In this document: positions 1-52,845 of the stretch, piece after piece
How the letters are laid out: each line of letters begins with the position of its first letter
Numbering within the stretch: position 1 is the stretch's first letter
NCBI GenBank assembly: GCA_007378985.1
Contig: VMHB01000002.1
Location: 105,428 to 158,272, forward strand
Direction of reading: 5' to 3'
DNA: 52,845 nucleotides
Source: Parcubacteria group bacterium Greene0714_7
GTDB taxonomy: Bacteria; Patescibacteriota; Minisyncoccia; Phycocordibacterales; Phycocordibacteraceae
Notes under the pieces: model-generated
The model's input: the letters and a program-made list of their open reading frames with translations, nothing else
Database searches by the model: none
What the model was told of the DNA's origin: nothing
Program-made: the position numbers and the translations under genes

Positions 1-68
1 GAACCACTTAGCGAGTCCCCGAGCTTAGTGAGTTGACGCCGATTCTCGGCGCCCCGACTAAGTTTGAT

Positions 69-470
69 CTAAGTCTCTAAGATAATGTTTTTTAAATGCC
101 TGATTTTGGCGGTTTTGTTCTTTTGATCAAGAAAGACTGCGATTACATCAAATTGCCAATCCCCCACTATTTCATGTGAAACAAGATAAGTCTGTATAAC
201 GCGCTTCAGTCTTTGAATCTTCTGGGGATGAATATTCTCCTCCGGGTGAGGTATTTCATGGGAAACGGAGGGATTGCCCGTGGTGGGCGTTTCCCATGAA
301 ACACTCTTAACCTCAATGAATACATACTTATTTGAGATGTCCTTGAAGATAAGGTCTATTTCTCCATATGGTTTACGGTAGTTTGCAGATACAAATATAA
401 ACCCTTTTCCCATAAGGAATTCCTTCGCTATACCCTCTCCAATTTTCCCTACTTCATTATGTCTAGCCAT
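69..470 (-). CDS. yraN: YraN/UPF0102 family endonuclease-like protein
   Basis: Motifs GEGIAKEFLMGKGF...NYRKPYGEIDLIF...FIEVKS typical of UPF0102. Confidence 0.85.
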   Translation of the reverse strand: MARHNEVGKIGEGIAKEFLMGKGFIFVSANYRKPYGEIDLIFKDISNKYVFIEVKSVSWETPTTGNPSVSHEIPHPEENIHPQKIQRLKRVIQTYLVSHEIVGDWQFDVIAVFLDQKNKTAKIRHLKNIILET

Positions 471-485
471 GTTTCACGTGAAACT
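470..485. promoter_or_regulatory. parS-like ParB site TGTTTCACGTGAAACT
   Basis: Perfect 14-bp core GTTTCACGTGAAAC; 15/16 to the bacterial parS consensus. Confidence 0.75.
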
Positions 486-569
486 ACTAAATTTGTCTTT
501 TACAATAAACCTTTATTTAAAGGCATTTAAATAATTAGGGGCATATTCATGGACAATACATTATGTCCT

Positions 570-599
570 TTATACACATAAAGCACAGCGTTATCCACA
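570..599 (+). promoter_or_regulatory. Two DnaA-box-like 9-mers between the parS sites
   Basis: TTATACACA (570-578) and TTATCCACA (591-599), starts 21 bp apart in AT-rich DNA. Confidence 0.45.
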
Positions 600-608
600 A
601 AAATCAAT

Positions 609-624
609 AGTTTCACGTGAAACA
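609..624. promoter_or_regulatory. parS-like ParB site AGTTTCACGTGAAACA
   Basis: Perfect 14-bp core GTTTCACGTGAAAC; 15/16 to the parS consensus. Confidence 0.75.
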
Positions 625-923
625 TGTTTCTTGTGGAACCAATAGTAAGAGGCGAGCTTGGTACGACTGAATGAAGCATATCCTTTCAAGTTTACACGAG
701 TGTATAAAGAAAAAAGTAGATGCTTAGGCATCTACTTTGGAAAACTGTCTCAGTGCGGGTATCGGGAATCGGTCACAAGTAAATTTCCTGACAGAAATTT
801 CTCGCAACCCCGGCTCGGCATTTTTGCCTTGCGAAACGCAAACAAAAATATGCCTGCGCCCTTCGATTCCCGACGTCAGCAAAGAAGTTTGCTGACTATA
901 CCCGCACAAAAGTAGCCTTTTGT

Positions 924-993
924 GCGGGTATCGGGAATCGAACCCGAGTCTCGTCCTTGGCAAGGACGCATTCTACCACTAAACCATACCCGC
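924..993 (-). tRNA. tRNA-Gly (GCC)
   Basis: Acceptor GCGGGTA/TACCCGC, anticodon loop with GCC, T-loop GGTTCGATTCC. Confidence 0.93.
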
Positions 994-1189
994 AATGTGC
1001 TTATTTATAGCACACTTCGAGTCAGTGAGACTAGGGGAACGCTCTACAAGAACACCGACCTTCTTTTGAAGGGGTATTTGTTTGAAGCGAATGTGTAGCG
1101 TAGGATAGAACAGTTGCTCCTGTAAGGAAACCTTTCAGGAGCTTCACTCGAAGAAAATAGAAAAAGTAATCCTATTTTCCTTCTCGTTC

Positions 1190-1260
1190 GCTCCTGTAGT
1201 GAAATGGATATCATAACTGCCTTCGAAGCAGTCGTTGGGGGTTCGAATCCCTCCGGGAGC
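1190..1260 (+). tRNA. tRNA-Arg (TCG)
   Basis: Acceptor GCTCCTG/CGGGAGC (one G-U), anticodon stem ACTGC-CTTCGAA-GCAGT, T-loop GGTTCGAATCC. Confidence 0.92.
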
Positions 1261-1449
1261 ACATAAAAAATCGACGTTAGGAGATTTTGCTATGTTGCGG
1301 AGGGATTCGAATGGCGGAGGCGGCGAAGCCGCGAGCGAGTAGCGAGCGCACGCCGAGCCGGGATCGCGCAAATTTTCTGCAGAAAATTATGCGTGATCGA
1401 ATGCCTTTTGAGCTGTCTTGCTGGCAGATTCCTATCGTACAATGAGCCT

Positions 1450-2913
1450 ATGACGAAATTAGCAATTCCAAAAGAAGTACTGCTCGTTGCTGATGGCCTT
1501 GAAAATGCCGGCTTTGAAGCATACCTAGTTGGAGGTTGCGTTCGTGACATTATTCTTGAGAAAAAACCGAAAGATTGGGATCTTACAACAAATGCAACAC
1601 CTGAAGAGATACAAAAAATATTTCCAGAAACTTTCTATGAAAATACATACGGAACTGTCGGTGTAGTAGGGGAGTCGGAAGACCCAACACTTAAAGTTAT
1701 TGAGGTCACACCATATCGCAAAGAAGGCACCTACTCAGATGCCCGAAGACCCGATACGGTGGAGTTTGGTATTTCTCTGGAGGAAGATTTAAAACGGAGA
1801 GATTTTACGGTGAACGCCATCGCATATCGACCAAAAACAGGGGAGATGGTGGACCTACACGGAGGCCATGAAGACATAAAAAAACGCTTAATTAAAGCGG
1901 TAGGAAACCCTAGTACACGCTTTCAAGAAGATGCTCTTCGCATGATGCGTGGCGTTCGTCTTTCGGCAGAACTAGGGTTTGCCATTGAACAAGAAACCGC
2001 CGAGGCATTGCACGCAAATGCTCCACAACTTGAAAAAATATCTAAAGAAAGAATTCGCGATGAATTTATTCGTATTCTTGAAACTGCCACGCCGATGCAA
2101 GCAATCTTTCTTTCCCATAAACTTGGGCTTTTGAAATATATTGCACCAGACATCGAGCGGGGAATTGGCATAGGACAAAATCAGGCACACTCATTCGATG
2201 TATTCGAACACCTGCTTCGTGCCATGCAACATGCTGCTGACAAAGAGTGGCCGTTTATCATCCGCCTTGCTGCGCTTTTCCATGACATCTCAAAACCAGA
2301 AACTAGGCGATGGTCTGATGAAAAAAAGGACTGGACATTCCATGGACATGAAGTGGTTGGTGCTCGAGTGGCAAAACGGGCTCTTCAAGATTTAAAATTC
2401 GCAAACGAAATCATTGAAAAAACGACTAAGCTGGTGCGTTGGCACATGTTCTTTTCAGACCCTGACAAAATTACACTTTCAGCCGTTAGGCGCATGATAG
2501 TTAATGTTGGGCAGGAAAATATTTGGGACCTCCTGAATCTCCGTATCTGCGACCGCATTGGTACTGGTCGCCCTAAGGAGCAGCCATTTCGTTTTCGTAA
2601 ATATAAATCAATGGTGGATGAAGCGCTTCGTGACCCTATCTCGGTTGCCATGCTGGCAGTTAATGGAGAATCCGTTATAAAAATCCTCGGTGAAAAACCA
2701 GGGCCTCGAGTTGGTTGGATATTGCACGCATTACTAGAAGAAGTGCTAGAAGACCCCAAAAAGAATACGAAAGAATATCTAGAAGAAAAAGTTCAGATTC
2801 TGTCACTAATGGAGGATTCCGCGCTCAAAGAAATGGGGGAAGAGGGAAAGAAAGCTCGTGAAAAGGCGGAAGAAAAAGAACTTGAAGAAATTCGAGCAAA
2901 GCATCATGTATAA
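1450..2913 (+). CDS. cca: CCA tRNA nucleotidyltransferase / poly(A) polymerase family with HD domain
   Basis: AYLVGGCVRD...KDWDLTTNA...RRDFTVNAIAY...FHDISKPETR; ATG at 1450 fits better than the ORF-track start. Confidence 0.9.
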   Translation: MTKLAIPKEVLLVADGLENAGFEAYLVGGCVRDIILEKKPKDWDLTTNATPEEIQKIFPETFYENTYGTVGVVGESEDPTLKVIEVTPYRKEGTYSDARRPDTVEFGISLEEDLKRRDFTVNAIAYRPKTGEMVDLHGGHEDIKKRLIKAVGNPSTRFQEDALRMMRGVRLSAELGFAIEQETAEALHANAPQLEKISKERIRDEFIRILETATPMQAIFLSHKLGLLKYIAPDIERGIGIGQNQAHSFDVFEHLLRAMQHAADKEWPFIIRLAALFHDISKPETRRWSDEKKDWTFHGHEVVGARVAKRALQDLKFANEIIEKTTKLVRWHMFFSDPDKITLSAVRRMIVNVGQENIWDLLNLRICDRIGTGRPKEQPFRFRKYKSMVDEALRDPISVAMLAVNGESVIKILGEKPGPRVGWILHALLEEVLEDPKKNTKEYLEEKVQILSLMEDSALKEMGEEGKKAREKAEEKELEEIRAKHHV

Positions 2914-2964
2914 GAAGAGGGAAGAGGAGTTAGTGGCTAGCGTTTAGTGCAAGAAAGAATTAAT

Positions 2965-2986
2965 GTGCTAAACCCGGGTTTAGCAC
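2965..2986. terminator. Perfect palindrome GTGCTAAACCCGGGTTTAGCAC after cca
   Basis: 22-nt perfect palindrome followed by attttag. Confidence 0.6.
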
Positions 2987-3004
2987 ATTTTAGTAGTGTC
3001 CTTT

Positions 3005-3180
3005 AGAATAGAAAAAGCCCGCTGTACGGAATCCCCGTATAGCGAGCCTTTAAGGGCAGATGCCTTTATAGCGCCTCTTTATCAATGTTTTTTGAAAGCG
3101 CGTATAACTTGGGCTTCTGATCTGCCTCAAGAAAGAACTGTCCTATATGATTATCTCCTGTCCTTTAGAAATTCCTAGCT
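3005..3180 (-). ncRNA. Candidate structured RNA / attenuator-like region between cca and xthA
   Basis: Stems CGCTATACGG/CCGTACAGCG followed by GGGCTTTTT on the minus strand, TTATACGCGC/GCGCTATAA, GGCAGAT/ATCTGCC, and a crossing AAGCCC/GGGCTT pairing. Confidence 0.4.
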
Positions 3181-3218
3181 TTACCCTGTGCATATCGTTT
3201 ACCTATATTCGTTTGAGA

Positions 3219-3254
3219 CTCTTCTGTGCAACCTCCGGAGGTTGCACAGAAGAG
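3219..3254. terminator. 36-nt perfect palindrome downstream of xthA
   Basis: CTCTTCTGTGCAACCTCCGGAGGTTGCACAGAAGAG. Confidence 0.6.
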
Positions 3255-3277
3255 GAAACATCTATATTGAGCGCATT

Positions 3278-4075
3278 CTATTCAATCTTGATTTCGAGGG
3301 TGATGGGGCAGTGGTCAGAGCCTAAAACTTGTGGGAGGATTTCTGCTTTTTTTACAGAAGATGCGAGGGCTTTGCTGACAAAAAAGTAATCAATACGCCA
3401 CCCAACATTTCGCTCGCGAGACTTTGCAAAGTGACTCCACCAACTGTAGTGTCCTTTCCCTTTCGTAAATATTCTAAATGAATCAACAAAACCCGCCTTG
3501 ATAATAGAATCGATTCCTTCTCGCTCTTCCTTAGTGAATCCGTGCTCACCCTCATTTGCTTTCGGATTTGCAAGGTCATCTTCAGTGTGTGCCACATTCA
3601 AGTCACCGCAAAAAATAACTGGCTTTTTCTTTTCTAATTGCTTCATATATAAAAGAAAGGCCGTATCCCACACAGAGTGGCGAAGCTTTAAACGACTTAA
3701 GTCAGGTTTAGAATTTGGCGTGTAAACCGTTACTGCAAAAAACTTCTCAAATTCAAGGGCAAGTACCCTGCCTTCGCTATTAGTGTCGCCGTACGAATCT
3801 TTGAATGCAAACTTTGAAACAATGTCGCTTGGAAAATCAAGAAGAACGCTCCTGGGTTTCACGCGGGTGAAAATTGCTGTGCCTGCGTAGCCTTTCTTCG
3901 TGGCTGAATTCCAATATTCCTCATACTCAGGCAAATCCACTTCTGACTGGTGCTGTTCTGCCTTTGTTTCTTGCAAACAGAGAATGTCTGGCTTGTATTT
4001 CTCTACAAACGGTACGAAGAGATCCTTCCTATGGACTGCCCGAATGCCGTTCACGTTCCACGATATGAGTTTCAT
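3278..4075 (-). CDS. xthA: Exodeoxyribonuclease III
   Basis: MKLISWNVNGIRA...LCLQETKA...CGDLNVAHTEDD...DYFFVS...GSDHCPI. Confidence 0.95.
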   Translation of the reverse strand: MKLISWNVNGIRAVHRKDLFVPFVEKYKPDILCLQETKAEQHQSEVDLPEYEEYWNSATKKGYAGTAIFTRVKPRSVLLDFPSDIVSKFAFKDSYGDTNSEGRVLALEFEKFFAVTVYTPNSKPDLSRLKLRHSVWDTAFLLYMKQLEKKKPVIFCGDLNVAHTEDDLANPKANEGEHGFTKEEREGIDSIIKAGFVDSFRIFTKGKGHYSWWSHFAKSRERNVGWRIDYFFVSKALASSVKKAEILPQVLGSDHCPITLEIKIE

Positions 4076-4088
4076 ACTTCAAAACATG

Positions 4089-4992
4089 TTACTTCACTCT
4101 TTTCTTTCCATGAAACGCCTTATGTACATCGAGGAGGTGCTTGTCGGTAACGTGCGTATAAATCTGCGTAGTGGCAATATTTGCATGACCTAAAAGGGCT
4201 TGAACGCTACGTAAGTCAGCGCCATTTTCCAAAAGATCAGTGGCAAACGAGTGGCGAATGACGTGAGGAGTAACTTTTTTTGTAATACCTGCCTTAATGG
4301 CACAACTTTTTATAATATTCTCTATAGAGCGAGGGGTGAGACGTGAAGGAATTTTTTTTCCTGTACTGTGTCGAACAAACAAAGCTTCGGCCATATCTTT
4401 TCGTGCCTTTAAGTAGGCAGACACGCTGGCCTTTGCAGTAGGGGAGAGAAATACCACTCGCACTTTATCGCCTTTTCCGCGAACAGAGAGTTCATCACGT
4501 GAAAGGTCTAAATCAGTATCGAGTGCACATAATTCGGAGACACGAAGCCCGGTTGAGAAAAACATTTCCATAACGGCTCTGTCACGGAGCTCTTTTACTC
4601 CATTCCCCACAGGAGACTTCATTAACCGCTCCAATTCGTTCGCTGTAATGAGGTCGAGCGAGCGTTCCGGAACCTTTGCAAGCTCAATATGTTCAGGAGG
4701 AAGTGCTTTAATGCCTCGTTTTGCAAGAAATTTTAAAAATGCACGGAGTGCAATGAGATAGTAATTCTGGGTCTTCCGTTTCATCATGTTGCCATTCGTA
4801 CCTGCTTGGCGGTTAAGCCACAAACGAAATTCACGAAGTTTTTCTTCGCTCACATCAGCAACATCCCTCGCTTTTGAAAATTCGAGGAAACGAGTGAGGT
4901 AGTGGTCGTAATTTTCAACAGTTTTTATGCTCCGACCTTTAGTGATCTCAATATATTCAAGAAATTCTCGTTTCAGGTTCTGAATGTCCATC
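4089..4992 (-). CDS. Tyrosine recombinase XerC/XerD family
   Basis: Catalytic motifs STGLRVSEL, HVIRHSFAT, LGH...TTQIYTH. Confidence 0.93.
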
Positions 4993-5025
4993 CATAGAGT
5001 ATAACGCCAACTTCGCACAATATTC

Positions 5026-5054
5026 TTGCGAAAAGCCTAAGTGCGTGGTATATT
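5026..5054 (+). promoter_or_regulatory. rpsO promoter, leaderless geometry
   Basis: TTGCGA-17-TATATT; -10 ends 7 nt before the ATG. Confidence 0.6.
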
Positions 5055-5061
5055 GGCGCAC

Positions 5062-5328
5062 ATGCTCACCAAAACGCAGAAAGCACGGGTTATGAAGACC
5101 GTACAGAAACACCAGACTGATACTGGCTCAGCATCTGTTCAAGTTGCCCTTTTAACGAAACAAATCGGTGAATTAACTACTCACTTACGCAAGCACCTTA
5201 AGGATAAGCACTCCAGACGGGGCCTTCTTCAGATGGTTGCCGACCGCCGAAGCCACCTCAAATACCTCGAAAAATCTGACAAAAAGGAATACAACAAGGT
5301 CATCAAGAGTTTGGGCTTGAAGAAGTAG
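5062..5328 (+). CDS. rpsO: 30S ribosomal protein S15
   Basis: TGSASVQVALLTKQI..LTTHLRKHLKDKHSRRGLLQMVADRRSHLKYL. Confidence 0.97.
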   Translation: MLTKTQKARVMKTVQKHQTDTGSASVQVALLTKQIGELTTHLRKHLKDKHSRRGLLQMVADRRSHLKYLEKSDKKEYNKVIKSLGLKK

Positions 5329-5422
5329 TTTCTCTGCATTTATCCTTCTGAATTGTTTTTTGAGTTTGCTACCGAGGTAGTATAATTGTTGCTTAGGAAA
5401 GTAATTTTCATAAGCAAAAAAT

Positions 5423-5590
5423 ATGGGAGAAGCAGGAACATCTCACAGTGAAGGTAACGGTTCATTCAGAAGTGCCCGCCGAAATGAACGGGCTCAAGAG
5501 GCGCTTGATGCTATAGCAAGACTCATCAGTGGGCCTAGGAATCCTGACACTAAAGACGGGAGACGACGCAAGACCGTAGGAACTGCTTGA
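5423..5590 (+). CDS. Small basic protein (55 aa), uncharacterised
   Basis: MGEAGTSHSEGNGSFRSARRNERAQEALDAIARLISGPRNPDTKDGRRRKTVGTA*; below the ORF-track cutoff; TATAAT upstream. Confidence 0.5.
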   Translation: MGEAGTSHSEGNGSFRSARRNERAQEALDAIARLISGPRNPDTKDGRRRKTVGTA

Positions 5591-5599
5591 ATCTTTTTT

Positions 5600-5695
5600 A
5601 CTCAACGGGGAGTAGTATGAAGAGACGGCTATATCCGTTCTTCTTGTAAGCTACTCTGACCTTAGACCGTCTACACTCAAGGGGTCGATATTTTT
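5600..5695 (+). ncRNA. Possible structured RNA between the 55-aa ORF and the NYN gene
   Basis: Nested pairs GAGTAG/CTACTC, AAGA/TCTT, ACGG-ctatat-CCGT, then GACC..GGTC with a T-run. Confidence 0.3.
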
Positions 5696-5717
5696 AAACT
5701 AATTACTTATTTTCATT

Positions 5718-5751
5718 AAGCTAGTTCCTAGAAGCTAGCACCTAAAACCTA
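5718..5751 (-). repeat. Heptad-family repeat upstream of the NYN gene
   Basis: AAGCT AGTTCCT AGAAGCT AGCACCT AAAACCT. Confidence 0.8.
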
Positions 5752-5757
5752 ATTTAT

Positions 5758-6384
5758 ATGGCAGCAATTAAACACAAAGCACAGAGGGTTGGTGTCTTCA
5801 TAGACACACAAAATCTCTATCACAGCGCAAAAAACTTATACAAAGCACGCGTCAATTTCGCAAATGTCCTTAAAGAATCAGTAGCGGGGCGTATTCTCAT
5901 TCGTGCGGTCGCGTATGTAGTGACCACCGAATCCGGCGAAGAAAAGGCGTTTTTTGATGCACTGACAAAAATTGGTATCGAAACTAAAACAAAAGACCTC
6001 CAAATTTTCTATGGTGGTGCAAAGAAAGCAGACTGGGATGTTGGTATGGCAGTTGATGCAGTAAAGATGGCTCCAAAACTAGACGCCGTTATCCTTGCAA
6101 CAGGGGACGGGGACTTCGTACCGCTAGTTGAGTACCTTAAAAACAGTCACGGTACACAAGTGGAAGTTATCTCGTTTGGTAAATCATCCTCAGCACGACT
6201 CATAGAGTCCGCAAACGACTTTATTGACATGTCGGAAGAACCTAAAAAGTTCCTCATGCCTCACGGTAAAAACTTCCTTGATATGGCAGCCGAAGCAATT
6301 GGCACTGCCCCAAAACATGAGGCATTCAATGACGATGACGATTCTGCCCCTATGGTGGTTGGATCAGATACGGATGAGAGATAG
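5758..6384 (+). CDS. NYN domain (LabA/DUF88-like) protein
   Basis: GVFIDTQNLYHSAK...WDVGMAVDAV...VILATGDGDFVPLVEYL. Confidence 0.88.
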   Translation: MAAIKHKAQRVGVFIDTQNLYHSAKNLYKARVNFANVLKESVAGRILIRAVAYVVTTESGEEKAFFDALTKIGIETKTKDLQIFYGGAKKADWDVGMAVDAVKMAPKLDAVILATGDGDFVPLVEYLKNSHGTQVEVISFGKSSSARLIESANDFIDMSEEPKKFLMPHGKNFLDMAAEAIGTAPKHEAFNDDDDSAPMVVGSDTDER

Positions 6385-6390
6385 GAAAGA

Positions 6391-6411
6391 AGCTTTCAGG
6401 TGTCAGGTTTT
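6391..6411 (+). repeat. Heptad-family repeat (three units) after the NYN gene
   Basis: AGCTTTC AGGTGTC AGGTTTT. Confidence 0.7.
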
Positions 6412-6430
6412 TGCAACAACCAATAACTTC

Positions 6431-6460
6431 AAAAAACGTCTTTCACAAAAGGCGTTTTTT
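6431..6460 (+). terminator. Intrinsic terminator
   Basis: AAAAAACGTCTTTcacaAAAGGCGTTTTTT. Confidence 0.8.
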
Positions 6461-6523
6461 GCTATACTCAAATAGTTATTAGGTATCTGAGGTTTTTAGA
6501 GGCGCTACCGCACACTAACCTGA

Positions 6524-6629
6524 CCCCAGTAGCAGAACCTTCAATTTTTGATTGTGATTCGGTGAAGCGGAATTACCATCAAGAATTGAATCTCTTCTGG
6601 GAATTCATAGAAACAGGTTCGCTACGGGG
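6524..6629 (+). ncRNA. Structured 5' leader of pnp (candidate cis-regulatory RNA)
   Basis: P1 CCCC-a-GTAGC-a-GAACCT (6524-6540) with AGGTTC-GCTAC-GGGG (6615-6629); P2 TCAATTTTTGAT with ATCAAGAATTGA; P2b GTGATTC with GAATTAC; P3 TTCT/AGAA. Confidence 0.65.
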
Positions 6630-6661
6630 CACGAATCTTTAAATCTCATAACTAAAGAGAT

Positions 6662-8788
6662 ATGCAAAAAAAAGAATTCTCGACTGAGATTGGCGGGAAA
6701 AAATTAACCGCTACATTTACTGACCTTGCTGAGCAAGCGCATGGCAGTGTCATGGTTCGCTACGGTAACACCATAGTGTTTGCAACAGCGGTCATGAGTA
6801 AGAAAGAGCGCAATGACATCGATTATTTTCCCCTCACTGTTGAGTACGAAGAGAAGTTTTATGCGGCAGGCTCTATCTTAGGATCACAGTATATCCGCAG
6901 GGAAGGTAGGCCGTCTGAGGATGCCATTCTTTCTGGACGTGTCATTGACCGCACAGTGCGTCCACTCTTTGATAGCAATCTCCGCCAAGAAGTACAGGTG
7001 GTTACTACGGTACTTTCAATTGAAGAAGATGACCCAGATATTCTTGCAGTGAATGCTGCATCAATCGCTCTCGCTATTTCTCCAACCCCATGGAATGGTC
7101 CCGTATCTGCAGTGCGCATTGGACGAAAAAAGGGAACGACTGAATTTATCGTGAACCCTACCTATGCAATGAGAAATGCCGATGACGCAGAACTCGACTT
7201 ACTGGTGTGTGGTAAAGACGGCGTTGTCACTATGGTTGAGGTTGGCGCAAAAGAAGTCGATGAGGATGTACTCACCGCTGCACTAACGCGCGGAGTTGAA
7301 GAAATCGAAAAAATACAGAAATTCCAAAAAGAAATAATCACTGCTATGGGCAAGCAGAAAAAAATAGTACCTGTCCGTGTTGTTGATCCACAAATTCCTG
7401 AATTCTTTAAGGCAGTAGAGGGAGAATTTGGAAAAGCAGTCTTCTCAGGAGTCCCTGGTAAAGAGGCGATGGGGGAATTGAAAGATAGATTTTTGAAAAC
7501 CGTTGCTGAAACGGCTCCAGAAATAGTAAAAATGGCTGACTCATATTTTGAAGATCAGGTCGCAGAAGCAATGCGTACCCGCGCCATTGATAATAAAGAA
7601 CGCGTTGACGGTAGAGCCCTTGATGAACTCAGGCCGCTGTTCGCTGAGGCAGGTGGTTTTTCTCCAATACTTCACGGCTCAGGAATTTTCTATCGAGGCG
7701 GAACGCATGTTTTCTCAGCCCTCACCTTGGGTGGACCTGATGATTCACAAGTGGTGGATTCTATTGAAGGCAAGAAGGTAAAAAAGCACTTCATGCACCA
7801 CTACAATTTTCCTCCATTTTCAGTTGGAGAAACAGGACGCATGGGCGGTATGAATCGTCGCATGATTGGCCACGGCGCACTTGCAGAAAAAGCACTCTCA
7901 GCTGCTATTCCATCACGAGAAGTTTTTCCCTACACAATTCGTTTAGTGTCTGAAGCGCTCGCATCAAATGGTTCCACATCCATGGCTTCTGTGTGTGCAT
8001 CAACACTTGCACTCATGGATGGGGGAGTACCAATGACATCTCCTGTAGCTGGTATTGCTATGGGTGTCATGTACGATAGCCCAACTCGTTACGCAATAAT
8101 GACTGACATCCAAGGACCTGAGGACCACCATGGCGACATGGACTTTAAAGTAGCGGGTACAAAAAATGGAGTAACTGCAATTCAGCTCGATGTAAAAGTT
8201 GAAGGTGTACCAGTAGCAGTATTAGCAGAAGGACTTATTGCGGCAAAAAAGGCGCGCCTGAGTATTCTTGAAGTTATGGCAGGTGCAATTGCACAGCCTC
8301 GTAAAGATATTTCGCCACGCGCACCAAAAATAGTTTCTATCTCAATTCCTGTCGACATGATCGGTATGGTCATCGGTCCACAAGGAAAGAATATTAGAAA
8401 AATCGAAGAAGAAACTGGTGTTGCCTCAGTGACGATAGAAGATGACGGCACAGTATTTCTTACAGGACTCGCCGATGCACCAGAGAAGGCTGCTCAAATC
8501 ATCCGCGACATGACGCGAGTATTCAAAGTCGGCGACATTATTGAAGGACCAGTTACTCGTCTCATGAACTTCGGCGCATTCATAAAACTCAGTGCTAAAG
8601 CTGAGGGGTTGGTGCATATTTCTGAAGTTGCACCATTTAGAATAGCGACAGTAGACGAAGCATTTAAAGTCGGAGACATTGTAAAAGTAGTAGTAAAAGA
8701 AGTAGACGATCAAGGGCGCGTGAATCTCTCAATAAAAATGATTGATCCAGAGTTTGCAACACGAAAAGGACTGAAACCAGCTGCATAG
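6662..8788 (+). CDS. pnp: Polynucleotide phosphorylase
   Basis: Two RNase PH domains plus KH (GMVIGPQGKNIRKIEEETG) and S1 (GDIIEGPVTRLMNFGAFI). Confidence 0.97.
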   Translation: MQKKEFSTEIGGKKLTATFTDLAEQAHGSVMVRYGNTIVFATAVMSKKERNDIDYFPLTVEYEEKFYAAGSILGSQYIRREGRPSEDAILSGRVIDRTVRPLFDSNLRQEVQVVTTVLSIEEDDPDILAVNAASIALAISPTPWNGPVSAVRIGRKKGTTEFIVNPTYAMRNADDAELDLLVCGKDGVVTMVEVGAKEVDEDVLTAALTRGVEEIEKIQKFQKEIITAMGKQKKIVPVRVVDPQIPEFFKAVEGEFGKAVFSGVPGKEAMGELKDRFLKTVAETAPEIVKMADSYFEDQVAEAMRTRAIDNKERVDGRALDELRPLFAEAGGFSPILHGSGIFYRGGTHVFSALTLGGPDDSQVVDSIEGKKVKKHFMHHYNFPPFSVGETGRMGGMNRRMIGHGALAEKALSAAIPSREVFPYTIRLVSEALASNGSTSMASVCASTLALMDGGVPMTSPVAGIAMGVMYDSPTRYAIMTDIQGPEDHHGDMDFKVAGTKNGVTAIQLDVKVEGVPVAVLAEGLIAAKKARLSILEVMAGAIAQPRKDISPRAPKIVSISIPVDMIGMVIGPQGKNIRKIEEETGVASVTIEDDGTVFLTGLADAPEKAAQIIRDMTRVFKVGDIIEGPVTRLMNFGAFIKLSAKAEGLVHISEVAPFRIATVDEAFKVGDIVKVVVKEVDDQGRVNLSIKMIDPEFATRKGLKPAA

Positions 8789-8823
8789 AACACAAGGAAG
8801 GAAGGGTTAGGTGGGGGGTTACA

Positions 8824-10116
8824 ATGATAGACGAAATGGAAATAGACGAGGAGAACAAAAAAGCACTTGTCGACAACACTCTTCCATCTAAAGACGAGCT
8901 TCTATTGACTGCGCCGACACAGGAACCTCACTCCTTAATGGTGGTGGGTACTGCGACAAAAACTACCACTCCACCTAAACCACTCCCTGTCATTGAAAAA
9001 AATGTAGAGAAGCCGATAATGCAGGCGCCTTCATTACCGAAATTTAAAACAGTAGAAGCATTAGCAAAAGCGGTAAGTTCTTTGTATACAGGCAATGCGG
9101 TAGTTGAAGCAACGAAGAAAATTTTTCCTGTTGCAAAAGTTGAAAAAGAAATCGAAAAGCCCACCTTACAATCTACGCCTGCCGCAAATCCTTTTGAAAG
9201 AAGCGCTCGTGAGATAGGTCTCGAGGAAGAGCCAGTGAGGGAGAAAAACCCACCACCAGAAATTAACGCAATAAAACAATCCACTGAGACCGATACCGGG
9301 CTTCCTCGTGTGCGTACCTATGCAAACGACATCAGCACTGAAATCAGAAAACGAAACACCACACTCACTTCAATTGTGGGAGCAGAACAACAGCGAACAA
9401 TAACCGAAGGTCCCTACGAAGATACTGTGGCAATAACCAAACGCGCTAACCGCATGCGAATGTTTTTAATAGGATCAGTTTTTCTTACCGCCATTGGAAT
9501 ACTGAGTCTCGGCGCAGCGTTCGTTTTTAATAAACAAACAAACATAGCTACATCGGAGCGATTACTCATACCTGCAAATCATTCAAGAGCGGTAGAGTAC
9601 TCACCCGAGGAAGCCCTACCTATCACTCTCGGAAAAATAAAAGACTCCGCAACACTCAACCTTGGGGAAGTGGAGGCATTTATTATTACTAAAAACGGCA
9701 TTCCCCTTGGCACAGACGACATCCTCGGTCTTTTTGGTGCACCAAATGAACTAGTGCGAAACGCACGAGGCGTCATGGTTGGTGTACATGCATTTGATCG
9801 CAACCAACCATTTATTTTAATCACGGTGTCTGCATACGATCATGCATTCGATGCAATGCTCTCATGGGAAACTCGTATGAATGAAGGATTGGGGAATTTC
9901 TTCAGGCCGTCATCGCTTGCTCCCGCAAGCATCGCATCTACTCCTCCTGCACTCATATTCACTGACCGTACTATTAAAAATACTGATGTCCGAGAAAGTC
10001 AGTTGGAGTGGCACATTATGTATGCCTTCCTTCGCCCAGACCTCATTCTCATCACCACAAATGAAAGCACGCTTCGTGAGGTAATAACTCGACTTTCACT
10101 GCAAAGCAGTAAGTAA
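8824..10116 (+). CDS. Uncharacterised single-TM protein
   Basis: Long ORF; disordered N-terminus; TM MFLIGSVFLTAIGILSLGAAFVF; soluble C-terminal domain. Confidence 0.7.
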   Translation: MIDEMEIDEENKKALVDNTLPSKDELLLTAPTQEPHSLMVVGTATKTTTPPKPLPVIEKNVEKPIMQAPSLPKFKTVEALAKAVSSLYTGNAVVEATKKIFPVAKVEKEIEKPTLQSTPAANPFERSAREIGLEEEPVREKNPPPEINAIKQSTETDTGLPRVRTYANDISTEIRKRNTTLTSIVGAEQQRTITEGPYEDTVAITKRANRMRMFLIGSVFLTAIGILSLGAAFVFNKQTNIATSERLLIPANHSRAVEYSPEEALPITLGKIKDSATLNLGEVEAFIITKNGIPLGTDDILGLFGAPNELVRNARGVMVGVHAFDRNQPFILITVSAYDHAFDAMLSWETRMNEGLGNFFRPSSLAPASIASTPPALIFTDRTIKNTDVRESQLEWHIMYAFLRPDLILITTNESTLREVITRLSLQSSK

Positions 10117-10118
10117 GA

Positions 10119-10185
10119 AGGTGCTAGGTTTCAGCTTCTAGGGAGAGGTTTGAAGCTGACAGCTGGAACCTGACACCTGTGACCT
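10119..10185. repeat. Heptad-family inverted repeat (HR3)
   Basis: AGGTGCT AGGTTTC AGCTTCT ... inverted AGCTGAC AGCTGGA ACCTGAC ACCTGTG. Confidence 0.7.
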
Positions 10186-10205
10186 GTCTATGTTAGGATA
10201 CCCGC

Positions 10206-10574
10206 ATGCTCACACAAAATGACCTCGTAAAATTTAAGAAATTACTTGAAGAGGAGAAGGTACTCCTTGAAACTGAGCTTTCTGAGCTTGGGAGTAGAAA
10301 CCCTTCAAACGCATCGGACTGGGTACCTGTCAAACCTGCAGGAGATGAGTTTGGTGCTGATCGAAATGACAATGCCGACATCATTGAAGACATGCAGGAT
10401 AACAATGCGGCTCTCAATGAACTCGAAGGCAGATTGAATCAAGTTATGAATGCGCTTTTAAAAATCACAGAAGGCACCTACGGCACTTGTGAAATTTCTG
10501 GTGAAGCGATTGAAATGGATCGTCTCGAAGCAAACCCAGCTGCTCCCACCTGCAAAAAGCACATGCGTGCGTAG
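10206..10574 (+). CDS. DksA/TraR family protein with a degenerate zinc finger
   Basis: GTYGTCEISGEAIEMDRLEANPAAPTCKKH; coiled-coil N-terminus. Confidence 0.85.
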   Translation: MLTQNDLVKFKKLLEEEKVLLETELSELGSRNPSNASDWVPVKPAGDEFGADRNDNADIIEDMQDNNAALNELEGRLNQVMNALLKITEGTYGTCEISGEAIEMDRLEANPAAPTCKKHMRA

Positions 10575-10633
10575 GCAGAATAAAACGTAGAGGTTAGCGA
10601 ACAGAGTATAGAGTTTAAAATACAGTGCACCTT

Positions 10634-10669
10634 TACCGCACTACCCCGATTAATCGGGGTAGTGCGGTA
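10634..10669. terminator. 36-nt perfect palindrome
   Basis: TACCGCACTACCCCGATTAATCGGGGTAGTGCGGTA. Confidence 0.5.
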
Positions 10670-10726
10670 CTCGTGTTGTAAGTGATTTAATGCTGACAGT
10701 ATGAAATGCCTGCTATCATGCTCACT

Positions 10727-12229
10727 ATGTTTGCGCGCGTGTATAGCGTTCAGCCTGGATTTCCTCACTCTGAAGTTGTTACCGTGGAAGCAGATGTCAC
10801 TGAAAAAACACTGTATGCGTTTTCAGTTGTAGGTCTCGCGGATAAAGCCGTTGAAGAAGCGCGTGACCGACTCTCCGCTGCCATAAAACATTCTGGTTTT
10901 AAATCACCGAAGACATTCAATCACAAAATAGTTATCTCACTTGCCCCCGCTGGACTTAAAAAGGAAGGGGCAGTTTTTGATTTACCTATGGCGCTTTCAT
11001 ATCTCCTGTCCGCCGAAGAAATTTCATTCGACCCTACAAAAACAGCATTCTTGGGAGAATTAGCACTCGATGGAACACTTCGAGAGATTCGAGGAATCTT
11101 ACCGGCAACCCTAACTGCAAAAGCAAAAGGGTTCACCGCTATAGTTGTTCCTGAAAAAAACGCGCGTGAAGCTGCTCTCGTTGCCGGCATCTCCGTTTTT
11201 GGGGCAACATCACTTCGAGAAGTAATTGAGCACATTACAGAGAAAAAAGAGTTGCAGGAAACTCCGCATCATGCAGGAGAAAATGTTGAAAGTGAACTTC
11301 CACAGGTAGATATTGCAGATATAAAAGGACAGGAGACTGCAAAGCGCGGGCTTGAAATTGCTGCAGCGGGTAGACACAATATTGCCTTTGTGGGACCACC
11401 TGGCACAGGGAAGACAATGCTCACCCATGCACTTGCGGGAATACTCCCACCACTATCTTTTGAAGAGGCCGTGGAGGTAACAGCAATCCATTCAGTTGCA
11501 GGTACTCTTACAGAAACACTCATACGCTTTGCTCCTATCCGGGCACCGCACCACACTTCATCGTATGTCGCACTCGTGGGCGGAGGTAACGCACTTCGTC
11601 CAGGAGAAATAACACTCGCACATCGCGGTGTTCTTTTCCTTGATGAATTTCCTGAATTTGATAGGCGAACACTTGAGGCACTCAGGGAACCTTTGGAAAA
11701 TCGCGCAATAACAATATCTAGAGCCATCGGTTCAACAACATTCCCAGCAAACATCATGTTAGTGGCGGCAATGAATCCACCAGAAAATAATGCCGACCCG
11801 CGAGAGATGGCGCGTTTTCAAAAAAAGCTTTCCGGTGCCATTGTTGATCGCATTGATGTGTGGATTGATGTCCCACATGTACCCCACGAAAAACTTGGGA
11901 GTAAAAACGAATCTGAAAAATCATTTACGGTACGGGAGCGTATTATGAGCGCCAGAGAAAAACAAATCGCACGGTCTAAAAAATTAAAACTGCGTACTCA
12001 TACAAACAGTGAGCTCCCCTCAAAGGTTCTTGACGAACGAGCGGGTATTTCTGTTGACGCACAAAATACCCTCACTGGTGCTGCAAAAAATCTCAAACTT
12101 TCACCTCGTTCGTATCATCGAGTCCTTCGACTGGCACGCACAATTGCTGACCTTGGAAATTCTGAACTCGTTGGCCCGGAGCATGTGCTTGAAGCACTCC
12201 AATACCGTCCACGCATTTTACGTACGTAG
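10727..12229 (+). CDS. YifB/ComM family Mg-chelatase-like AAA+ ATPase
   Basis: FARVYSVQPGFPHSEVVTVEADV, Walker A GPPGTGKTML, RAPHHTSS, LFLDEFPEF. Confidence 0.93.
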   Translation: MFARVYSVQPGFPHSEVVTVEADVTEKTLYAFSVVGLADKAVEEARDRLSAAIKHSGFKSPKTFNHKIVISLAPAGLKKEGAVFDLPMALSYLLSAEEISFDPTKTAFLGELALDGTLREIRGILPATLTAKAKGFTAIVVPEKNAREAALVAGISVFGATSLREVIEHITEKKELQETPHHAGENVESELPQVDIADIKGQETAKRGLEIAAAGRHNIAFVGPPGTGKTMLTHALAGILPPLSFEEAVEVTAIHSVAGTLTETLIRFAPIRAPHHTSSYVALVGGGNALRPGEITLAHRGVLFLDEFPEFDRRTLEALREPLENRAITISRAIGSTTFPANIMLVAAMNPPENNADPREMARFQKKLSGAIVDRIDVWIDVPHVPHEKLGSKNESEKSFTVRERIMSAREKQIARSKKLKLRTHTNSELPSKVLDERAGISVDAQNTLTGAAKNLKLSPRSYHRVLRLARTIADLGNSELVGPEHVLEALQYRPRILRT

Positions 12230-12258
12230 ACGATAGCAAACAAGGTTACAATACAGGC

Positions 12259-13056
12259 ATGGCGGAAGGATCAAAAAGTAACATGTTTTCGATTTTCGGT
12301 GGCAAGAAACGCATACCGAGAGACTCCTATAAATCCTACCTTGCTTGGGCAATTGCCGTAGACGCAGCACTCTTTTGGCTTCCTGGGGCAGGTGATTTCT
12401 TTATTCTATATTGCCGTGGCATGTGGTGGCTTAATGGATACAACACTGACAAAATGATGGCCGAAACACTACTGAATGCAGCAGGAGAACTACTTCCATT
12501 CGTGCCATGCTCAACATCGTTCGTATTTATTTCATATCGCATTAACAAAGCAAACACCGAGCCATTAGCTGGAGAAGAAAGCGAAGGAAAATCGAGAACG
12601 GAAGAGGCTGAGGGGAAAGCCATTCGTGCACTCCAAGGGAAAAATCCTGGAACACAAAGTGGTGGACCAGAAAAACAAGCGACTCCAGAAAAGAGTGGCG
12701 GTCCTGAAAATAGAGCGGGTGGGGCAGGTGGAAATCGAGACGCTGAGCACTTAGTAAATAAAGATAGCGGCCGCCCGCAAAGTCAGTCATTAAAAGAGAC
12801 TCCGAATAAAAGTACTCCGACATCAAATAAATCAGTCGACGGTGTCAACCCGCAGAAAAAAAATGAGCCTGTACAAAAGCCTGCTTACCAGCCAACACAA
12901 CCCGCTTTCAGGCGACCCCCTGCAAATGACAATGCACCAACAGAAGCACCGGAGTCAGAGGAGTTACCTGATGCTGACATAGAAGAACCTGAACAAACAG
13001 ACACTCCAAACAACGATGAGGGAGAATTTTTTGATAACGCAAGGCGCGTTGCTTAA
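12259..13056 (+). CDS. Uncharacterised membrane protein with long low-complexity tail
   Basis: Conserved-looking hydrophobic N-terminal half, then K/P/E/N-rich tail. Confidence 0.65.
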   Translation: MAEGSKSNMFSIFGGKKRIPRDSYKSYLAWAIAVDAALFWLPGAGDFFILYCRGMWWLNGYNTDKMMAETLLNAAGELLPFVPCSTSFVFISYRINKANTEPLAGEESEGKSRTEEAEGKAIRALQGKNPGTQSGGPEKQATPEKSGGPENRAGGAGGNRDAEHLVNKDSGRPQSQSLKETPNKSTPTSNKSVDGVNPQKKNEPVQKPAYQPTQPAFRRPPANDNAPTEAPESEELPDADIEEPEQTDTPNNDEGEFFDNARRVA

Positions 13057-13111
13057 AATTTAAAAAGGATTTGTGGCACCTAAAACACGTCCTGCGTGTT
13101 TGGGCGAACTC

Positions 13112-14284
13112 CTAGAATGGGTTACTAGCACCACGAATCTCAAAGTGAAGGTGTGCGCCTGTTGAGCGACCAGTGTTACCCGAAAGACCAATCACCTGCC
13201 CCTGAACCACTGATGCGCCTGCAGACACCTCTGTTTTGGACAGGTGACCGTACACCGTTTGCGTTCCATTTGAACACTGAATAACAATGTAATCGCCGTA
13301 TCCTCCGTTCCAACCTGAGTCTCTACTTACCAGAACCGTACCGGGGCATGATGCCATAACCGATGTCCCAATTGGAACACTAATATCAACTCCGTTATAA
13401 CCGTGGAGGCCTTGAGACTTTCTACCGCCAATGAGAGGGCGAAGGTAATAACCTTCAACTACAGGCCCTCCTGCGCCACGAATAAGCTTTGAGTTGCCTG
13501 CCGATGTTGGAGTGGAAGATTTTGTTACCAGTGGGGCATCAACACCGTCAGGAATAACGATTGAGTCACCAACTGCCAACTTTGCTCCTGCGGATAAGCT
13601 ATTAAAGTCTAGTACCTCTTGCATGTCGCCCTTATACTTCTTAACAATAGACACAAGCGTTTCGCCTTTTAAGACAACATGCTCGACTCCAGTAACAGGG
13701 AGAATAACGAGTGTATCTCCAGGACGAACTGATTTAGCGTTTGTCAGGTTGTTTGCCCAAAGAATGGTGTTCGGAGAAACACGAAACATCGCGGCTATTT
13801 CTGAAAGAGAATCTCCTTCACGAACGACATATATTGAAATCTGATTTGAGTGTGGTTTCTGATCTTGTATGTCAGCGAGAGTCCCCTCTGGTCCAGTTTC
13901 GGGGACAAGAGCCACTCCTCCAACTATAGTTATATCCCCACCACCCTTTGCCGGATTCGGATCTACATTCACCGCCGCCCGAAGAGCGGGAGTTTTTGAA
14001 GCAGAAAAGGCTGTAATAAAAGGGGTCTCTGATACGGCAGAAGATAGGGGAGCAAAAAAATCCGACAATGAAGAGAAGAAGGAAGCATGAGCTTCTTTAA
14101 ATGTACCGAGGCACGAAAAAAGGACTATGACGACAATGAAAGCCGAAGCAAACTTTCTTTGTGTAGCTCGGGAACCTGCATATGCAATGTCGCGGGCGTT
14201 GTTCTCTTTTGTTTTTATATGTAATCCCCACTCAGGGTAGCCAACAGGTGTTTCAAGTAAAATGGCTCCATTAAGCCAAAACAA
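13112..14284 (-). CDS. LysM-containing M23 family peptidase
   Basis: Two LysM modules (VREGDSLSEIAAMFRVSPNTILWANN; VLKGETLVSIVKKYKGDMQEVLDFN) and M23 motifs GYNGVDISVPIGT, TGAHLHFEIR; exact start uncertain. Confidence 0.88.
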   Translation of the reverse strand: MFWLNGAILLETPVGYPEWGLHIKTKENNARDIAYAGSRATQRKFASAFIVVIVLFSCLGTFKEAHASFFSSLSDFFAPLSSAVSETPFITAFSASKTPALRAAVNVDPNPAKGGGDITIVGGVALVPETGPEGTLADIQDQKPHSNQISIYVVREGDSLSEIAAMFRVSPNTILWANNLTNAKSVRPGDTLVILPVTGVEHVVLKGETLVSIVKKYKGDMQEVLDFNSLSAGAKLAVGDSIVIPDGVDAPLVTKSSTPTSAGNSKLIRGAGGPVVEGYYLRPLIGGRKSQGLHGYNGVDISVPIGTSVMASCPGTVLVSRDSGWNGGYGDYIVIQCSNGTQTVYGHLSKTEVSAGASVVQGQVIGLSGNTGRSTGAHLHFEIRGASNPF

Positions 14285-14485
14285 GAAGCGCGGACGAACG
14301 GTCGTTTAGTAACTATACCGAGCTGAAAATTGAAGTCAATCGTCTTAAAAGGCTTCGGGGGACAACAAAAAATGCCACAAAAATTGACAAATGCTGGTAA
14401 AAATATCGAAATAAATACACTGGGGGCATGGTCCCGATTCAATCCTCAGGTCTATTTTGCCACCCTACTGTTATAGTGGGTTTCT

Positions 14486-16417
14486 GTGGACCACCTTAAA
14501 CACCTAAATGAAGCCCAAAAGAAAGCGGTTCTGCATTCCAAGGGGGCACTCCTTATATTGGCAGGGGCAGGGGCAGGAAAAACGAGGGTTATTGTGCACC
14601 GCATAGCTGAAATCATCCGCGAAGGTACCGCACCGCAACGCATTTTGGCAGTTACATTCACCAATAAGGCAGCTAGGGAGATGAAAGAGCGTGTCTCCCA
14701 CCTTATAAAGACAGATTTGGTTCTTTCTCCATATGACACCCCAAGACACGACCCTTTTATAGGCACATTTCATAGGCTCTCCTTGGAAATAATAAAAACA
14801 TTCCATGGTGCAGTAGGGTTGCCAGCGCGTTTCACTATTTATGACCGTGCAGATTCTACCCGCGCTATGAGGGAAGCTATCACCGCAGCTGGCTTCGACC
14901 CAAAACAGCTAGAGCCTCGCAAAGTAATTTCTATAATGAGCAGAAAGAAAGGGGAGGCCATAGGGCAGAGAGAATTTCAGAATGAACATGCATCCTCATA
15001 TATTGATGAAGCGGTTGGAGAAGTTTGGGGACGCTACGAAGCTATTTTGAAAAAAGAAAAAGCACTCGATTTTGATGACATCCTCCTTACAGCGCACTGG
15101 CTTCTTACTAACCACCTCCCTGCGCGAGAACACTTCCAGAATGCCTGGGACTACATTCACGTTGATGAGTACCAAGACACCAACCGCGTGCAGTATGAAA
15201 TTGTAAAATTACTAAGCGAGCGCCATGGCAATATCGCGGCTGTTGGTGATGTCGATCAAAACATTTATAGCTGGCGAGGAGCTTCCATTGAACACATTAT
15301 GAATTTTGAAAAAGCATTTCCAAATGCAGAAATCATTTTACTCACGGAAAACTACCGTTCCACCAAAACAATTTTATCTGCTGCAAACGATGCAATAGCA
15401 AAAAATGTAAATCGCCGAGACAAAGAATTGCACACAAAGAATGAAGATGGAGAAAAAATACAGGTGGCAGGATTTGCAGATGAAAATGAAGAATCAAACT
15501 TTATTGCACGTGAAGCGCGAAATTTGATAGGGAAAGGGCTTCGTGCAGAAGATATTGCAGTTTTGTATCGCGCAAACTTTCAATCGAGAGTATTGGAAGA
15601 AGGATTTTTGCGAGCCGGAGTTCCATACCAAGTTCTTGGCACTCGATTTTTTGAACGCAAAGAAGTGAAAGATGCACTCTCCTATTTGCGCGCAGCCCTG
15701 AATCCTGACTCTGCAGCCGATATAACACGCGCAATTGCAACGCCGTCTCGTGGCATTGGTAAGGTCACACTCGCAAAAATAATTAATCATCAAGAAGAAA
15801 ACCTTCCTGCTTCAGCAAAAGAAAAAATACACCTCTTTCGTCAAACACTTTCTCGCATCGCAAAAGCCATAGAGGAAAAAAGCGCATCAGAAGCAGTATA
15901 TTTTGCTCTCACCGAAAGTGGCATGTGGCGTTTGTATTCTGAAAAAAATGCCGAGGATGCAGAGAGACTTGAAAACCTAAAAGAGCTCGTTACTGTTGCT
16001 ACAAAATACGACACGCTTCCACTGGGAACTGGTATTGAACGCCTTATAGAAGAAGCCGTACTACAGTCAGATCAAGATGAACTAGAAAAACCTGCATCTG
16101 GCGTGAAGTTAATGACCGTACACGCCGCAAAAGGTTTAGAGTTTAGTGTTGTCTTTATTGCTGGCTTAGAAGAAGGGTTATTTCCTCATGAGCGAGATGG
16201 TGCAGACGGCGTAGACACTGAAGAAGAGCGACGACTTTTTTATGTTGCTCTCACACGCGCAAAAAGTCTTGTATACACAACCTATGCGCGAACGCGTCGA
16301 ATATTTGGCACACGCTCGGAAAATATGCCTTCAGTTTTCATTACTGAGCTCGATCCCGAGTATCGCGATGTGGTAGTGTTTCCTTTCTGGAATGATGAAA
16401 TCCCCTCGATCACCTAA
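14486..16417 (+). CDS. UvrD/PcrA/Rep family DNA helicase
   Basis: LAGAGAGKTRVI, VDEYQDTN, GDVDQNIYSWRGA, LTVHAAKGLEF, YVALTRAK; GTG start. Confidence 0.95.
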   Translation: MDHLKHLNEAQKKAVLHSKGALLILAGAGAGKTRVIVHRIAEIIREGTAPQRILAVTFTNKAAREMKERVSHLIKTDLVLSPYDTPRHDPFIGTFHRLSLEIIKTFHGAVGLPARFTIYDRADSTRAMREAITAAGFDPKQLEPRKVISIMSRKKGEAIGQREFQNEHASSYIDEAVGEVWGRYEAILKKEKALDFDDILLTAHWLLTNHLPAREHFQNAWDYIHVDEYQDTNRVQYEIVKLLSERHGNIAAVGDVDQNIYSWRGASIEHIMNFEKAFPNAEIILLTENYRSTKTILSAANDAIAKNVNRRDKELHTKNEDGEKIQVAGFADENEESNFIAREARNLIGKGLRAEDIAVLYRANFQSRVLEEGFLRAGVPYQVLGTRFFERKEVKDALSYLRAALNPDSAADITRAIATPSRGIGKVTLAKIINHQEENLPASAKEKIHLFRQTLSRIAKAIEEKSASEAVYFALTESGMWRLYSEKNAEDAERLENLKELVTVATKYDTLPLGTGIERLIEEAVLQSDQDELEKPASGVKLMTVHAAKGLEFSVVFIAGLEEGLFPHERDGADGVDTEEERRLFYVALTRAKSLVYTTYARTRRIFGTRSENMPSVFITELDPEYRDVVVFPFWNDEIPSIT

Positions 16418-17198
16418 AGCGCGCCGAGGTGCAAAACTCGGACAACATCTACTCACTAATGTTGGCATTGCCCGTGCTGTAGCTGTTGCTGCAAATGTTA
16501 CCCATGGAGACAGGGTGCTTGAGATAGGGCCAGGGAAAGGGATGCTCACCAAAGAAATACTTTCACTTGGAGGAATAGTAACCGCAGTTGAAAAAGATCC
16601 GGCAATGGTTTCGGTGCTCAAAGAAAAATTTACTGACGAACTTAGTTCGGGTTTACTGACACTGATTGAGGGCGATGCTCGCGACTATACGCCTGATAAA
16701 GTATTTCCAAAAGGCGCATACAAAATTGCCGCAAATATTCCGTACTACATCACAGGAGAATTAATTCGCTCATGCTTAACTGCAAAAAATAAACCTATCT
16801 CGCTTGCACTTCTGGTACAAAAAGAAGTTGCGGAAAGAATTGCACGAGGTAAAAAAGAAAGTATTCTTTCGCTCTCCGTAAAAGCATATGGCACTCCAAA
16901 ATATATAAAAACAGTTTCTCGAGGAAGCTTCAATCCACCACCATCAGTTGATTCAGCGATACTTGCCGTGTATGACATTTCAAATAAAAATTTCAAAAAG
17001 ATTGAGGAGGAAGATTTTTTCCGCATCGTAAAAGCAGGTTTCGCACAGAAAAGGAAAACGCTCGCAGGAAACCTAAGAAAAATACTTGGTGTTAATTCAG
17101 GAGAGGCTCTTGAGCGAGTTGGTATCCCTGAAAAAGCTCGTGCCGAAGATATCACTCTAGATCAGTGGTTTGCTCTCACAAAATATTTAGCGCAGTAA
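16392..17198 (+). CDS. rsmA: 16S rRNA (adenine(1518)-N6/adenine(1519)-N6)-dimethyltransferase
   Basis: LGQHLLTNVGIA, VLEIGPGKGMLT, AANIPYYI; overlaps the uvrD-like 3' end by 26 nt. Confidence 0.93.
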   Translation: MMKSPRSPKARRGAKLGQHLLTNVGIARAVAVAANVTHGDRVLEIGPGKGMLTKEILSLGGIVTAVEKDPAMVSVLKEKFTDELSSGLLTLIEGDARDYTPDKVFPKGAYKIAANIPYYITGELIRSCLTAKNKPISLALLVQKEVAERIARGKKESILSLSVKAYGTPKYIKTVSRGSFNPPPSVDSAILAVYDISNKNFKKIEEEDFFRIVKAGFAQKRKTLAGNLRKILGVNSGEALERVGIPEKARAEDITLDQWFALTKYLAQ

Positions 17199-17203
17199 AA
17201 AAA

Positions 17204-18115
17204 TTACTTTCCCGGTAGAGATGTCCCTACTGAAGTGATAGTGCCTTTTGTTGCAGGAATAGAAGTACACGGATATGCAATCATCCAACAAAGTCCGAAG
17301 GGGCGATAAAAACCAAGATGATGAACTCCAGGAACAATAACTAGCCCGTAGGGATAAATTGTTGGAACACTCGTTGGACTAAAAAGATAGGTGCCTGCCG
17401 AAGGAGGCCCTAGGGTGATAAGAAAATCTCCTGCACTACAGGTACAAGGGATTGCAGCTAGCACTATCCCACCATATGGCTGACTGATGCTTATACCTCC
17501 TGCGGATGATGCTCCCCCAGACGTGTTAGCGTTACTAATATTACTGGCAGAAGTGTTGGAATTTGATGTCGTGTGGGTTGAGGCACTAGTTGATTGAGTT
17601 TGCCCAGAACTTCCAGAAAATAATGATGAGAAAGAACTCTGAAGTTTTGAAAACAAACCAGAAAATCCACCAAAAGAAGACTCGCTGGACGATGAACTAG
17701 GAGATTGATTGGATGACCTAGGCGCTGATGCTTGTGAAGGCTCTGCATATACAGTACGCGCGGAAACATAATAAAGTATGGATTGTCGTTTAAAGGTGAT
17801 TGCCTCCGCTCCATTTCCTACTTCGCAATCAACAAACGACGGGAATAACACTCCTGAGACTTCTTTTCCTACGGCAGGCGAAGCATTAATAGGAGCTGAT
17901 TTTGAAATACCTCCTCTATATATAAACTGGGAACCAGAAGATCCAATCGTAACCAGAGACCCTGAAATGTTTGTGCAGGGAATAACCTCGAGCACCGTAC
18001 CTTCAAATGACGCCTGCTTTACTTGTGCTGGTTCACTCGCTCGAACAGCGAGCGGTAAAAGAATGAGCAGTATAGAGGTGAAAGCGAGGTAGGGAATAGC
18101 ATTAAATCGAGACAT
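17204..18115 (-). CDS. Uncharacterised secreted protein, Ser/Asn-rich middle region
   Basis: Signal peptide-like N-terminus MSRFNAIPYLAFTSILLILLPLAVRA; low-complexity centre. Confidence 0.6.
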   Translation of the reverse strand: MSRFNAIPYLAFTSILLILLPLAVRASEPAQVKQASFEGTVLEVIPCTNISGSLVTIGSSGSQFIYRGGISKSAPINASPAVGKEVSGVLFPSFVDCEVGNGAEAITFKRQSILYYVSARTVYAEPSQASAPRSSNQSPSSSSSESSFGGFSGLFSKLQSSFSSLFSGSSGQTQSTSASTHTTSNSNTSASNISNANTSGGASSAGGISISQPYGGIVLAAIPCTCSAGDFLITLGPPSAGTYLFSPTSVPTIYPYGLVIVPGVHHLGFYRPFGLCWMIAYPCTSIPATKGTITSVGTSLPGK

Positions 18116-18188
18116 GACAACACTATAACTTGCTCATGAGCCACTATCCTAGATTTTTAACACAACAACCCAATAACCATGCCCCCCC

Positions 18189-18217
18189 ACCCCACAAAGG
18201 TCGGACCTTTGTGGGGT
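18189..18217. terminator. Hairpin ACCCCACAAAGGTCGGACCTTTGTGGGGT
   Basis: Strong inverted repeat. Confidence 0.65.
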
Positions 18218-18266
18218 GTTTATGGTATGCTCATCAAAAATCAGACAACAGGTATGACACATTCGA

Positions 18267-18479
18267 GTGAAAAACATGGAGGGAAAGAGGGGGAGGAAAA
18301 TTTCTTGGAGAGCGTTTCTTATTACCCTAGGAGTTATGGGGGCTTCGGCGGTGGCTTTGTCTCTAAACCCCAAATCTCCGCCAAAGTCCGTGGAACAAGA
18401 ACACCAGCTGTCTATTGCTGAAATCAAATCTCTCATACGAGAGTTTGAATCACAATACGCCCCATATCGTCCTGAATAG
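18267..18479 (+). CDS. Small single-TM protein (70 aa)
   Basis: ISWRAFLITLGVMGASAVALSL TM; followed by a terminator-like hairpin near 18500-18530. Confidence 0.45.
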   Translation: MKNMEGKRGRKISWRAFLITLGVMGASAVALSLNPKSPPKSVEQEHQLSIAEIKSLIREFESQYAPYRPE

Positions 18480-18612
18480 CGAAAGACCTTTCCCCGAAAA
18501 AAACATCCACCAAACAGGCGGATGTTTTTATTTTTAACACTACGCTTCTAATCCCCACAGGCATGTATAAAGGACAATCGTCCTTTATAGCTGGGGTTAT
18601 ACTAACGGTACG

Positions 18613-19353
18613 ATGGAAACCCAAAATAAATGGGGGGGTGCTTTTTGGGCAGTGATATTTGCAGTCGTTGTTATAGGTGGATCTTCTGCGTATTCCTTTC
18701 TACATCAACCAAAAAGAATAGCGGTAATCCCTGGTGGGGAAACAATGACAGGCTGGCAATCTGTTTCAAGTACTGTGACACAATCCTCAGATAACAGCCT
18801 CACGGGATCTCTTTCGGAGGACCTATATGCAAAACTTGCAGAAAACACAAACTACAGCGCAAGAGAGCGGGATGTCATTATTGCCTCACTAGTAAAAGAA
18901 AGAGTGGTGAGTCCCGCTATAGTGCCGAACATCAATCTTGTTGATTTAAATATCAGTGACACGGCCTCGCTAGACACATACTCCAAACTACTGGTGGTCA
19001 TTTTGAGTCAAGCCAGTCAAGTTAAAAAATATGAAGTAACGGTTTTCACACAAAGTGTCATGAACGACAATATTTATGGAACACCCGCACTTCAATCAAC
19101 GGCTGATTTATATAAAAAGATAGGAGCATCGCTACTAATAATGGAGGTGCCGAAAGCACTCGCTACAGAACACCTAGAAGTGGTGAAAAGTGTTGGGGCA
19201 CTAGCCAGAGCTGTTGAGAACATGGCGAAATGGAAGGGCGATCCTATAGAAGCTCTTTCCGATGTGGACACATTTAATAAAGCAAAGAGCTACACTGAGG
19301 GGAGTGTGGATACACTACTCTTAGCGGTGATGGCATTTCAAAATAAAACATGA
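18613..19353 (+). CDS. Uncharacterised single-TM protein, first gene of the T4SS-like block
   Basis: N-terminal TM; 4-nt overlap with the next gene. Confidence 0.65.
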   Translation: METQNKWGGAFWAVIFAVVVIGGSSAYSFLHQPKRIAVIPGGETMTGWQSVSSTVTQSSDNSLTGSLSEDLYAKLAENTNYSARERDVIIASLVKERVVSPAIVPNINLVDLNISDTASLDTYSKLLVVILSQASQVKKYEVTVFTQSVMNDNIYGTPALQSTADLYKKIGASLLIMEVPKALATEHLEVVKSVGALARAVENMAKWKGDPIEALSDVDTFNKAKSYTEGSVDTLLLAVMAFQNKT

Positions 19354-21359
19354 AAAAAATAATTCTCATAATTTTGTTACTTGCTCTTGCTCCACTGTCT
19401 GTATCGGCTGGCGAAATCAACCCAGTGATACCACCTATCGATAGCAGTCTCGCAGGATCACCAGAGTATATCGACGCAACTTCCGCAGGAGCAGATAATG
19501 ACCCCAGTAAATCTGGAGAAGTTGCAGGGTGTAAATCAGACTCACAAGGTTCTCTTGGCTCAATATCGGGAATACTTGGATCATTATTCCAAGGAGGTAA
19601 CCTCAGTTCTCTTTTAAGTGGTGCGCAGGGCGGTAACATAAGTGGAATTATCAGCAGCATTACCGGCGGAAGTCAGACGGGCCAAATAATTTCAAGTCTC
19701 CTCGGTAGTAATGGAAACATAAGCAGTATTCTCAGTAGCTCAGGCTTGGGAAATGTAGTTGGAAACTTACTCGGTGGAAGTAGCGGAAGCAGTATAGGTG
19801 GCGCTGTGAGTGGATTACTTGGTGGAAGTGGTGGAATCGGTGGCTCTGTTAGTGGATTACTTGGTGGCGGTCTTGGAGGTATTGCTGGTGGCGCTTTGGG
19901 GCTGATAGGTGGGGGAATGGGTGCTGTGCCAGTGAGCGACAGCACAGTGCAGAGCAACACTCAAAAAATCCATGATGTTAACCAGAAAATCCAAGGGAAC
20001 ACAAAACAAATTCAAGCTGACCAAGATACGCAACTTGAAGTAACCTGTATACAAAATGTCTTGGTACGCAAAACTCGTATAGACGCAACAGCACGACTCG
20101 CTGAAGAAAATACCAGATATACAACCACAGGTAGAGATGGTGGGCCAATCTTTGAAAACAGACCCTTGGTAGAGATCACTAATACAACCAACAGCATCAT
20201 TACTAATGAGGTTGTTAATAATCTACTAACAAATAGCGGGATTGTCCCAGGTCTTATTCCCGTAGTACAAAGAACTATCGTTGCTGATACAAAACGTCAA
20301 ACGAGCTTCGCTGAACAAGTGAAATGCCCTCTTGCAGAAAAGATAGATGTCATTGCGTGCAGAAAAGATATTACAAAATGTGGGTCAACGGGTGACGAGA
20401 GGCGTGCCAACCGTCTCACCATTACTCTCACTGATGGTTGTACTGCAGAAGGAGTGACTGCCATCACCCAAAGTTATATTCAGACACGAAACGCCCTTGC
20501 TAGTGCCGACAGAGAACAACAGCTCGAAAGAGGCCAAGGATTCTATCCGAAGGTAACTTGTAGCGACGGGAGTACGGCAGGCACGGAGGAAGAATGTTTA
20601 GTCTTACAAACATACGCAGTTGCAACACCGGGGGTTGACCAAAAAGATGTACACACTGACACGCAGCTGAGCGGTGCACGTCAACAACAAAATGCGAACG
20701 ATATCGGGAGCTTAGTAAATTCTTTATTTGCACAGCTCGGTCAGCAAGCTCTCACAAGCTTGAAAGGCTTAGTTGGGTTGTCTAATAAAAGCTCAACGGG
20801 AAGCGGTTCATACCTTGATAACCTAACTCAAAACACCGGCGCCAGTGCTGCAAACCAAACAAAACTTACCTTAAATGACAATATAGAAAAAGCGCTGGTA
20901 ATCGAATACGCATACCAGGCCACTCTTGCCGACATGATTCTTAATCTAGAGAACACAAAGAGCGGATATGCGTCTGTACAAGCCTGCTACCTAGCTCTCG
21001 TCACTAAGGGCGGAGGATTAGGTATTGATTCGGGGGCGGCAACCACAAAAATGAACCAAGCATCTTCAACGGTGCACACTACACTTGCTCCTCAAATAGA
21101 ATTAGCTTCAGTTGCGTTTGATAATTCAGACAGCACCTCTTCATCACTCGAAGCACTGCAATCGGAGGTAGGAAGTGCTGAAACTTCTACTGAAATTAAC
21201 GCGCTCTCTGAGGCATTCAACTCTCTCAAAACATATGGCCCTATACATACGCAAAATAACCTCGCTTCTCTTACCAATGACCGCGATGCATCTAAAACAT
21301 TGCTCGCTGAAATGACTGCGACCGCAAACACAGAGCTAGCCCAATGCAGAACCTATTAG
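19350..21359 (+). CDS. Secreted Gly/Ser-rich protein of the T4SS-like block
   Basis: Signal peptide; repetitive GG/SG-rich segment (SGLLGGSGGIGGSVSGLLGGGLGG); soluble C-terminal half. Confidence 0.7.
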   Translation: MKKIILIILLLALAPLSVSAGEINPVIPPIDSSLAGSPEYIDATSAGADNDPSKSGEVAGCKSDSQGSLGSISGILGSLFQGGNLSSLLSGAQGGNISGIISSITGGSQTGQIISSLLGSNGNISSILSSSGLGNVVGNLLGGSSGSSIGGAVSGLLGGSGGIGGSVSGLLGGGLGGIAGGALGLIGGGMGAVPVSDSTVQSNTQKIHDVNQKIQGNTKQIQADQDTQLEVTCIQNVLVRKTRIDATARLAEENTRYTTTGRDGGPIFENRPLVEITNTTNSIITNEVVNNLLTNSGIVPGLIPVVQRTIVADTKRQTSFAEQVKCPLAEKIDVIACRKDITKCGSTGDERRANRLTITLTDGCTAEGVTAITQSYIQTRNALASADREQQLERGQGFYPKVTCSDGSTAGTEEECLVLQTYAVATPGVDQKDVHTDTQLSGARQQQNANDIGSLVNSLFAQLGQQALTSLKGLVGLSNKSSTGSGSYLDNLTQNTGASAANQTKLTLNDNIEKALVIEYAYQATLADMILNLENTKSGYASVQACYLALVTKGGGLGIDSGAATTKMNQASSTVHTTLAPQIELASVAFDNSDSTSSSLEALQSEVGSAETSTEINALSEAFNSLKTYGPIHTQNNLASLTNDRDASKTLLAEMTATANTELAQCRTY

Positions 21360-21361
21360 AC

Positions 21362-24300
21362 ATGAAGAAAGCTTTTCTAATTCTCTTACTCTCCATTACC
21401 TTAACGGGCTTAGTGGCACCATCACATCTAGCATTTGCTGGGGAACCGGGAGCAAGCGGGGCGGCTGGCGGTCTTGCAACTGTTGCACCTGAAGCTGCGA
21501 CAGCTCAGCAAACTGCAGAAGCCACCTACTCAGCAGAACAAGGTGCGGCTGGTGCAGCGATAGCAAATTCCGCAGGAGTGCAAAGAGGTCTAGATGTCGC
21601 TATCGACTGCGCATCGGCAGCTATTCCAATATTTGGGGCTGCGAAAGCAGATGACTGCCTCGCGAGCATCATCCGTGTATTTACTTCAATGCTTCTAAAG
21701 CTAGCGGAAGTTATCCTTTATTTTGTAGGGTTATTTTTGAATTTTTTCGTAGAACAACTTGTTGTGAATATGGGTGGCTTTGTTACCTCCTCAGATGCCG
21801 TGGGTATACAAATCGCGTGGCGTATTATGCGTGACCTTGCAAACCTCGCCATCATTGGTGGGCTTATTGCAACTGCCATCGGCACTATTCTGCATCTTGC
21901 AACTATAAACGCCCAAAAACTTTTAGTGCGCCTCATTATTGCAGCTCTCTTAGTAAACTTCAGTTTCTTTTTCGCAGGCGCGATTATAGATTCCTCAAAT
22001 TTTCTTGCGACCAGTATCTATAGAGCAACTATCCAAACTGAAAGATGTGCAGAAGCCTGTACTATTGTTGATCGTTTTGAGCGAGTTATCCAAAGTCCAC
22101 ATAAAAACCTAGCAGAGTATCTGCAAGGTAGGGTTGAGGGTCTTAGAGGCGGAGAACAAGACAGCCAATGGATGGGAGTTTTGCAAGATATTTTAAGCGT
22201 CGTACTTATTGCAGTAACAATATTCGTATTTCTGTCTGCTGCATCATTACTCTTAGGGCGTTTTGTTGCACTCATCCTTATTCTCATCACATCCCCTATA
22301 GGTATCGCCGGCATGGCCATTCCTCAAATAAGTAAATATGCAAAAGAGTGGTGGGAAGCACTTTTCAGTCAAGCCTTTTTTGCGCCGGTGTACTTTCTTC
22401 TTGTAGGTTTTTCTCTCACCATTCTTGATAATTCTAATGGCGCATTTAGTGGGAACGACACTAACCTCATCGGTGGTCTACTTACCTTCATGGTGGCAAC
22501 AGTTTTCATGTTGCAGTCGCTCAAAATTGCCAAAGGCATGAGTGAGGCTTCAAAACGACTTACTGATGTATACAAAGCGTCTGACAAAGTTGCTGGTTGG
22601 ATGCCAAAGGCGTACACCACACTACTTGCAAATGGCGCTGCACAAACTATCGGACGTGGCAGTGATGCGGTATTGGATGGATACAATCGTCTTTTATCAA
22701 AGTGGGAGCCTAAGGGAATAGTTGGGAAAAGCTTGCGTGCAATTTTGCCAGACAAATACATTAAGAAAGGGTTGGAAGGAGTTGCTAAATCAAAATTTGG
22801 CGGTGACGAATCATTCATCGATGCGCGAGGCCGAAAGATAGGACGAAGAGGTGAACTTGACCTGACCCTCCAGCGACAAAAATCTATGAAAGAATTGACC
22901 GCAGCACTCCCTGGAGCACGTGACGCTCAACTAGCATACGCGGCGGCATATGACGACGCAATAAAAAGAGGAAAGGATCCTGAAGAAGATCCAAAGTCAA
23001 AACAGGCATTTAAGGATTATGTTGCAGCAAAGGCAAAGGTTGAAAAAGCATTTTCACAATTACCCGATGAAGCGTACGACTACTACAAAACGCGCGACCC
23101 AAAAAAGTTTCAAGAACTGGCTGCACATCTACCAAGTGCGGATTTCAACAGATTAGTGAACGATAAAGAGATTCCGAAAGCAGTCAGAGACGAAATGAAA
23201 AAATTACGCTTCGGCGATATTCTTGGTCTCTACGAAAAGGGTAAGGAGATGGAAGATGCAGGCAAGATAGGTACTGATGAATATAACCGACTGCAAAGTG
23301 TTTTCTTTAACGCATTTAAACGAGGAGGTATCGACAGAAACGACTTCGAGGCGCTGCTTATCTACAAACCGGAGCTTATCGAAAGTAAATTCGTGATGGA
23401 TGGAGGACTTCCACATGGATTCAAAATGATTACGCAAGACACTAAAGAGCTTGGTGTATCTCAAAAGAGACTCGCCAAAGAAACATGGCGCTCTAGCGTT
23501 AAGGGAATCATCAAACGCTCAGGACAAGACGTTCAGGTGCCTAGTGAAGAGATTAATCCTGATACTGGCGAGAAGGTAACTACAACTAAAACTGTTGCCG
23601 CTGGCTCTGCTTGGGTATCAGTCAATGTTCACGACGATCAATTCATGGATGAGGTTGAAAAAATGGGTCAATACTTTGAAGGCAAACAACCCGATGAAGT
23701 GGTAGGCCAAATAAGTGACAGCACTGTCACGGCACCAGTCTTTGCAGCGGCGGCAACAGTTGGAGCTATATCGCAACTAGAAGGCCATAAAGATCCTAAA
23801 TTCATCCATGAGTTTGCAGAAAACCTCATACGCATCGAAAGAGAGATTGAAAATAACGACTGGGGAACCCCAGCAGATAAAGCGAGAATACGGGGTGTAC
23901 TCCATTGGATGAGGAACAACTCCGTCGGTCAAAAATACAGCAGTTATTTGACCGAAGCGGAGTCAAAAATCGATGCGGAGGAGCGCGGCGGTGGGACACC
24001 TCCACGACCTTCAACTCCACCTAGTGGCGGAGGCGGTTCTACACCACCTTCAGCGCCCCCTAGTGGAGGGGGTGGAAGTGCGCCGAAACCCCGAGGAGGA
24101 GGCCCTAGTACCAGTGGGGGACCAACTACATCGCCAAATTCAACGACTCCTTCGGGGGCAGAGCCTTCAAGTAGGGCAGCGGCTCCGCCACCTGTTCCAA
24201 GTGGTGAGCAAGTGTTGAGTCCGATCGAAAACGCCGAGACCCCTCAAATTGAAGACCTGCTAGAGCCAAGGCCAACCAACGCTGAAGAAGACACTACCAC

Positions 24301-24805
24301 TCCAGAAACTTCTGACGAATTCGAAAGTGCTCCTGTGGTACGCACTACTGCTTTTTCTGGTGGAGGTGGCGGACCTGGAGGTGGAAGCTTCGGCTCATTT
24401 GCTCTGAACTCCACACAGACGCCAGAACCAGTAGCTGAATCATTAGTTCAAACTGACGCTCCAGTAGTCGCAACAACTACATTTGATGATTTCGGGAGAC
24501 AGTTTGACCCCAATGATACTTCCGAAGCAAGCATTCAAACGGCACGTGAATATTACGGACGAGCGTCTGACGATCAAATTCTTAGCATGCGAGCAGAAGA
24601 TATCGTAAAACCTGTAGTGCTTGCCAGTTTAAAAGGTTCAACTCTACAGAAAGTAGTTCAGCGATGGCGAAATGACCCCGCACTATTAAGGAGAATGCAG
24701 GCAACTCTATTGCAGTTAAATGATCGAGTAAACGGACTGCCAGCAGAAACTGCTCGACTGGTCAATTCAGATGAGTTCAAAAACCTTACCACTCCTAAAG
24801 AATAA
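21362..24805 (+). CDS. VirB6/TrbL-like polytopic T4SS protein with long C-terminal extension
   Basis: Multiple TMs, LILILITSPIGIAGMAIPQISKYAKEWWEALFSQAFFAPVYFLLVGF; low-complexity tail. Confidence 0.75.
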   Translation: MKKAFLILLLSITLTGLVAPSHLAFAGEPGASGAAGGLATVAPEAATAQQTAEATYSAEQGAAGAAIANSAGVQRGLDVAIDCASAAIPIFGAAKADDCLASIIRVFTSMLLKLAEVILYFVGLFLNFFVEQLVVNMGGFVTSSDAVGIQIAWRIMRDLANLAIIGGLIATAIGTILHLATINAQKLLVRLIIAALLVNFSFFFAGAIIDSSNFLATSIYRATIQTERCAEACTIVDRFERVIQSPHKNLAEYLQGRVEGLRGGEQDSQWMGVLQDILSVVLIAVTIFVFLSAASLLLGRFVALILILITSPIGIAGMAIPQISKYAKEWWEALFSQAFFAPVYFLLVGFSLTILDNSNGAFSGNDTNLIGGLLTFMVATVFMLQSLKIAKGMSEASKRLTDVYKASDKVAGWMPKAYTTLLANGAAQTIGRGSDAVLDGYNRLLSKWEPKGIVGKSLRAILPDKYIKKGLEGVAKSKFGGDESFIDARGRKIGRRGELDLTLQRQKSMKELTAALPGARDAQLAYAAAYDDAIKRGKDPEEDPKSKQAFKDYVAAKAKVEKAFSQLPDEAYDYYKTRDPKKFQELAAHLPSADFNRLVNDKEIPKAVRDEMKKLRFGDILGLYEKGKEMEDAGKIGTDEYNRLQSVFFNAFKRGGIDRNDFEALLIYKPELIESKFVMDGGLPHGFKMITQDTKELGVSQKRLAKETWRSSVKGIIKRSGQDVQVPSEEINPDTGEKVTTTKTVAAGSAWVSVNVHDDQFMDEVEKMGQYFEGKQPDEVVGQISDSTVTAPVFAAAATVGAISQLEGHKDPKFIHEFAENLIRIEREIENNDWGTPADKARIRGVLHWMRNNSVGQKYSSYLTEAESKIDAEERGGGTPPRPSTPPSGGGGSTPPSAPPSGGGGSAPKPRGGGPSTSGGPTTSPNSTTPSGAEPSSRAAAPPPVPSGEQVLSPIENAETPQIEDLLEPRPTNAEEDTTTPETSDEFESAPVVRTTAFSGGGGGPGGGSFGSFALNSTQTPEPVAESLVQTDAPVVATTTFDDFGRQFDPNDTSEASIQTAREYYGRASDDQILSMRAEDIVKPVVLASLKGSTLQKVVQRWRNDPALLRRMQATLLQLNDRVNGLPAETARLVNSDEFKNLTTPKE

Positions 24806-24811
24806 CGATAT

Positions 24812-25570
24812 ATGAAAACATATACACAGCAAGAGCGCGAGCAAGCAATGGATGCTTTGCCAGTACCTGTCTCTGATTTTTTAAAGTCAGATACAATAAC
24901 TAACATATATGTTGGTATCGGTGAAAAACTAAACCTCAACTACCGGCAAGTTGGCTTAGCAAGCCAAATTACTAATGTGACTCTTTTGGGGTTGGAGCCC
25001 GAACATGCGCTCGAAACAAACATACATCAAGCACTTCCAGAGCTTTCCAATACTGCCACACGCGAGCTTGTTGCTGACATAAACGACCGGATTTTTAAAG
25101 AAGTTCAAAGACGCATTAAAGAAAATATTATTGAAAAAAAAACTGAACAATCTGAATACGAACTTAGTTTAAGGCCTACCGACGAAGAATTAAAGCAATA
25201 TGAAATTCAAGAAACAGTAGACAGTGAACATCCAGTAGAATATGAAGAATTGCTAAAACTTGCAGAACAAGAAAAAGCAGAGCGCAAAGCAAAAGAAGAT
25301 GCTGAGGAAGCTGAGGCTGAAAAAAAACGCCTCGCAACAACGCCGCCCACACCAGAAGAAACTGTTGACGCACCTACATCAAGTATTGTTGCGGAAAAAT
25401 TGGGTTTGGTGACGGATGTGCCGATTGAAAATAAAAAAAATGAAGAAAAAATCCTAAAGACTGCGCCAACTGAAACTCAAAATTCTGTACCATTAAAATC
25501 CAAACTAACTGAACCAACGAAGCCAGTATACAAGGGGGGAGTTGATCCGTACCGAGAACCAGTAGAGTGA
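24812..25570 (+). CDS. Uncharacterised charged coiled-coil protein of the T4SS-like block
   Basis: ORF context and composition. Confidence 0.65.
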   Translation: MKTYTQQEREQAMDALPVPVSDFLKSDTITNIYVGIGEKLNLNYRQVGLASQITNVTLLGLEPEHALETNIHQALPELSNTATRELVADINDRIFKEVQRRIKENIIEKKTEQSEYELSLRPTDEELKQYEIQETVDSEHPVEYEELLKLAEQEKAERKAKEDAEEAEAEKKRLATTPPTPEETVDAPTSSIVAEKLGLVTDVPIENKKNEEKILKTAPTETQNSVPLKSKLTEPTKPVYKGGVDPYREPVE

Positions 25571-25662
25571 GACAGTGTTTAGGGGGCTGGGAGTTAGCAT
25601 TTAGGGTTGATGTTTGTTCTTGTTGTTTGACAACAAGAACATTCAGCATAGAGTGCTTGGGT

Positions 25663-26181
25663 ATGGAAAAAGGATCGTTTTGGGACCATTTCTGGGGAAC
25701 AAAAAGAGTGCAGGCATCTGGGGATGGGCGATTGCGGGAAACCATTGCGGAACGGAGAATGCAACGCGGTGCTGAAGAGGAAAAAGCAAGGAGAGCAAAA
25801 GAACTTCGAGAAGCTGAAAGAATAGCAGTGCGGAAGGCACTCACTCCGGAAAAAAAATACCCTGATGTTGCACGCTTACTGGAAACCTTTTTGCATAATC
25901 TACGCAACAATATATTAAGAGCAGAAAGCAGAGGAGAAACACAGGTTGAATTAAAATTTGGCAGTCATCTGAAGTCAACGAACATAGAGGAACTGGAAGC
26001 ATTTAAAAAAATTAAAACATTTTGCAATAAGAATGGATTTGGTTTTCACTACTTCTCCGGAATAGAAGCTGGGTTTGATTCCTACGAACCAGAACAATGG
26101 AGCTCCAATCCCGAGTTCAGGCGCTACACAGAACATACGCCACGCAAAGGACATCCCGCAAGCATCAGAATAAACTTCTAA
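25663..26181 (+). CDS. Tandem paralogue 1 (MEKGSFWD family)
   Basis: Shares MEKGSFWD N-terminus and KIKTFCNKNGFGFHY pattern with the next ORF. Confidence 0.6.
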   Translation: MEKGSFWDHFWGTKRVQASGDGRLRETIAERRMQRGAEEEKARRAKELREAERIAVRKALTPEKKYPDVARLLETFLHNLRNNILRAESRGETQVELKFGSHLKSTNIEELEAFKKIKTFCNKNGFGFHYFSGIEAGFDSYEPEQWSSNPEFRRYTEHTPRKGHPASIRINF

Positions 26182-26453
26182 CGACAAAGTCACCAACACC
26201 AGCCAGATTAGAAAAGTGAAGGAACACGCGCACTTCGTCGTGCACGTAGAGAGCACAAAGGTCGGACCTCCGCAGAGTGTCAAAAACCAGCGTACAAAGG
26301 AGGGGTTGACCCGTACCGAGAGCCAGTAGAGTGAGGCAGTGTTTAGGGGGCTGGGCGACGCTTCGTCGGATCCGAAGGGATCACTTAGCATTTAGGGTTG
26401 ATGTTTGTCATTGTTGTTTGACAAAAAGAATATTCAGCGTAGGGTGCTTGGGT

Positions 26454-26975
26454 ATGGAAAAGGGATCATTTTGGGATCGTTTGTTGGGAAGAAAGGGCGG
26501 AGGGCAAAAAAATACGGAATGGGTAGATTCAGCTGAATCTTCACCTGATGGATCGCTACGAGAAATGATCGATGGGCGTAGAATCACCTACGAAGAAACA
26601 AGAAGTTTCGAAAAAGCTCAAGAAGAGCGTAGAGCCGAGGCGGATAAACAACATCAGGAAGCAGAAGCATGTTTAAATGCCTCCAACATATTAGAGGATT
26701 TCTTAACAAGTGCGTCTGAAAATATATTAGAAGTCGCTGAGAAAGGGTGGCATGAGATTTCTACCGAAGTTTCCATGGAAAACTTGTCGATGAATATAAT
26801 AGAGAACCTGGGGGCATTTAGAAGTCTCGAAACATTTTGTAATAAACACGGATTAACATTTTCTTACCGTGCCGATACAGCGTTTGGCTTCCATCCTCCC
26901 TATAAGGTGGTTAATCCTTACGGAAGTAACAGCTCTTGGGAAACTACCCACTACCGTTTCACAATATCTTTCTAG
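26454..26975 (+). CDS. Tandem paralogue 2 (MEKGSFWD family)
   Basis: Paralogue of 25663..26181: MEKGSFWDRLLG, SLETFCNKHGLTFSY. Confidence 0.6.
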   Translation: MEKGSFWDRLLGRKGGGQKNTEWVDSAESSPDGSLREMIDGRRITYEETRSFEKAQEERRAEADKQHQEAEACLNASNILEDFLTSASENILEVAEKGWHEISTEVSMENLSMNIIENLGAFRSLETFCNKHGLTFSYRADTAFGFHPPYKVVNPYGSNSSWETTHYRFTISF

Positions 26976-27212
26976 CGGCACACTTGTCGTGACCGCAAGT
27001 AGACTGCGCAAGCAAGAAGACACCGACCTGACTGCGTCCGCTTTGTTATTTCTAGAAATCTCTGGAGATTTTCCAACTAGATGAAAAAACCCTAGACGCT
27101 AACCTCCCCCAAGGGGACTGCTGACGCCCCGTCACATCCGCAGAGATGCTTTTGTACCCAATCGCTTCACTCTTGGACAAATCGAGAGACTAAAGCGCTA
27201 TACTCTATGAGT

Positions 27213-27653
27213 ATGCAATTCCAAGTTCCTCAATTCGTTGAAGTTGAAGACAAAATTTTCGGCCCTCTGACCGCAGTACAGTTTATATATCTCGTCGGAG
27301 GAGGCGGATTTCTCGTAGCCCTCTGGTTTGTTATGCCTCACTGGTTGGCAATAGTTATTGGTGGGCCAATCGCACTGTTGGGTGCTGGGCTCGCATTCTA
27401 CAAAATAAACGACCGACCACTTATACACGCACTTGAATCCGGCTTTCAATACCTTTTCCGTACAAAACTCTACATTTGGGAAAAGAAACAATCAAAGACT
27501 GTTCTTCCTGACGAAATTGTTCTTCCTGGACAAACACCCGCTGAAGATCCAGCAAAATATGCCCCCTCAGCCACTTCAAACAAAATTAAAGACTTAGCGT
27601 GGAGCTTGGATATAAAGGAGAGTATGTATAGTGATAAGAAGCAGCAAAGATAA
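27213..27653 (+). CDS. PrgI family T4SS protein
   Basis: FQVPQFVEVEDKIFGPLTAVQFIYLVGGGGFLVALWF..; ATG at 27213 or 27207. Confidence 0.85.
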   Translation: MQFQVPQFVEVEDKIFGPLTAVQFIYLVGGGGFLVALWFVMPHWLAIVIGGPIALLGAGLAFYKINDRPLIHALESGFQYLFRTKLYIWEKKQSKTVLPDEIVLPGQTPAEDPAKYAPSATSNKIKDLAWSLDIKESMYSDKKQQR

Positions 27654-27655
27654 AG

Positions 27656-27690
27656 AGGTGCTAGGGACTAGGTTCTAGGTGCCAGCTTTT
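27656..27690 (+). repeat. Heptad-family repeat, left arm flanking S23 gene
   Basis: AGGTGCT AGGGACT AGGTTCT AGGTGCC AGCTTTT. Confidence 0.85.
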
Positions 27691-27693
27691 AAA

Positions 27694-28074
27694 ATGCAAA
27701 CAAATAAGATCCAGATCTACTCTCACAAAGACCTTGTTGTGTGGCAGAAGGGCATAGATTTAGCGATTGTAATTTACAATCTCACTTCTAAGTTCCCATC
27801 CGAAGAAAAATTTGGTCTCACTGCTCAAATGCGGAGAGCGGTGGTTTCAATTTCTTCAAATATCGCCGAGGGCAGGTCAAGGAGCACTAGAAAAGATTTT
27901 GCACAATTTTTACACATTGCTTTAGGTTCTGTATCTGAACTAGAAACACAGCTTGAAATAGCAAAACGCTTAGAGTACGGAGAAAAAGTCGACTATAATG
28001 GAGCAGTGGCAACACTGCAGGAAGTCTCAAAGATGCTCGTGACTATAATTGCGAGTCTTAAAGCTAAAACCTAG
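27694..28074 (+). CDS. Four helix bundle protein (S23 / 23S rRNA intervening-sequence family)
   Basis: KDLVVWQKGIDLAIVIYNLTSKFPSEEKFGLTAQMRRAVVSISSNIAEG..R. Confidence 0.9.
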   Translation: MQTNKIQIYSHKDLVVWQKGIDLAIVIYNLTSKFPSEEKFGLTAQMRRAVVSISSNIAEGRSRSTRKDFAQFLHIALGSVSELETQLEIAKRLEYGEKVDYNGAVATLQEVSKMLVTIIASLKAKT

Positions 28075-28094
28075 CACCTAGAAGCTAGAACCTT
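28059..28094 (-). repeat. Heptad-family repeat, inverted right arm flanking S23 gene
   Basis: AAAGCT AAAACCT AGCACCT AGAAGCT AGAACCT; encodes the S23 C-terminus and stop codon. Confidence 0.85.
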
Positions 28095-28103
28095 CCCCAA
28101 AAT

Positions 28104-28775
28104 ATGTCTGGTGACGAAAAAACAAAAAAAACAAAAGCGGCTCAGGACTTCGTTCCAGTAAAGGAAGTCCGCGGAGGCGTGATGGTAATGAAAGGCGGCA
28201 CACTCGTCGGTGTAATGCTTGCTTCAAGTATTAACTTTGCACTTAAGTCAGAGGACGAACAAAACGCCATACTCTCGCAATTTCAGAGCTTTATGAATTC
28301 GCTTGATTTCAGTGTTCAGTTTTTCATACAATCTCGAAAACTCGATATCAGGCCGTACATAGCACTTCTGGAGGAACGACTTAAAGCGCAGACAGAGGAA
28401 CTGATGAAAATACAGGTGCGCGAATATATAGAGTTCATCAAAACATTCATTGAGAGAGCGAACATTATGAGTAAACATTTTTTTATTGTTGTTCCATACT
28501 CTCCACCAGCTCTTGATATAAAAAAGGCAGTGCAAAATAAAGTGTTTGGGAAGACAAATCTGTCATCGAGAGATGAAAATACTATTGGTTTTGAGGAACA
28601 CCGTACACAGTTAGAGCAGAGAATGGGGGTAGTGGAACAAGGGTTGGCCCGAACAGGTGTGCGAACTGTTCCTCTTGGCACTGAAGAGGTCATAGAACTT
28701 CTCTACAAAGAGTTCAATCCTGGGGAATTGGAAAAACCAATTGTTGTGGATCAAACTAACGCACCACTTATATAA
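28104..28775 (+). CDS. TraC/VirB4-associated N-terminal-like protein
   Basis: Position 2 nt before the VirB4 ATPase gene; FALKSEDEQNAILSQFQSFMNSLDF. Confidence 0.7.
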   Translation: MSGDEKTKKTKAAQDFVPVKEVRGGVMVMKGGTLVGVMLASSINFALKSEDEQNAILSQFQSFMNSLDFSVQFFIQSRKLDIRPYIALLEERLKAQTEELMKIQVREYIEFIKTFIERANIMSKHFFIVVPYSPPALDIKKAVQNKVFGKTNLSSRDENTIGFEEHRTQLEQRMGVVEQGLARTGVRTVPLGTEEVIELLYKEFNPGELEKPIVVDQTNAPLI

Positions 28776-28777
28776 TT

Positions 28778-30607
28778 ATGGGAATCTTCGATACATTTTT
28801 AGGTAACGCTGGGAAAAAGAAAGAGACGCTGACTCCTTTTTTACCTAAGGATATTTATGAAGCTGCGAAACTCGACTTTGCAGACATCATTGCACCATCA
28901 GCTCTGAAAATTACCCCGCGTGAAATGAACTTGGGCGACAAGTTAGTGCGCACATTCTACGTAATTTCATACCCTCGATTCCTATCGGGAACATGGTTCG
29001 CACCAATCATTAATCGTGACCGAGTGCTCGATATTTCTATATTCATTCATCCTGTAGACACCGCAGCAATTCTCCGCAAGTTTCAGAAAAAAGTTGCTGA
29101 GGTACAGAGCCAAATTATGACCCGTCAAGAAAAGGGGATGGTGCGGGATCCAATGCTCGACACGGCCTACCAAGACATCGAGCAACTCAGAAATCAACTC
29201 CAACAAGCGCAAGAGAGAGTATTTGATGTAGGCCTCTATATCTCAATTTACGGCACAAACCAAGACGAATTGGACAAAACTGAAGCAGAAATGCGCTCAA
29301 TTCTTGACTCAAAGCTTGTCTACATAAAACCCGCCCTGTTCCAACAAGAACAAGGATTCAAGAGTGTCATACCAATAGGGGATGACCAGCTGGCAGTTAA
29401 TTCAAAGATGAATTCTGCACCACTCTCAAGTTTCTTCCCGTTTATTTCTTTCTTCCCGTTTATTTCCTTCGACCTTACGAGCGATAAAGGAATTCTCTAC
29501 GGCATAAACAGACACAACTCATCATTGATTCTTTTTGATAGATTTTCACTTGAAAACTACAATTCGGTAACCTTTGCAAAGTCAGGTTCAGGAAAATCAT
29601 ACGGCACAAAACTTGAAATCTTGAGGTCATTGATGTTCGACACGGAGGTCATTGTTATAGACCCTGAAAGCGAGTATGAATATCTTGCAAATGCGGTGGG
29701 CGGAAGATTTTTCAATATCTCGCTCTCATCAGAAAATCGCATCAATCCTTTTGATTTGCCTGTGCCTCGCGAAGATGAATCGCCAGCTGATATTCTCCGC
29801 TCAAACATCATCAACCTCGTGGGACTATTTCGCTTAATGCTCGGGGGTCTCACTCCTGAAGAAGATGCAATTATTGACCGCGCCATTACAGAAACATACG
29901 CACTCAAAGACATAACTGGTGCGAACGACTTCACCAACATGGAACCACCGCTCCTTTCTGACTTCGAATTGGTACTTGCCGGCATGGAAGGAAGTGAATC
30001 TTTAGTTCAGAGAATCACAAAATACACTAAGGGCACATGGTCGGGCTTTATTAATCGACCAACCAATGTGGACATCAACAAAAAGTTCGTTGCGTTCTCG
30101 GTTCGAAACATGGAGGACGAACTGAAAACGATTGCGATGTACATCATTACGCACTTCATTTGGAATGCGGTGAGAAAAGATTTGCGCAAACGACTTCTTG
30201 TTATTGATGAGGCGTGGTGGATGATGAAATCAGAAGATACTGCAGCGTTCCTTTACGGAATGGCAAAGCGCGGAAGAAAATACTATCTTGGTCTCGCTAC
30301 CATTACTCAAGATGTTGAGGACTTCCTAAAATCACCCTACGGATTGCCGATGCTTACTAACTCATCAATCCAACTTCTTTTGAAGCAATCACCAACATCC
30401 ATAGATGCCGTACAAAAAACATTCAACCTCACGGAGGAAGAAAAATACCTTCTACTTGAATCTGATGTGGGTGAGGGGATTTTCTTCGCGGGGCTCAAAC
30501 ATGTCGCCATAAAAATAATTGCATCTTACACTGAAGACCAAATAATCACCTCAGATCCATCTCAACTTCTCGCGATAGCCCAACAAAAGAGGGAGGCATC
30601 AGAATAG
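28778..30607 (+). CDS. VirB4/TraC-like T4SS ATPase
   Basis: Walker A AKSGSGKSYGTKLE, Walker B LLVIDEAWWMM, ATITQDVEDFL. Confidence 0.93.
   Translation: MGIFDTFLGNAGKKKETLTPFLPKDIYEAAKLDFADIIAPSALKITPREMNLGDKLVRTFYVISYPRFLSGTWFAPIINRDRVLDISIFIHPVDTAAILRKFQKKVAEVQSQIMTRQEKGMVRDPMLDTAYQDIEQLRNQLQQAQERVFDVGLYISIYGTNQDELDKTEAEMRSILDSKLVYIKPALFQQEQGFKSVIPIGDDQLAVNSKMNSAPLSSFFPFISFFPFISFDLTSDKGILYGINRHNSSLILFDRFSLENYNSVTFAKSGSGKSYGTKLEILRSLMFDTEVIVIDPESEYEYLANAVGGRFFNISLSSENRINPFDLPVPREDESPADILRSNIINLVGLFRLMLGGLTPEEDAIIDRAITETYALKDITGANDFTNMEPPLLSDFELVLAGMEGSESLVQRITKYTKGTWSGFINRPTNVDINKKFVAFSVRNMEDELKTIAMYIITHFIWNAVRKDLRKRLLVIDEAWWMMKSEDTAAFLYGMAKRGRKYYLGLATITQDVEDFLKSPYGLPMLTNSSIQLLLKQSPTSIDAVQKTFNLTEEEKYLLLESDVGEGIFFAGLKHVAIKIIASYTEDQIITSDPSQLLAIAQQKREASE
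29431..29466 (+). repeat. Perfect in-frame 18-bp tandem duplication inside the VirB4 gene
   Basis: TTTCTTCCCGTTTATTTC x2, giving FFPFISFFPFIS. Confidence 0.95.
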
Positions 30608-30612
30608 CGTTT

Positions 30613-30710
30613 AGGTTTCAGCTTTTGGCTTTCTGGATAATGACCTCGAGAACGACAAAACATCTCCTAAATCCTATCCCCTAGAACCTAGAACCTAGAA
30701 CCTAGAACCT
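30613..30710. repeat. Heptad-family element with (CTAGAAC)x4
   Basis: Left AGGTTTC AGCTTTT; right CTAGAACCTAGAACCTAGAACCTAGAACCT. Confidence 0.8.
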
Positions 30711-30735
30711 CCCCTCCGCCAGTATAATAAGAACT

Positions 30736-31704
30736 ATGCTCCGTGGAATACTCGTGCTCTCTTTATTAACCTTAGCGCCCATTTTTGCTTCAGCGGCTAC
30801 GCTACAAAGCTTTGGTTCACCTCTAGAAATAGGGGTAAGCCCCGAGCACCCACGCGCAGGCAATCAAGTAACGCTAACGGTCTCCGACCCACAGGAAGAA
30901 GTGGGTACAACGGCGTACATGTGGTTAGTAAACGACAGAATAGTTGATCAGGGTATCGGACACAAATCAATTTCTATTACGGCACGGGGGGAAGGAACGA
31001 TTGAAACCATCCGGGTTATCGCCATTGAAAATGATGTTGCTAGGGGCGATGCCATCACTATCATTCGACCAGCATCGGTAGATATCATATGGGAAGGGAA
31101 TACCTACACACCTCCTTTGTATATCGGACGCCCACTTCCTACTGCACAAAGCACTGTGACGGTTATTGCTATACCACACCTCTCCGTAAACAGCGTTGAG
31201 GCTGAACCTGAATCCCTCATCTATTCATGGAAAATGGGCGGGGTTACTTTACAAAAACAATCAGGCTACGGGAAATCGAGCATCGCAGTAACTCCTCCGC
31301 GTTTTGGTTCTGCTTTTACTGTTTCTGTTCTTGTAAGCAACAAAAGCGGTACAGTAGTTGCAGAAAATTCAGTCCTTATTCAACCACAAACACCATCTCT
31401 TATTATTTATGAGGACGCACCACTTCTTGGTGTGCGCTTCAATAAAGCCCAGATTGGCCTATTCCCATTTACTGCTGACGAGGTATCATTCGTTGCGTAC
31501 CCGCTCTTTGTGAGCAATATGAACGACGTGTCCTACACATGGAACCTCGACACCTCCCCATTTGCAGTTGACCCTGCGCGACCTCGCAGGGCTACATTTA
31601 GGAAGGTTGGGGGCGGTAAAGGAACGCATACGGTAAATGTCTCGTTTGAAAATATGAAAAAATTCTTAGAGCGCGGAGACATTGCGTTTCAACTTACGTT
31701 TTAA
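30736..31704 (+). CDS. Secreted T4SS-block protein, Ig-like/beta-rich
   Basis: Signal peptide MLRGILVLSLLTLAPIFASA; repeated beta-rich segments. Confidence 0.65.
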   Translation: MLRGILVLSLLTLAPIFASAATLQSFGSPLEIGVSPEHPRAGNQVTLTVSDPQEEVGTTAYMWLVNDRIVDQGIGHKSISITARGEGTIETIRVIAIENDVARGDAITIIRPASVDIIWEGNTYTPPLYIGRPLPTAQSTVTVIAIPHLSVNSVEAEPESLIYSWKMGGVTLQKQSGYGKSSIAVTPPRFGSAFTVSVLVSNKSGTVVAENSVLIQPQTPSLIIYEDAPLLGVRFNKAQIGLFPFTADEVSFVAYPLFVSNMNDVSYTWNLDTSPFAVDPARPRRATFRKVGGGKGTHTVNVSFENMKKFLERGDIAFQLTF

Positions 31705-31709
31705 TTACT

Positions 31710-32642
31710 ATGCCACGCACACTTTTCATCTTTTCGCTCATTCTCATTTCACTCTTCGTGGTGGCAACTCCGGCTCATGCTGAAGCCCCAGCTCAGTTTC
31801 AATTTCAACCAATCGTATCGGTACCGCTCCCTACTGGCGGTGCCGTTGGAGCCGAGACATCGCTCACTGATTACTTAAACGGGATATTCGTACTTACCAT
31901 TGCTGTCGCCACAATTCTGGGGGTCGTCATGATTACCTTTGACGGTATCCGCTACATGACATCCGATGCTATCGGGACAAAAAAAGCAGCGATTGAAGGG
32001 CTCCAAGGGGCAGCCATAGGATTGATTTTACTTTTATTATCATATGTCCTTCTCAACGTCATCAATCCCCAAATACTCAATATAAAATCGCTCAATGACA
32101 ACATACGCGGTTTGGGGGGAAGTAGTTCGAGCGGAACAACACCCCCTGGTAGTACCAGAGCAACAGGGGCCACTGGGGCTCTTAACCCGAGCGCTTTGCC
32201 GAGCGGAACTGAACTCAGAGCGTACGATGGAACATTGAGCGCTGGATGTACCCTGACATGTTGGCTTGATAATACATTTTCAGCACCAACTGGGGGTGAA
32301 TGCACAACTGGTGACGCTGTACAAAGCTGTCCAGCTTCCGCAACTCCCCCTACTTCACCTGCAGCCCCAGCAGGAAGTCCGTCAGCACCTACTACCCCTA
32401 CTCCAGGAGGAGCTCAGCCTGCATCACCAACAACTGTGCAGTACGGCTGGCGAGGTGATTTTATAAAATCTGATGGAGGAAGAATTACTAGACAAGCAGG
32501 CCCATTCAGTAGTTCTCCACAATGTGACGCATCTCTCACAAATTTTCTTAATCAAAATTCAACTCTAACTTCAACAAGTAACTTTCCTTGTAACTGTGGA
32601 CAGCCACTAAGCGCACAATCTGGTTGTAGCTCAATTCGTTAA
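31710..32642 (+). CDS. Pilin-like (VirB2-type two-TM) protein with long P/T/S/G-rich tail
   Basis: Signal peptide plus two TMs (YLNGIFVLTIAVATILGVVMITFDGIRYM; AAIGLILLLLSYVLLNVI). Confidence 0.7.
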   Translation: MPRTLFIFSLILISLFVVATPAHAEAPAQFQFQPIVSVPLPTGGAVGAETSLTDYLNGIFVLTIAVATILGVVMITFDGIRYMTSDAIGTKKAAIEGLQGAAIGLILLLLSYVLLNVINPQILNIKSLNDNIRGLGGSSSSGTTPPGSTRATGATGALNPSALPSGTELRAYDGTLSAGCTLTCWLDNTFSAPTGGECTTGDAVQSCPASATPPTSPAAPAGSPSAPTTPTPGGAQPASPTTVQYGWRGDFIKSDGGRITRQAGPFSSSPQCDASLTNFLNQNSTLTSTSNFPCNCGQPLSAQSGCSSIR

Positions 32643-32646
32643 CACT

Positions 32647-33861
32647 ATGCGACGAACGCTTATCATTTCTGGTCTAGGACTACTTGCTGTCGCGCTCTTT
32701 GCTGCTGGATATTTTTTCGTGTTTCAAAAAACAGACAGCAACACCGCTGGGGCACCGAAAGATTTCTTCAGTGCATTTTTCCCATTCGGGCAAGGAAATC
32801 GAACTTCAGAAAAACCTACAAATGAAACGCCGGGGGGGTCGGCGCAAAAAGTAACTGCTCGTATCCGTCAGGTGAGTACCCGCCCCACTGCAGGAGCGTG
32901 GTTTACTTCTCCATCAGGAACAACAACTTCACCTCATATTCGGTTTACAGAGAGAGCAACGGGGCACATATTTGAAACACCTACCGATTCATATGCGGAA
33001 ACACGAATTTCTAACACCACAATTCCTCTTATACAGGAGCTTATTGTAATTAACGACACCACTCTTCTCCTCCGTACACTATCCGACACGGAAACTATTT
33101 CAAACGCATTTGGCGTATTAAATGCGACGAATTCGGAGCAGTCTCTCGATACATCCGCCCTCAAAGGGTTCCAGCGTGTCGCGGTAGCCAAAAATGGGTT
33201 AAGCATGATGACGGTCACTGAAGTTGCGCAGGGTTCACAAATTGAACTTGCAGAACCTGATGGCACAAAATCTCGCACAATCCTCCTCTCCCCAATTCGC
33301 TCATGGATACCACTCGCGGGAGACAGTCGTTTCTTTATACAAAGCGCTCCTTCTTCAGGGGCCTCGGGATTCTTATATGAAATTAGAAGCAACGGCGGTC
33401 TTACTAAAATATTGAGCGATATCCCTGGGCTTCTCGGAGTTCCAAGTCCAACGGGGCGTTATATTCTCTACAGCGGGTCAACAGGGGTAAAGGTTTTTCT
33501 TGGAATGATTGATACGAAAACAGGGCAAAGCTACACGCTCCCTCTAAAAACCCTTGCAACAAAGTGCGCATGGATTTCAGAAGACACTCCGCGCGTCTTC
33601 TGTGCAATATCAGACCCCATGCGAGGGGGAACAGCAACACTCCCGGATGATTGGCTCCTAGGTAAAATATCCTTTAGTGACTCTGTATGGATTATCCGTC
33701 CCATTGAAAATACCGCGCATTCATTGGGGTATCTTCAGGAAATAGCAAACACCCCCATTGATGTCCTCAATCCTACCATTTCTGTCGATGGTAACTTTGC
33801 CCTTTTCATAAACAAAAATGACCTCAGTGTGTGGTCACTCGACTTAAATAGGGATCAATAA
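32647..33861 (+). CDS. Membrane-anchored protein, possibly beta-propeller-like
   Basis: N-terminal TM; repeated beta segments. Confidence 0.6.
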   Translation: MRRTLIISGLGLLAVALFAAGYFFVFQKTDSNTAGAPKDFFSAFFPFGQGNRTSEKPTNETPGGSAQKVTARIRQVSTRPTAGAWFTSPSGTTTSPHIRFTERATGHIFETPTDSYAETRISNTTIPLIQELIVINDTTLLLRTLSDTETISNAFGVLNATNSEQSLDTSALKGFQRVAVAKNGLSMMTVTEVAQGSQIELAEPDGTKSRTILLSPIRSWIPLAGDSRFFIQSAPSSGASGFLYEIRSNGGLTKILSDIPGLLGVPSPTGRYILYSGSTGVKVFLGMIDTKTGQSYTLPLKTLATKCAWISEDTPRVFCAISDPMRGGTATLPDDWLLGKISFSDSVWIIRPIENTAHSLGYLQEIANTPIDVLNPTISVDGNFALFINKNDLSVWSLDLNRDQ

Positions 33862-33868
33862 AATAAGA

Positions 33869-34345
33869 CTACTGAGGCGTTGGCACACCCTCACCTTTAT
33901 AGCGAATCACAATATGTCGAAGCTTGCCTTCGCCCTCTGACTCCGTTTTGATACTAGGGGAACCCTGGAGAGACGCGTGCACAATCAAACGGTCATATGG
34001 ACTCATAGGACTCATGTCGACATCGTGTTTAAAGGTACGCGCACGCTCTGCAAGTGAAAGTGCCTGTGCCTCGAGCATCTTTATGTGCTTCAAGTGATAT
34101 CCGTTTACATCAACAACAAAACGAAATGGTTCATCTCCTTTCGAACCAGCTTCGAGTGTTTTTTTCACCACATGATTAAAGGCGTGGAGCGTTTCTCCCC
34201 CTGTACCAATGAGCGCCCCAGAATCTTCCGAGAGAAGTGTAAAGAGTGTGTGCCCTGCGACTTCAGACACAACAACATCTTTGAGGTCTAAACCCATTTT
34301 AGCAACCAATTCCTTAATAACGGCAATGACTTTATTTTTTTCCAT
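33869..34345 (-). CDS. jag: Jag/SpoIIIJ-associated KH-R3H RNA-binding protein
   Basis: ALIGTGGETLHAFNHVV KH motif; R3H-like LSLAERARTFKHDVDMSPMSPYDRLIVHASL; adjacent to yidC. Confidence 0.9.
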   Translation of the reverse strand: MEKNKVIAVIKELVAKMGLDLKDVVVSEVAGHTLFTLLSEDSGALIGTGGETLHAFNHVVKKTLEAGSKGDEPFRFVVDVNGYHLKHIKMLEAQALSLAERARTFKHDVDMSPMSPYDRLIVHASLQGSPSIKTESEGEGKLRHIVIRYKGEGVPTPQ

Positions 34346-35066
34346 TGTGCATTCGACGTATTGCTAACTCTTGCCCAATACTGAAAAGATTTCCTACAAG
34401 AAAGTACAGCGCAATTGCTGAAGAAGCGGCATACGCAACCACACCAATAACAACAGGGAAAACATACTTCATCTGGAGGTTCATACTTCTAGATAGGTCG
34501 TCTTGGAAAGAAGGCTTGTTTCCTGAAGTATTTTTAGGGGGTAGTGCCGGCATCATAAGACGAGCATAAATAAACTGCGTAATCGCCACTATAATAGCGA
34601 GAACGATACTTTTGCCTGCAAGGTCTACAAAGCCAAGAAACAGTAACGACGCTTGGTCAGGTACCTGCACAAATACATAGAGGATACTGGGATCAAATGA
34701 GACCGCTTTGCTTTCGTGCTCCAGTACGAGATACAGCCCAATGATTATTGGGAGTTGAATTAATATAAGAAGAAAACTTGCAAATGGATTGATATTATTT
34801 TCTTTAAAAAGTGCCATTGTGCGACGGGCCAACTCTTCCTTGTTGTCTTTTAATTTTTCCCGGAGCTCCTTCAACTGTGACTCAATGGAACGCATCGAAA
34901 TCTGCGTTTTAATCGCAGACATCGAAAGAGGGAACAAGATGAGGCGCACAAGTATCGTAATAAGAACGATGGCAATTCCTATATCACCTCCTGGTACAAC
35001 ACCAATAATAAAAGCGAGTGCATTGTAAATTGGTTGATAGATTGCTGTGTGGAAAAAAGATGCCAT
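34332..35066 (-). CDS. yidC: YidC/Oxa1 membrane insertase
   Basis: GDIGIAIVLITILVRLILFPLSM...INPFASFLLILIQLPIIIGLY. Confidence 0.95.
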   Translation of the reverse strand: MASFFHTAIYQPIYNALAFIIGVVPGGDIGIAIVLITILVRLILFPLSMSAIKTQISMRSIESQLKELREKLKDNKEELARRTMALFKENNINPFASFLLILIQLPIIIGLYLVLEHESKAVSFDPSILYVFVQVPDQASLLFLGFVDLAGKSIVLAIIVAITQFIYARLMMPALPPKNTSGNKPSFQDDLSRSMNLQMKYVFPVVIGVVAYAASSAIALYFLVGNLFSIGQELAIRRMHNGKK

Positions 35067-35082
35067 TTCATCGCATTGTAGC

Positions 35083-35165
35083 CTAGGAGCCTAAAAGGTT
35101 CTAGGGATTAGCTGCTTCTGATTCTAAATTCAAAGCTAGAACCTAGCACCTAGAAGCTAGTACCT
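35083..35165. repeat. Heptad-family inverted element (yidC-rnpA spacer)
   Basis: AGGTTCT AGGGATT AGC... inverted AAAGCTAGAACCTAGCACCTAGAAGCTAGTACCT. Confidence 0.8.
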
Positions 35166-35167
35166 TC

Positions 35168-35476
35168 TTAAGTCTTCAAGGCTTTCTCGAGCTCCTTCTT
35201 CAACTCTTGGAATGAGGCAGTGAGCGCCAATGCATTTGGGTACACAACCACAACATTAGTAAGCGCTCCCGTGCGAATAAGGGGTCTAATGATGCTATAG
35301 ATTCGCCGCCTAAGTTTGTTTCTTTCTGGGGCCGTTTTACAAACCTTTTTTGACACAACAACTGCACCTGATGGATGCCCTTCAAAGCCTTTTATAGAGC
35401 CATATATAAAGCGACCCGTTCGCGCAGGTCGCTTTTGGAATGTCAGTCTTGAGACTCGTTCTTTCTTAGACAGCAT
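35168..35476 (-). CDS. rnpA: Ribonuclease P protein component
   Basis: KKERVSRLTFQKRPARTGRFIYGSIKG...APERNKLRRRIYSIIR; synteny. Confidence 0.88.
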   Translation of the reverse strand: MLSKKERVSRLTFQKRPARTGRFIYGSIKGFEGHPSGAVVVSKKVCKTAPERNKLRRRIYSIIRPLIRTGALTNVVVVYPNALALTASFQELKKELEKALKT

Positions 35477-35485
35477 TGAGATGAT

Positions 35486-35520
35486 AGGTTCTAGCTTCTA
35501 GGTGCTAGGTGCTAGCTTAA
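35486..35520 (+). repeat. Heptad-family repeat, five 7-bp units (rnpA-rpmH spacer)
   Basis: AGGTTCT AGCTTCT AGGTGCT AGGTGCT AGCTTAA. Confidence 0.85.
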
Positions 35521-35558
35521 ATTCAGAAATCTAAGACCCTAAACAGCAGACATCTCTC

Positions 35559-35714
35559 TTACTTTCCTTTCCTCTTGCTCACAACAGTGAGTTTTGCGCG
35601 ACCCTTACGACGACGATTCTTTAAAACCTTCCTACCTGAGGTGGTTGCCGTACGGACTAAGAAACCGTGGGTTGTGGCTCTCTTTCTTTTTTTAGGTTGG
35701 TATGTTCTTTTCAT
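35559..35714 (-). CDS. rpmH: 50S ribosomal protein L34 (51 aa)
   Basis: [51 protein letters not shown]; below ORF-track cutoff. Confidence 0.96.
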
Positions 35715-35829
35715 ATTCGCTGAATGTTATACACAAGTATCTCACAGTTTATTAACACGAGCGTGCCTTTTCCGCAAGTTTGCTGTTTTCTCCACACAGG
35801 TATAATAACTGAACTTTCAGTAATTTTAC

Positions 35830-37176
35830 ATGGAACTCGACACAAAACAGCTCTGGGAAAATACACTAACGAACATAGAGCTTTCAATATCGCCAGCAAG
35901 TTTCAAAATGTGGTTCGGGGAAACCCACATCGTACGGATAGAAGATGGTGTTGTTTTTGTTGGTGTCCCTAATCAACTAACAAAAGAGTGGGTTTCTGAG
36001 CGGTTTGGTAAGCTTGTTTTAAAAACAATCAGAGGTTTTGTTGATACCTTGCGTGGTGTTGAATATATCGTTTCAAAAGAAAGCTTAAAACGAGTCCCTG
36101 AAAAAGTCATTGTGGAAACTCGACCAGAATCGGAGCTTCCTCTCTCTGACTATTACATAAATCGATCGGACAATTTAAATCCACGCTACACATTCGACAC
36201 CTTTGTCGTAGGACCCTTTAATGAACTAGCCTTTACTGCAGGACAGGTGGTTGTAAAAAACCCAGGAATTGCCTACAACCCACTATTTGTGTATGGCGAA
36301 ACCGGGAGAGGAAAGACACACCTCACTCAAGCTGTTGGGAATCAAATTAAAAAGGCTTATCCCTCAAAGAAAGTTTTCTATTTAACTGCGGAGCGATTCG
36401 GGTTTGAGTTTATGAATGCCATAAACAACCGAAGTATCCCTTCATTTAAAGACAAATACCGCTCGTACGATGTTCTCATTATTGATGACATACAATTCTT
36501 CTCCAAAAAAGGAACCATTCAGGAAGAATTCTTTCACCTATTCAACACACTCCATGATGCCAATAAACAAATTGTCTGCTCGTCTGACAAGCACCCAAAC
36601 TTGATCCCTGACATTACTGAGCGCTTAAAGTCTCGCTTTATTGCAGGTATGGCTGTTGCAATAAATGAGCCTGATCATGAATCGCGTATGGCAATCATTA
36701 AAACAAAAGCGGAATCAATGAATCTCACGCTTTCTGATTTAACTATCGAGAATCTCTCCATAGCTGTCCCAGGGAACATTCGTGAAATAGAAGGGATGCT
36801 TAATACTATTTTGTGTCAAATACAGCTCAAAGGAACACTTTCTGAAGATCAAATTAAGGACTTAATAAAAACAACCGCGAGACCAAAGAGAGCGGTTTCA
36901 GTTAAGCATGTTATTTCAAGGATTGCTGAATTCTACAATATTGATGAAGCGAGCATGTATGCAAAAACAAGGCGTCGTGAGGTAGTTCGTCCGCGTCAAA
37001 TTATGATGTATATCCTTAGGGAGGATTTTCACCTGTCGTACCCAGCAATTGGAACAGTTTTTGGTGGCCGTGATCACACTACAGTTATTCATGCCTGTGA
37101 AAAGGTTCGTGGGGGAATAACAACTGACACTGATCTAAAGACACAAATTGAGGAGATTAGGGGTATGTTGAAATGA
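35830..37176 (+). CDS. dnaA: Chromosomal replication initiator protein DnaA
   Basis: NPLFVYGETGRGKTHLTQAVGN, VLIIDDIQFF, GGRDHTTVIHACEKV. Confidence 0.98.
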   Translation: MELDTKQLWENTLTNIELSISPASFKMWFGETHIVRIEDGVVFVGVPNQLTKEWVSERFGKLVLKTIRGFVDTLRGVEYIVSKESLKRVPEKVIVETRPESELPLSDYYINRSDNLNPRYTFDTFVVGPFNELAFTAGQVVVKNPGIAYNPLFVYGETGRGKTHLTQAVGNQIKKAYPSKKVFYLTAERFGFEFMNAINNRSIPSFKDKYRSYDVLIIDDIQFFSKKGTIQEEFFHLFNTLHDANKQIVCSSDKHPNLIPDITERLKSRFIAGMAVAINEPDHESRMAIIKTKAESMNLTLSDLTIENLSIAVPGNIREIEGMLNTILCQIQLKGTLSEDQIKDLIKTTARPKRAVSVKHVISRIAEFYNIDEASMYAKTRRREVVRPRQIMMYILREDFHLSYPAIGTVFGGRDHTTVIHACEKVRGGITTDTDLKTQIEEIRGMLK

Positions 37177-37408
37177 TGTTGAAAATAGTATGAATAACTT
37201 GTTGGGATTACTAGTGGATAATGTGTTGAAAACAATTACACCAAAACAGCTAGTAATCAAAACAGTCAATATTCACAATACAAAACAAACTTTTAAACAG
37301 TTTCTTCTAAAAAAAATCCGTAAATATAGCTTAAATAAAAGACTTTCAAGCTACCCACATAGTCCACAGTGTATTAGAATGAGTGGATCCTCTTAATTAA
37401 AATAAAAT
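37177..37408. other. Candidate oriC segment (dnaA-dnaN spacer)
   Basis: AT-rich spacer in canonical location; DnaA-like box AGTGGATAA (37213-37221) and weaker ones; TTATACACA also at 35727-35735 upstream of dnaA. Confidence 0.5.
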
Positions 37409-38509
37409 ATGAAAATTGAAATTTTAAGAGAGAATTTAGAGAAGGCTGTTGCTATAGCATCTAAGGTTAGTAATAAGAATCTTTCACTACCTGTTTTTGG
37501 TTGTGTGGTAATTGTCGTTGAGGGTGATAGGGCGGTACTTCGTGCAACAAACCTCGATCTAAGTGTGGAGGTTATTCTTAAAGCAAAGATAATTCAAGAT
37601 GGAATTATTGCTATTCCTGCGCACATACTTGCACAAACAACCTCAGCACTCACTAATCAGAAATTGTTGTTAAAAACATCAGGAAATAATCTTATTATTG
37701 ATGGTGAAAGGGGTACTACTTCTATATCACTTATTGACCCATCTGAATTTCCAACACTATCGTATGTTAAGGATGGGGTTGGAAGTTCCGCAACTTTACC
37801 TGTTAGGGAATTTATAACAGCATTGAAGTCGGTTTCATTTGCAGCTTCAACCTCCAGTGTAAAACCAGAACTTTCAAGTATTTCCCTTACTTTAGAAAAA
37901 GGGGAGCTTGTTGCTGTGGCTACAGATTCATTTCGTCTTGCTGAAATAAAAATACCCATAAAAACAAAAAACTCATTCAATTCTGTATTAATACCAGCTC
38001 GAAATGTTCCAGATATATTGAGGGCGATTGAGTCAGGTGTGGATGTTGAGGTTCGCGTTGGAGATAATCAGTGTTCATTTATATCTGACTTTGGGCACAT
38101 TACCTCTCGAACAATAGATGGGTCCTTCCCAGACTATCAAGCAATTATTCCGCGTGACTATGTTGCTTCGGCGACATGTTTAAAAGAGGATGCATCACGC
38201 GCTTTTCGAAAAATTTCAATTTTTACTGATTCTTTTAATCAGGTACATATTTCACTAAAGACTTCTGAAAAGACGTTCACTGTCCGTGCGGTGAATGCTT
38301 CGGTGGGAGAAACAGTTGATCATATTCCAGCAGTTCTTGAGGGTGAGGATATTGATATTAATTTCAATGCAAAATATATTGTCGACGCCCTTTCTATAGT
38401 GGCTGGTGATAGTGTTACTTTCTCTGTAGCGGGCGCTGGAAAGCCGATGGTTATGAATGATGTCCCAAGTAAAGGCTTCACATACTTAGTGATGCCAATG
38501 AACCGTTAA
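37409..38509 (+). CDS. dnaN: DNA polymerase III beta clamp
   Basis: MKIEILRENLEKAVAIASKVSNKNLSLPV...DSFRLAE...YLVMPMNR. Confidence 0.97.
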   Translation: MKIEILRENLEKAVAIASKVSNKNLSLPVFGCVVIVVEGDRAVLRATNLDLSVEVILKAKIIQDGIIAIPAHILAQTTSALTNQKLLLKTSGNNLIIDGERGTTSISLIDPSEFPTLSYVKDGVGSSATLPVREFITALKSVSFAASTSSVKPELSSISLTLEKGELVAVATDSFRLAEIKIPIKTKNSFNSVLIPARNVPDILRAIESGVDVEVRVGDNQCSFISDFGHITSRTIDGSFPDYQAIIPRDYVASATCLKEDASRAFRKISIFTDSFNQVHISLKTSEKTFTVRAVNASVGETVDHIPAVLEGEDIDINFNAKYIVDALSIVAGDSVTFSVAGAGKPMVMNDVPSKGFTYLVMPMNR

Positions 38510-38519
38510 ATTAGCTTAT

Positions 38520-38574
38520 AGGTTCTAGGGACTAGGTTTTAGCTTTTAAACCTAGCACCTAGCACCTAGCACCT
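38520..38574. repeat. Heptad-family inverted element (after dnaN)
   Basis: AGGTTCT AGGGACT AGGTTTT AGCTTTTAAA then (CCTAGCA)x3. Confidence 0.85.
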
Positions 38575-38578
38575 CCCT

Positions 38579-38842
38579 ATGAAACTCGTAAGTGATTTTT
38601 TAGCTCGTTTCCAAAACTTAACACCACCAGATGATGCTGTGCGTCGCGCTATTGCATCAGCTGTTTTTTTTGTTGCGAAAGTTCCTGTAAAAAAAGAAGA
38701 TGTGTCTATATCAAATTCCGTGGCATTTATTCGCTGTTCTTCAGTCGCAAAGAGCGCTATTCAGGTTGCTCGTGGCGCTATTCTGAGTGAGCTCTTTCAA
38801 GAGATGCCGAAAGCACGAAATACTGTGAGGGATATCCGTTGA
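38579..38842 (+). CDS. Small DUF721/DciA-like protein (tentative)
   Basis: VSISNSVAFIRCSSVAKSAIQVARGAILSELF..TVRDIR resembles the DUF721 core; next to dnaN. Confidence 0.45.
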   Translation: MKLVSDFLARFQNLTPPDDAVRRAIASAVFFVAKVPVKKEDVSISNSVAFIRCSSVAKSAIQVARGAILSELFQEMPKARNTVRDIR

Positions 38843-38844
38843 GT

Positions 38845-38915
38845 AGGTTTCAGGTGTCAGCTTCTAGGTTCCAGCTTTAATTTCAGAAAAGCTGACAGCT
38901 GAAACCTGAAAGCCA
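38845..38915. repeat. Heptad-family (CAG-type) inverted element
   Basis: GGTTTCAGGTGTCAGCTT (38846-38863) vs AAGCTGACAGCTGAAACC (38889-38906), 17/18 complementary. Confidence 0.85.
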
Positions 38916-38930
38916 TAAGCTTTCTTGTGG

Positions 38931-41042
38931 TTATTGACTGAACGGTGCCCCGTCCACAAAGCCGTGTTGGCTTGCCCATGTTCTGACACCCCACTCCCAC
39001 CTAGCAAATTGTGGATCGTTGTTGGGGTTACTAGGGCGAGCTCCTCGTGGATCATTTTTATCAAGCCAGTAGAGAATTGAGTGTACAGAAACGGTGCCGT
39101 CGCTTCCTTGCCATACACCACGAAGCACTGGTTTATCGGACGCACTTTCTAGGGGGGTTGCTTCAGGGAAGGGGGTATTAGGGAATTTTGTGAGAGCGTA
39201 TTGCATAAATTCATGCCAGAGAGGAGCCACAATGAATCCTGCTATTTTTTTTGCCATGGGGCTGTTGTCGTTATTGCCTGTCCATGCGCCTACAGATATA
39301 TCAGGGGTGTAGCCTAAAATCCAAGCGTCACGGTAGTCGTTTGTCGTTCCTGTTTTTACTGCAACATGACGCCCTGGGAAGTTTAGTGCAGAAGTTGCTC
39401 CGAACTCAGGGGTGCGCGCCACATTATCAGAGAGGATATCGGAGATGGAGAGTGCAATGTTGTCGTCGAGCACTCTTTCAGGTGTTAGTGGATATGATTT
39501 TATCTCGTTCCCATTCTTGTCTTCAATACGAAGTATTGCTCGGTATGGGTTTCGTACACCTTCGTTTGCAAAAACACCATATGCGCTAGTCATGTCGAGT
39601 GGAGTGACTTCGCCACCACCAAGCACCAAAGTTAGTCCGTAGCGATCTGATCCAGCGAGTGTGGTGATGCCAAGTGACCGTGCAAGCGAAAGTGCATTGT
39701 TAATTCCAACGAGGTAGAGCACTTTCACTGCGGGTATGTTTCTTGATTGTGCAAGTGCATCCCGCAGTGTCATTGGCCCATTAAATTTATTATCGTAGTT
39801 TCCTGGTGCATAGCAGGGAGGTGTATCGCTCAAGCTTGCTGGGGGACACTCAGTTGAAAACTGTGTGGGCACATCAAAGAGCACCGTATTTGATGTGTAC
39901 CCCTTAATGAAAGCGGCCGCGTACACAAATGGTTTGAATGAAGAGCCTGGTTGGCGCTTCGCTAGGGCTATGTTGTAGGCACCGTTTATTTCTGGATCAA
40001 AATAGTCCCGTGAGCCAGCCATTACAAGAATGTCTCCTGTTTTTGGTGCAATAGCGACAATGCTCGCATTCTCAGCGTTAAAATTTTTCTTATTTTCAAG
40101 AGCGTTTTTCTTTACAATCTCCTCTGCTTTGGCTTCAAGGTCGGCGTCAAGTGTAGTAATGATGCGCCAACCTGATTGCTCCAACGCACTTGTACCAAAC
40201 TCTTGCTCCAAGAGCCCGCGAACATAGAAGACGAAGTGTGGTGCACGAATACCAGCAGTTGCTTGAGGAGCAAAAGCCACAACCTCAGATTTTGCTAGCG
40301 TGTATTCTTGTTCGGATATAAATTTCAAGTCTTTCATTCGCGAGAGCACGAGGTTTTTTCGGTCATCTAAAGCATCTCGATGATTGCCGTATGGTGAAAA
40401 GTAAGTAGGAGCTTGAGGGAGTGCCGCTAAATACGCAGCTTCAGCGAGAGTTACATCTTTTGCGTGTTTAGTGAAGTATTGTGCGCTTGCTTCTTCTACG
40501 CCATAAATAAGTCCACCGTAAGGATTCCCATTGAGGTAGAGCTCAAGAATTTGTTCTTTGGTTAGCACGCGCTCAAGCTTTATTGCAAGAATCCACTCCT
40601 TTACCTTCCGCGCAATAGTTTTGTCGGCAGTAAGAATGGAGTTCTTAACTACCTGCTGTGTAATTGTTGAACCGCCCTGCTCAAAACCTAGAGAAAGAAC
40701 ATTAACAATCGTTGCCCGAAGAAATGCTAACGGGCGTACGCCGGCGTGATGGTAGAACTCTGTGTCTTCTATTGCAACGGTTGCTTGTTTTATGTATGGA
40801 GAAATCTCACTCTCTGGAATGACGGTACGCATCATATTTTGGCTCAAATCATCGAGCAAAACAGTGCCTGTGCGGTCGTAGATTTTTGTTGATTGTTCAA
40901 TTTTCCTAGTCTCCAAAGACTTGATATCAGGGATTTTTAATGACACTGCCCAAATGAGTAAAGCCCCTATACTAAATAGTGCAATCGCACTAATAATGAG
41001 GAAAAAAGATTTCTTATTTTTAATCAAGCGCCGTCTTCGCAT
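38931..41042 (-). CDS. Class A penicillin-binding protein (PBP1A-like)
   Basis: Transglycosylase ATVAIEDTEFYHHAGV...GGSTITQQVVKN and transpeptidase PGSSFKPFVYAAAF, SRNIPAVK, KTGTTNDYRDAW. Confidence 0.95.
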   Translation of the reverse strand: MRRRRLIKNKKSFFLIISAIALFSIGALLIWAVSLKIPDIKSLETRKIEQSTKIYDRTGTVLLDDLSQNMMRTVIPESEISPYIKQATVAIEDTEFYHHAGVRPLAFLRATIVNVLSLGFEQGGSTITQQVVKNSILTADKTIARKVKEWILAIKLERVLTKEQILELYLNGNPYGGLIYGVEEASAQYFTKHAKDVTLAEAAYLAALPQAPTYFSPYGNHRDALDDRKNLVLSRMKDLKFISEQEYTLAKSEVVAFAPQATAGIRAPHFVFYVRGLLEQEFGTSALEQSGWRIITTLDADLEAKAEEIVKKNALENKKNFNAENASIVAIAPKTGDILVMAGSRDYFDPEINGAYNIALAKRQPGSSFKPFVYAAAFIKGYTSNTVLFDVPTQFSTECPPASLSDTPPCYAPGNYDNKFNGPMTLRDALAQSRNIPAVKVLYLVGINNALSLARSLGITTLAGSDRYGLTLVLGGGEVTPLDMTSAYGVFANEGVRNPYRAILRIEDKNGNEIKSYPLTPERVLDDNIALSISDILSDNVARTPEFGATSALNFPGRHVAVKTGTTNDYRDAWILGYTPDISVGAWTGNNDNSPMAKKIAGFIVAPLWHEFMQYALTKFPNTPFPEATPLESASDKPVLRGVWQGSDGTVSVHSILYWLDKNDPRGARPSNPNNDPQFARWEWGVRTWASQHGFVDGAPFSQ

Positions 41043-41169
41043 GCTCTAAATCGTAGCAAGGGAACGGTCTACTTGCTAGGTGTTTCTCTATATGGGCGTA
41101 TGGCCAGAGAGATGGGCAGATACGTTAATGGCGGTAGACCCTGATACCGAGCGTGGTAGAGTTTATTGT

Positions 41170-42378
41170 ATGTTTTTTAAAACCAAAGCCTCAGTTAGCG
41201 CTGATCCTGAAAAGATAGAAACTCTCTTGACGAGAAGTGTTGTTGAAATAATTCCTTCAGACGAATCACTCCGAAAGCTTCTATTGTCAGGAGAACGACT
41301 GCGTATCAAGCTTGGGATAGATCCTACAAGTCCAAACATTCACATTGGACGCGCGGTGGCACTTCTTAAACTTCGAGACTTTCAAAATTTAGGGCACACA
41401 GTGGTTTTTATTATTGGAGATGCAACGGGTGTAATCGGTGATACTTCAGATAAAGAAAGTGAACGCCCAATGCTCAGTCGAGCTGATGTTGAAAAAAATC
41501 TAACAGAATATGTTTCTCAAGCCAAAAAAATTCTTGACCCAAATCTTTTGGAAGTACGGAGAAATTCTGAGTGGCTTTTGAAGTTGGACTACTCTGCTAT
41601 TGGTGATCAAGCCGATGCGTTTTCTGTAGCCGATTTCATATCCCGAGACAATATTAAGCGCCGTTTAGATGGAGGCAAAAGGGTTTCCCTACGAGAAGTG
41701 CTTTACCCTTTAATGCAGGGGTATGACAGTGTTGCCATAAAGGCAGATGTAGAGCTTGGCGGAACAGACCAGAGGTTTAATTTGCTTGCAGGCAGGGTAC
41801 TTCAAGGGAAGGCAGGTCAACCTCCGCAACACATTGTGATGAGCGAGCTCATTTTAGGTACTGATGGAAGAAAGATGAGTTCAAGTTGGGGAAACACTAT
41901 TAATCTTAATGATGCGCCCCAAGATATGTTTGGGAAAGTAATGAGTATTCCTGATTCGCTCATCGAAACATATTTCGTTCACTGCACACGAGTATCGTTA
42001 AATGTAGTGAAGAATATTCTCACAAAAAGCCCTCGAGATTCAAAGTTTGATCTAGCGTTAGAAATTGTTCGTATGTACCACGGTGATATCGAAAGTAAAA
42101 AAGCAGGGGAGCGATTCGTTTCCGTTTTTTCAAAAGGTGAGATTTCTGAAGAGGATGCTACCCCAGCATTATTCAGTGAAGGACAAACATATGCCGATGC
42201 ATTGGTGCATGCAGGCCTTGTTGCTTCTAGAACAGAGCTACGCCGATTGGTTTCTGCTGGGGCAGTAACTTCAGTTGCGACAGGGAAAGTGATTGCTGAT
42301 ATGAATAACGAACCTGTTGAGGGTGAAATTTTACGAATTGGTAAACGTAGAATTGCAAAAATGATAAAAAGTAAGTAA
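41170..42378 (+). CDS. tyrS: Tyrosyl-tRNA synthetase
   Basis: GIDPTSPNIHIGRAV, GDATGVIGD, KMSSSWGN, C-terminal S4-like. Confidence 0.94.
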   Translation: MFFKTKASVSADPEKIETLLTRSVVEIIPSDESLRKLLLSGERLRIKLGIDPTSPNIHIGRAVALLKLRDFQNLGHTVVFIIGDATGVIGDTSDKESERPMLSRADVEKNLTEYVSQAKKILDPNLLEVRRNSEWLLKLDYSAIGDQADAFSVADFISRDNIKRRLDGGKRVSLREVLYPLMQGYDSVAIKADVELGGTDQRFNLLAGRVLQGKAGQPPQHIVMSELILGTDGRKMSSSWGNTINLNDAPQDMFGKVMSIPDSLIETYFVHCTRVSLNVVKNILTKSPRDSKFDLALEIVRMYHGDIESKKAGERFVSVFSKGEISEEDATPALFSEGQTYADALVHAGLVASRTELRRLVSAGAVTSVATGKVIADMNNEPVEGEILRIGKRRIAKMIKSK

Positions 42379-42416
42379 TAAAAAACCTCGCAAGCGCGAG
42401 GTTTTTTATTACTTAC
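42371..42416. terminator. Bidirectional terminator, 20-bp perfect stem containing both convergent stop codons
   Basis: GTAAGTAATAAAAAACCTCG-caagcg-CGAGGTTTTTTATTACTTAC. Confidence 0.9.
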
Positions 42417-42556
42417 ATCATGTCATCGTCATCGCTAAATGGATCGGCGTCTTCCTCCTCATCAGGAATCTCTTCCTCATCTACAGGAGGAATCACCGGC
42501 GCATCCGCATCTTCCTCGTCCTCAAATCCTTTGTGTCTTTTTGAATCGTTACTCAT
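42413..42556 (-). CDS. Small highly acidic protein
   Basis: MSNDSKRHKGFEDEEDADAPVIPPVDEEEIPDEEEDADPFSDDDDMM. Confidence 0.55.
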   Translation of the reverse strand: MSNDSKRHKGFEDEEDADAPVIPPVDEEEIPDEEEDADPFSDDDDMM

Positions 42557-42650
42557 GTTGGATATAGTTTCTAACGCCTTATTTGTATCAAAATGCCACC
42601 CATTGGCAAGTGACACACTAAAGTGATGTGGATAACAAGCCTTTAATGCT

Positions 42651-43136
42651 CTATATCTTCTCACGCGCTTGTCTGAATTTTGAGCTTGATTGATGGGCTA
42701 TTGCAAGCGCTATAGCGTCATACTCATCATCGTGCCGCTTCATGTTTTCCATAGGGACGAGCATAGTAACCATTCTGATGACACTTTTCTTGTCCGCATT
42801 TCCAGAACCAGTAACTGCAATTTTTACTTCTTGCGGAGAGTATTCGAAAACAGTAAGTCCGGCCTCAACTCCTGCGAGAGCTATAACTCCTCGTGCCTCT
42901 GCCACATGGATCGCTGTTTTTTGATTTTTTGTAAAAAAAAGCGTTTCTATTGCGAGTGCTTCTGGTTTGTATTTTTTTATTACTTTTCCGAGATGTTGGA
43001 ATACCGCACCAAGGCGAATGGGGACAGCTCCTTTAGGGGGAATGAAACATTCAGAGAAGATAAGCAAAGTGCCTTCCATTATTGCGATACCTACTCGATC
43101 GTACCCAGGGTCAACAGCGATAACGGTAGGCTTCAT
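42651..43136 (-). CDS. ruvC: Holliday junction resolvase RuvC
   Basis: TVIAVDPGYDRVGIAI...LAIETLFF...DKKSVIRMV...HDDEYDAIALAIAH. Confidence 0.93.
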   Translation of the reverse strand: MKPTVIAVDPGYDRVGIAIMEGTLLIFSECFIPPKGAVPIRLGAVFQHLGKVIKKYKPEALAIETLFFTKNQKTAIHVAEARGVIALAGVEAGLTVFEYSPQEVKIAVTGSGNADKKSVIRMVTMLVPMENMKRHDDEYDAIALAIAHQSSSKFRQAREKI

Positions 43137-43172
43137 TTTTCCGGTTCCAGCTTTTAGAGAGGGCATTTTTTG

Positions 43173-43508
43173 TTACTTTTCTCTATTGCGGACTTCCAAT
43201 TTCTCCATTTTTCGTATTAGTGCTTTTTCTATGTCTATGCCAGCAGCTTCTGCGAGGAAGAGTGAAACAATAATGACATCAGCACATTCGTCAGCGAGTT
43301 CGTCATCTCCAACTGCCATTATTTTTGATTTGCGTTGATATCCAAAACGAGCAAGTACTTGCTCTGCAAGCTCGCCAACTTCTTCACCAAGTTTAACGGT
43401 GTAGGCGAGTAGGTGTGATGCGTCACCCCTCTCTTTCTTTTGCGTCTGCCAGATAACGGATTCCTGCTTCGTTACCCACGCTTTCAATGTGTCGGAGAGT
43501 AATGTCAT
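43173..43508 (-). CDS. MazG-like nucleotide pyrophosphohydrolase
   Basis: [12 protein letters not shown]...[18 protein letters not shown]. Confidence 0.75.
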
Positions 43509-44536
43509 ATAAGTTTTTTCTGTACACCCCGCTTTCCTAAATGCTCTCGAGCCCTCAGAGTAACAATACGCCCCCGGGGAGTTCGTTCCAAAAATCCTTC
43601 CTGCATTAAATATGGCTCATATACATCCTCAATGGTCTGTTCATCTTCGGCCGCGGCCGCCGCAAGGGTTTTTACACCCACGGGACCCCCCGCAAACTTT
43701 GTGATGAGTGCCTCAAGAATGCGCCTGTCTGACGGAGTAAGTCCGGCTGTGTCTATACCAATCATGGCGAGTGCTTTTTCTGCAGCTACTTTTGAGAGCC
43801 CTGTTCGGTCGAGTTGCGCAACATCGCGCGAGCGCTTCAAAAGATAGTTTGCAGTACGTGGAGTTTTTCGAGAGCGCTTTGCAATTTCTTGGAGGGCATC
43901 GGCATCGGCTTCAATGCCAAGAATTTTTGCAGAACGAGCGAGGATTCTTTCAATTTCTTTTTCAGAATAAAAATCAAGTTGAAATACTCCTCCTGAAAAT
44001 CGAGAACGAAGTGGTGCAGAAATAAGTCCTATGCGCGTAGTTGCACCGACAAGTGTGAAAGAGGGAAGGGCGAGCTCTATTGTTCGCGCCGAAGGACCTT
44101 TGCCGATAATGATATCGAGCTTCCCAGCTTCCATGGCGGGGTAGAGAACCTCTTCAATTGTTTTGTTAAGTCGGTGAATTTCATCGATAAACAACACGTC
44201 ACCAGGCTCTAGGTTAGTGAGAATTGCCGCTAGGTCACCTACGCGCTCAATAACGGGCCCTGCCGTTGCTCGCATGTTTGCACCAAGCTCTTTCGCCACA
44301 AGGTGTGCCAGTGTCGTTTTTCCCAGTCCAGGAGGACCATAGAGGAGTGTGTGCTCCGGTGCATGGTTTCTTTCTCTCGCAGCCGCTATAAGTACGCGGA
44401 GGTTTTCTTTTACATTTTCTTGCCCCACGTATTCTTCCCAAGCCTCCGGCCGTAGAGTTTGGTCTAAGACGCGTTCCCCAGCTTCTTTTGGCTCCTCTTC
44501 CTCAGAATGAGCCCTCTTTGATTGAGTACTTGACAT
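43505..44536 (-). CDS. ruvB: Holliday junction helicase RuvB
   Basis: [44 protein letters not shown]. Confidence 0.97.
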
Positions 44537-44558
44537 ATATAAAAGCGTATGCTATCGT
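44530..44558 (+). promoter_or_regulatory. Sigma70-like promoter for the ruvB-pilB spacer transcript
   Basis: TTGACA-17-TATCGT, reading away from ruvB. Confidence 0.6.
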
Positions 44559-44564
44559 ACCATT

Positions 44565-44732
44565 GTAACCCCGAAAGGGGTTTTATTCTAAAAAATCGTG
44601 CCCATCTAAGCAACGCCGTGGCATCATTGTAAGGATCTGCTGGAAGTCTGACTTCGGTTATTCTCTGGCAGTCTCCTCATCATTTGTTCCACCTTCACTG
44701 CAAGCGTTGTTTAGAGGGGTGCGATTTTTTTA
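44565..44732 (+). ncRNA. Candidate standalone structured RNA, 6S-like architecture
   Basis: 24-nt terminal helix 44593-44616/44704-44727 with one mismatch and several G-U, internal bubble, apical helix CTGCTGG/CTGGCAG, T-run at 3' end. Confidence 0.55.
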
Positions 44733-44745
44733 TTTGCATAGTATG

Positions 44746-44774
44746 AAAATCCCAAGGTTATCCTTGGGATTTTT
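44746..44774. terminator. Bidirectional terminator between candidate ncRNA and pilB-like gene
   Basis: AAAATCCCAAGG-ttat-CCTTGGGATTTTT. Confidence 0.85.
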
Positions 44775-44776
44775 GT

Positions 44777-46450
44777 TTATTTGAGCGTTTCTTCAATCAA
44801 AACTACGCGGTTCAATTCATCAAGTGAGGTAATTCCAGTCAAGACTTTCATGATGCCGTCTTCAACCATCGTCAGGATTTCTTTTTTGTGTTGGAGGGCC
44901 TGTATTTCATGTTCTGAAGGAGAGGTGCGAAGAAGTGCGTCCATCTCGCCATCAATAACGACTGCTTCAAAAACACCAATACGACCCTTGAACCCAGTAT
45001 TGTTGCAGACAGAGCACCCAACAGGCTCAAATACTTTGGAAATGTCAGCGGGGATGACGGTCTTATCTCGAAGACCTGCGAGCACTTTATCAACACGCTC
45101 TTTGTTCTTACCTTCAAGAGGGACTTCTTTTTTGCATTGCTTACATAAGACTCTTACTAAGCGTTGTGCCATGGCGATATTGATGGCGGAACCAAATACT
45201 TTTGGATCCACATCAAGATCAACAAGTCGAGGGAAAGACCCTGCGGCATCGTTGGTATGGAGTGTTGAAAATACGAAGTGTCCCGTGAGTGCTGCGTCGA
45301 TTGCCGTTTTTGCGACTTCTTCATCGCGGATTTCTCCGATCATGATGACATCAGGGTCTTGGCGGAGTGCGGAGCGGAGCCCTTGAAGGAATGTGTAGTT
45401 TTTTTCATCTACCTGTGTTTGCACCAATCCAGCAACATGATATTCCACAGGGTCTTCAATGGTAATAATTTTAATTTCTGGGGAATTAATTTTTTTCATG
45501 CACGCATAGAGCGTGGTTGTTTTTCCGCTTCCTGTAGGTCCTGTATTTAAAAGCATGCCATTTGGATTACCGATTTCGCGCTCAATGAGTGCGCGTAATT
45601 TTGGCTCCATACCTAAAGCTTCAAATGGAACGGATATGGTGTCGGGATTTAAGAGACGCATCACGACAGTTTCACCGTACGCACCGGGAATAACGGAAGC
45701 ACGAATCTCAATCTCTTTTGCGTCCATAACAAGGCTGAATCTGCCATCCTGTGGACGGTTTTTTAAATTCAGTTTAAGTCCAGAAAGAAGTTTTAGTCGT
45801 GACAAGAGAAGATTGGCTGTATCGAGGTCAAAGTTAATGACGTCATGCAACACCCCGTCAAGACGATAGCGCAAGCGCACCTGATTTTGTTCAGGCTCGA
45901 TGTGAATGTCCGATGCGTCAACTGCAAATGCTCCAGCGAGTACTACTTCGAGAATTTTTGAAACACGGTATGCTCGTTTCATTTCGGTAACACTGGCGAC
46001 TGCTTTTTGGATGTCCTCAATCGTATGAATACTTTCGAGCACCTTTTTCAACTCAGTTGGGGAGACATCTAAAACACCCTGCTTTGATTCAACGGCAAAT
46101 GAAAGATCTTTGTAGTGTTCCCAAGCTCTTGCTAAGGATGCACGCGATACCAATACTTGCTCTACCGTGTATCCGCGCTTCTCTAAGTCTTCAAGAATTG
46201 CAGGCAATTTAGGATGTTGTGGTGAACGGACGGCAATGGTTAATTTTTTACCCACAATGTCAAAGCCTGCGATTTCAGCGAGACGGGCTACAGGCTCTTC
46301 TATGAGTCGAAGCGCATCAGAATTAATTGAGACACGCGTTAAGTCGAGATATCGAATGTCATACCTGTGCGAGAGCATGAGGGCGAGCTCCTCCTCTTCC
46401 CGTAGCTGGAGTTCTTTAAGTCGATTGTCCGTATCGTCAGTTTGTGCCAT
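44777..46450 (-). CDS. pilB: GspE/PilB family type IV pilus assembly ATPase
   Basis: LLNTGPTGSGKTTTLYACM, ITIEDPVEYH, CKQCKKEV..CSVCNNTGFKGR. Confidence 0.95.
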   Translation of the reverse strand: MAQTDDTDNRLKELQLREEEELALMLSHRYDIRYLDLTRVSINSDALRLIEEPVARLAEIAGFDIVGKKLTIAVRSPQHPKLPAILEDLEKRGYTVEQVLVSRASLARAWEHYKDLSFAVESKQGVLDVSPTELKKVLESIHTIEDIQKAVASVTEMKRAYRVSKILEVVLAGAFAVDASDIHIEPEQNQVRLRYRLDGVLHDVINFDLDTANLLLSRLKLLSGLKLNLKNRPQDGRFSLVMDAKEIEIRASVIPGAYGETVVMRLLNPDTISVPFEALGMEPKLRALIEREIGNPNGMLLNTGPTGSGKTTTLYACMKKINSPEIKIITIEDPVEYHVAGLVQTQVDEKNYTFLQGLRSALRQDPDVIMIGEIRDEEVAKTAIDAALTGHFVFSTLHTNDAAGSFPRLVDLDVDPKVFGSAINIAMAQRLVRVLCKQCKKEVPLEGKNKERVDKVLAGLRDKTVIPADISKVFEPVGCSVCNNTGFKGRIGVFEAVVIDGEMDALLRTSPSEHEIQALQHKKEILTMVEDGIMKVLTGITSLDELNRVVLIEETLK

Positions 46451-46472
46451 AGAGCAATAGTACCTTACAGCC

Positions 46473-46507
46473 AGCTTTCAGGTTATAGCTTTCAGCTTTC
46501 AGCTCGG
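46473..46507 (+). repeat. Heptad-family (CAG-type) repeat between pilB and tsaE
   Basis: AGCTTTC AGGTTAT AGCTTTC AGCTTTC AGCTCGG. Confidence 0.8.
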
Positions 46508-46546
46508 GAAAATCTAAAGAAATAGCCTTTGTAGTACTATGGAAAG

Positions 46547-46984
46547 ATGAAGGTGACATTAGAAGAATTACCAGCGTATGCGAAGCGATTCGTGGAGGAT
46601 TTGCCAAAAGAGCTCGGAACAAAGGCTTATGTTGTAGGGCTTTTGGGAGAACTTGGTGCAGGCAAAACCGCATTTGTGCAAGAAGTTGCCAAACTACTCA
46701 GTATCGCTCGGAGCGTAACGAGCCCGACTTTTGTTATTGCTCAAATATATACAATCAACCACCAAGCTTTTGAGCGTCTTGTGCATATCGATGCATACCG
46801 CCTTGATAGTGGGGAATCCGACACTATTGGGTGGAAAGATTTTTTAAATGATCCCAAAAATCTGATTTTTGTAGAGTGGGCGGATAGGGCTCCAGGGGGG
46901 ATACCTACAGGAACACACATATTAGATTTTACTGTGGTGGGCGAAAATGTCAGAAATATTGAAGAAAAATATGAGTCCCGTTAG
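46547..46984 (+). CDS. tsaE: tRNA t6A biosynthesis ATPase TsaE
   Basis: LLGELGAGKTAFVQEVAKLL...VTSPTFVIAQIY...HIDAYRL. Confidence 0.95.
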   Translation: MKVTLEELPAYAKRFVEDLPKELGTKAYVVGLLGELGAGKTAFVQEVAKLLSIARSVTSPTFVIAQIYTINHQAFERLVHIDAYRLDSGESDTIGWKDFLNDPKNLIFVEWADRAPGGIPTGTHILDFTVVGENVRNIEEKYESR

Positions 46985-47065
46985 AGGTCGCGATCACGTA
47001 TAGTATTAAAGAGAAAATGAACTTTTCAATTACAGCATTAAAAATTTTAACTGCAGGAGCGACTG

Positions 47066-49513
47066 ATGCGGTCGCGATCTGCCTCTAACGGGATGAGCCA
47101 AAAAAAGAAAAAAGAAACGCTCATTCTTCTCGATACCCACGCGATTATTCACCGCGCGTATCATGCCTTACCTGAGATGACCTCCCCATCGGGTGAACCT
47201 GTAAATGCTGTGTATGGGTTGGCCACAATGCTCATGAAAATTATTAAGGATCTCAAGCCCGACCATGTTGTCGCAGCATACGATTTGCCGGGGCCAACGC
47301 ACCGACACGAAGTGTACAAAGAATACAAGGCTAAGCGCCCACAGATTGATGATTCGTTAATAACGCAAATTAATCGCTCACGCGATGTTCTGTCAGCTTT
47401 TAGTATTCCTATTTATGAAATGCCGGGGTTTGAAGCCGATGATGTTATTGGCACGATTGCTGTAAGTGCTAAGAAAAATTTCGATGTCATCATTGCTTCG
47501 GGAGATATGGACACCTTGCAGTTAGTGGACGATGAGCGTGTTCGGGTTTTTACGCTTCGTAAAGGGATTCAAGACACCATTCTTTATGACGAGAAAGCAG
47601 TGCTGGCTCGATACGGATTTCTGCCAATACGCATTCCCGATTACAAAGGATTCGCCGGTGACCCCTCAGACAACATCATCGGTATTCCTGGGATTGGCGA
47701 AAAGACTGCAACGAAGCTTCTACAAGAATTTGATTCCATGGAAGGTGTTTATAAGGCGGTACATAATAAAAAATGGACAGAAGAAAAGTGGAAAGAGGTT
47801 GGAATATCGGCACGTAATCTTAATCTGCTCCGAGATCATGAAGACGAGGCTGAGTTTTCTAAAGTTCTTGCGACCATCCGTACTGATGCGCCGGTCTCTT
47901 TCAAGGAACCAGAACAGTCATTTGCGGATACGCTCGATGTTACACATGCGACCGCTCTTTTTACTGATCTCGGATTTCGTTCCTTGGTGCCGAGAATGAG
48001 CGCTCTTTCATCAAAGTCACAAAAAAATACAAAAACCGATGCAGGGGAAGAAGGTGATGTCCCACGACAACAATCACTATCCTCAATAGAAACAGTGCCT
48101 GATGCAGAAAAGGAATTGTTTGCGGAAGTGAAGATAATGCTATGGCTTACGCAATCAGATATAACGAATCCGACGCTCGACGATGTACTTGCAAACACCA
48201 AATCAAAAACAGTACCAGAGGCGCACGCGAAACTTACTGCTCTGATAGAAAAAGAAGAACTGAAAGAGGTTTTTGAAAATATTGAGAAACCACTCATTCC
48301 TGTTATTGAAGCGATTAATGCGCACGGTGTTTTGGTGGATAAGGAATATCTAGCAAATCTCTCAAAGGAATATCATGCAGAATTAGATGTGCTTGCTAAG
48401 AAAATCTGTGACGCAGCAGGGGAAGAATTTAATATTAATTCTCCAAAGCAACTCGGAGAAATTTTATTTACAAAATTAGGCATTGGTATTGCCGGGAAAC
48501 GACAAAAGAAAACTGCCACGGGGCAACTCTCAACACGCGAGTCCGAACTTGTGAAGTTAAAAGGGGAGCATCCAATCATTGAGCACATACTGTCTCACCG
48601 AGAACTCCAAAAACTTCTTTCAACCTACATTGATGCAATCCCACCTCTTCTGGGTAGCGACAACAGACTCCACACTTCGTTTATACAAACCGGAACAACA
48701 ACAGGGCGCATTTCATCGCATAATCCAAACCTTCAAAATATCCCCGTTAAGAGCGAACTCGGTCGTCGCATTCGGCGAGGGTTTATTGCGCCAAAGGGTT
48801 TTGTGCTTGCTGCATTCGACTATTCGCAAATAGAACTTCGACTCGCTGCATTTCTTTCAGGAGATGAAAAATTAATCGATATTTTTAAGCGAGGTGAAGA
48901 TGTGCATTCTGCGGTAGCGGCAGAAGTGTACGGTGTTCCTCAAAAAGAGGTTACTTATGATATGAGGCGAAGTGCCAAAGTTATTAATTTCGGCATTCTC
49001 TACGGTATGGGGGTGAATGCTCTTCGAGAAAATTTGGGTGGAGACAGAGCGCAAGCGCAAGAATTTTATAATCGCTATTTTGAAACATTTTCAGGCCTTG
49101 CAGAATACCTAACGCAAACGCGGGCAATAGCTGCACGACTTGGCTACACCACAACTCATTTTGGTCGCCGTAGGTTTTTCCCTGGCATCCGCTCAAAAAT
49201 TCCGTATGTACGCGCCATGGCAGAACGCATGGCTATTAATGCACCACTACAGGGAACACAGTCAGATATTATCAAGATTGCAATGGCGCGCATTGCTAAA
49301 GTCCTCAAAGAAAAATTTGCCACGGATGCGGTAATTGTGTTGCAGATTCATGACGAACTGATTTTTGAAGTTAAAGAATCAATCCTTACTGATGTCGCAA
49401 AAGAAATACGGCATGCAATGGAGAATGTCATTCCTGCATCTGAAATGAAAGGCATACCCATTCTCGTTTCTGGAGAGGCAGGTCCTAATTGGGGGGAGAT
49501 GACTGAACTGTAG
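47066..49513 (+). CDS. polA: DNA polymerase I
   Basis: 5'-3' exonuclease (GFAGDPSDNIIGIPGIGEKTATKLL) and polymerase motifs (FDYSQIELRLAA, RRSAKVINFGILYGMG, QIHDELIFEV); AGGAG upstream of the 47066 ATG. Confidence 0.97.
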   Translation: MRSRSASNGMSQKKKKETLILLDTHAIIHRAYHALPEMTSPSGEPVNAVYGLATMLMKIIKDLKPDHVVAAYDLPGPTHRHEVYKEYKAKRPQIDDSLITQINRSRDVLSAFSIPIYEMPGFEADDVIGTIAVSAKKNFDVIIASGDMDTLQLVDDERVRVFTLRKGIQDTILYDEKAVLARYGFLPIRIPDYKGFAGDPSDNIIGIPGIGEKTATKLLQEFDSMEGVYKAVHNKKWTEEKWKEVGISARNLNLLRDHEDEAEFSKVLATIRTDAPVSFKEPEQSFADTLDVTHATALFTDLGFRSLVPRMSALSSKSQKNTKTDAGEEGDVPRQQSLSSIETVPDAEKELFAEVKIMLWLTQSDITNPTLDDVLANTKSKTVPEAHAKLTALIEKEELKEVFENIEKPLIPVIEAINAHGVLVDKEYLANLSKEYHAELDVLAKKICDAAGEEFNINSPKQLGEILFTKLGIGIAGKRQKKTATGQLSTRESELVKLKGEHPIIEHILSHRELQKLLSTYIDAIPPLLGSDNRLHTSFIQTGTTTGRISSHNPNLQNIPVKSELGRRIRRGFIAPKGFVLAAFDYSQIELRLAAFLSGDEKLIDIFKRGEDVHSAVAAEVYGVPQKEVTYDMRRSAKVINFGILYGMGVNALRENLGGDRAQAQEFYNRYFETFSGLAEYLTQTRAIAARLGYTTTHFGRRRFFPGIRSKIPYVRAMAERMAINAPLQGTQSDIIKIAMARIAKVLKEKFATDAVIVLQIHDELIFEVKESILTDVAKEIRHAMENVIPASEMKGIPILVSGEAGPNWGEMTEL

Positions 49514-49660
49514 AGGTGTCAGCGGACAGGTTTCGGATTCTAGGTTTTTAATTTCTTAAACCAAATAAAAATAAAGGGAAAAGAGCTGTATAGCATAACC
49601 TAACGATCGTTAGATTATGCTATACAGCTAAAAACCAGAAAAACTGGAATCCGAAACATG
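49514..49660. repeat. Heptad-family element with nested palindromes after polA
   Basis: AGGTGTC AGCGGAC AGGTTTC GGATTCT AGGTTTT; GTTTCGGATTC (49530-49540)/GAATCCGAAAC (49647-49657). Confidence 0.75.
49584..49629. terminator. 46-nt near-perfect palindrome
   Basis: AGCTGTATAGCATAAcCTAACGATCGTTAGaTTATGCTATACAGCT, one mismatched pair. Confidence 0.7.
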
Positions 49661-49679
49661 AAACCTGTACTCTATTAAA

Positions 49680-50372
49680 ATGCTCTACATACTTCTTGGG
49701 TCTGATGTAGTCAAGGCAAAGGCGCGCGCGATGAAGCTCGCGGAAGGTTCTGAACTTGTGCGTTTTGGTGAGGGAGGGGAACCATTCGCGAACGTACTTC
49801 GATACCGTAGTGCCCGTGGACTTTTTGCTCCAAAGACAACATTACTTCTCGATAGGCCTCTTGAGGATGCTGACGGTAAAATGTTGCTGACTGAACATGC
49901 TAAAGATTTAGTGGAAGGGGAGGCTCTCGTTGTTGTGATTGAGATAGCTCTTTCGGCACCCACTCTTAAATTAATTCCTAAGAGTGCAGTGATAGAAAAT
50001 TTTGATGTAAAAGAAAAAAAGGAAGCGCCGCTTTTGAGTGCGTTTGCATTAACCGATTCGTTTGCGACAGGGGATAGAAAAAACTCATGGATAACCTACC
50101 GCAGACTTATTGAGTCAGGATCGGAGCCACAAGAGATTCACGGCATTCTTATGTGGCAGGCTCGTGCGATGGTTGTTGCCTCTAAAACCAAAACAGCAGA
50201 AGAAGCGGGCTTAAAGCCGTTCGTGTATTCAAAGGCAAAGAAAGCGGGGGCGCGTTTAGGAGAAGTCGGGTGTGAAGAAATTTCACGCTCGCTTGTGCGT
50301 ATGGTGCACCAATCTCGTATGGGGGGAGGAAGCTTGGGTGACTTGCTCGAGGCGTTCTTGTTGAAAAAATAG
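49680..50372 (+). CDS. holA: DNA polymerase III delta subunit (HolA-like)
   Basis: MLYILLGSDVVKAKARAMKL...ILMWQARAM...SLGDLLEAFLLKK. Confidence 0.75.
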   Translation: MLYILLGSDVVKAKARAMKLAEGSELVRFGEGGEPFANVLRYRSARGLFAPKTTLLLDRPLEDADGKMLLTEHAKDLVEGEALVVVIEIALSAPTLKLIPKSAVIENFDVKEKKEAPLLSAFALTDSFATGDRKNSWITYRRLIESGSEPQEIHGILMWQARAMVVASKTKTAEEAGLKPFVYSKAKKAGARLGEVGCEEISRSLVRMVHQSRMGGGSLGDLLEAFLLKK

Positions 50373-50580
50373 AGTTTTTAGAGCATAATCCAGAAATCCG
50401 TTTGAGAACATTGAGTTCTTACATGGAGCACCAAGAGAAGAACTCGCACCCGCAACAAAAGCAAGGCTTTTATTTCGGGCGGGAACTTCAAGAGAAGAAA
50501 GTAGAGTGCGCCCGTAAGCAGAGCTTTCGGGCCGCTCGCTCGAAGAAAATAGAAATACATTTCCATTTTCCTTCTCGCTC

Positions 50581-50652
<72 letters not shown>

Positions 50653-50694
50653 ACAAAACAAAGAAATATCCTGCCTGCGCAGGATTTTCTTGTT

Positions 50695-50975
50695 TTGTGC
50701 GGCTCGGAGCGATGTTACGAGCCTCGAGGAACCGCGAGAGGGGGTCGCGGAAATTCCGAGCGACGGCGAGGAATTATCTGTGACCACAAAGCAAATAAAA
50801 TACGGCACCTGCGTGCCGTATTTATATTGTGGTGCGTGCCGGAACGATGTCCTGAGCCTCGAAGGACCGTGAGCGGGCGATTAGAAAATCGTGCCGAGAG
50901 GCTCCGGCGACCGAGGAGCGCGACGGCGCGACGAGAGTTGTGGCCACAAGCTATCCTTATTCGGATGACCACAAA
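50695..50975 (+). repeat. Two diverged direct GC-rich repeat units downstream of tRNA-Lys
   Basis: GTGCGgCTCGGAGCGATGTTACGAGCCTCGAGGAACCGCGAG and GTGCGTGCCGGAACGATGTCCTGAGCCTCGAAGGACCGTGAG, each ending in gACCACAAA. Confidence 0.7.
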
Positions 50976-51077
50976 AGGGACTTAGCGAAAAATTTCCAGG
51001 AGATTTATCTGTGTCCGCACAGATAAGCTCAAAATCAAAACCGTTGCATTTCGCTTCCTATTTGATAAGGTACGTCC

Positions 51078-51242
51078 GTGTTTGGTACCTCAGAAAGAGT
51101 CATTTGTTTGTCACACAGGACAGCAGAAAGATATGTATCCACTGAGGATGTGGAGTCTGGTGGTAAGCATTTCACTAAGGTTGTATGGCTCTGCTCAGAC
51201 TGTAATGAGCCAGTAGTGACTTATATGTTACGGAAGTGGTGA
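51078..51242 (+). CDS. Small protein with a CxxC motif (54 aa)
   Basis: GTG start: MFGTSERVICLSHRTAERYVSTEDVESGGKHFTKVVWLCSDCNEPVVTYMLRKW*; AAGG upstream; terminator downstream. Confidence 0.5.
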   Translation: MFGTSERVICLSHRTAERYVSTEDVESGGKHFTKVVWLCSDCNEPVVTYMLRKW

Positions 51243-51265
51243 TAGTAGAATCTTACTTAAATAAA

Positions 51266-51289
51266 AAAACAGCCCCTAGGGGCTGTTTT
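51266..51289 (+). terminator. Intrinsic terminator
   Basis: AAAACAGCCCCTAGGGGCTGTTTT. Confidence 0.85.
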
Positions 51290-51311
51290 AGTATCAGAGA
51301 ATTTTATTGCC

Positions 51312-51659
51312 TTAATACGGCAAATCTATCGCCAGTGCCCCAGGACCGGTGATCAAGAGTGAAAGAAGGATTGCTATGACGAGAAGCGCAAATGCTCTTC
51401 TGTGGAATATGGAAGGAACGCCACGCTGTGCGGTAAGAATACCAATTTCTATAATTCCTAAGATGGCAGTGAGTTGTGTAAATGCACCGAACACGAGAGC
51501 AAGGCCTAATATGGCGGAAGTAAAAGATGCCACCTTGCCTTTTTTTTGTTGTTTCCAAGTGCCACGAGCAGCTTCAAAGAGCACTATTGCAATAGCGATA
51601 CGCAATATAAGTGGTGCGAAATATGAGAAGGTAAATAGATTAGGGAACAAGCTTTCCAT
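51312..51659 (-). CDS. DoxX-like small membrane protein
   Basis: Four hydrophobic helices; APLILRIAIAIVLFEAARGTWK. Confidence 0.6.
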   Translation of the reverse strand: MESLFPNLFTFSYFAPLILRIAIAIVLFEAARGTWKQQKKGKVASFTSAILGLALVFGAFTQLTAILGIIEIGILTAQRGVPSIFHRRAFALLVIAILLSLLITGPGALAIDLPY

Positions 51660-51713
51660 ACAACAAATGGTAGCACATGGAGCATTTGGCTTCAAAATGT
51701 TACGGTATGCATT

Positions 51714-52205
51714 GTGAATTTAAACTCCGCGCAGTTTTTTATTATTCTCCACAATATTCGGAGCGCACAAAATGTTGGTGCGATATTTCGCACAGCCGAT
51801 GCGGTAGGTGTTGAAAAAATCTACCTCACTGGTTACACGCCTGCTCCACTTGATCGCTTTGGACGTGCTGACAGTAAAATAGCGAAGACTGCGCTCGGTG
51901 CTGAAAAATCAGTTTCATGGGAATCCTGTAAAAGCGTTGGTGCCTTAATAAAAAGATTAAAAAAGAATAGCGTGCGCATTGTTGCAGGGGAGCAATCATT
52001 AAATGCAGTTTCTTGCACGAGATGGAAGCCAAAATTTCCCCTCGCGATTATTTTAGGTAACGAAGTATTGGGGGTTTCGCCAGCGATTCTCCGTGCGTGC
52101 GATGAAATAGTTGAGATTCCAATGCGAGGGGAAAAGGAATCGCTCAATGTTTCGGTTGCTGCCGGCATTATTCTTTTTAAGGCATCAGAATCTTTGACAA
52201 GGTAA
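51714..52205 (+). CDS. SpoU/TrmH family RNA 2'-O-methyltransferase
   Basis: NIRSAQNVGAIFRTADAVG, IILGNEVLGVS, IPMRGEKESLNVSVAAGI. Confidence 0.92.
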   Translation: MNLNSAQFFIILHNIRSAQNVGAIFRTADAVGVEKIYLTGYTPAPLDRFGRADSKIAKTALGAEKSVSWESCKSVGALIKRLKKNSVRIVAGEQSLNAVSCTRWKPKFPLAIILGNEVLGVSPAILRACDEIVEIPMRGEKESLNVSVAAGIILFKASESLTR

Positions 52206-52231
52206 GTGGCGGGCATTAGGATGCGCGAAAT

Positions 52232-52474
52232 ATGAAAGGAAGAAATTCTAACCCTTTTGCCGAAGGGCTAAAAGTAACGAGAGAAGATGCCTACGCCACC
52301 TTGAGAAAACGTGCCGAAGCAAAGGGGTTCACCTCGGGCGATACGCTTTCGCATAAGTTCTTCAGAGGCCTTTTCTCTTTTATAGGGATTGCTGAGTCCG
52401 GTTATATGATTATTGAATCTCAAGATAAACCTGGAGTTTGCCAATCTGCTCACCCAAACGATCTTTCCAAATAG
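52232..52474 (+). CDS. Uncharacterised small protein
   Basis: ORF with TAGGAT 9 nt upstream of the ATG. Confidence 0.45.
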   Translation: MKGRNSNPFAEGLKVTREDAYATLRKRAEAKGFTSGDTLSHKFFRGLFSFIGIAESGYMIIESQDKPGVCQSAHPNDLSK

Positions 52475-52489
52475 AAGTTTAAGGTTGTT

Positions 52490-52792
52490 TCAATAGCTCA
52501 CGGACGCAACCAATTTTCCATTTTCATCAAGGAGAAGGACTCTGTCGTGGCTATTGCTCCAGAGTTCTTGATCACGTCCTAAAAATACTCGCCACTCATT
52601 CTTATAGAAGTCAGCATCATTTCTGTGTTTGATTACACACCCGTTATACGAGAGATTATTGAGAACAAAGTCTTGGCAGTTGTTGCCAATTTTCCCAGGG
52701 ATTTCTGTTACGGTAAGTGTGCATTGGCGGAGCGTGTTAATGAAGGCTTCACACTCAGCATTTCCTGCAGTTTTCTCAGGGAATAAGTACAT
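52490..52792 (-). CDS. Uncharacterised protein
   Basis: ORF near window edge. Confidence 0.45.
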   Translation of the reverse strand: MYLFPEKTAGNAECEAFINTLRQCTLTVTEIPGKIGNNCQDFVLNNLSYNGCVIKHRNDADFYKNEWRVFLGRDQELWSNSHDRVLLLDENGKLVASVSY

Positions 52793-52845
52793 TTCATCTC
52801 TCGGTCGTGGGCAGTCTTGTGGAAGTGCAGGAGAAAAATCTTGAA

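Follow-up and report, generated by a model that had tools for sequence, protein, structure and literature searches.

The window analyzed here, a 52,845-nt stretch of the genome of Parcubacteria group bacterium Greene0714_7, carries a tRNA-Arg(UCG) and a tRNA-Lys(UUU) gene, each directly preceded by a copy of the same non-coding repeat (Table 1). At tRNA-Arg, a -10-like box is followed by a direct copy of the first seven bases of the tRNA (S1), an element-encoded stretch (P0), the inverse complement of the same seven bases (S2), a second hairpin (P2), and then the tRNA, whose own nt 1-7 we term S3. Sequence and coordinates agree with the original prediction: GCTCCTG (1116-1122), TAAGGAAACCTTT, and CAGGAGC (1136-1142), followed by CTCGAAGAAAATAG...CTATTTTCCTTCTCG. 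All 14 arm bases (S1 plus S2) match tRNA-Arg, and S2 is able to pair with either S1 or the tRNA 5′ strand. As was also predicted, tRNA-Lys has this layout with its own, different acceptor sequence, GCGCCCG (50508-50514) and CGGGCcGC (50528-50535), the latter with one extra C.

Table 1. Features of the two repeat-bearing tRNA loci (positions in the window).
Feature	Position	Strand	Basis or remark
-10-like box TAGGAT	1101-1106	+	9 nt upstream of S1; flank identical in sister genome G009
Repeat copy before tRNA-Arg	1116-1189	+	5′ layout: promoter, S1, P0, S2, P2, then tRNA
S1, direct copy of tRNA-Arg nt 1-7, GCTCCTG	1116-1122	+	Sequence; own-tRNA match
P0, element-encoded, TAAGG-AAA-CCTTT	1123-1135	+	Alignments; family consensus TAAGC-AAA-GCTTK
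S2, inverse complement of tRNA nt 1-7, CAGGAGC	1136-1142	+	Covariation; own-tRNA match
P2 hairpin, CTCGAAGAAAATAG ... CTATTTTCCTTCTCG	1146-1187	+	Covariance model R2; 96% of stem cells paired
tRNA-Arg(UCG), start GCTCCTGTAG; nt 1-7 (1190-1196) are S3	1190-1262	+	ARAGORN; Rfam RF00005
Inverted copy of tRNA-Arg T-arm, CGGAGGGATTCGAA	1298-1311	+	Separate 3′-side repeat family
Repeat copy before tRNA-Lys(UUU)	50508-50580	+	R1 match G000:C4:155935-156007, 75.9 bits
tRNA-Lys(UUU); nt 1-7 are S3 of the Lys copy	50581-50654	+	ARAGORN

The repeat is ~65-74 nt long and is situated directly 5′ of many different tRNA genes. Its general order is S1 (tRNA nt 1-7), UAAGC-loop-GCUUK (P0), S2 (the inverse), about 3 nt, P2, about 2 nt, and the tRNA. 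The core, comprising P0 (TAAGC-loop-GCTTK) and P2 (CTCG...CTCG), belongs to the repeat, unlike the 7-nt arms S1 and S2. Within the P2 region, RY, UC, a stem with loop, a bulged C, UC, and RY follow one another, such that RY/RY pairs lead through a conserved UC/UC internal loop into an A-rich stem with the bulged C. We built one covariance model (R1) from 8 of the genome's own copies and a second (R2) from 38 copies. The P0/S1:S2 and P2 hairpins both covary strongly, and nearly all pairs show compensatory changes: Both sides change in 21 of 23 helix pairs, and covariation is 0.624 compared with 0.218 after shuffling (0/500). The outer pair, which closes the UC/UC internal loop, alternates between C-G (19) and U-A (13). 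When 12 loci were compared with the covariance models of Rfam 15, the element reached the cut-off of no family; tRNA matches were the only ones above it.

Distribution of the repeat among tRNA genes and genomes

The original prediction was to fall if other tRNAs lacked mimics of their own acceptor strand. We find the element before at least 13 tRNA genes of this genome (850 kb, with ~40 tRNA genes) and before 115 in related Patescibacteria. In this genome, it or a variant precedes the genes for Pro-UGG, Arg-UCG, Arg-GCG, Arg-UCU, Ala-CGC, Ala-UGC, Ile-UAU, Lys, Met, Trp, Asp, Val-GAC, and Val-UAC. Matches to R1 or R2, for which model E-values are rough, occur throughout the genus (10 of 10 genomes), in some of the family, and in 38 of 297 genomes and 27 of 165 genera of the order; the genomes compared are mostly assemblies of uncultured organisms. 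Presence is patchy across the order, and beyond it there are outliers in single genomes of the class and of the phylum. In the phylum outlier, two tandem copies precede tRNA-Gly and carry the acceptor sequence with one mismatch; the class outlier lies between two genes that resemble rpmF and nusB by eye.

Among 224 copies examined, 116 end 0-5 nt 5′ of a tRNA. The remainder comprise tandem arrays ending at tRNAs, copies in tRNA fragments, and copies in intergenic places without a tRNA. A strict pattern scan of GTDB returned two contigs, one from Ca. Kaiserbacteria and one from Ca. Paceibacterota. Our search of open PMC papers found nothing on tRNA leaders that mimic an acceptor strand. One copy lies immediately 5′ of an apparent 5S rRNA gene (L106 1501-1573). 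A subfamily with common flanks, GGTGTACA | GCTCCTGTAAAG ... CTGTAAGGAGAGAATCC, is present at loci L014, L108, and L115, and at L014 and L115 it continues into copied tRNA 3′-end sequence.

Correspondence between the arms and the adjacent tRNA

The original claim that the mimic copies the acceptor strand of its own tRNA is borne out across the genome: Over 39 of its tRNAs, the match between upstream sequence and own tRNA is 397, compared with 331 ± 8 in shuffled pairings (0/20,000). In 103 clean tRNA cases, S1 agrees with S3 at 5.92 of 7 positions, S1 pairs with S2 at 6.09 of 7, and S2 with S3 at 5.85 of 7. When arms were permuted among tRNAs for the same amino acid, S1-S3 agreement fell to 4.98 and S2:S3 pairing to 5.14, and the observed values were reached in 0 of 2000 permutations. 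Thus, the arms correspond to the tRNA of their own genome far better than to same-amino-acid tRNAs of other species. Genome-wide shuffles and same-amino-acid permutations together rule out a coincidental match.

The copied stretch is sharply bounded. The element is ~0.9 identical to the tRNA across nt 1-8; identity is 0.79 at nt 9 and drops to 0.02 at nt 10. Elements before tRNAs with C or G at nt 9 almost invariably have A there. This element-coded A9 rules out a simple 9-bp target duplication (N7TA). The copy is therefore of the acceptor strand alone, and not of a longer duplicated target.

The two pairings of S2 are equally conserved: S3 is the better partner in 19 of the 103 cases, S1 in 18, and the two are equal in 66. 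Where tandem arrays have unlike arms, complementarity between S1 and S2 is missing within a unit, and S2 instead pairs with the seven bases at the start of the following unit. In copies away from tRNAs, S2 still pairs with the bases that follow the element. The corresponding S2:S3 pairing energies are -8.9 versus -5.0 kcal/mol for tandem arrays and -7.6 versus -3.1 kcal/mol for non-tRNA copies. Thus, the invariant of the family is the S2-P2-S3 hairpin; S1:S2 pairing is additional and arises where S1 and S3 agree. These arrays and non-tRNA copies rule out the S1:S2 mimic hairpin as the sole conserved structure.

The element is probably transcribed as a pre-tRNA leader, judging from promoter-like sequences. 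Hexamers resembling a -10 box are enriched at -20 to -11 of S1 (0.26 per gene compared with ~0.08 expected, 115 elements), while in genes without the element they are enriched 11-25 nt 5′ of the tRNA. The element thus lies between promoter and tRNA and should be part of the pre-tRNA. In predicted folds of 76 pre-tRNAs, the S1:S2 and S2:S3 states have nearly equal mean energies (-58.2 and -57.2 kcal/mol, respectively). Pre-tRNA-Arg favors S1:S2, while the minimum free energy structure of pre-tRNA-Lys is the swapped state. The suggestion that the mimic could pair with either acceptor strand of the real tRNA therefore holds as a matter of thermodynamics only. RNase P RNA is present in this genome as a full-length match of 79 bits, a value below the gathering score, ruling out the idea that RNase P is missing and that the leader replaces it.

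Near-equal energies would suit a cis-acting leader RNA under selection, in which S1, S2, and S3 form a three-strand switch that tunes tRNA maturation or termination. S1:S2 would let the tRNA fold, and S2:S3, with S1 pairing to the tRNA 3′ strand, would hold the tRNA back. The equal conservation of the two pairings, the limitation of the copy to exactly nt 1-7 with an element-coded nt 9, the upstream promoter, and arms that track species-specific tRNA changes are all consistent with such a switch, which we regard as the main rival to a mobile repeat. We nevertheless consider it rather unlikely as the explanation. Presence at a given tRNA varies even between sister species, tRNAs of all kinds carry the element, and many copies lie away from tRNAs. 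Furthermore, S1 and S2 of a single unit are non-complementary in unlike-arm arrays, and neither a terminator nor a ligand motif is seen.

Some of these tRNA genes also appear to be split by introns. The tRNA-Asp(GUC) gene is split in its anticodon loop by a likely group I intron (L003 1578-1880, G000:C4; Rfam 29.8 bits, below cut-off), and the split gene has an element at its 5′ side that overlaps the end of a LAGLIDADG-like ORF. More tRNA genes of this genome appear, by eye, to be split by group I introns (L111 405-900 and L108 1-120, G000).

Insertion, probable mobility, and comparison with known systems

The Arg-UCG site is empty in the sister genome G009. There, the flank is identical at 25 of 25 positions, the tRNA follows directly and with base precision, and the same -10-like box lies 9 nt before the tRNA itself. 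The Arg-UCG genes of five other genus members (G005, G006, G001, G002, and G004) likewise lack the element. Thus, the window copy was gained recently in this lineage. The Ala-CGC site of G009 is also empty (flank 23/25), and its Trp site nearly so (24/25, with a 2-nt offset). Gln-UUG is reversed, being filled in G009 and empty here; the G009 insertion follows the D-loop GGTA and has a 20-nt direct repeat of tRNA nt 1-20. Truncated tRNA copies before Val, Gln, and Lys have further element copies nested inside their D-loops, which also fits insertion.

In one genome (G178), two loci have an identical 46-nt core and a third has a copy that differs by one base (98%), while S1, S2, and S3 differ between the loci yet still pair; thus, the arms change and the core stays. 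The cores closest to the recent Arg copy are only ~0.8-0.88 identical, so no direct donor was found for it.

With moderate confidence, we favor the reading that the Arg element is a young member of a family of dispersed palindromic repeats, non-coding and inserted between promoter and tRNA base 1, with arms derived from the local tRNA. The repeat is probably mobile, and its arms would either be copied from the target tRNA or be corrected rapidly to match it. Since the window copy was recently inserted yet has matching arms, the repeat apparently adopts its target's sequence. It might do so as a mobile hairpin that reads its target, copying the 7-nt acceptor strand in inverted and direct form into its own arms upon insertion; we put this forward tentatively and rate it somewhat short of probable.

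The most likely mechanism would run as follows. The repeat would insert before nt 1 of a tRNA gene, and the target would serve as template for its arms at the time of insertion or soon afterward. The simplest route would be fold-back DNA synthesis, or else quasi-palindrome correction, around P0 and P2, in which S3 templates S2 and S2 then templates S1. The element would become a 5′ leader, which RNase P should remove. In the RNA, S1:S2 may form first and keep S2 off the tRNA 5′ strand. Insertion is tolerated, as the tRNA starts intact after the element. A mobile repeat and an RNA switch are compatible, as S1 would protect the tRNA from S2 after insertion.

The order of direct, inverted, and direct copies (N-N′-N) at both tRNA ends is also the order expected of plain replication errors, namely tandem inversion duplication or quasi-palindrome template switching, with no dispersed element involved. 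However, the same conserved, covarying P0 and P2 sequences recur at every tRNA and across many genera, and the junctions are thus conserved element rather than local palindromes. This shared core already largely refutes such errors as the explanation, which we consider very improbable.

Dispersed repeats are normally recognized by their fixed ends. If the mobile repeat indeed reads its target, its hairpins would be kept and the tRNA left intact, and it could live before tRNA genes of any specificity. Ends that adopt the sequence of each target, exactly within the limits of the acceptor strand, would mean that some copying process is linked to tRNA genes; to our knowledge, no such process has been described. 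The repeat also illustrates how insertions at essential single-copy genes are tolerated in genomes of 0.6-1 Mb. It places an antisense to the acceptor strand in many pre-tRNAs, which makes tRNA maturation in these organisms a testable question.

Several known systems are alike in part. Miniature elements of the MITE type (Correia/NEMIS and ERIC) are short, non-coding, palindromic, and dispersed, are transcribed with neighboring genes, and have precise empty sites. The element, too, has short, non-coding, dispersed copies with clean empty sites. However, MITE ends are fixed sequences, whereas the arms here match each target and form no conserved terminal inverted repeats. The direct repeat varies in length, usually nt 1-7/8, as against nt 1-20 in the Gln D-loop case, and is thus not accounted for by a standard target-site duplication. 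REP/BIME sequences, moved by RAYT/Y1 transposases, similarly form hairpins beside a GTA(G)-like foot, arrays, and many copies. In the element, TA is nearly constant after S1, but the stems are not conserved in sequence, as REP stems are. We found no association with Y1 transposases (PF01797), which occur in 22 of 38 element genomes and 161 of 259 others; G002 has 16 element copies and zero PF01797 genes. A Y1/RAYT transposase is therefore ruled out as the driver.

Integron attC sites are likewise imperfect hairpins with internal loops, conserved in structure above sequence, and occur in arrays. Their boxes are GTTRRRY/RYYYAAC, and the arms of non-tRNA copies are often GTYRRAG/CTYYRAC, loosely like attC R′/R″ boxes. 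Unlike attC sites, the element has no cassettes, and its arms follow tRNA acceptor strands. T-box leaders and tRNA-related riboswitches are leader RNAs with mutually exclusive hairpins that use tRNA acceptor sequence; the leader described here instead precedes the tRNA gene itself and has no T-box, specifier, terminator, or Rfam match. The tRNA-targeting retroelements Ty3 and Dictyostelium TRE insert just upstream of many different tRNA genes and thus share the insertion site, whereas the element is non-coding, bacterial, and carries a direct and an inverted copy of a tRNA strand.

Leaders of Val, Gln, and Lys genes (L152, L161, L163, L047, and L011) contain longer tRNA 5′ copies that extend through the D-arm, with the element in the D-loop. 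The tRNA-Ile(UAU) gene of this genome has the acceptor GCGCCCG and an element, while that of G009 has CCACCCT and no element (L006 and L217, respectively). A tRNA remnant with CCACCCT lies upstream of tRNA-Ile(UAU), as if the acceptor had been replaced.

Repeats on the 3′ side of tRNA genes

Many tRNAs also have an inverted copy of their T-arm on the 3′ side (mean longest match 9.11 nt to the own tRNA compared with 6.42 ± 0.26 nt when shuffled). A direct 19-nt copy of tRNA nt 56-74 often lies further 3′ (9.54 compared with 6.27 ± 0.32). These 3′-side repeats form a second family, in which direct, inverted, and direct copies again follow one another. For several tRNAs, the direct copies of nt 56-74 are 134-220 nt 3′ of the gene, with inverted copies in between, and the 3′-side copy at Val is present in G009 and absent here.

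Both observations could mean that remnants of integrative elements or of recombinase sites persist at tRNA genes. S1 and S3 would then be att-like direct repeats on the 5′ side, with the 19-nt copies after tRNAs as their 3′ counterpart. The insert between S1 and S3 is only ~65-74 nt and has no cargo. Moreover, every tRNA would require its own core sequence, and the inverted S2 would go unexplained. We thus regard integrative remnants as improbable and retain the mobile palindromic repeat as the preferred reading of the 5′ element.

In the window, 3′-side repeats lie at 753-771, 862-873, 1298-1311, and 40-58 and belong to tRNA-Gly, tRNA-Arg, and tRNA-Pro, the last of which is located outside the window. 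They share a conserved internal part, GAAAGCCGGAGC..GGGGTCG..GTGACC.
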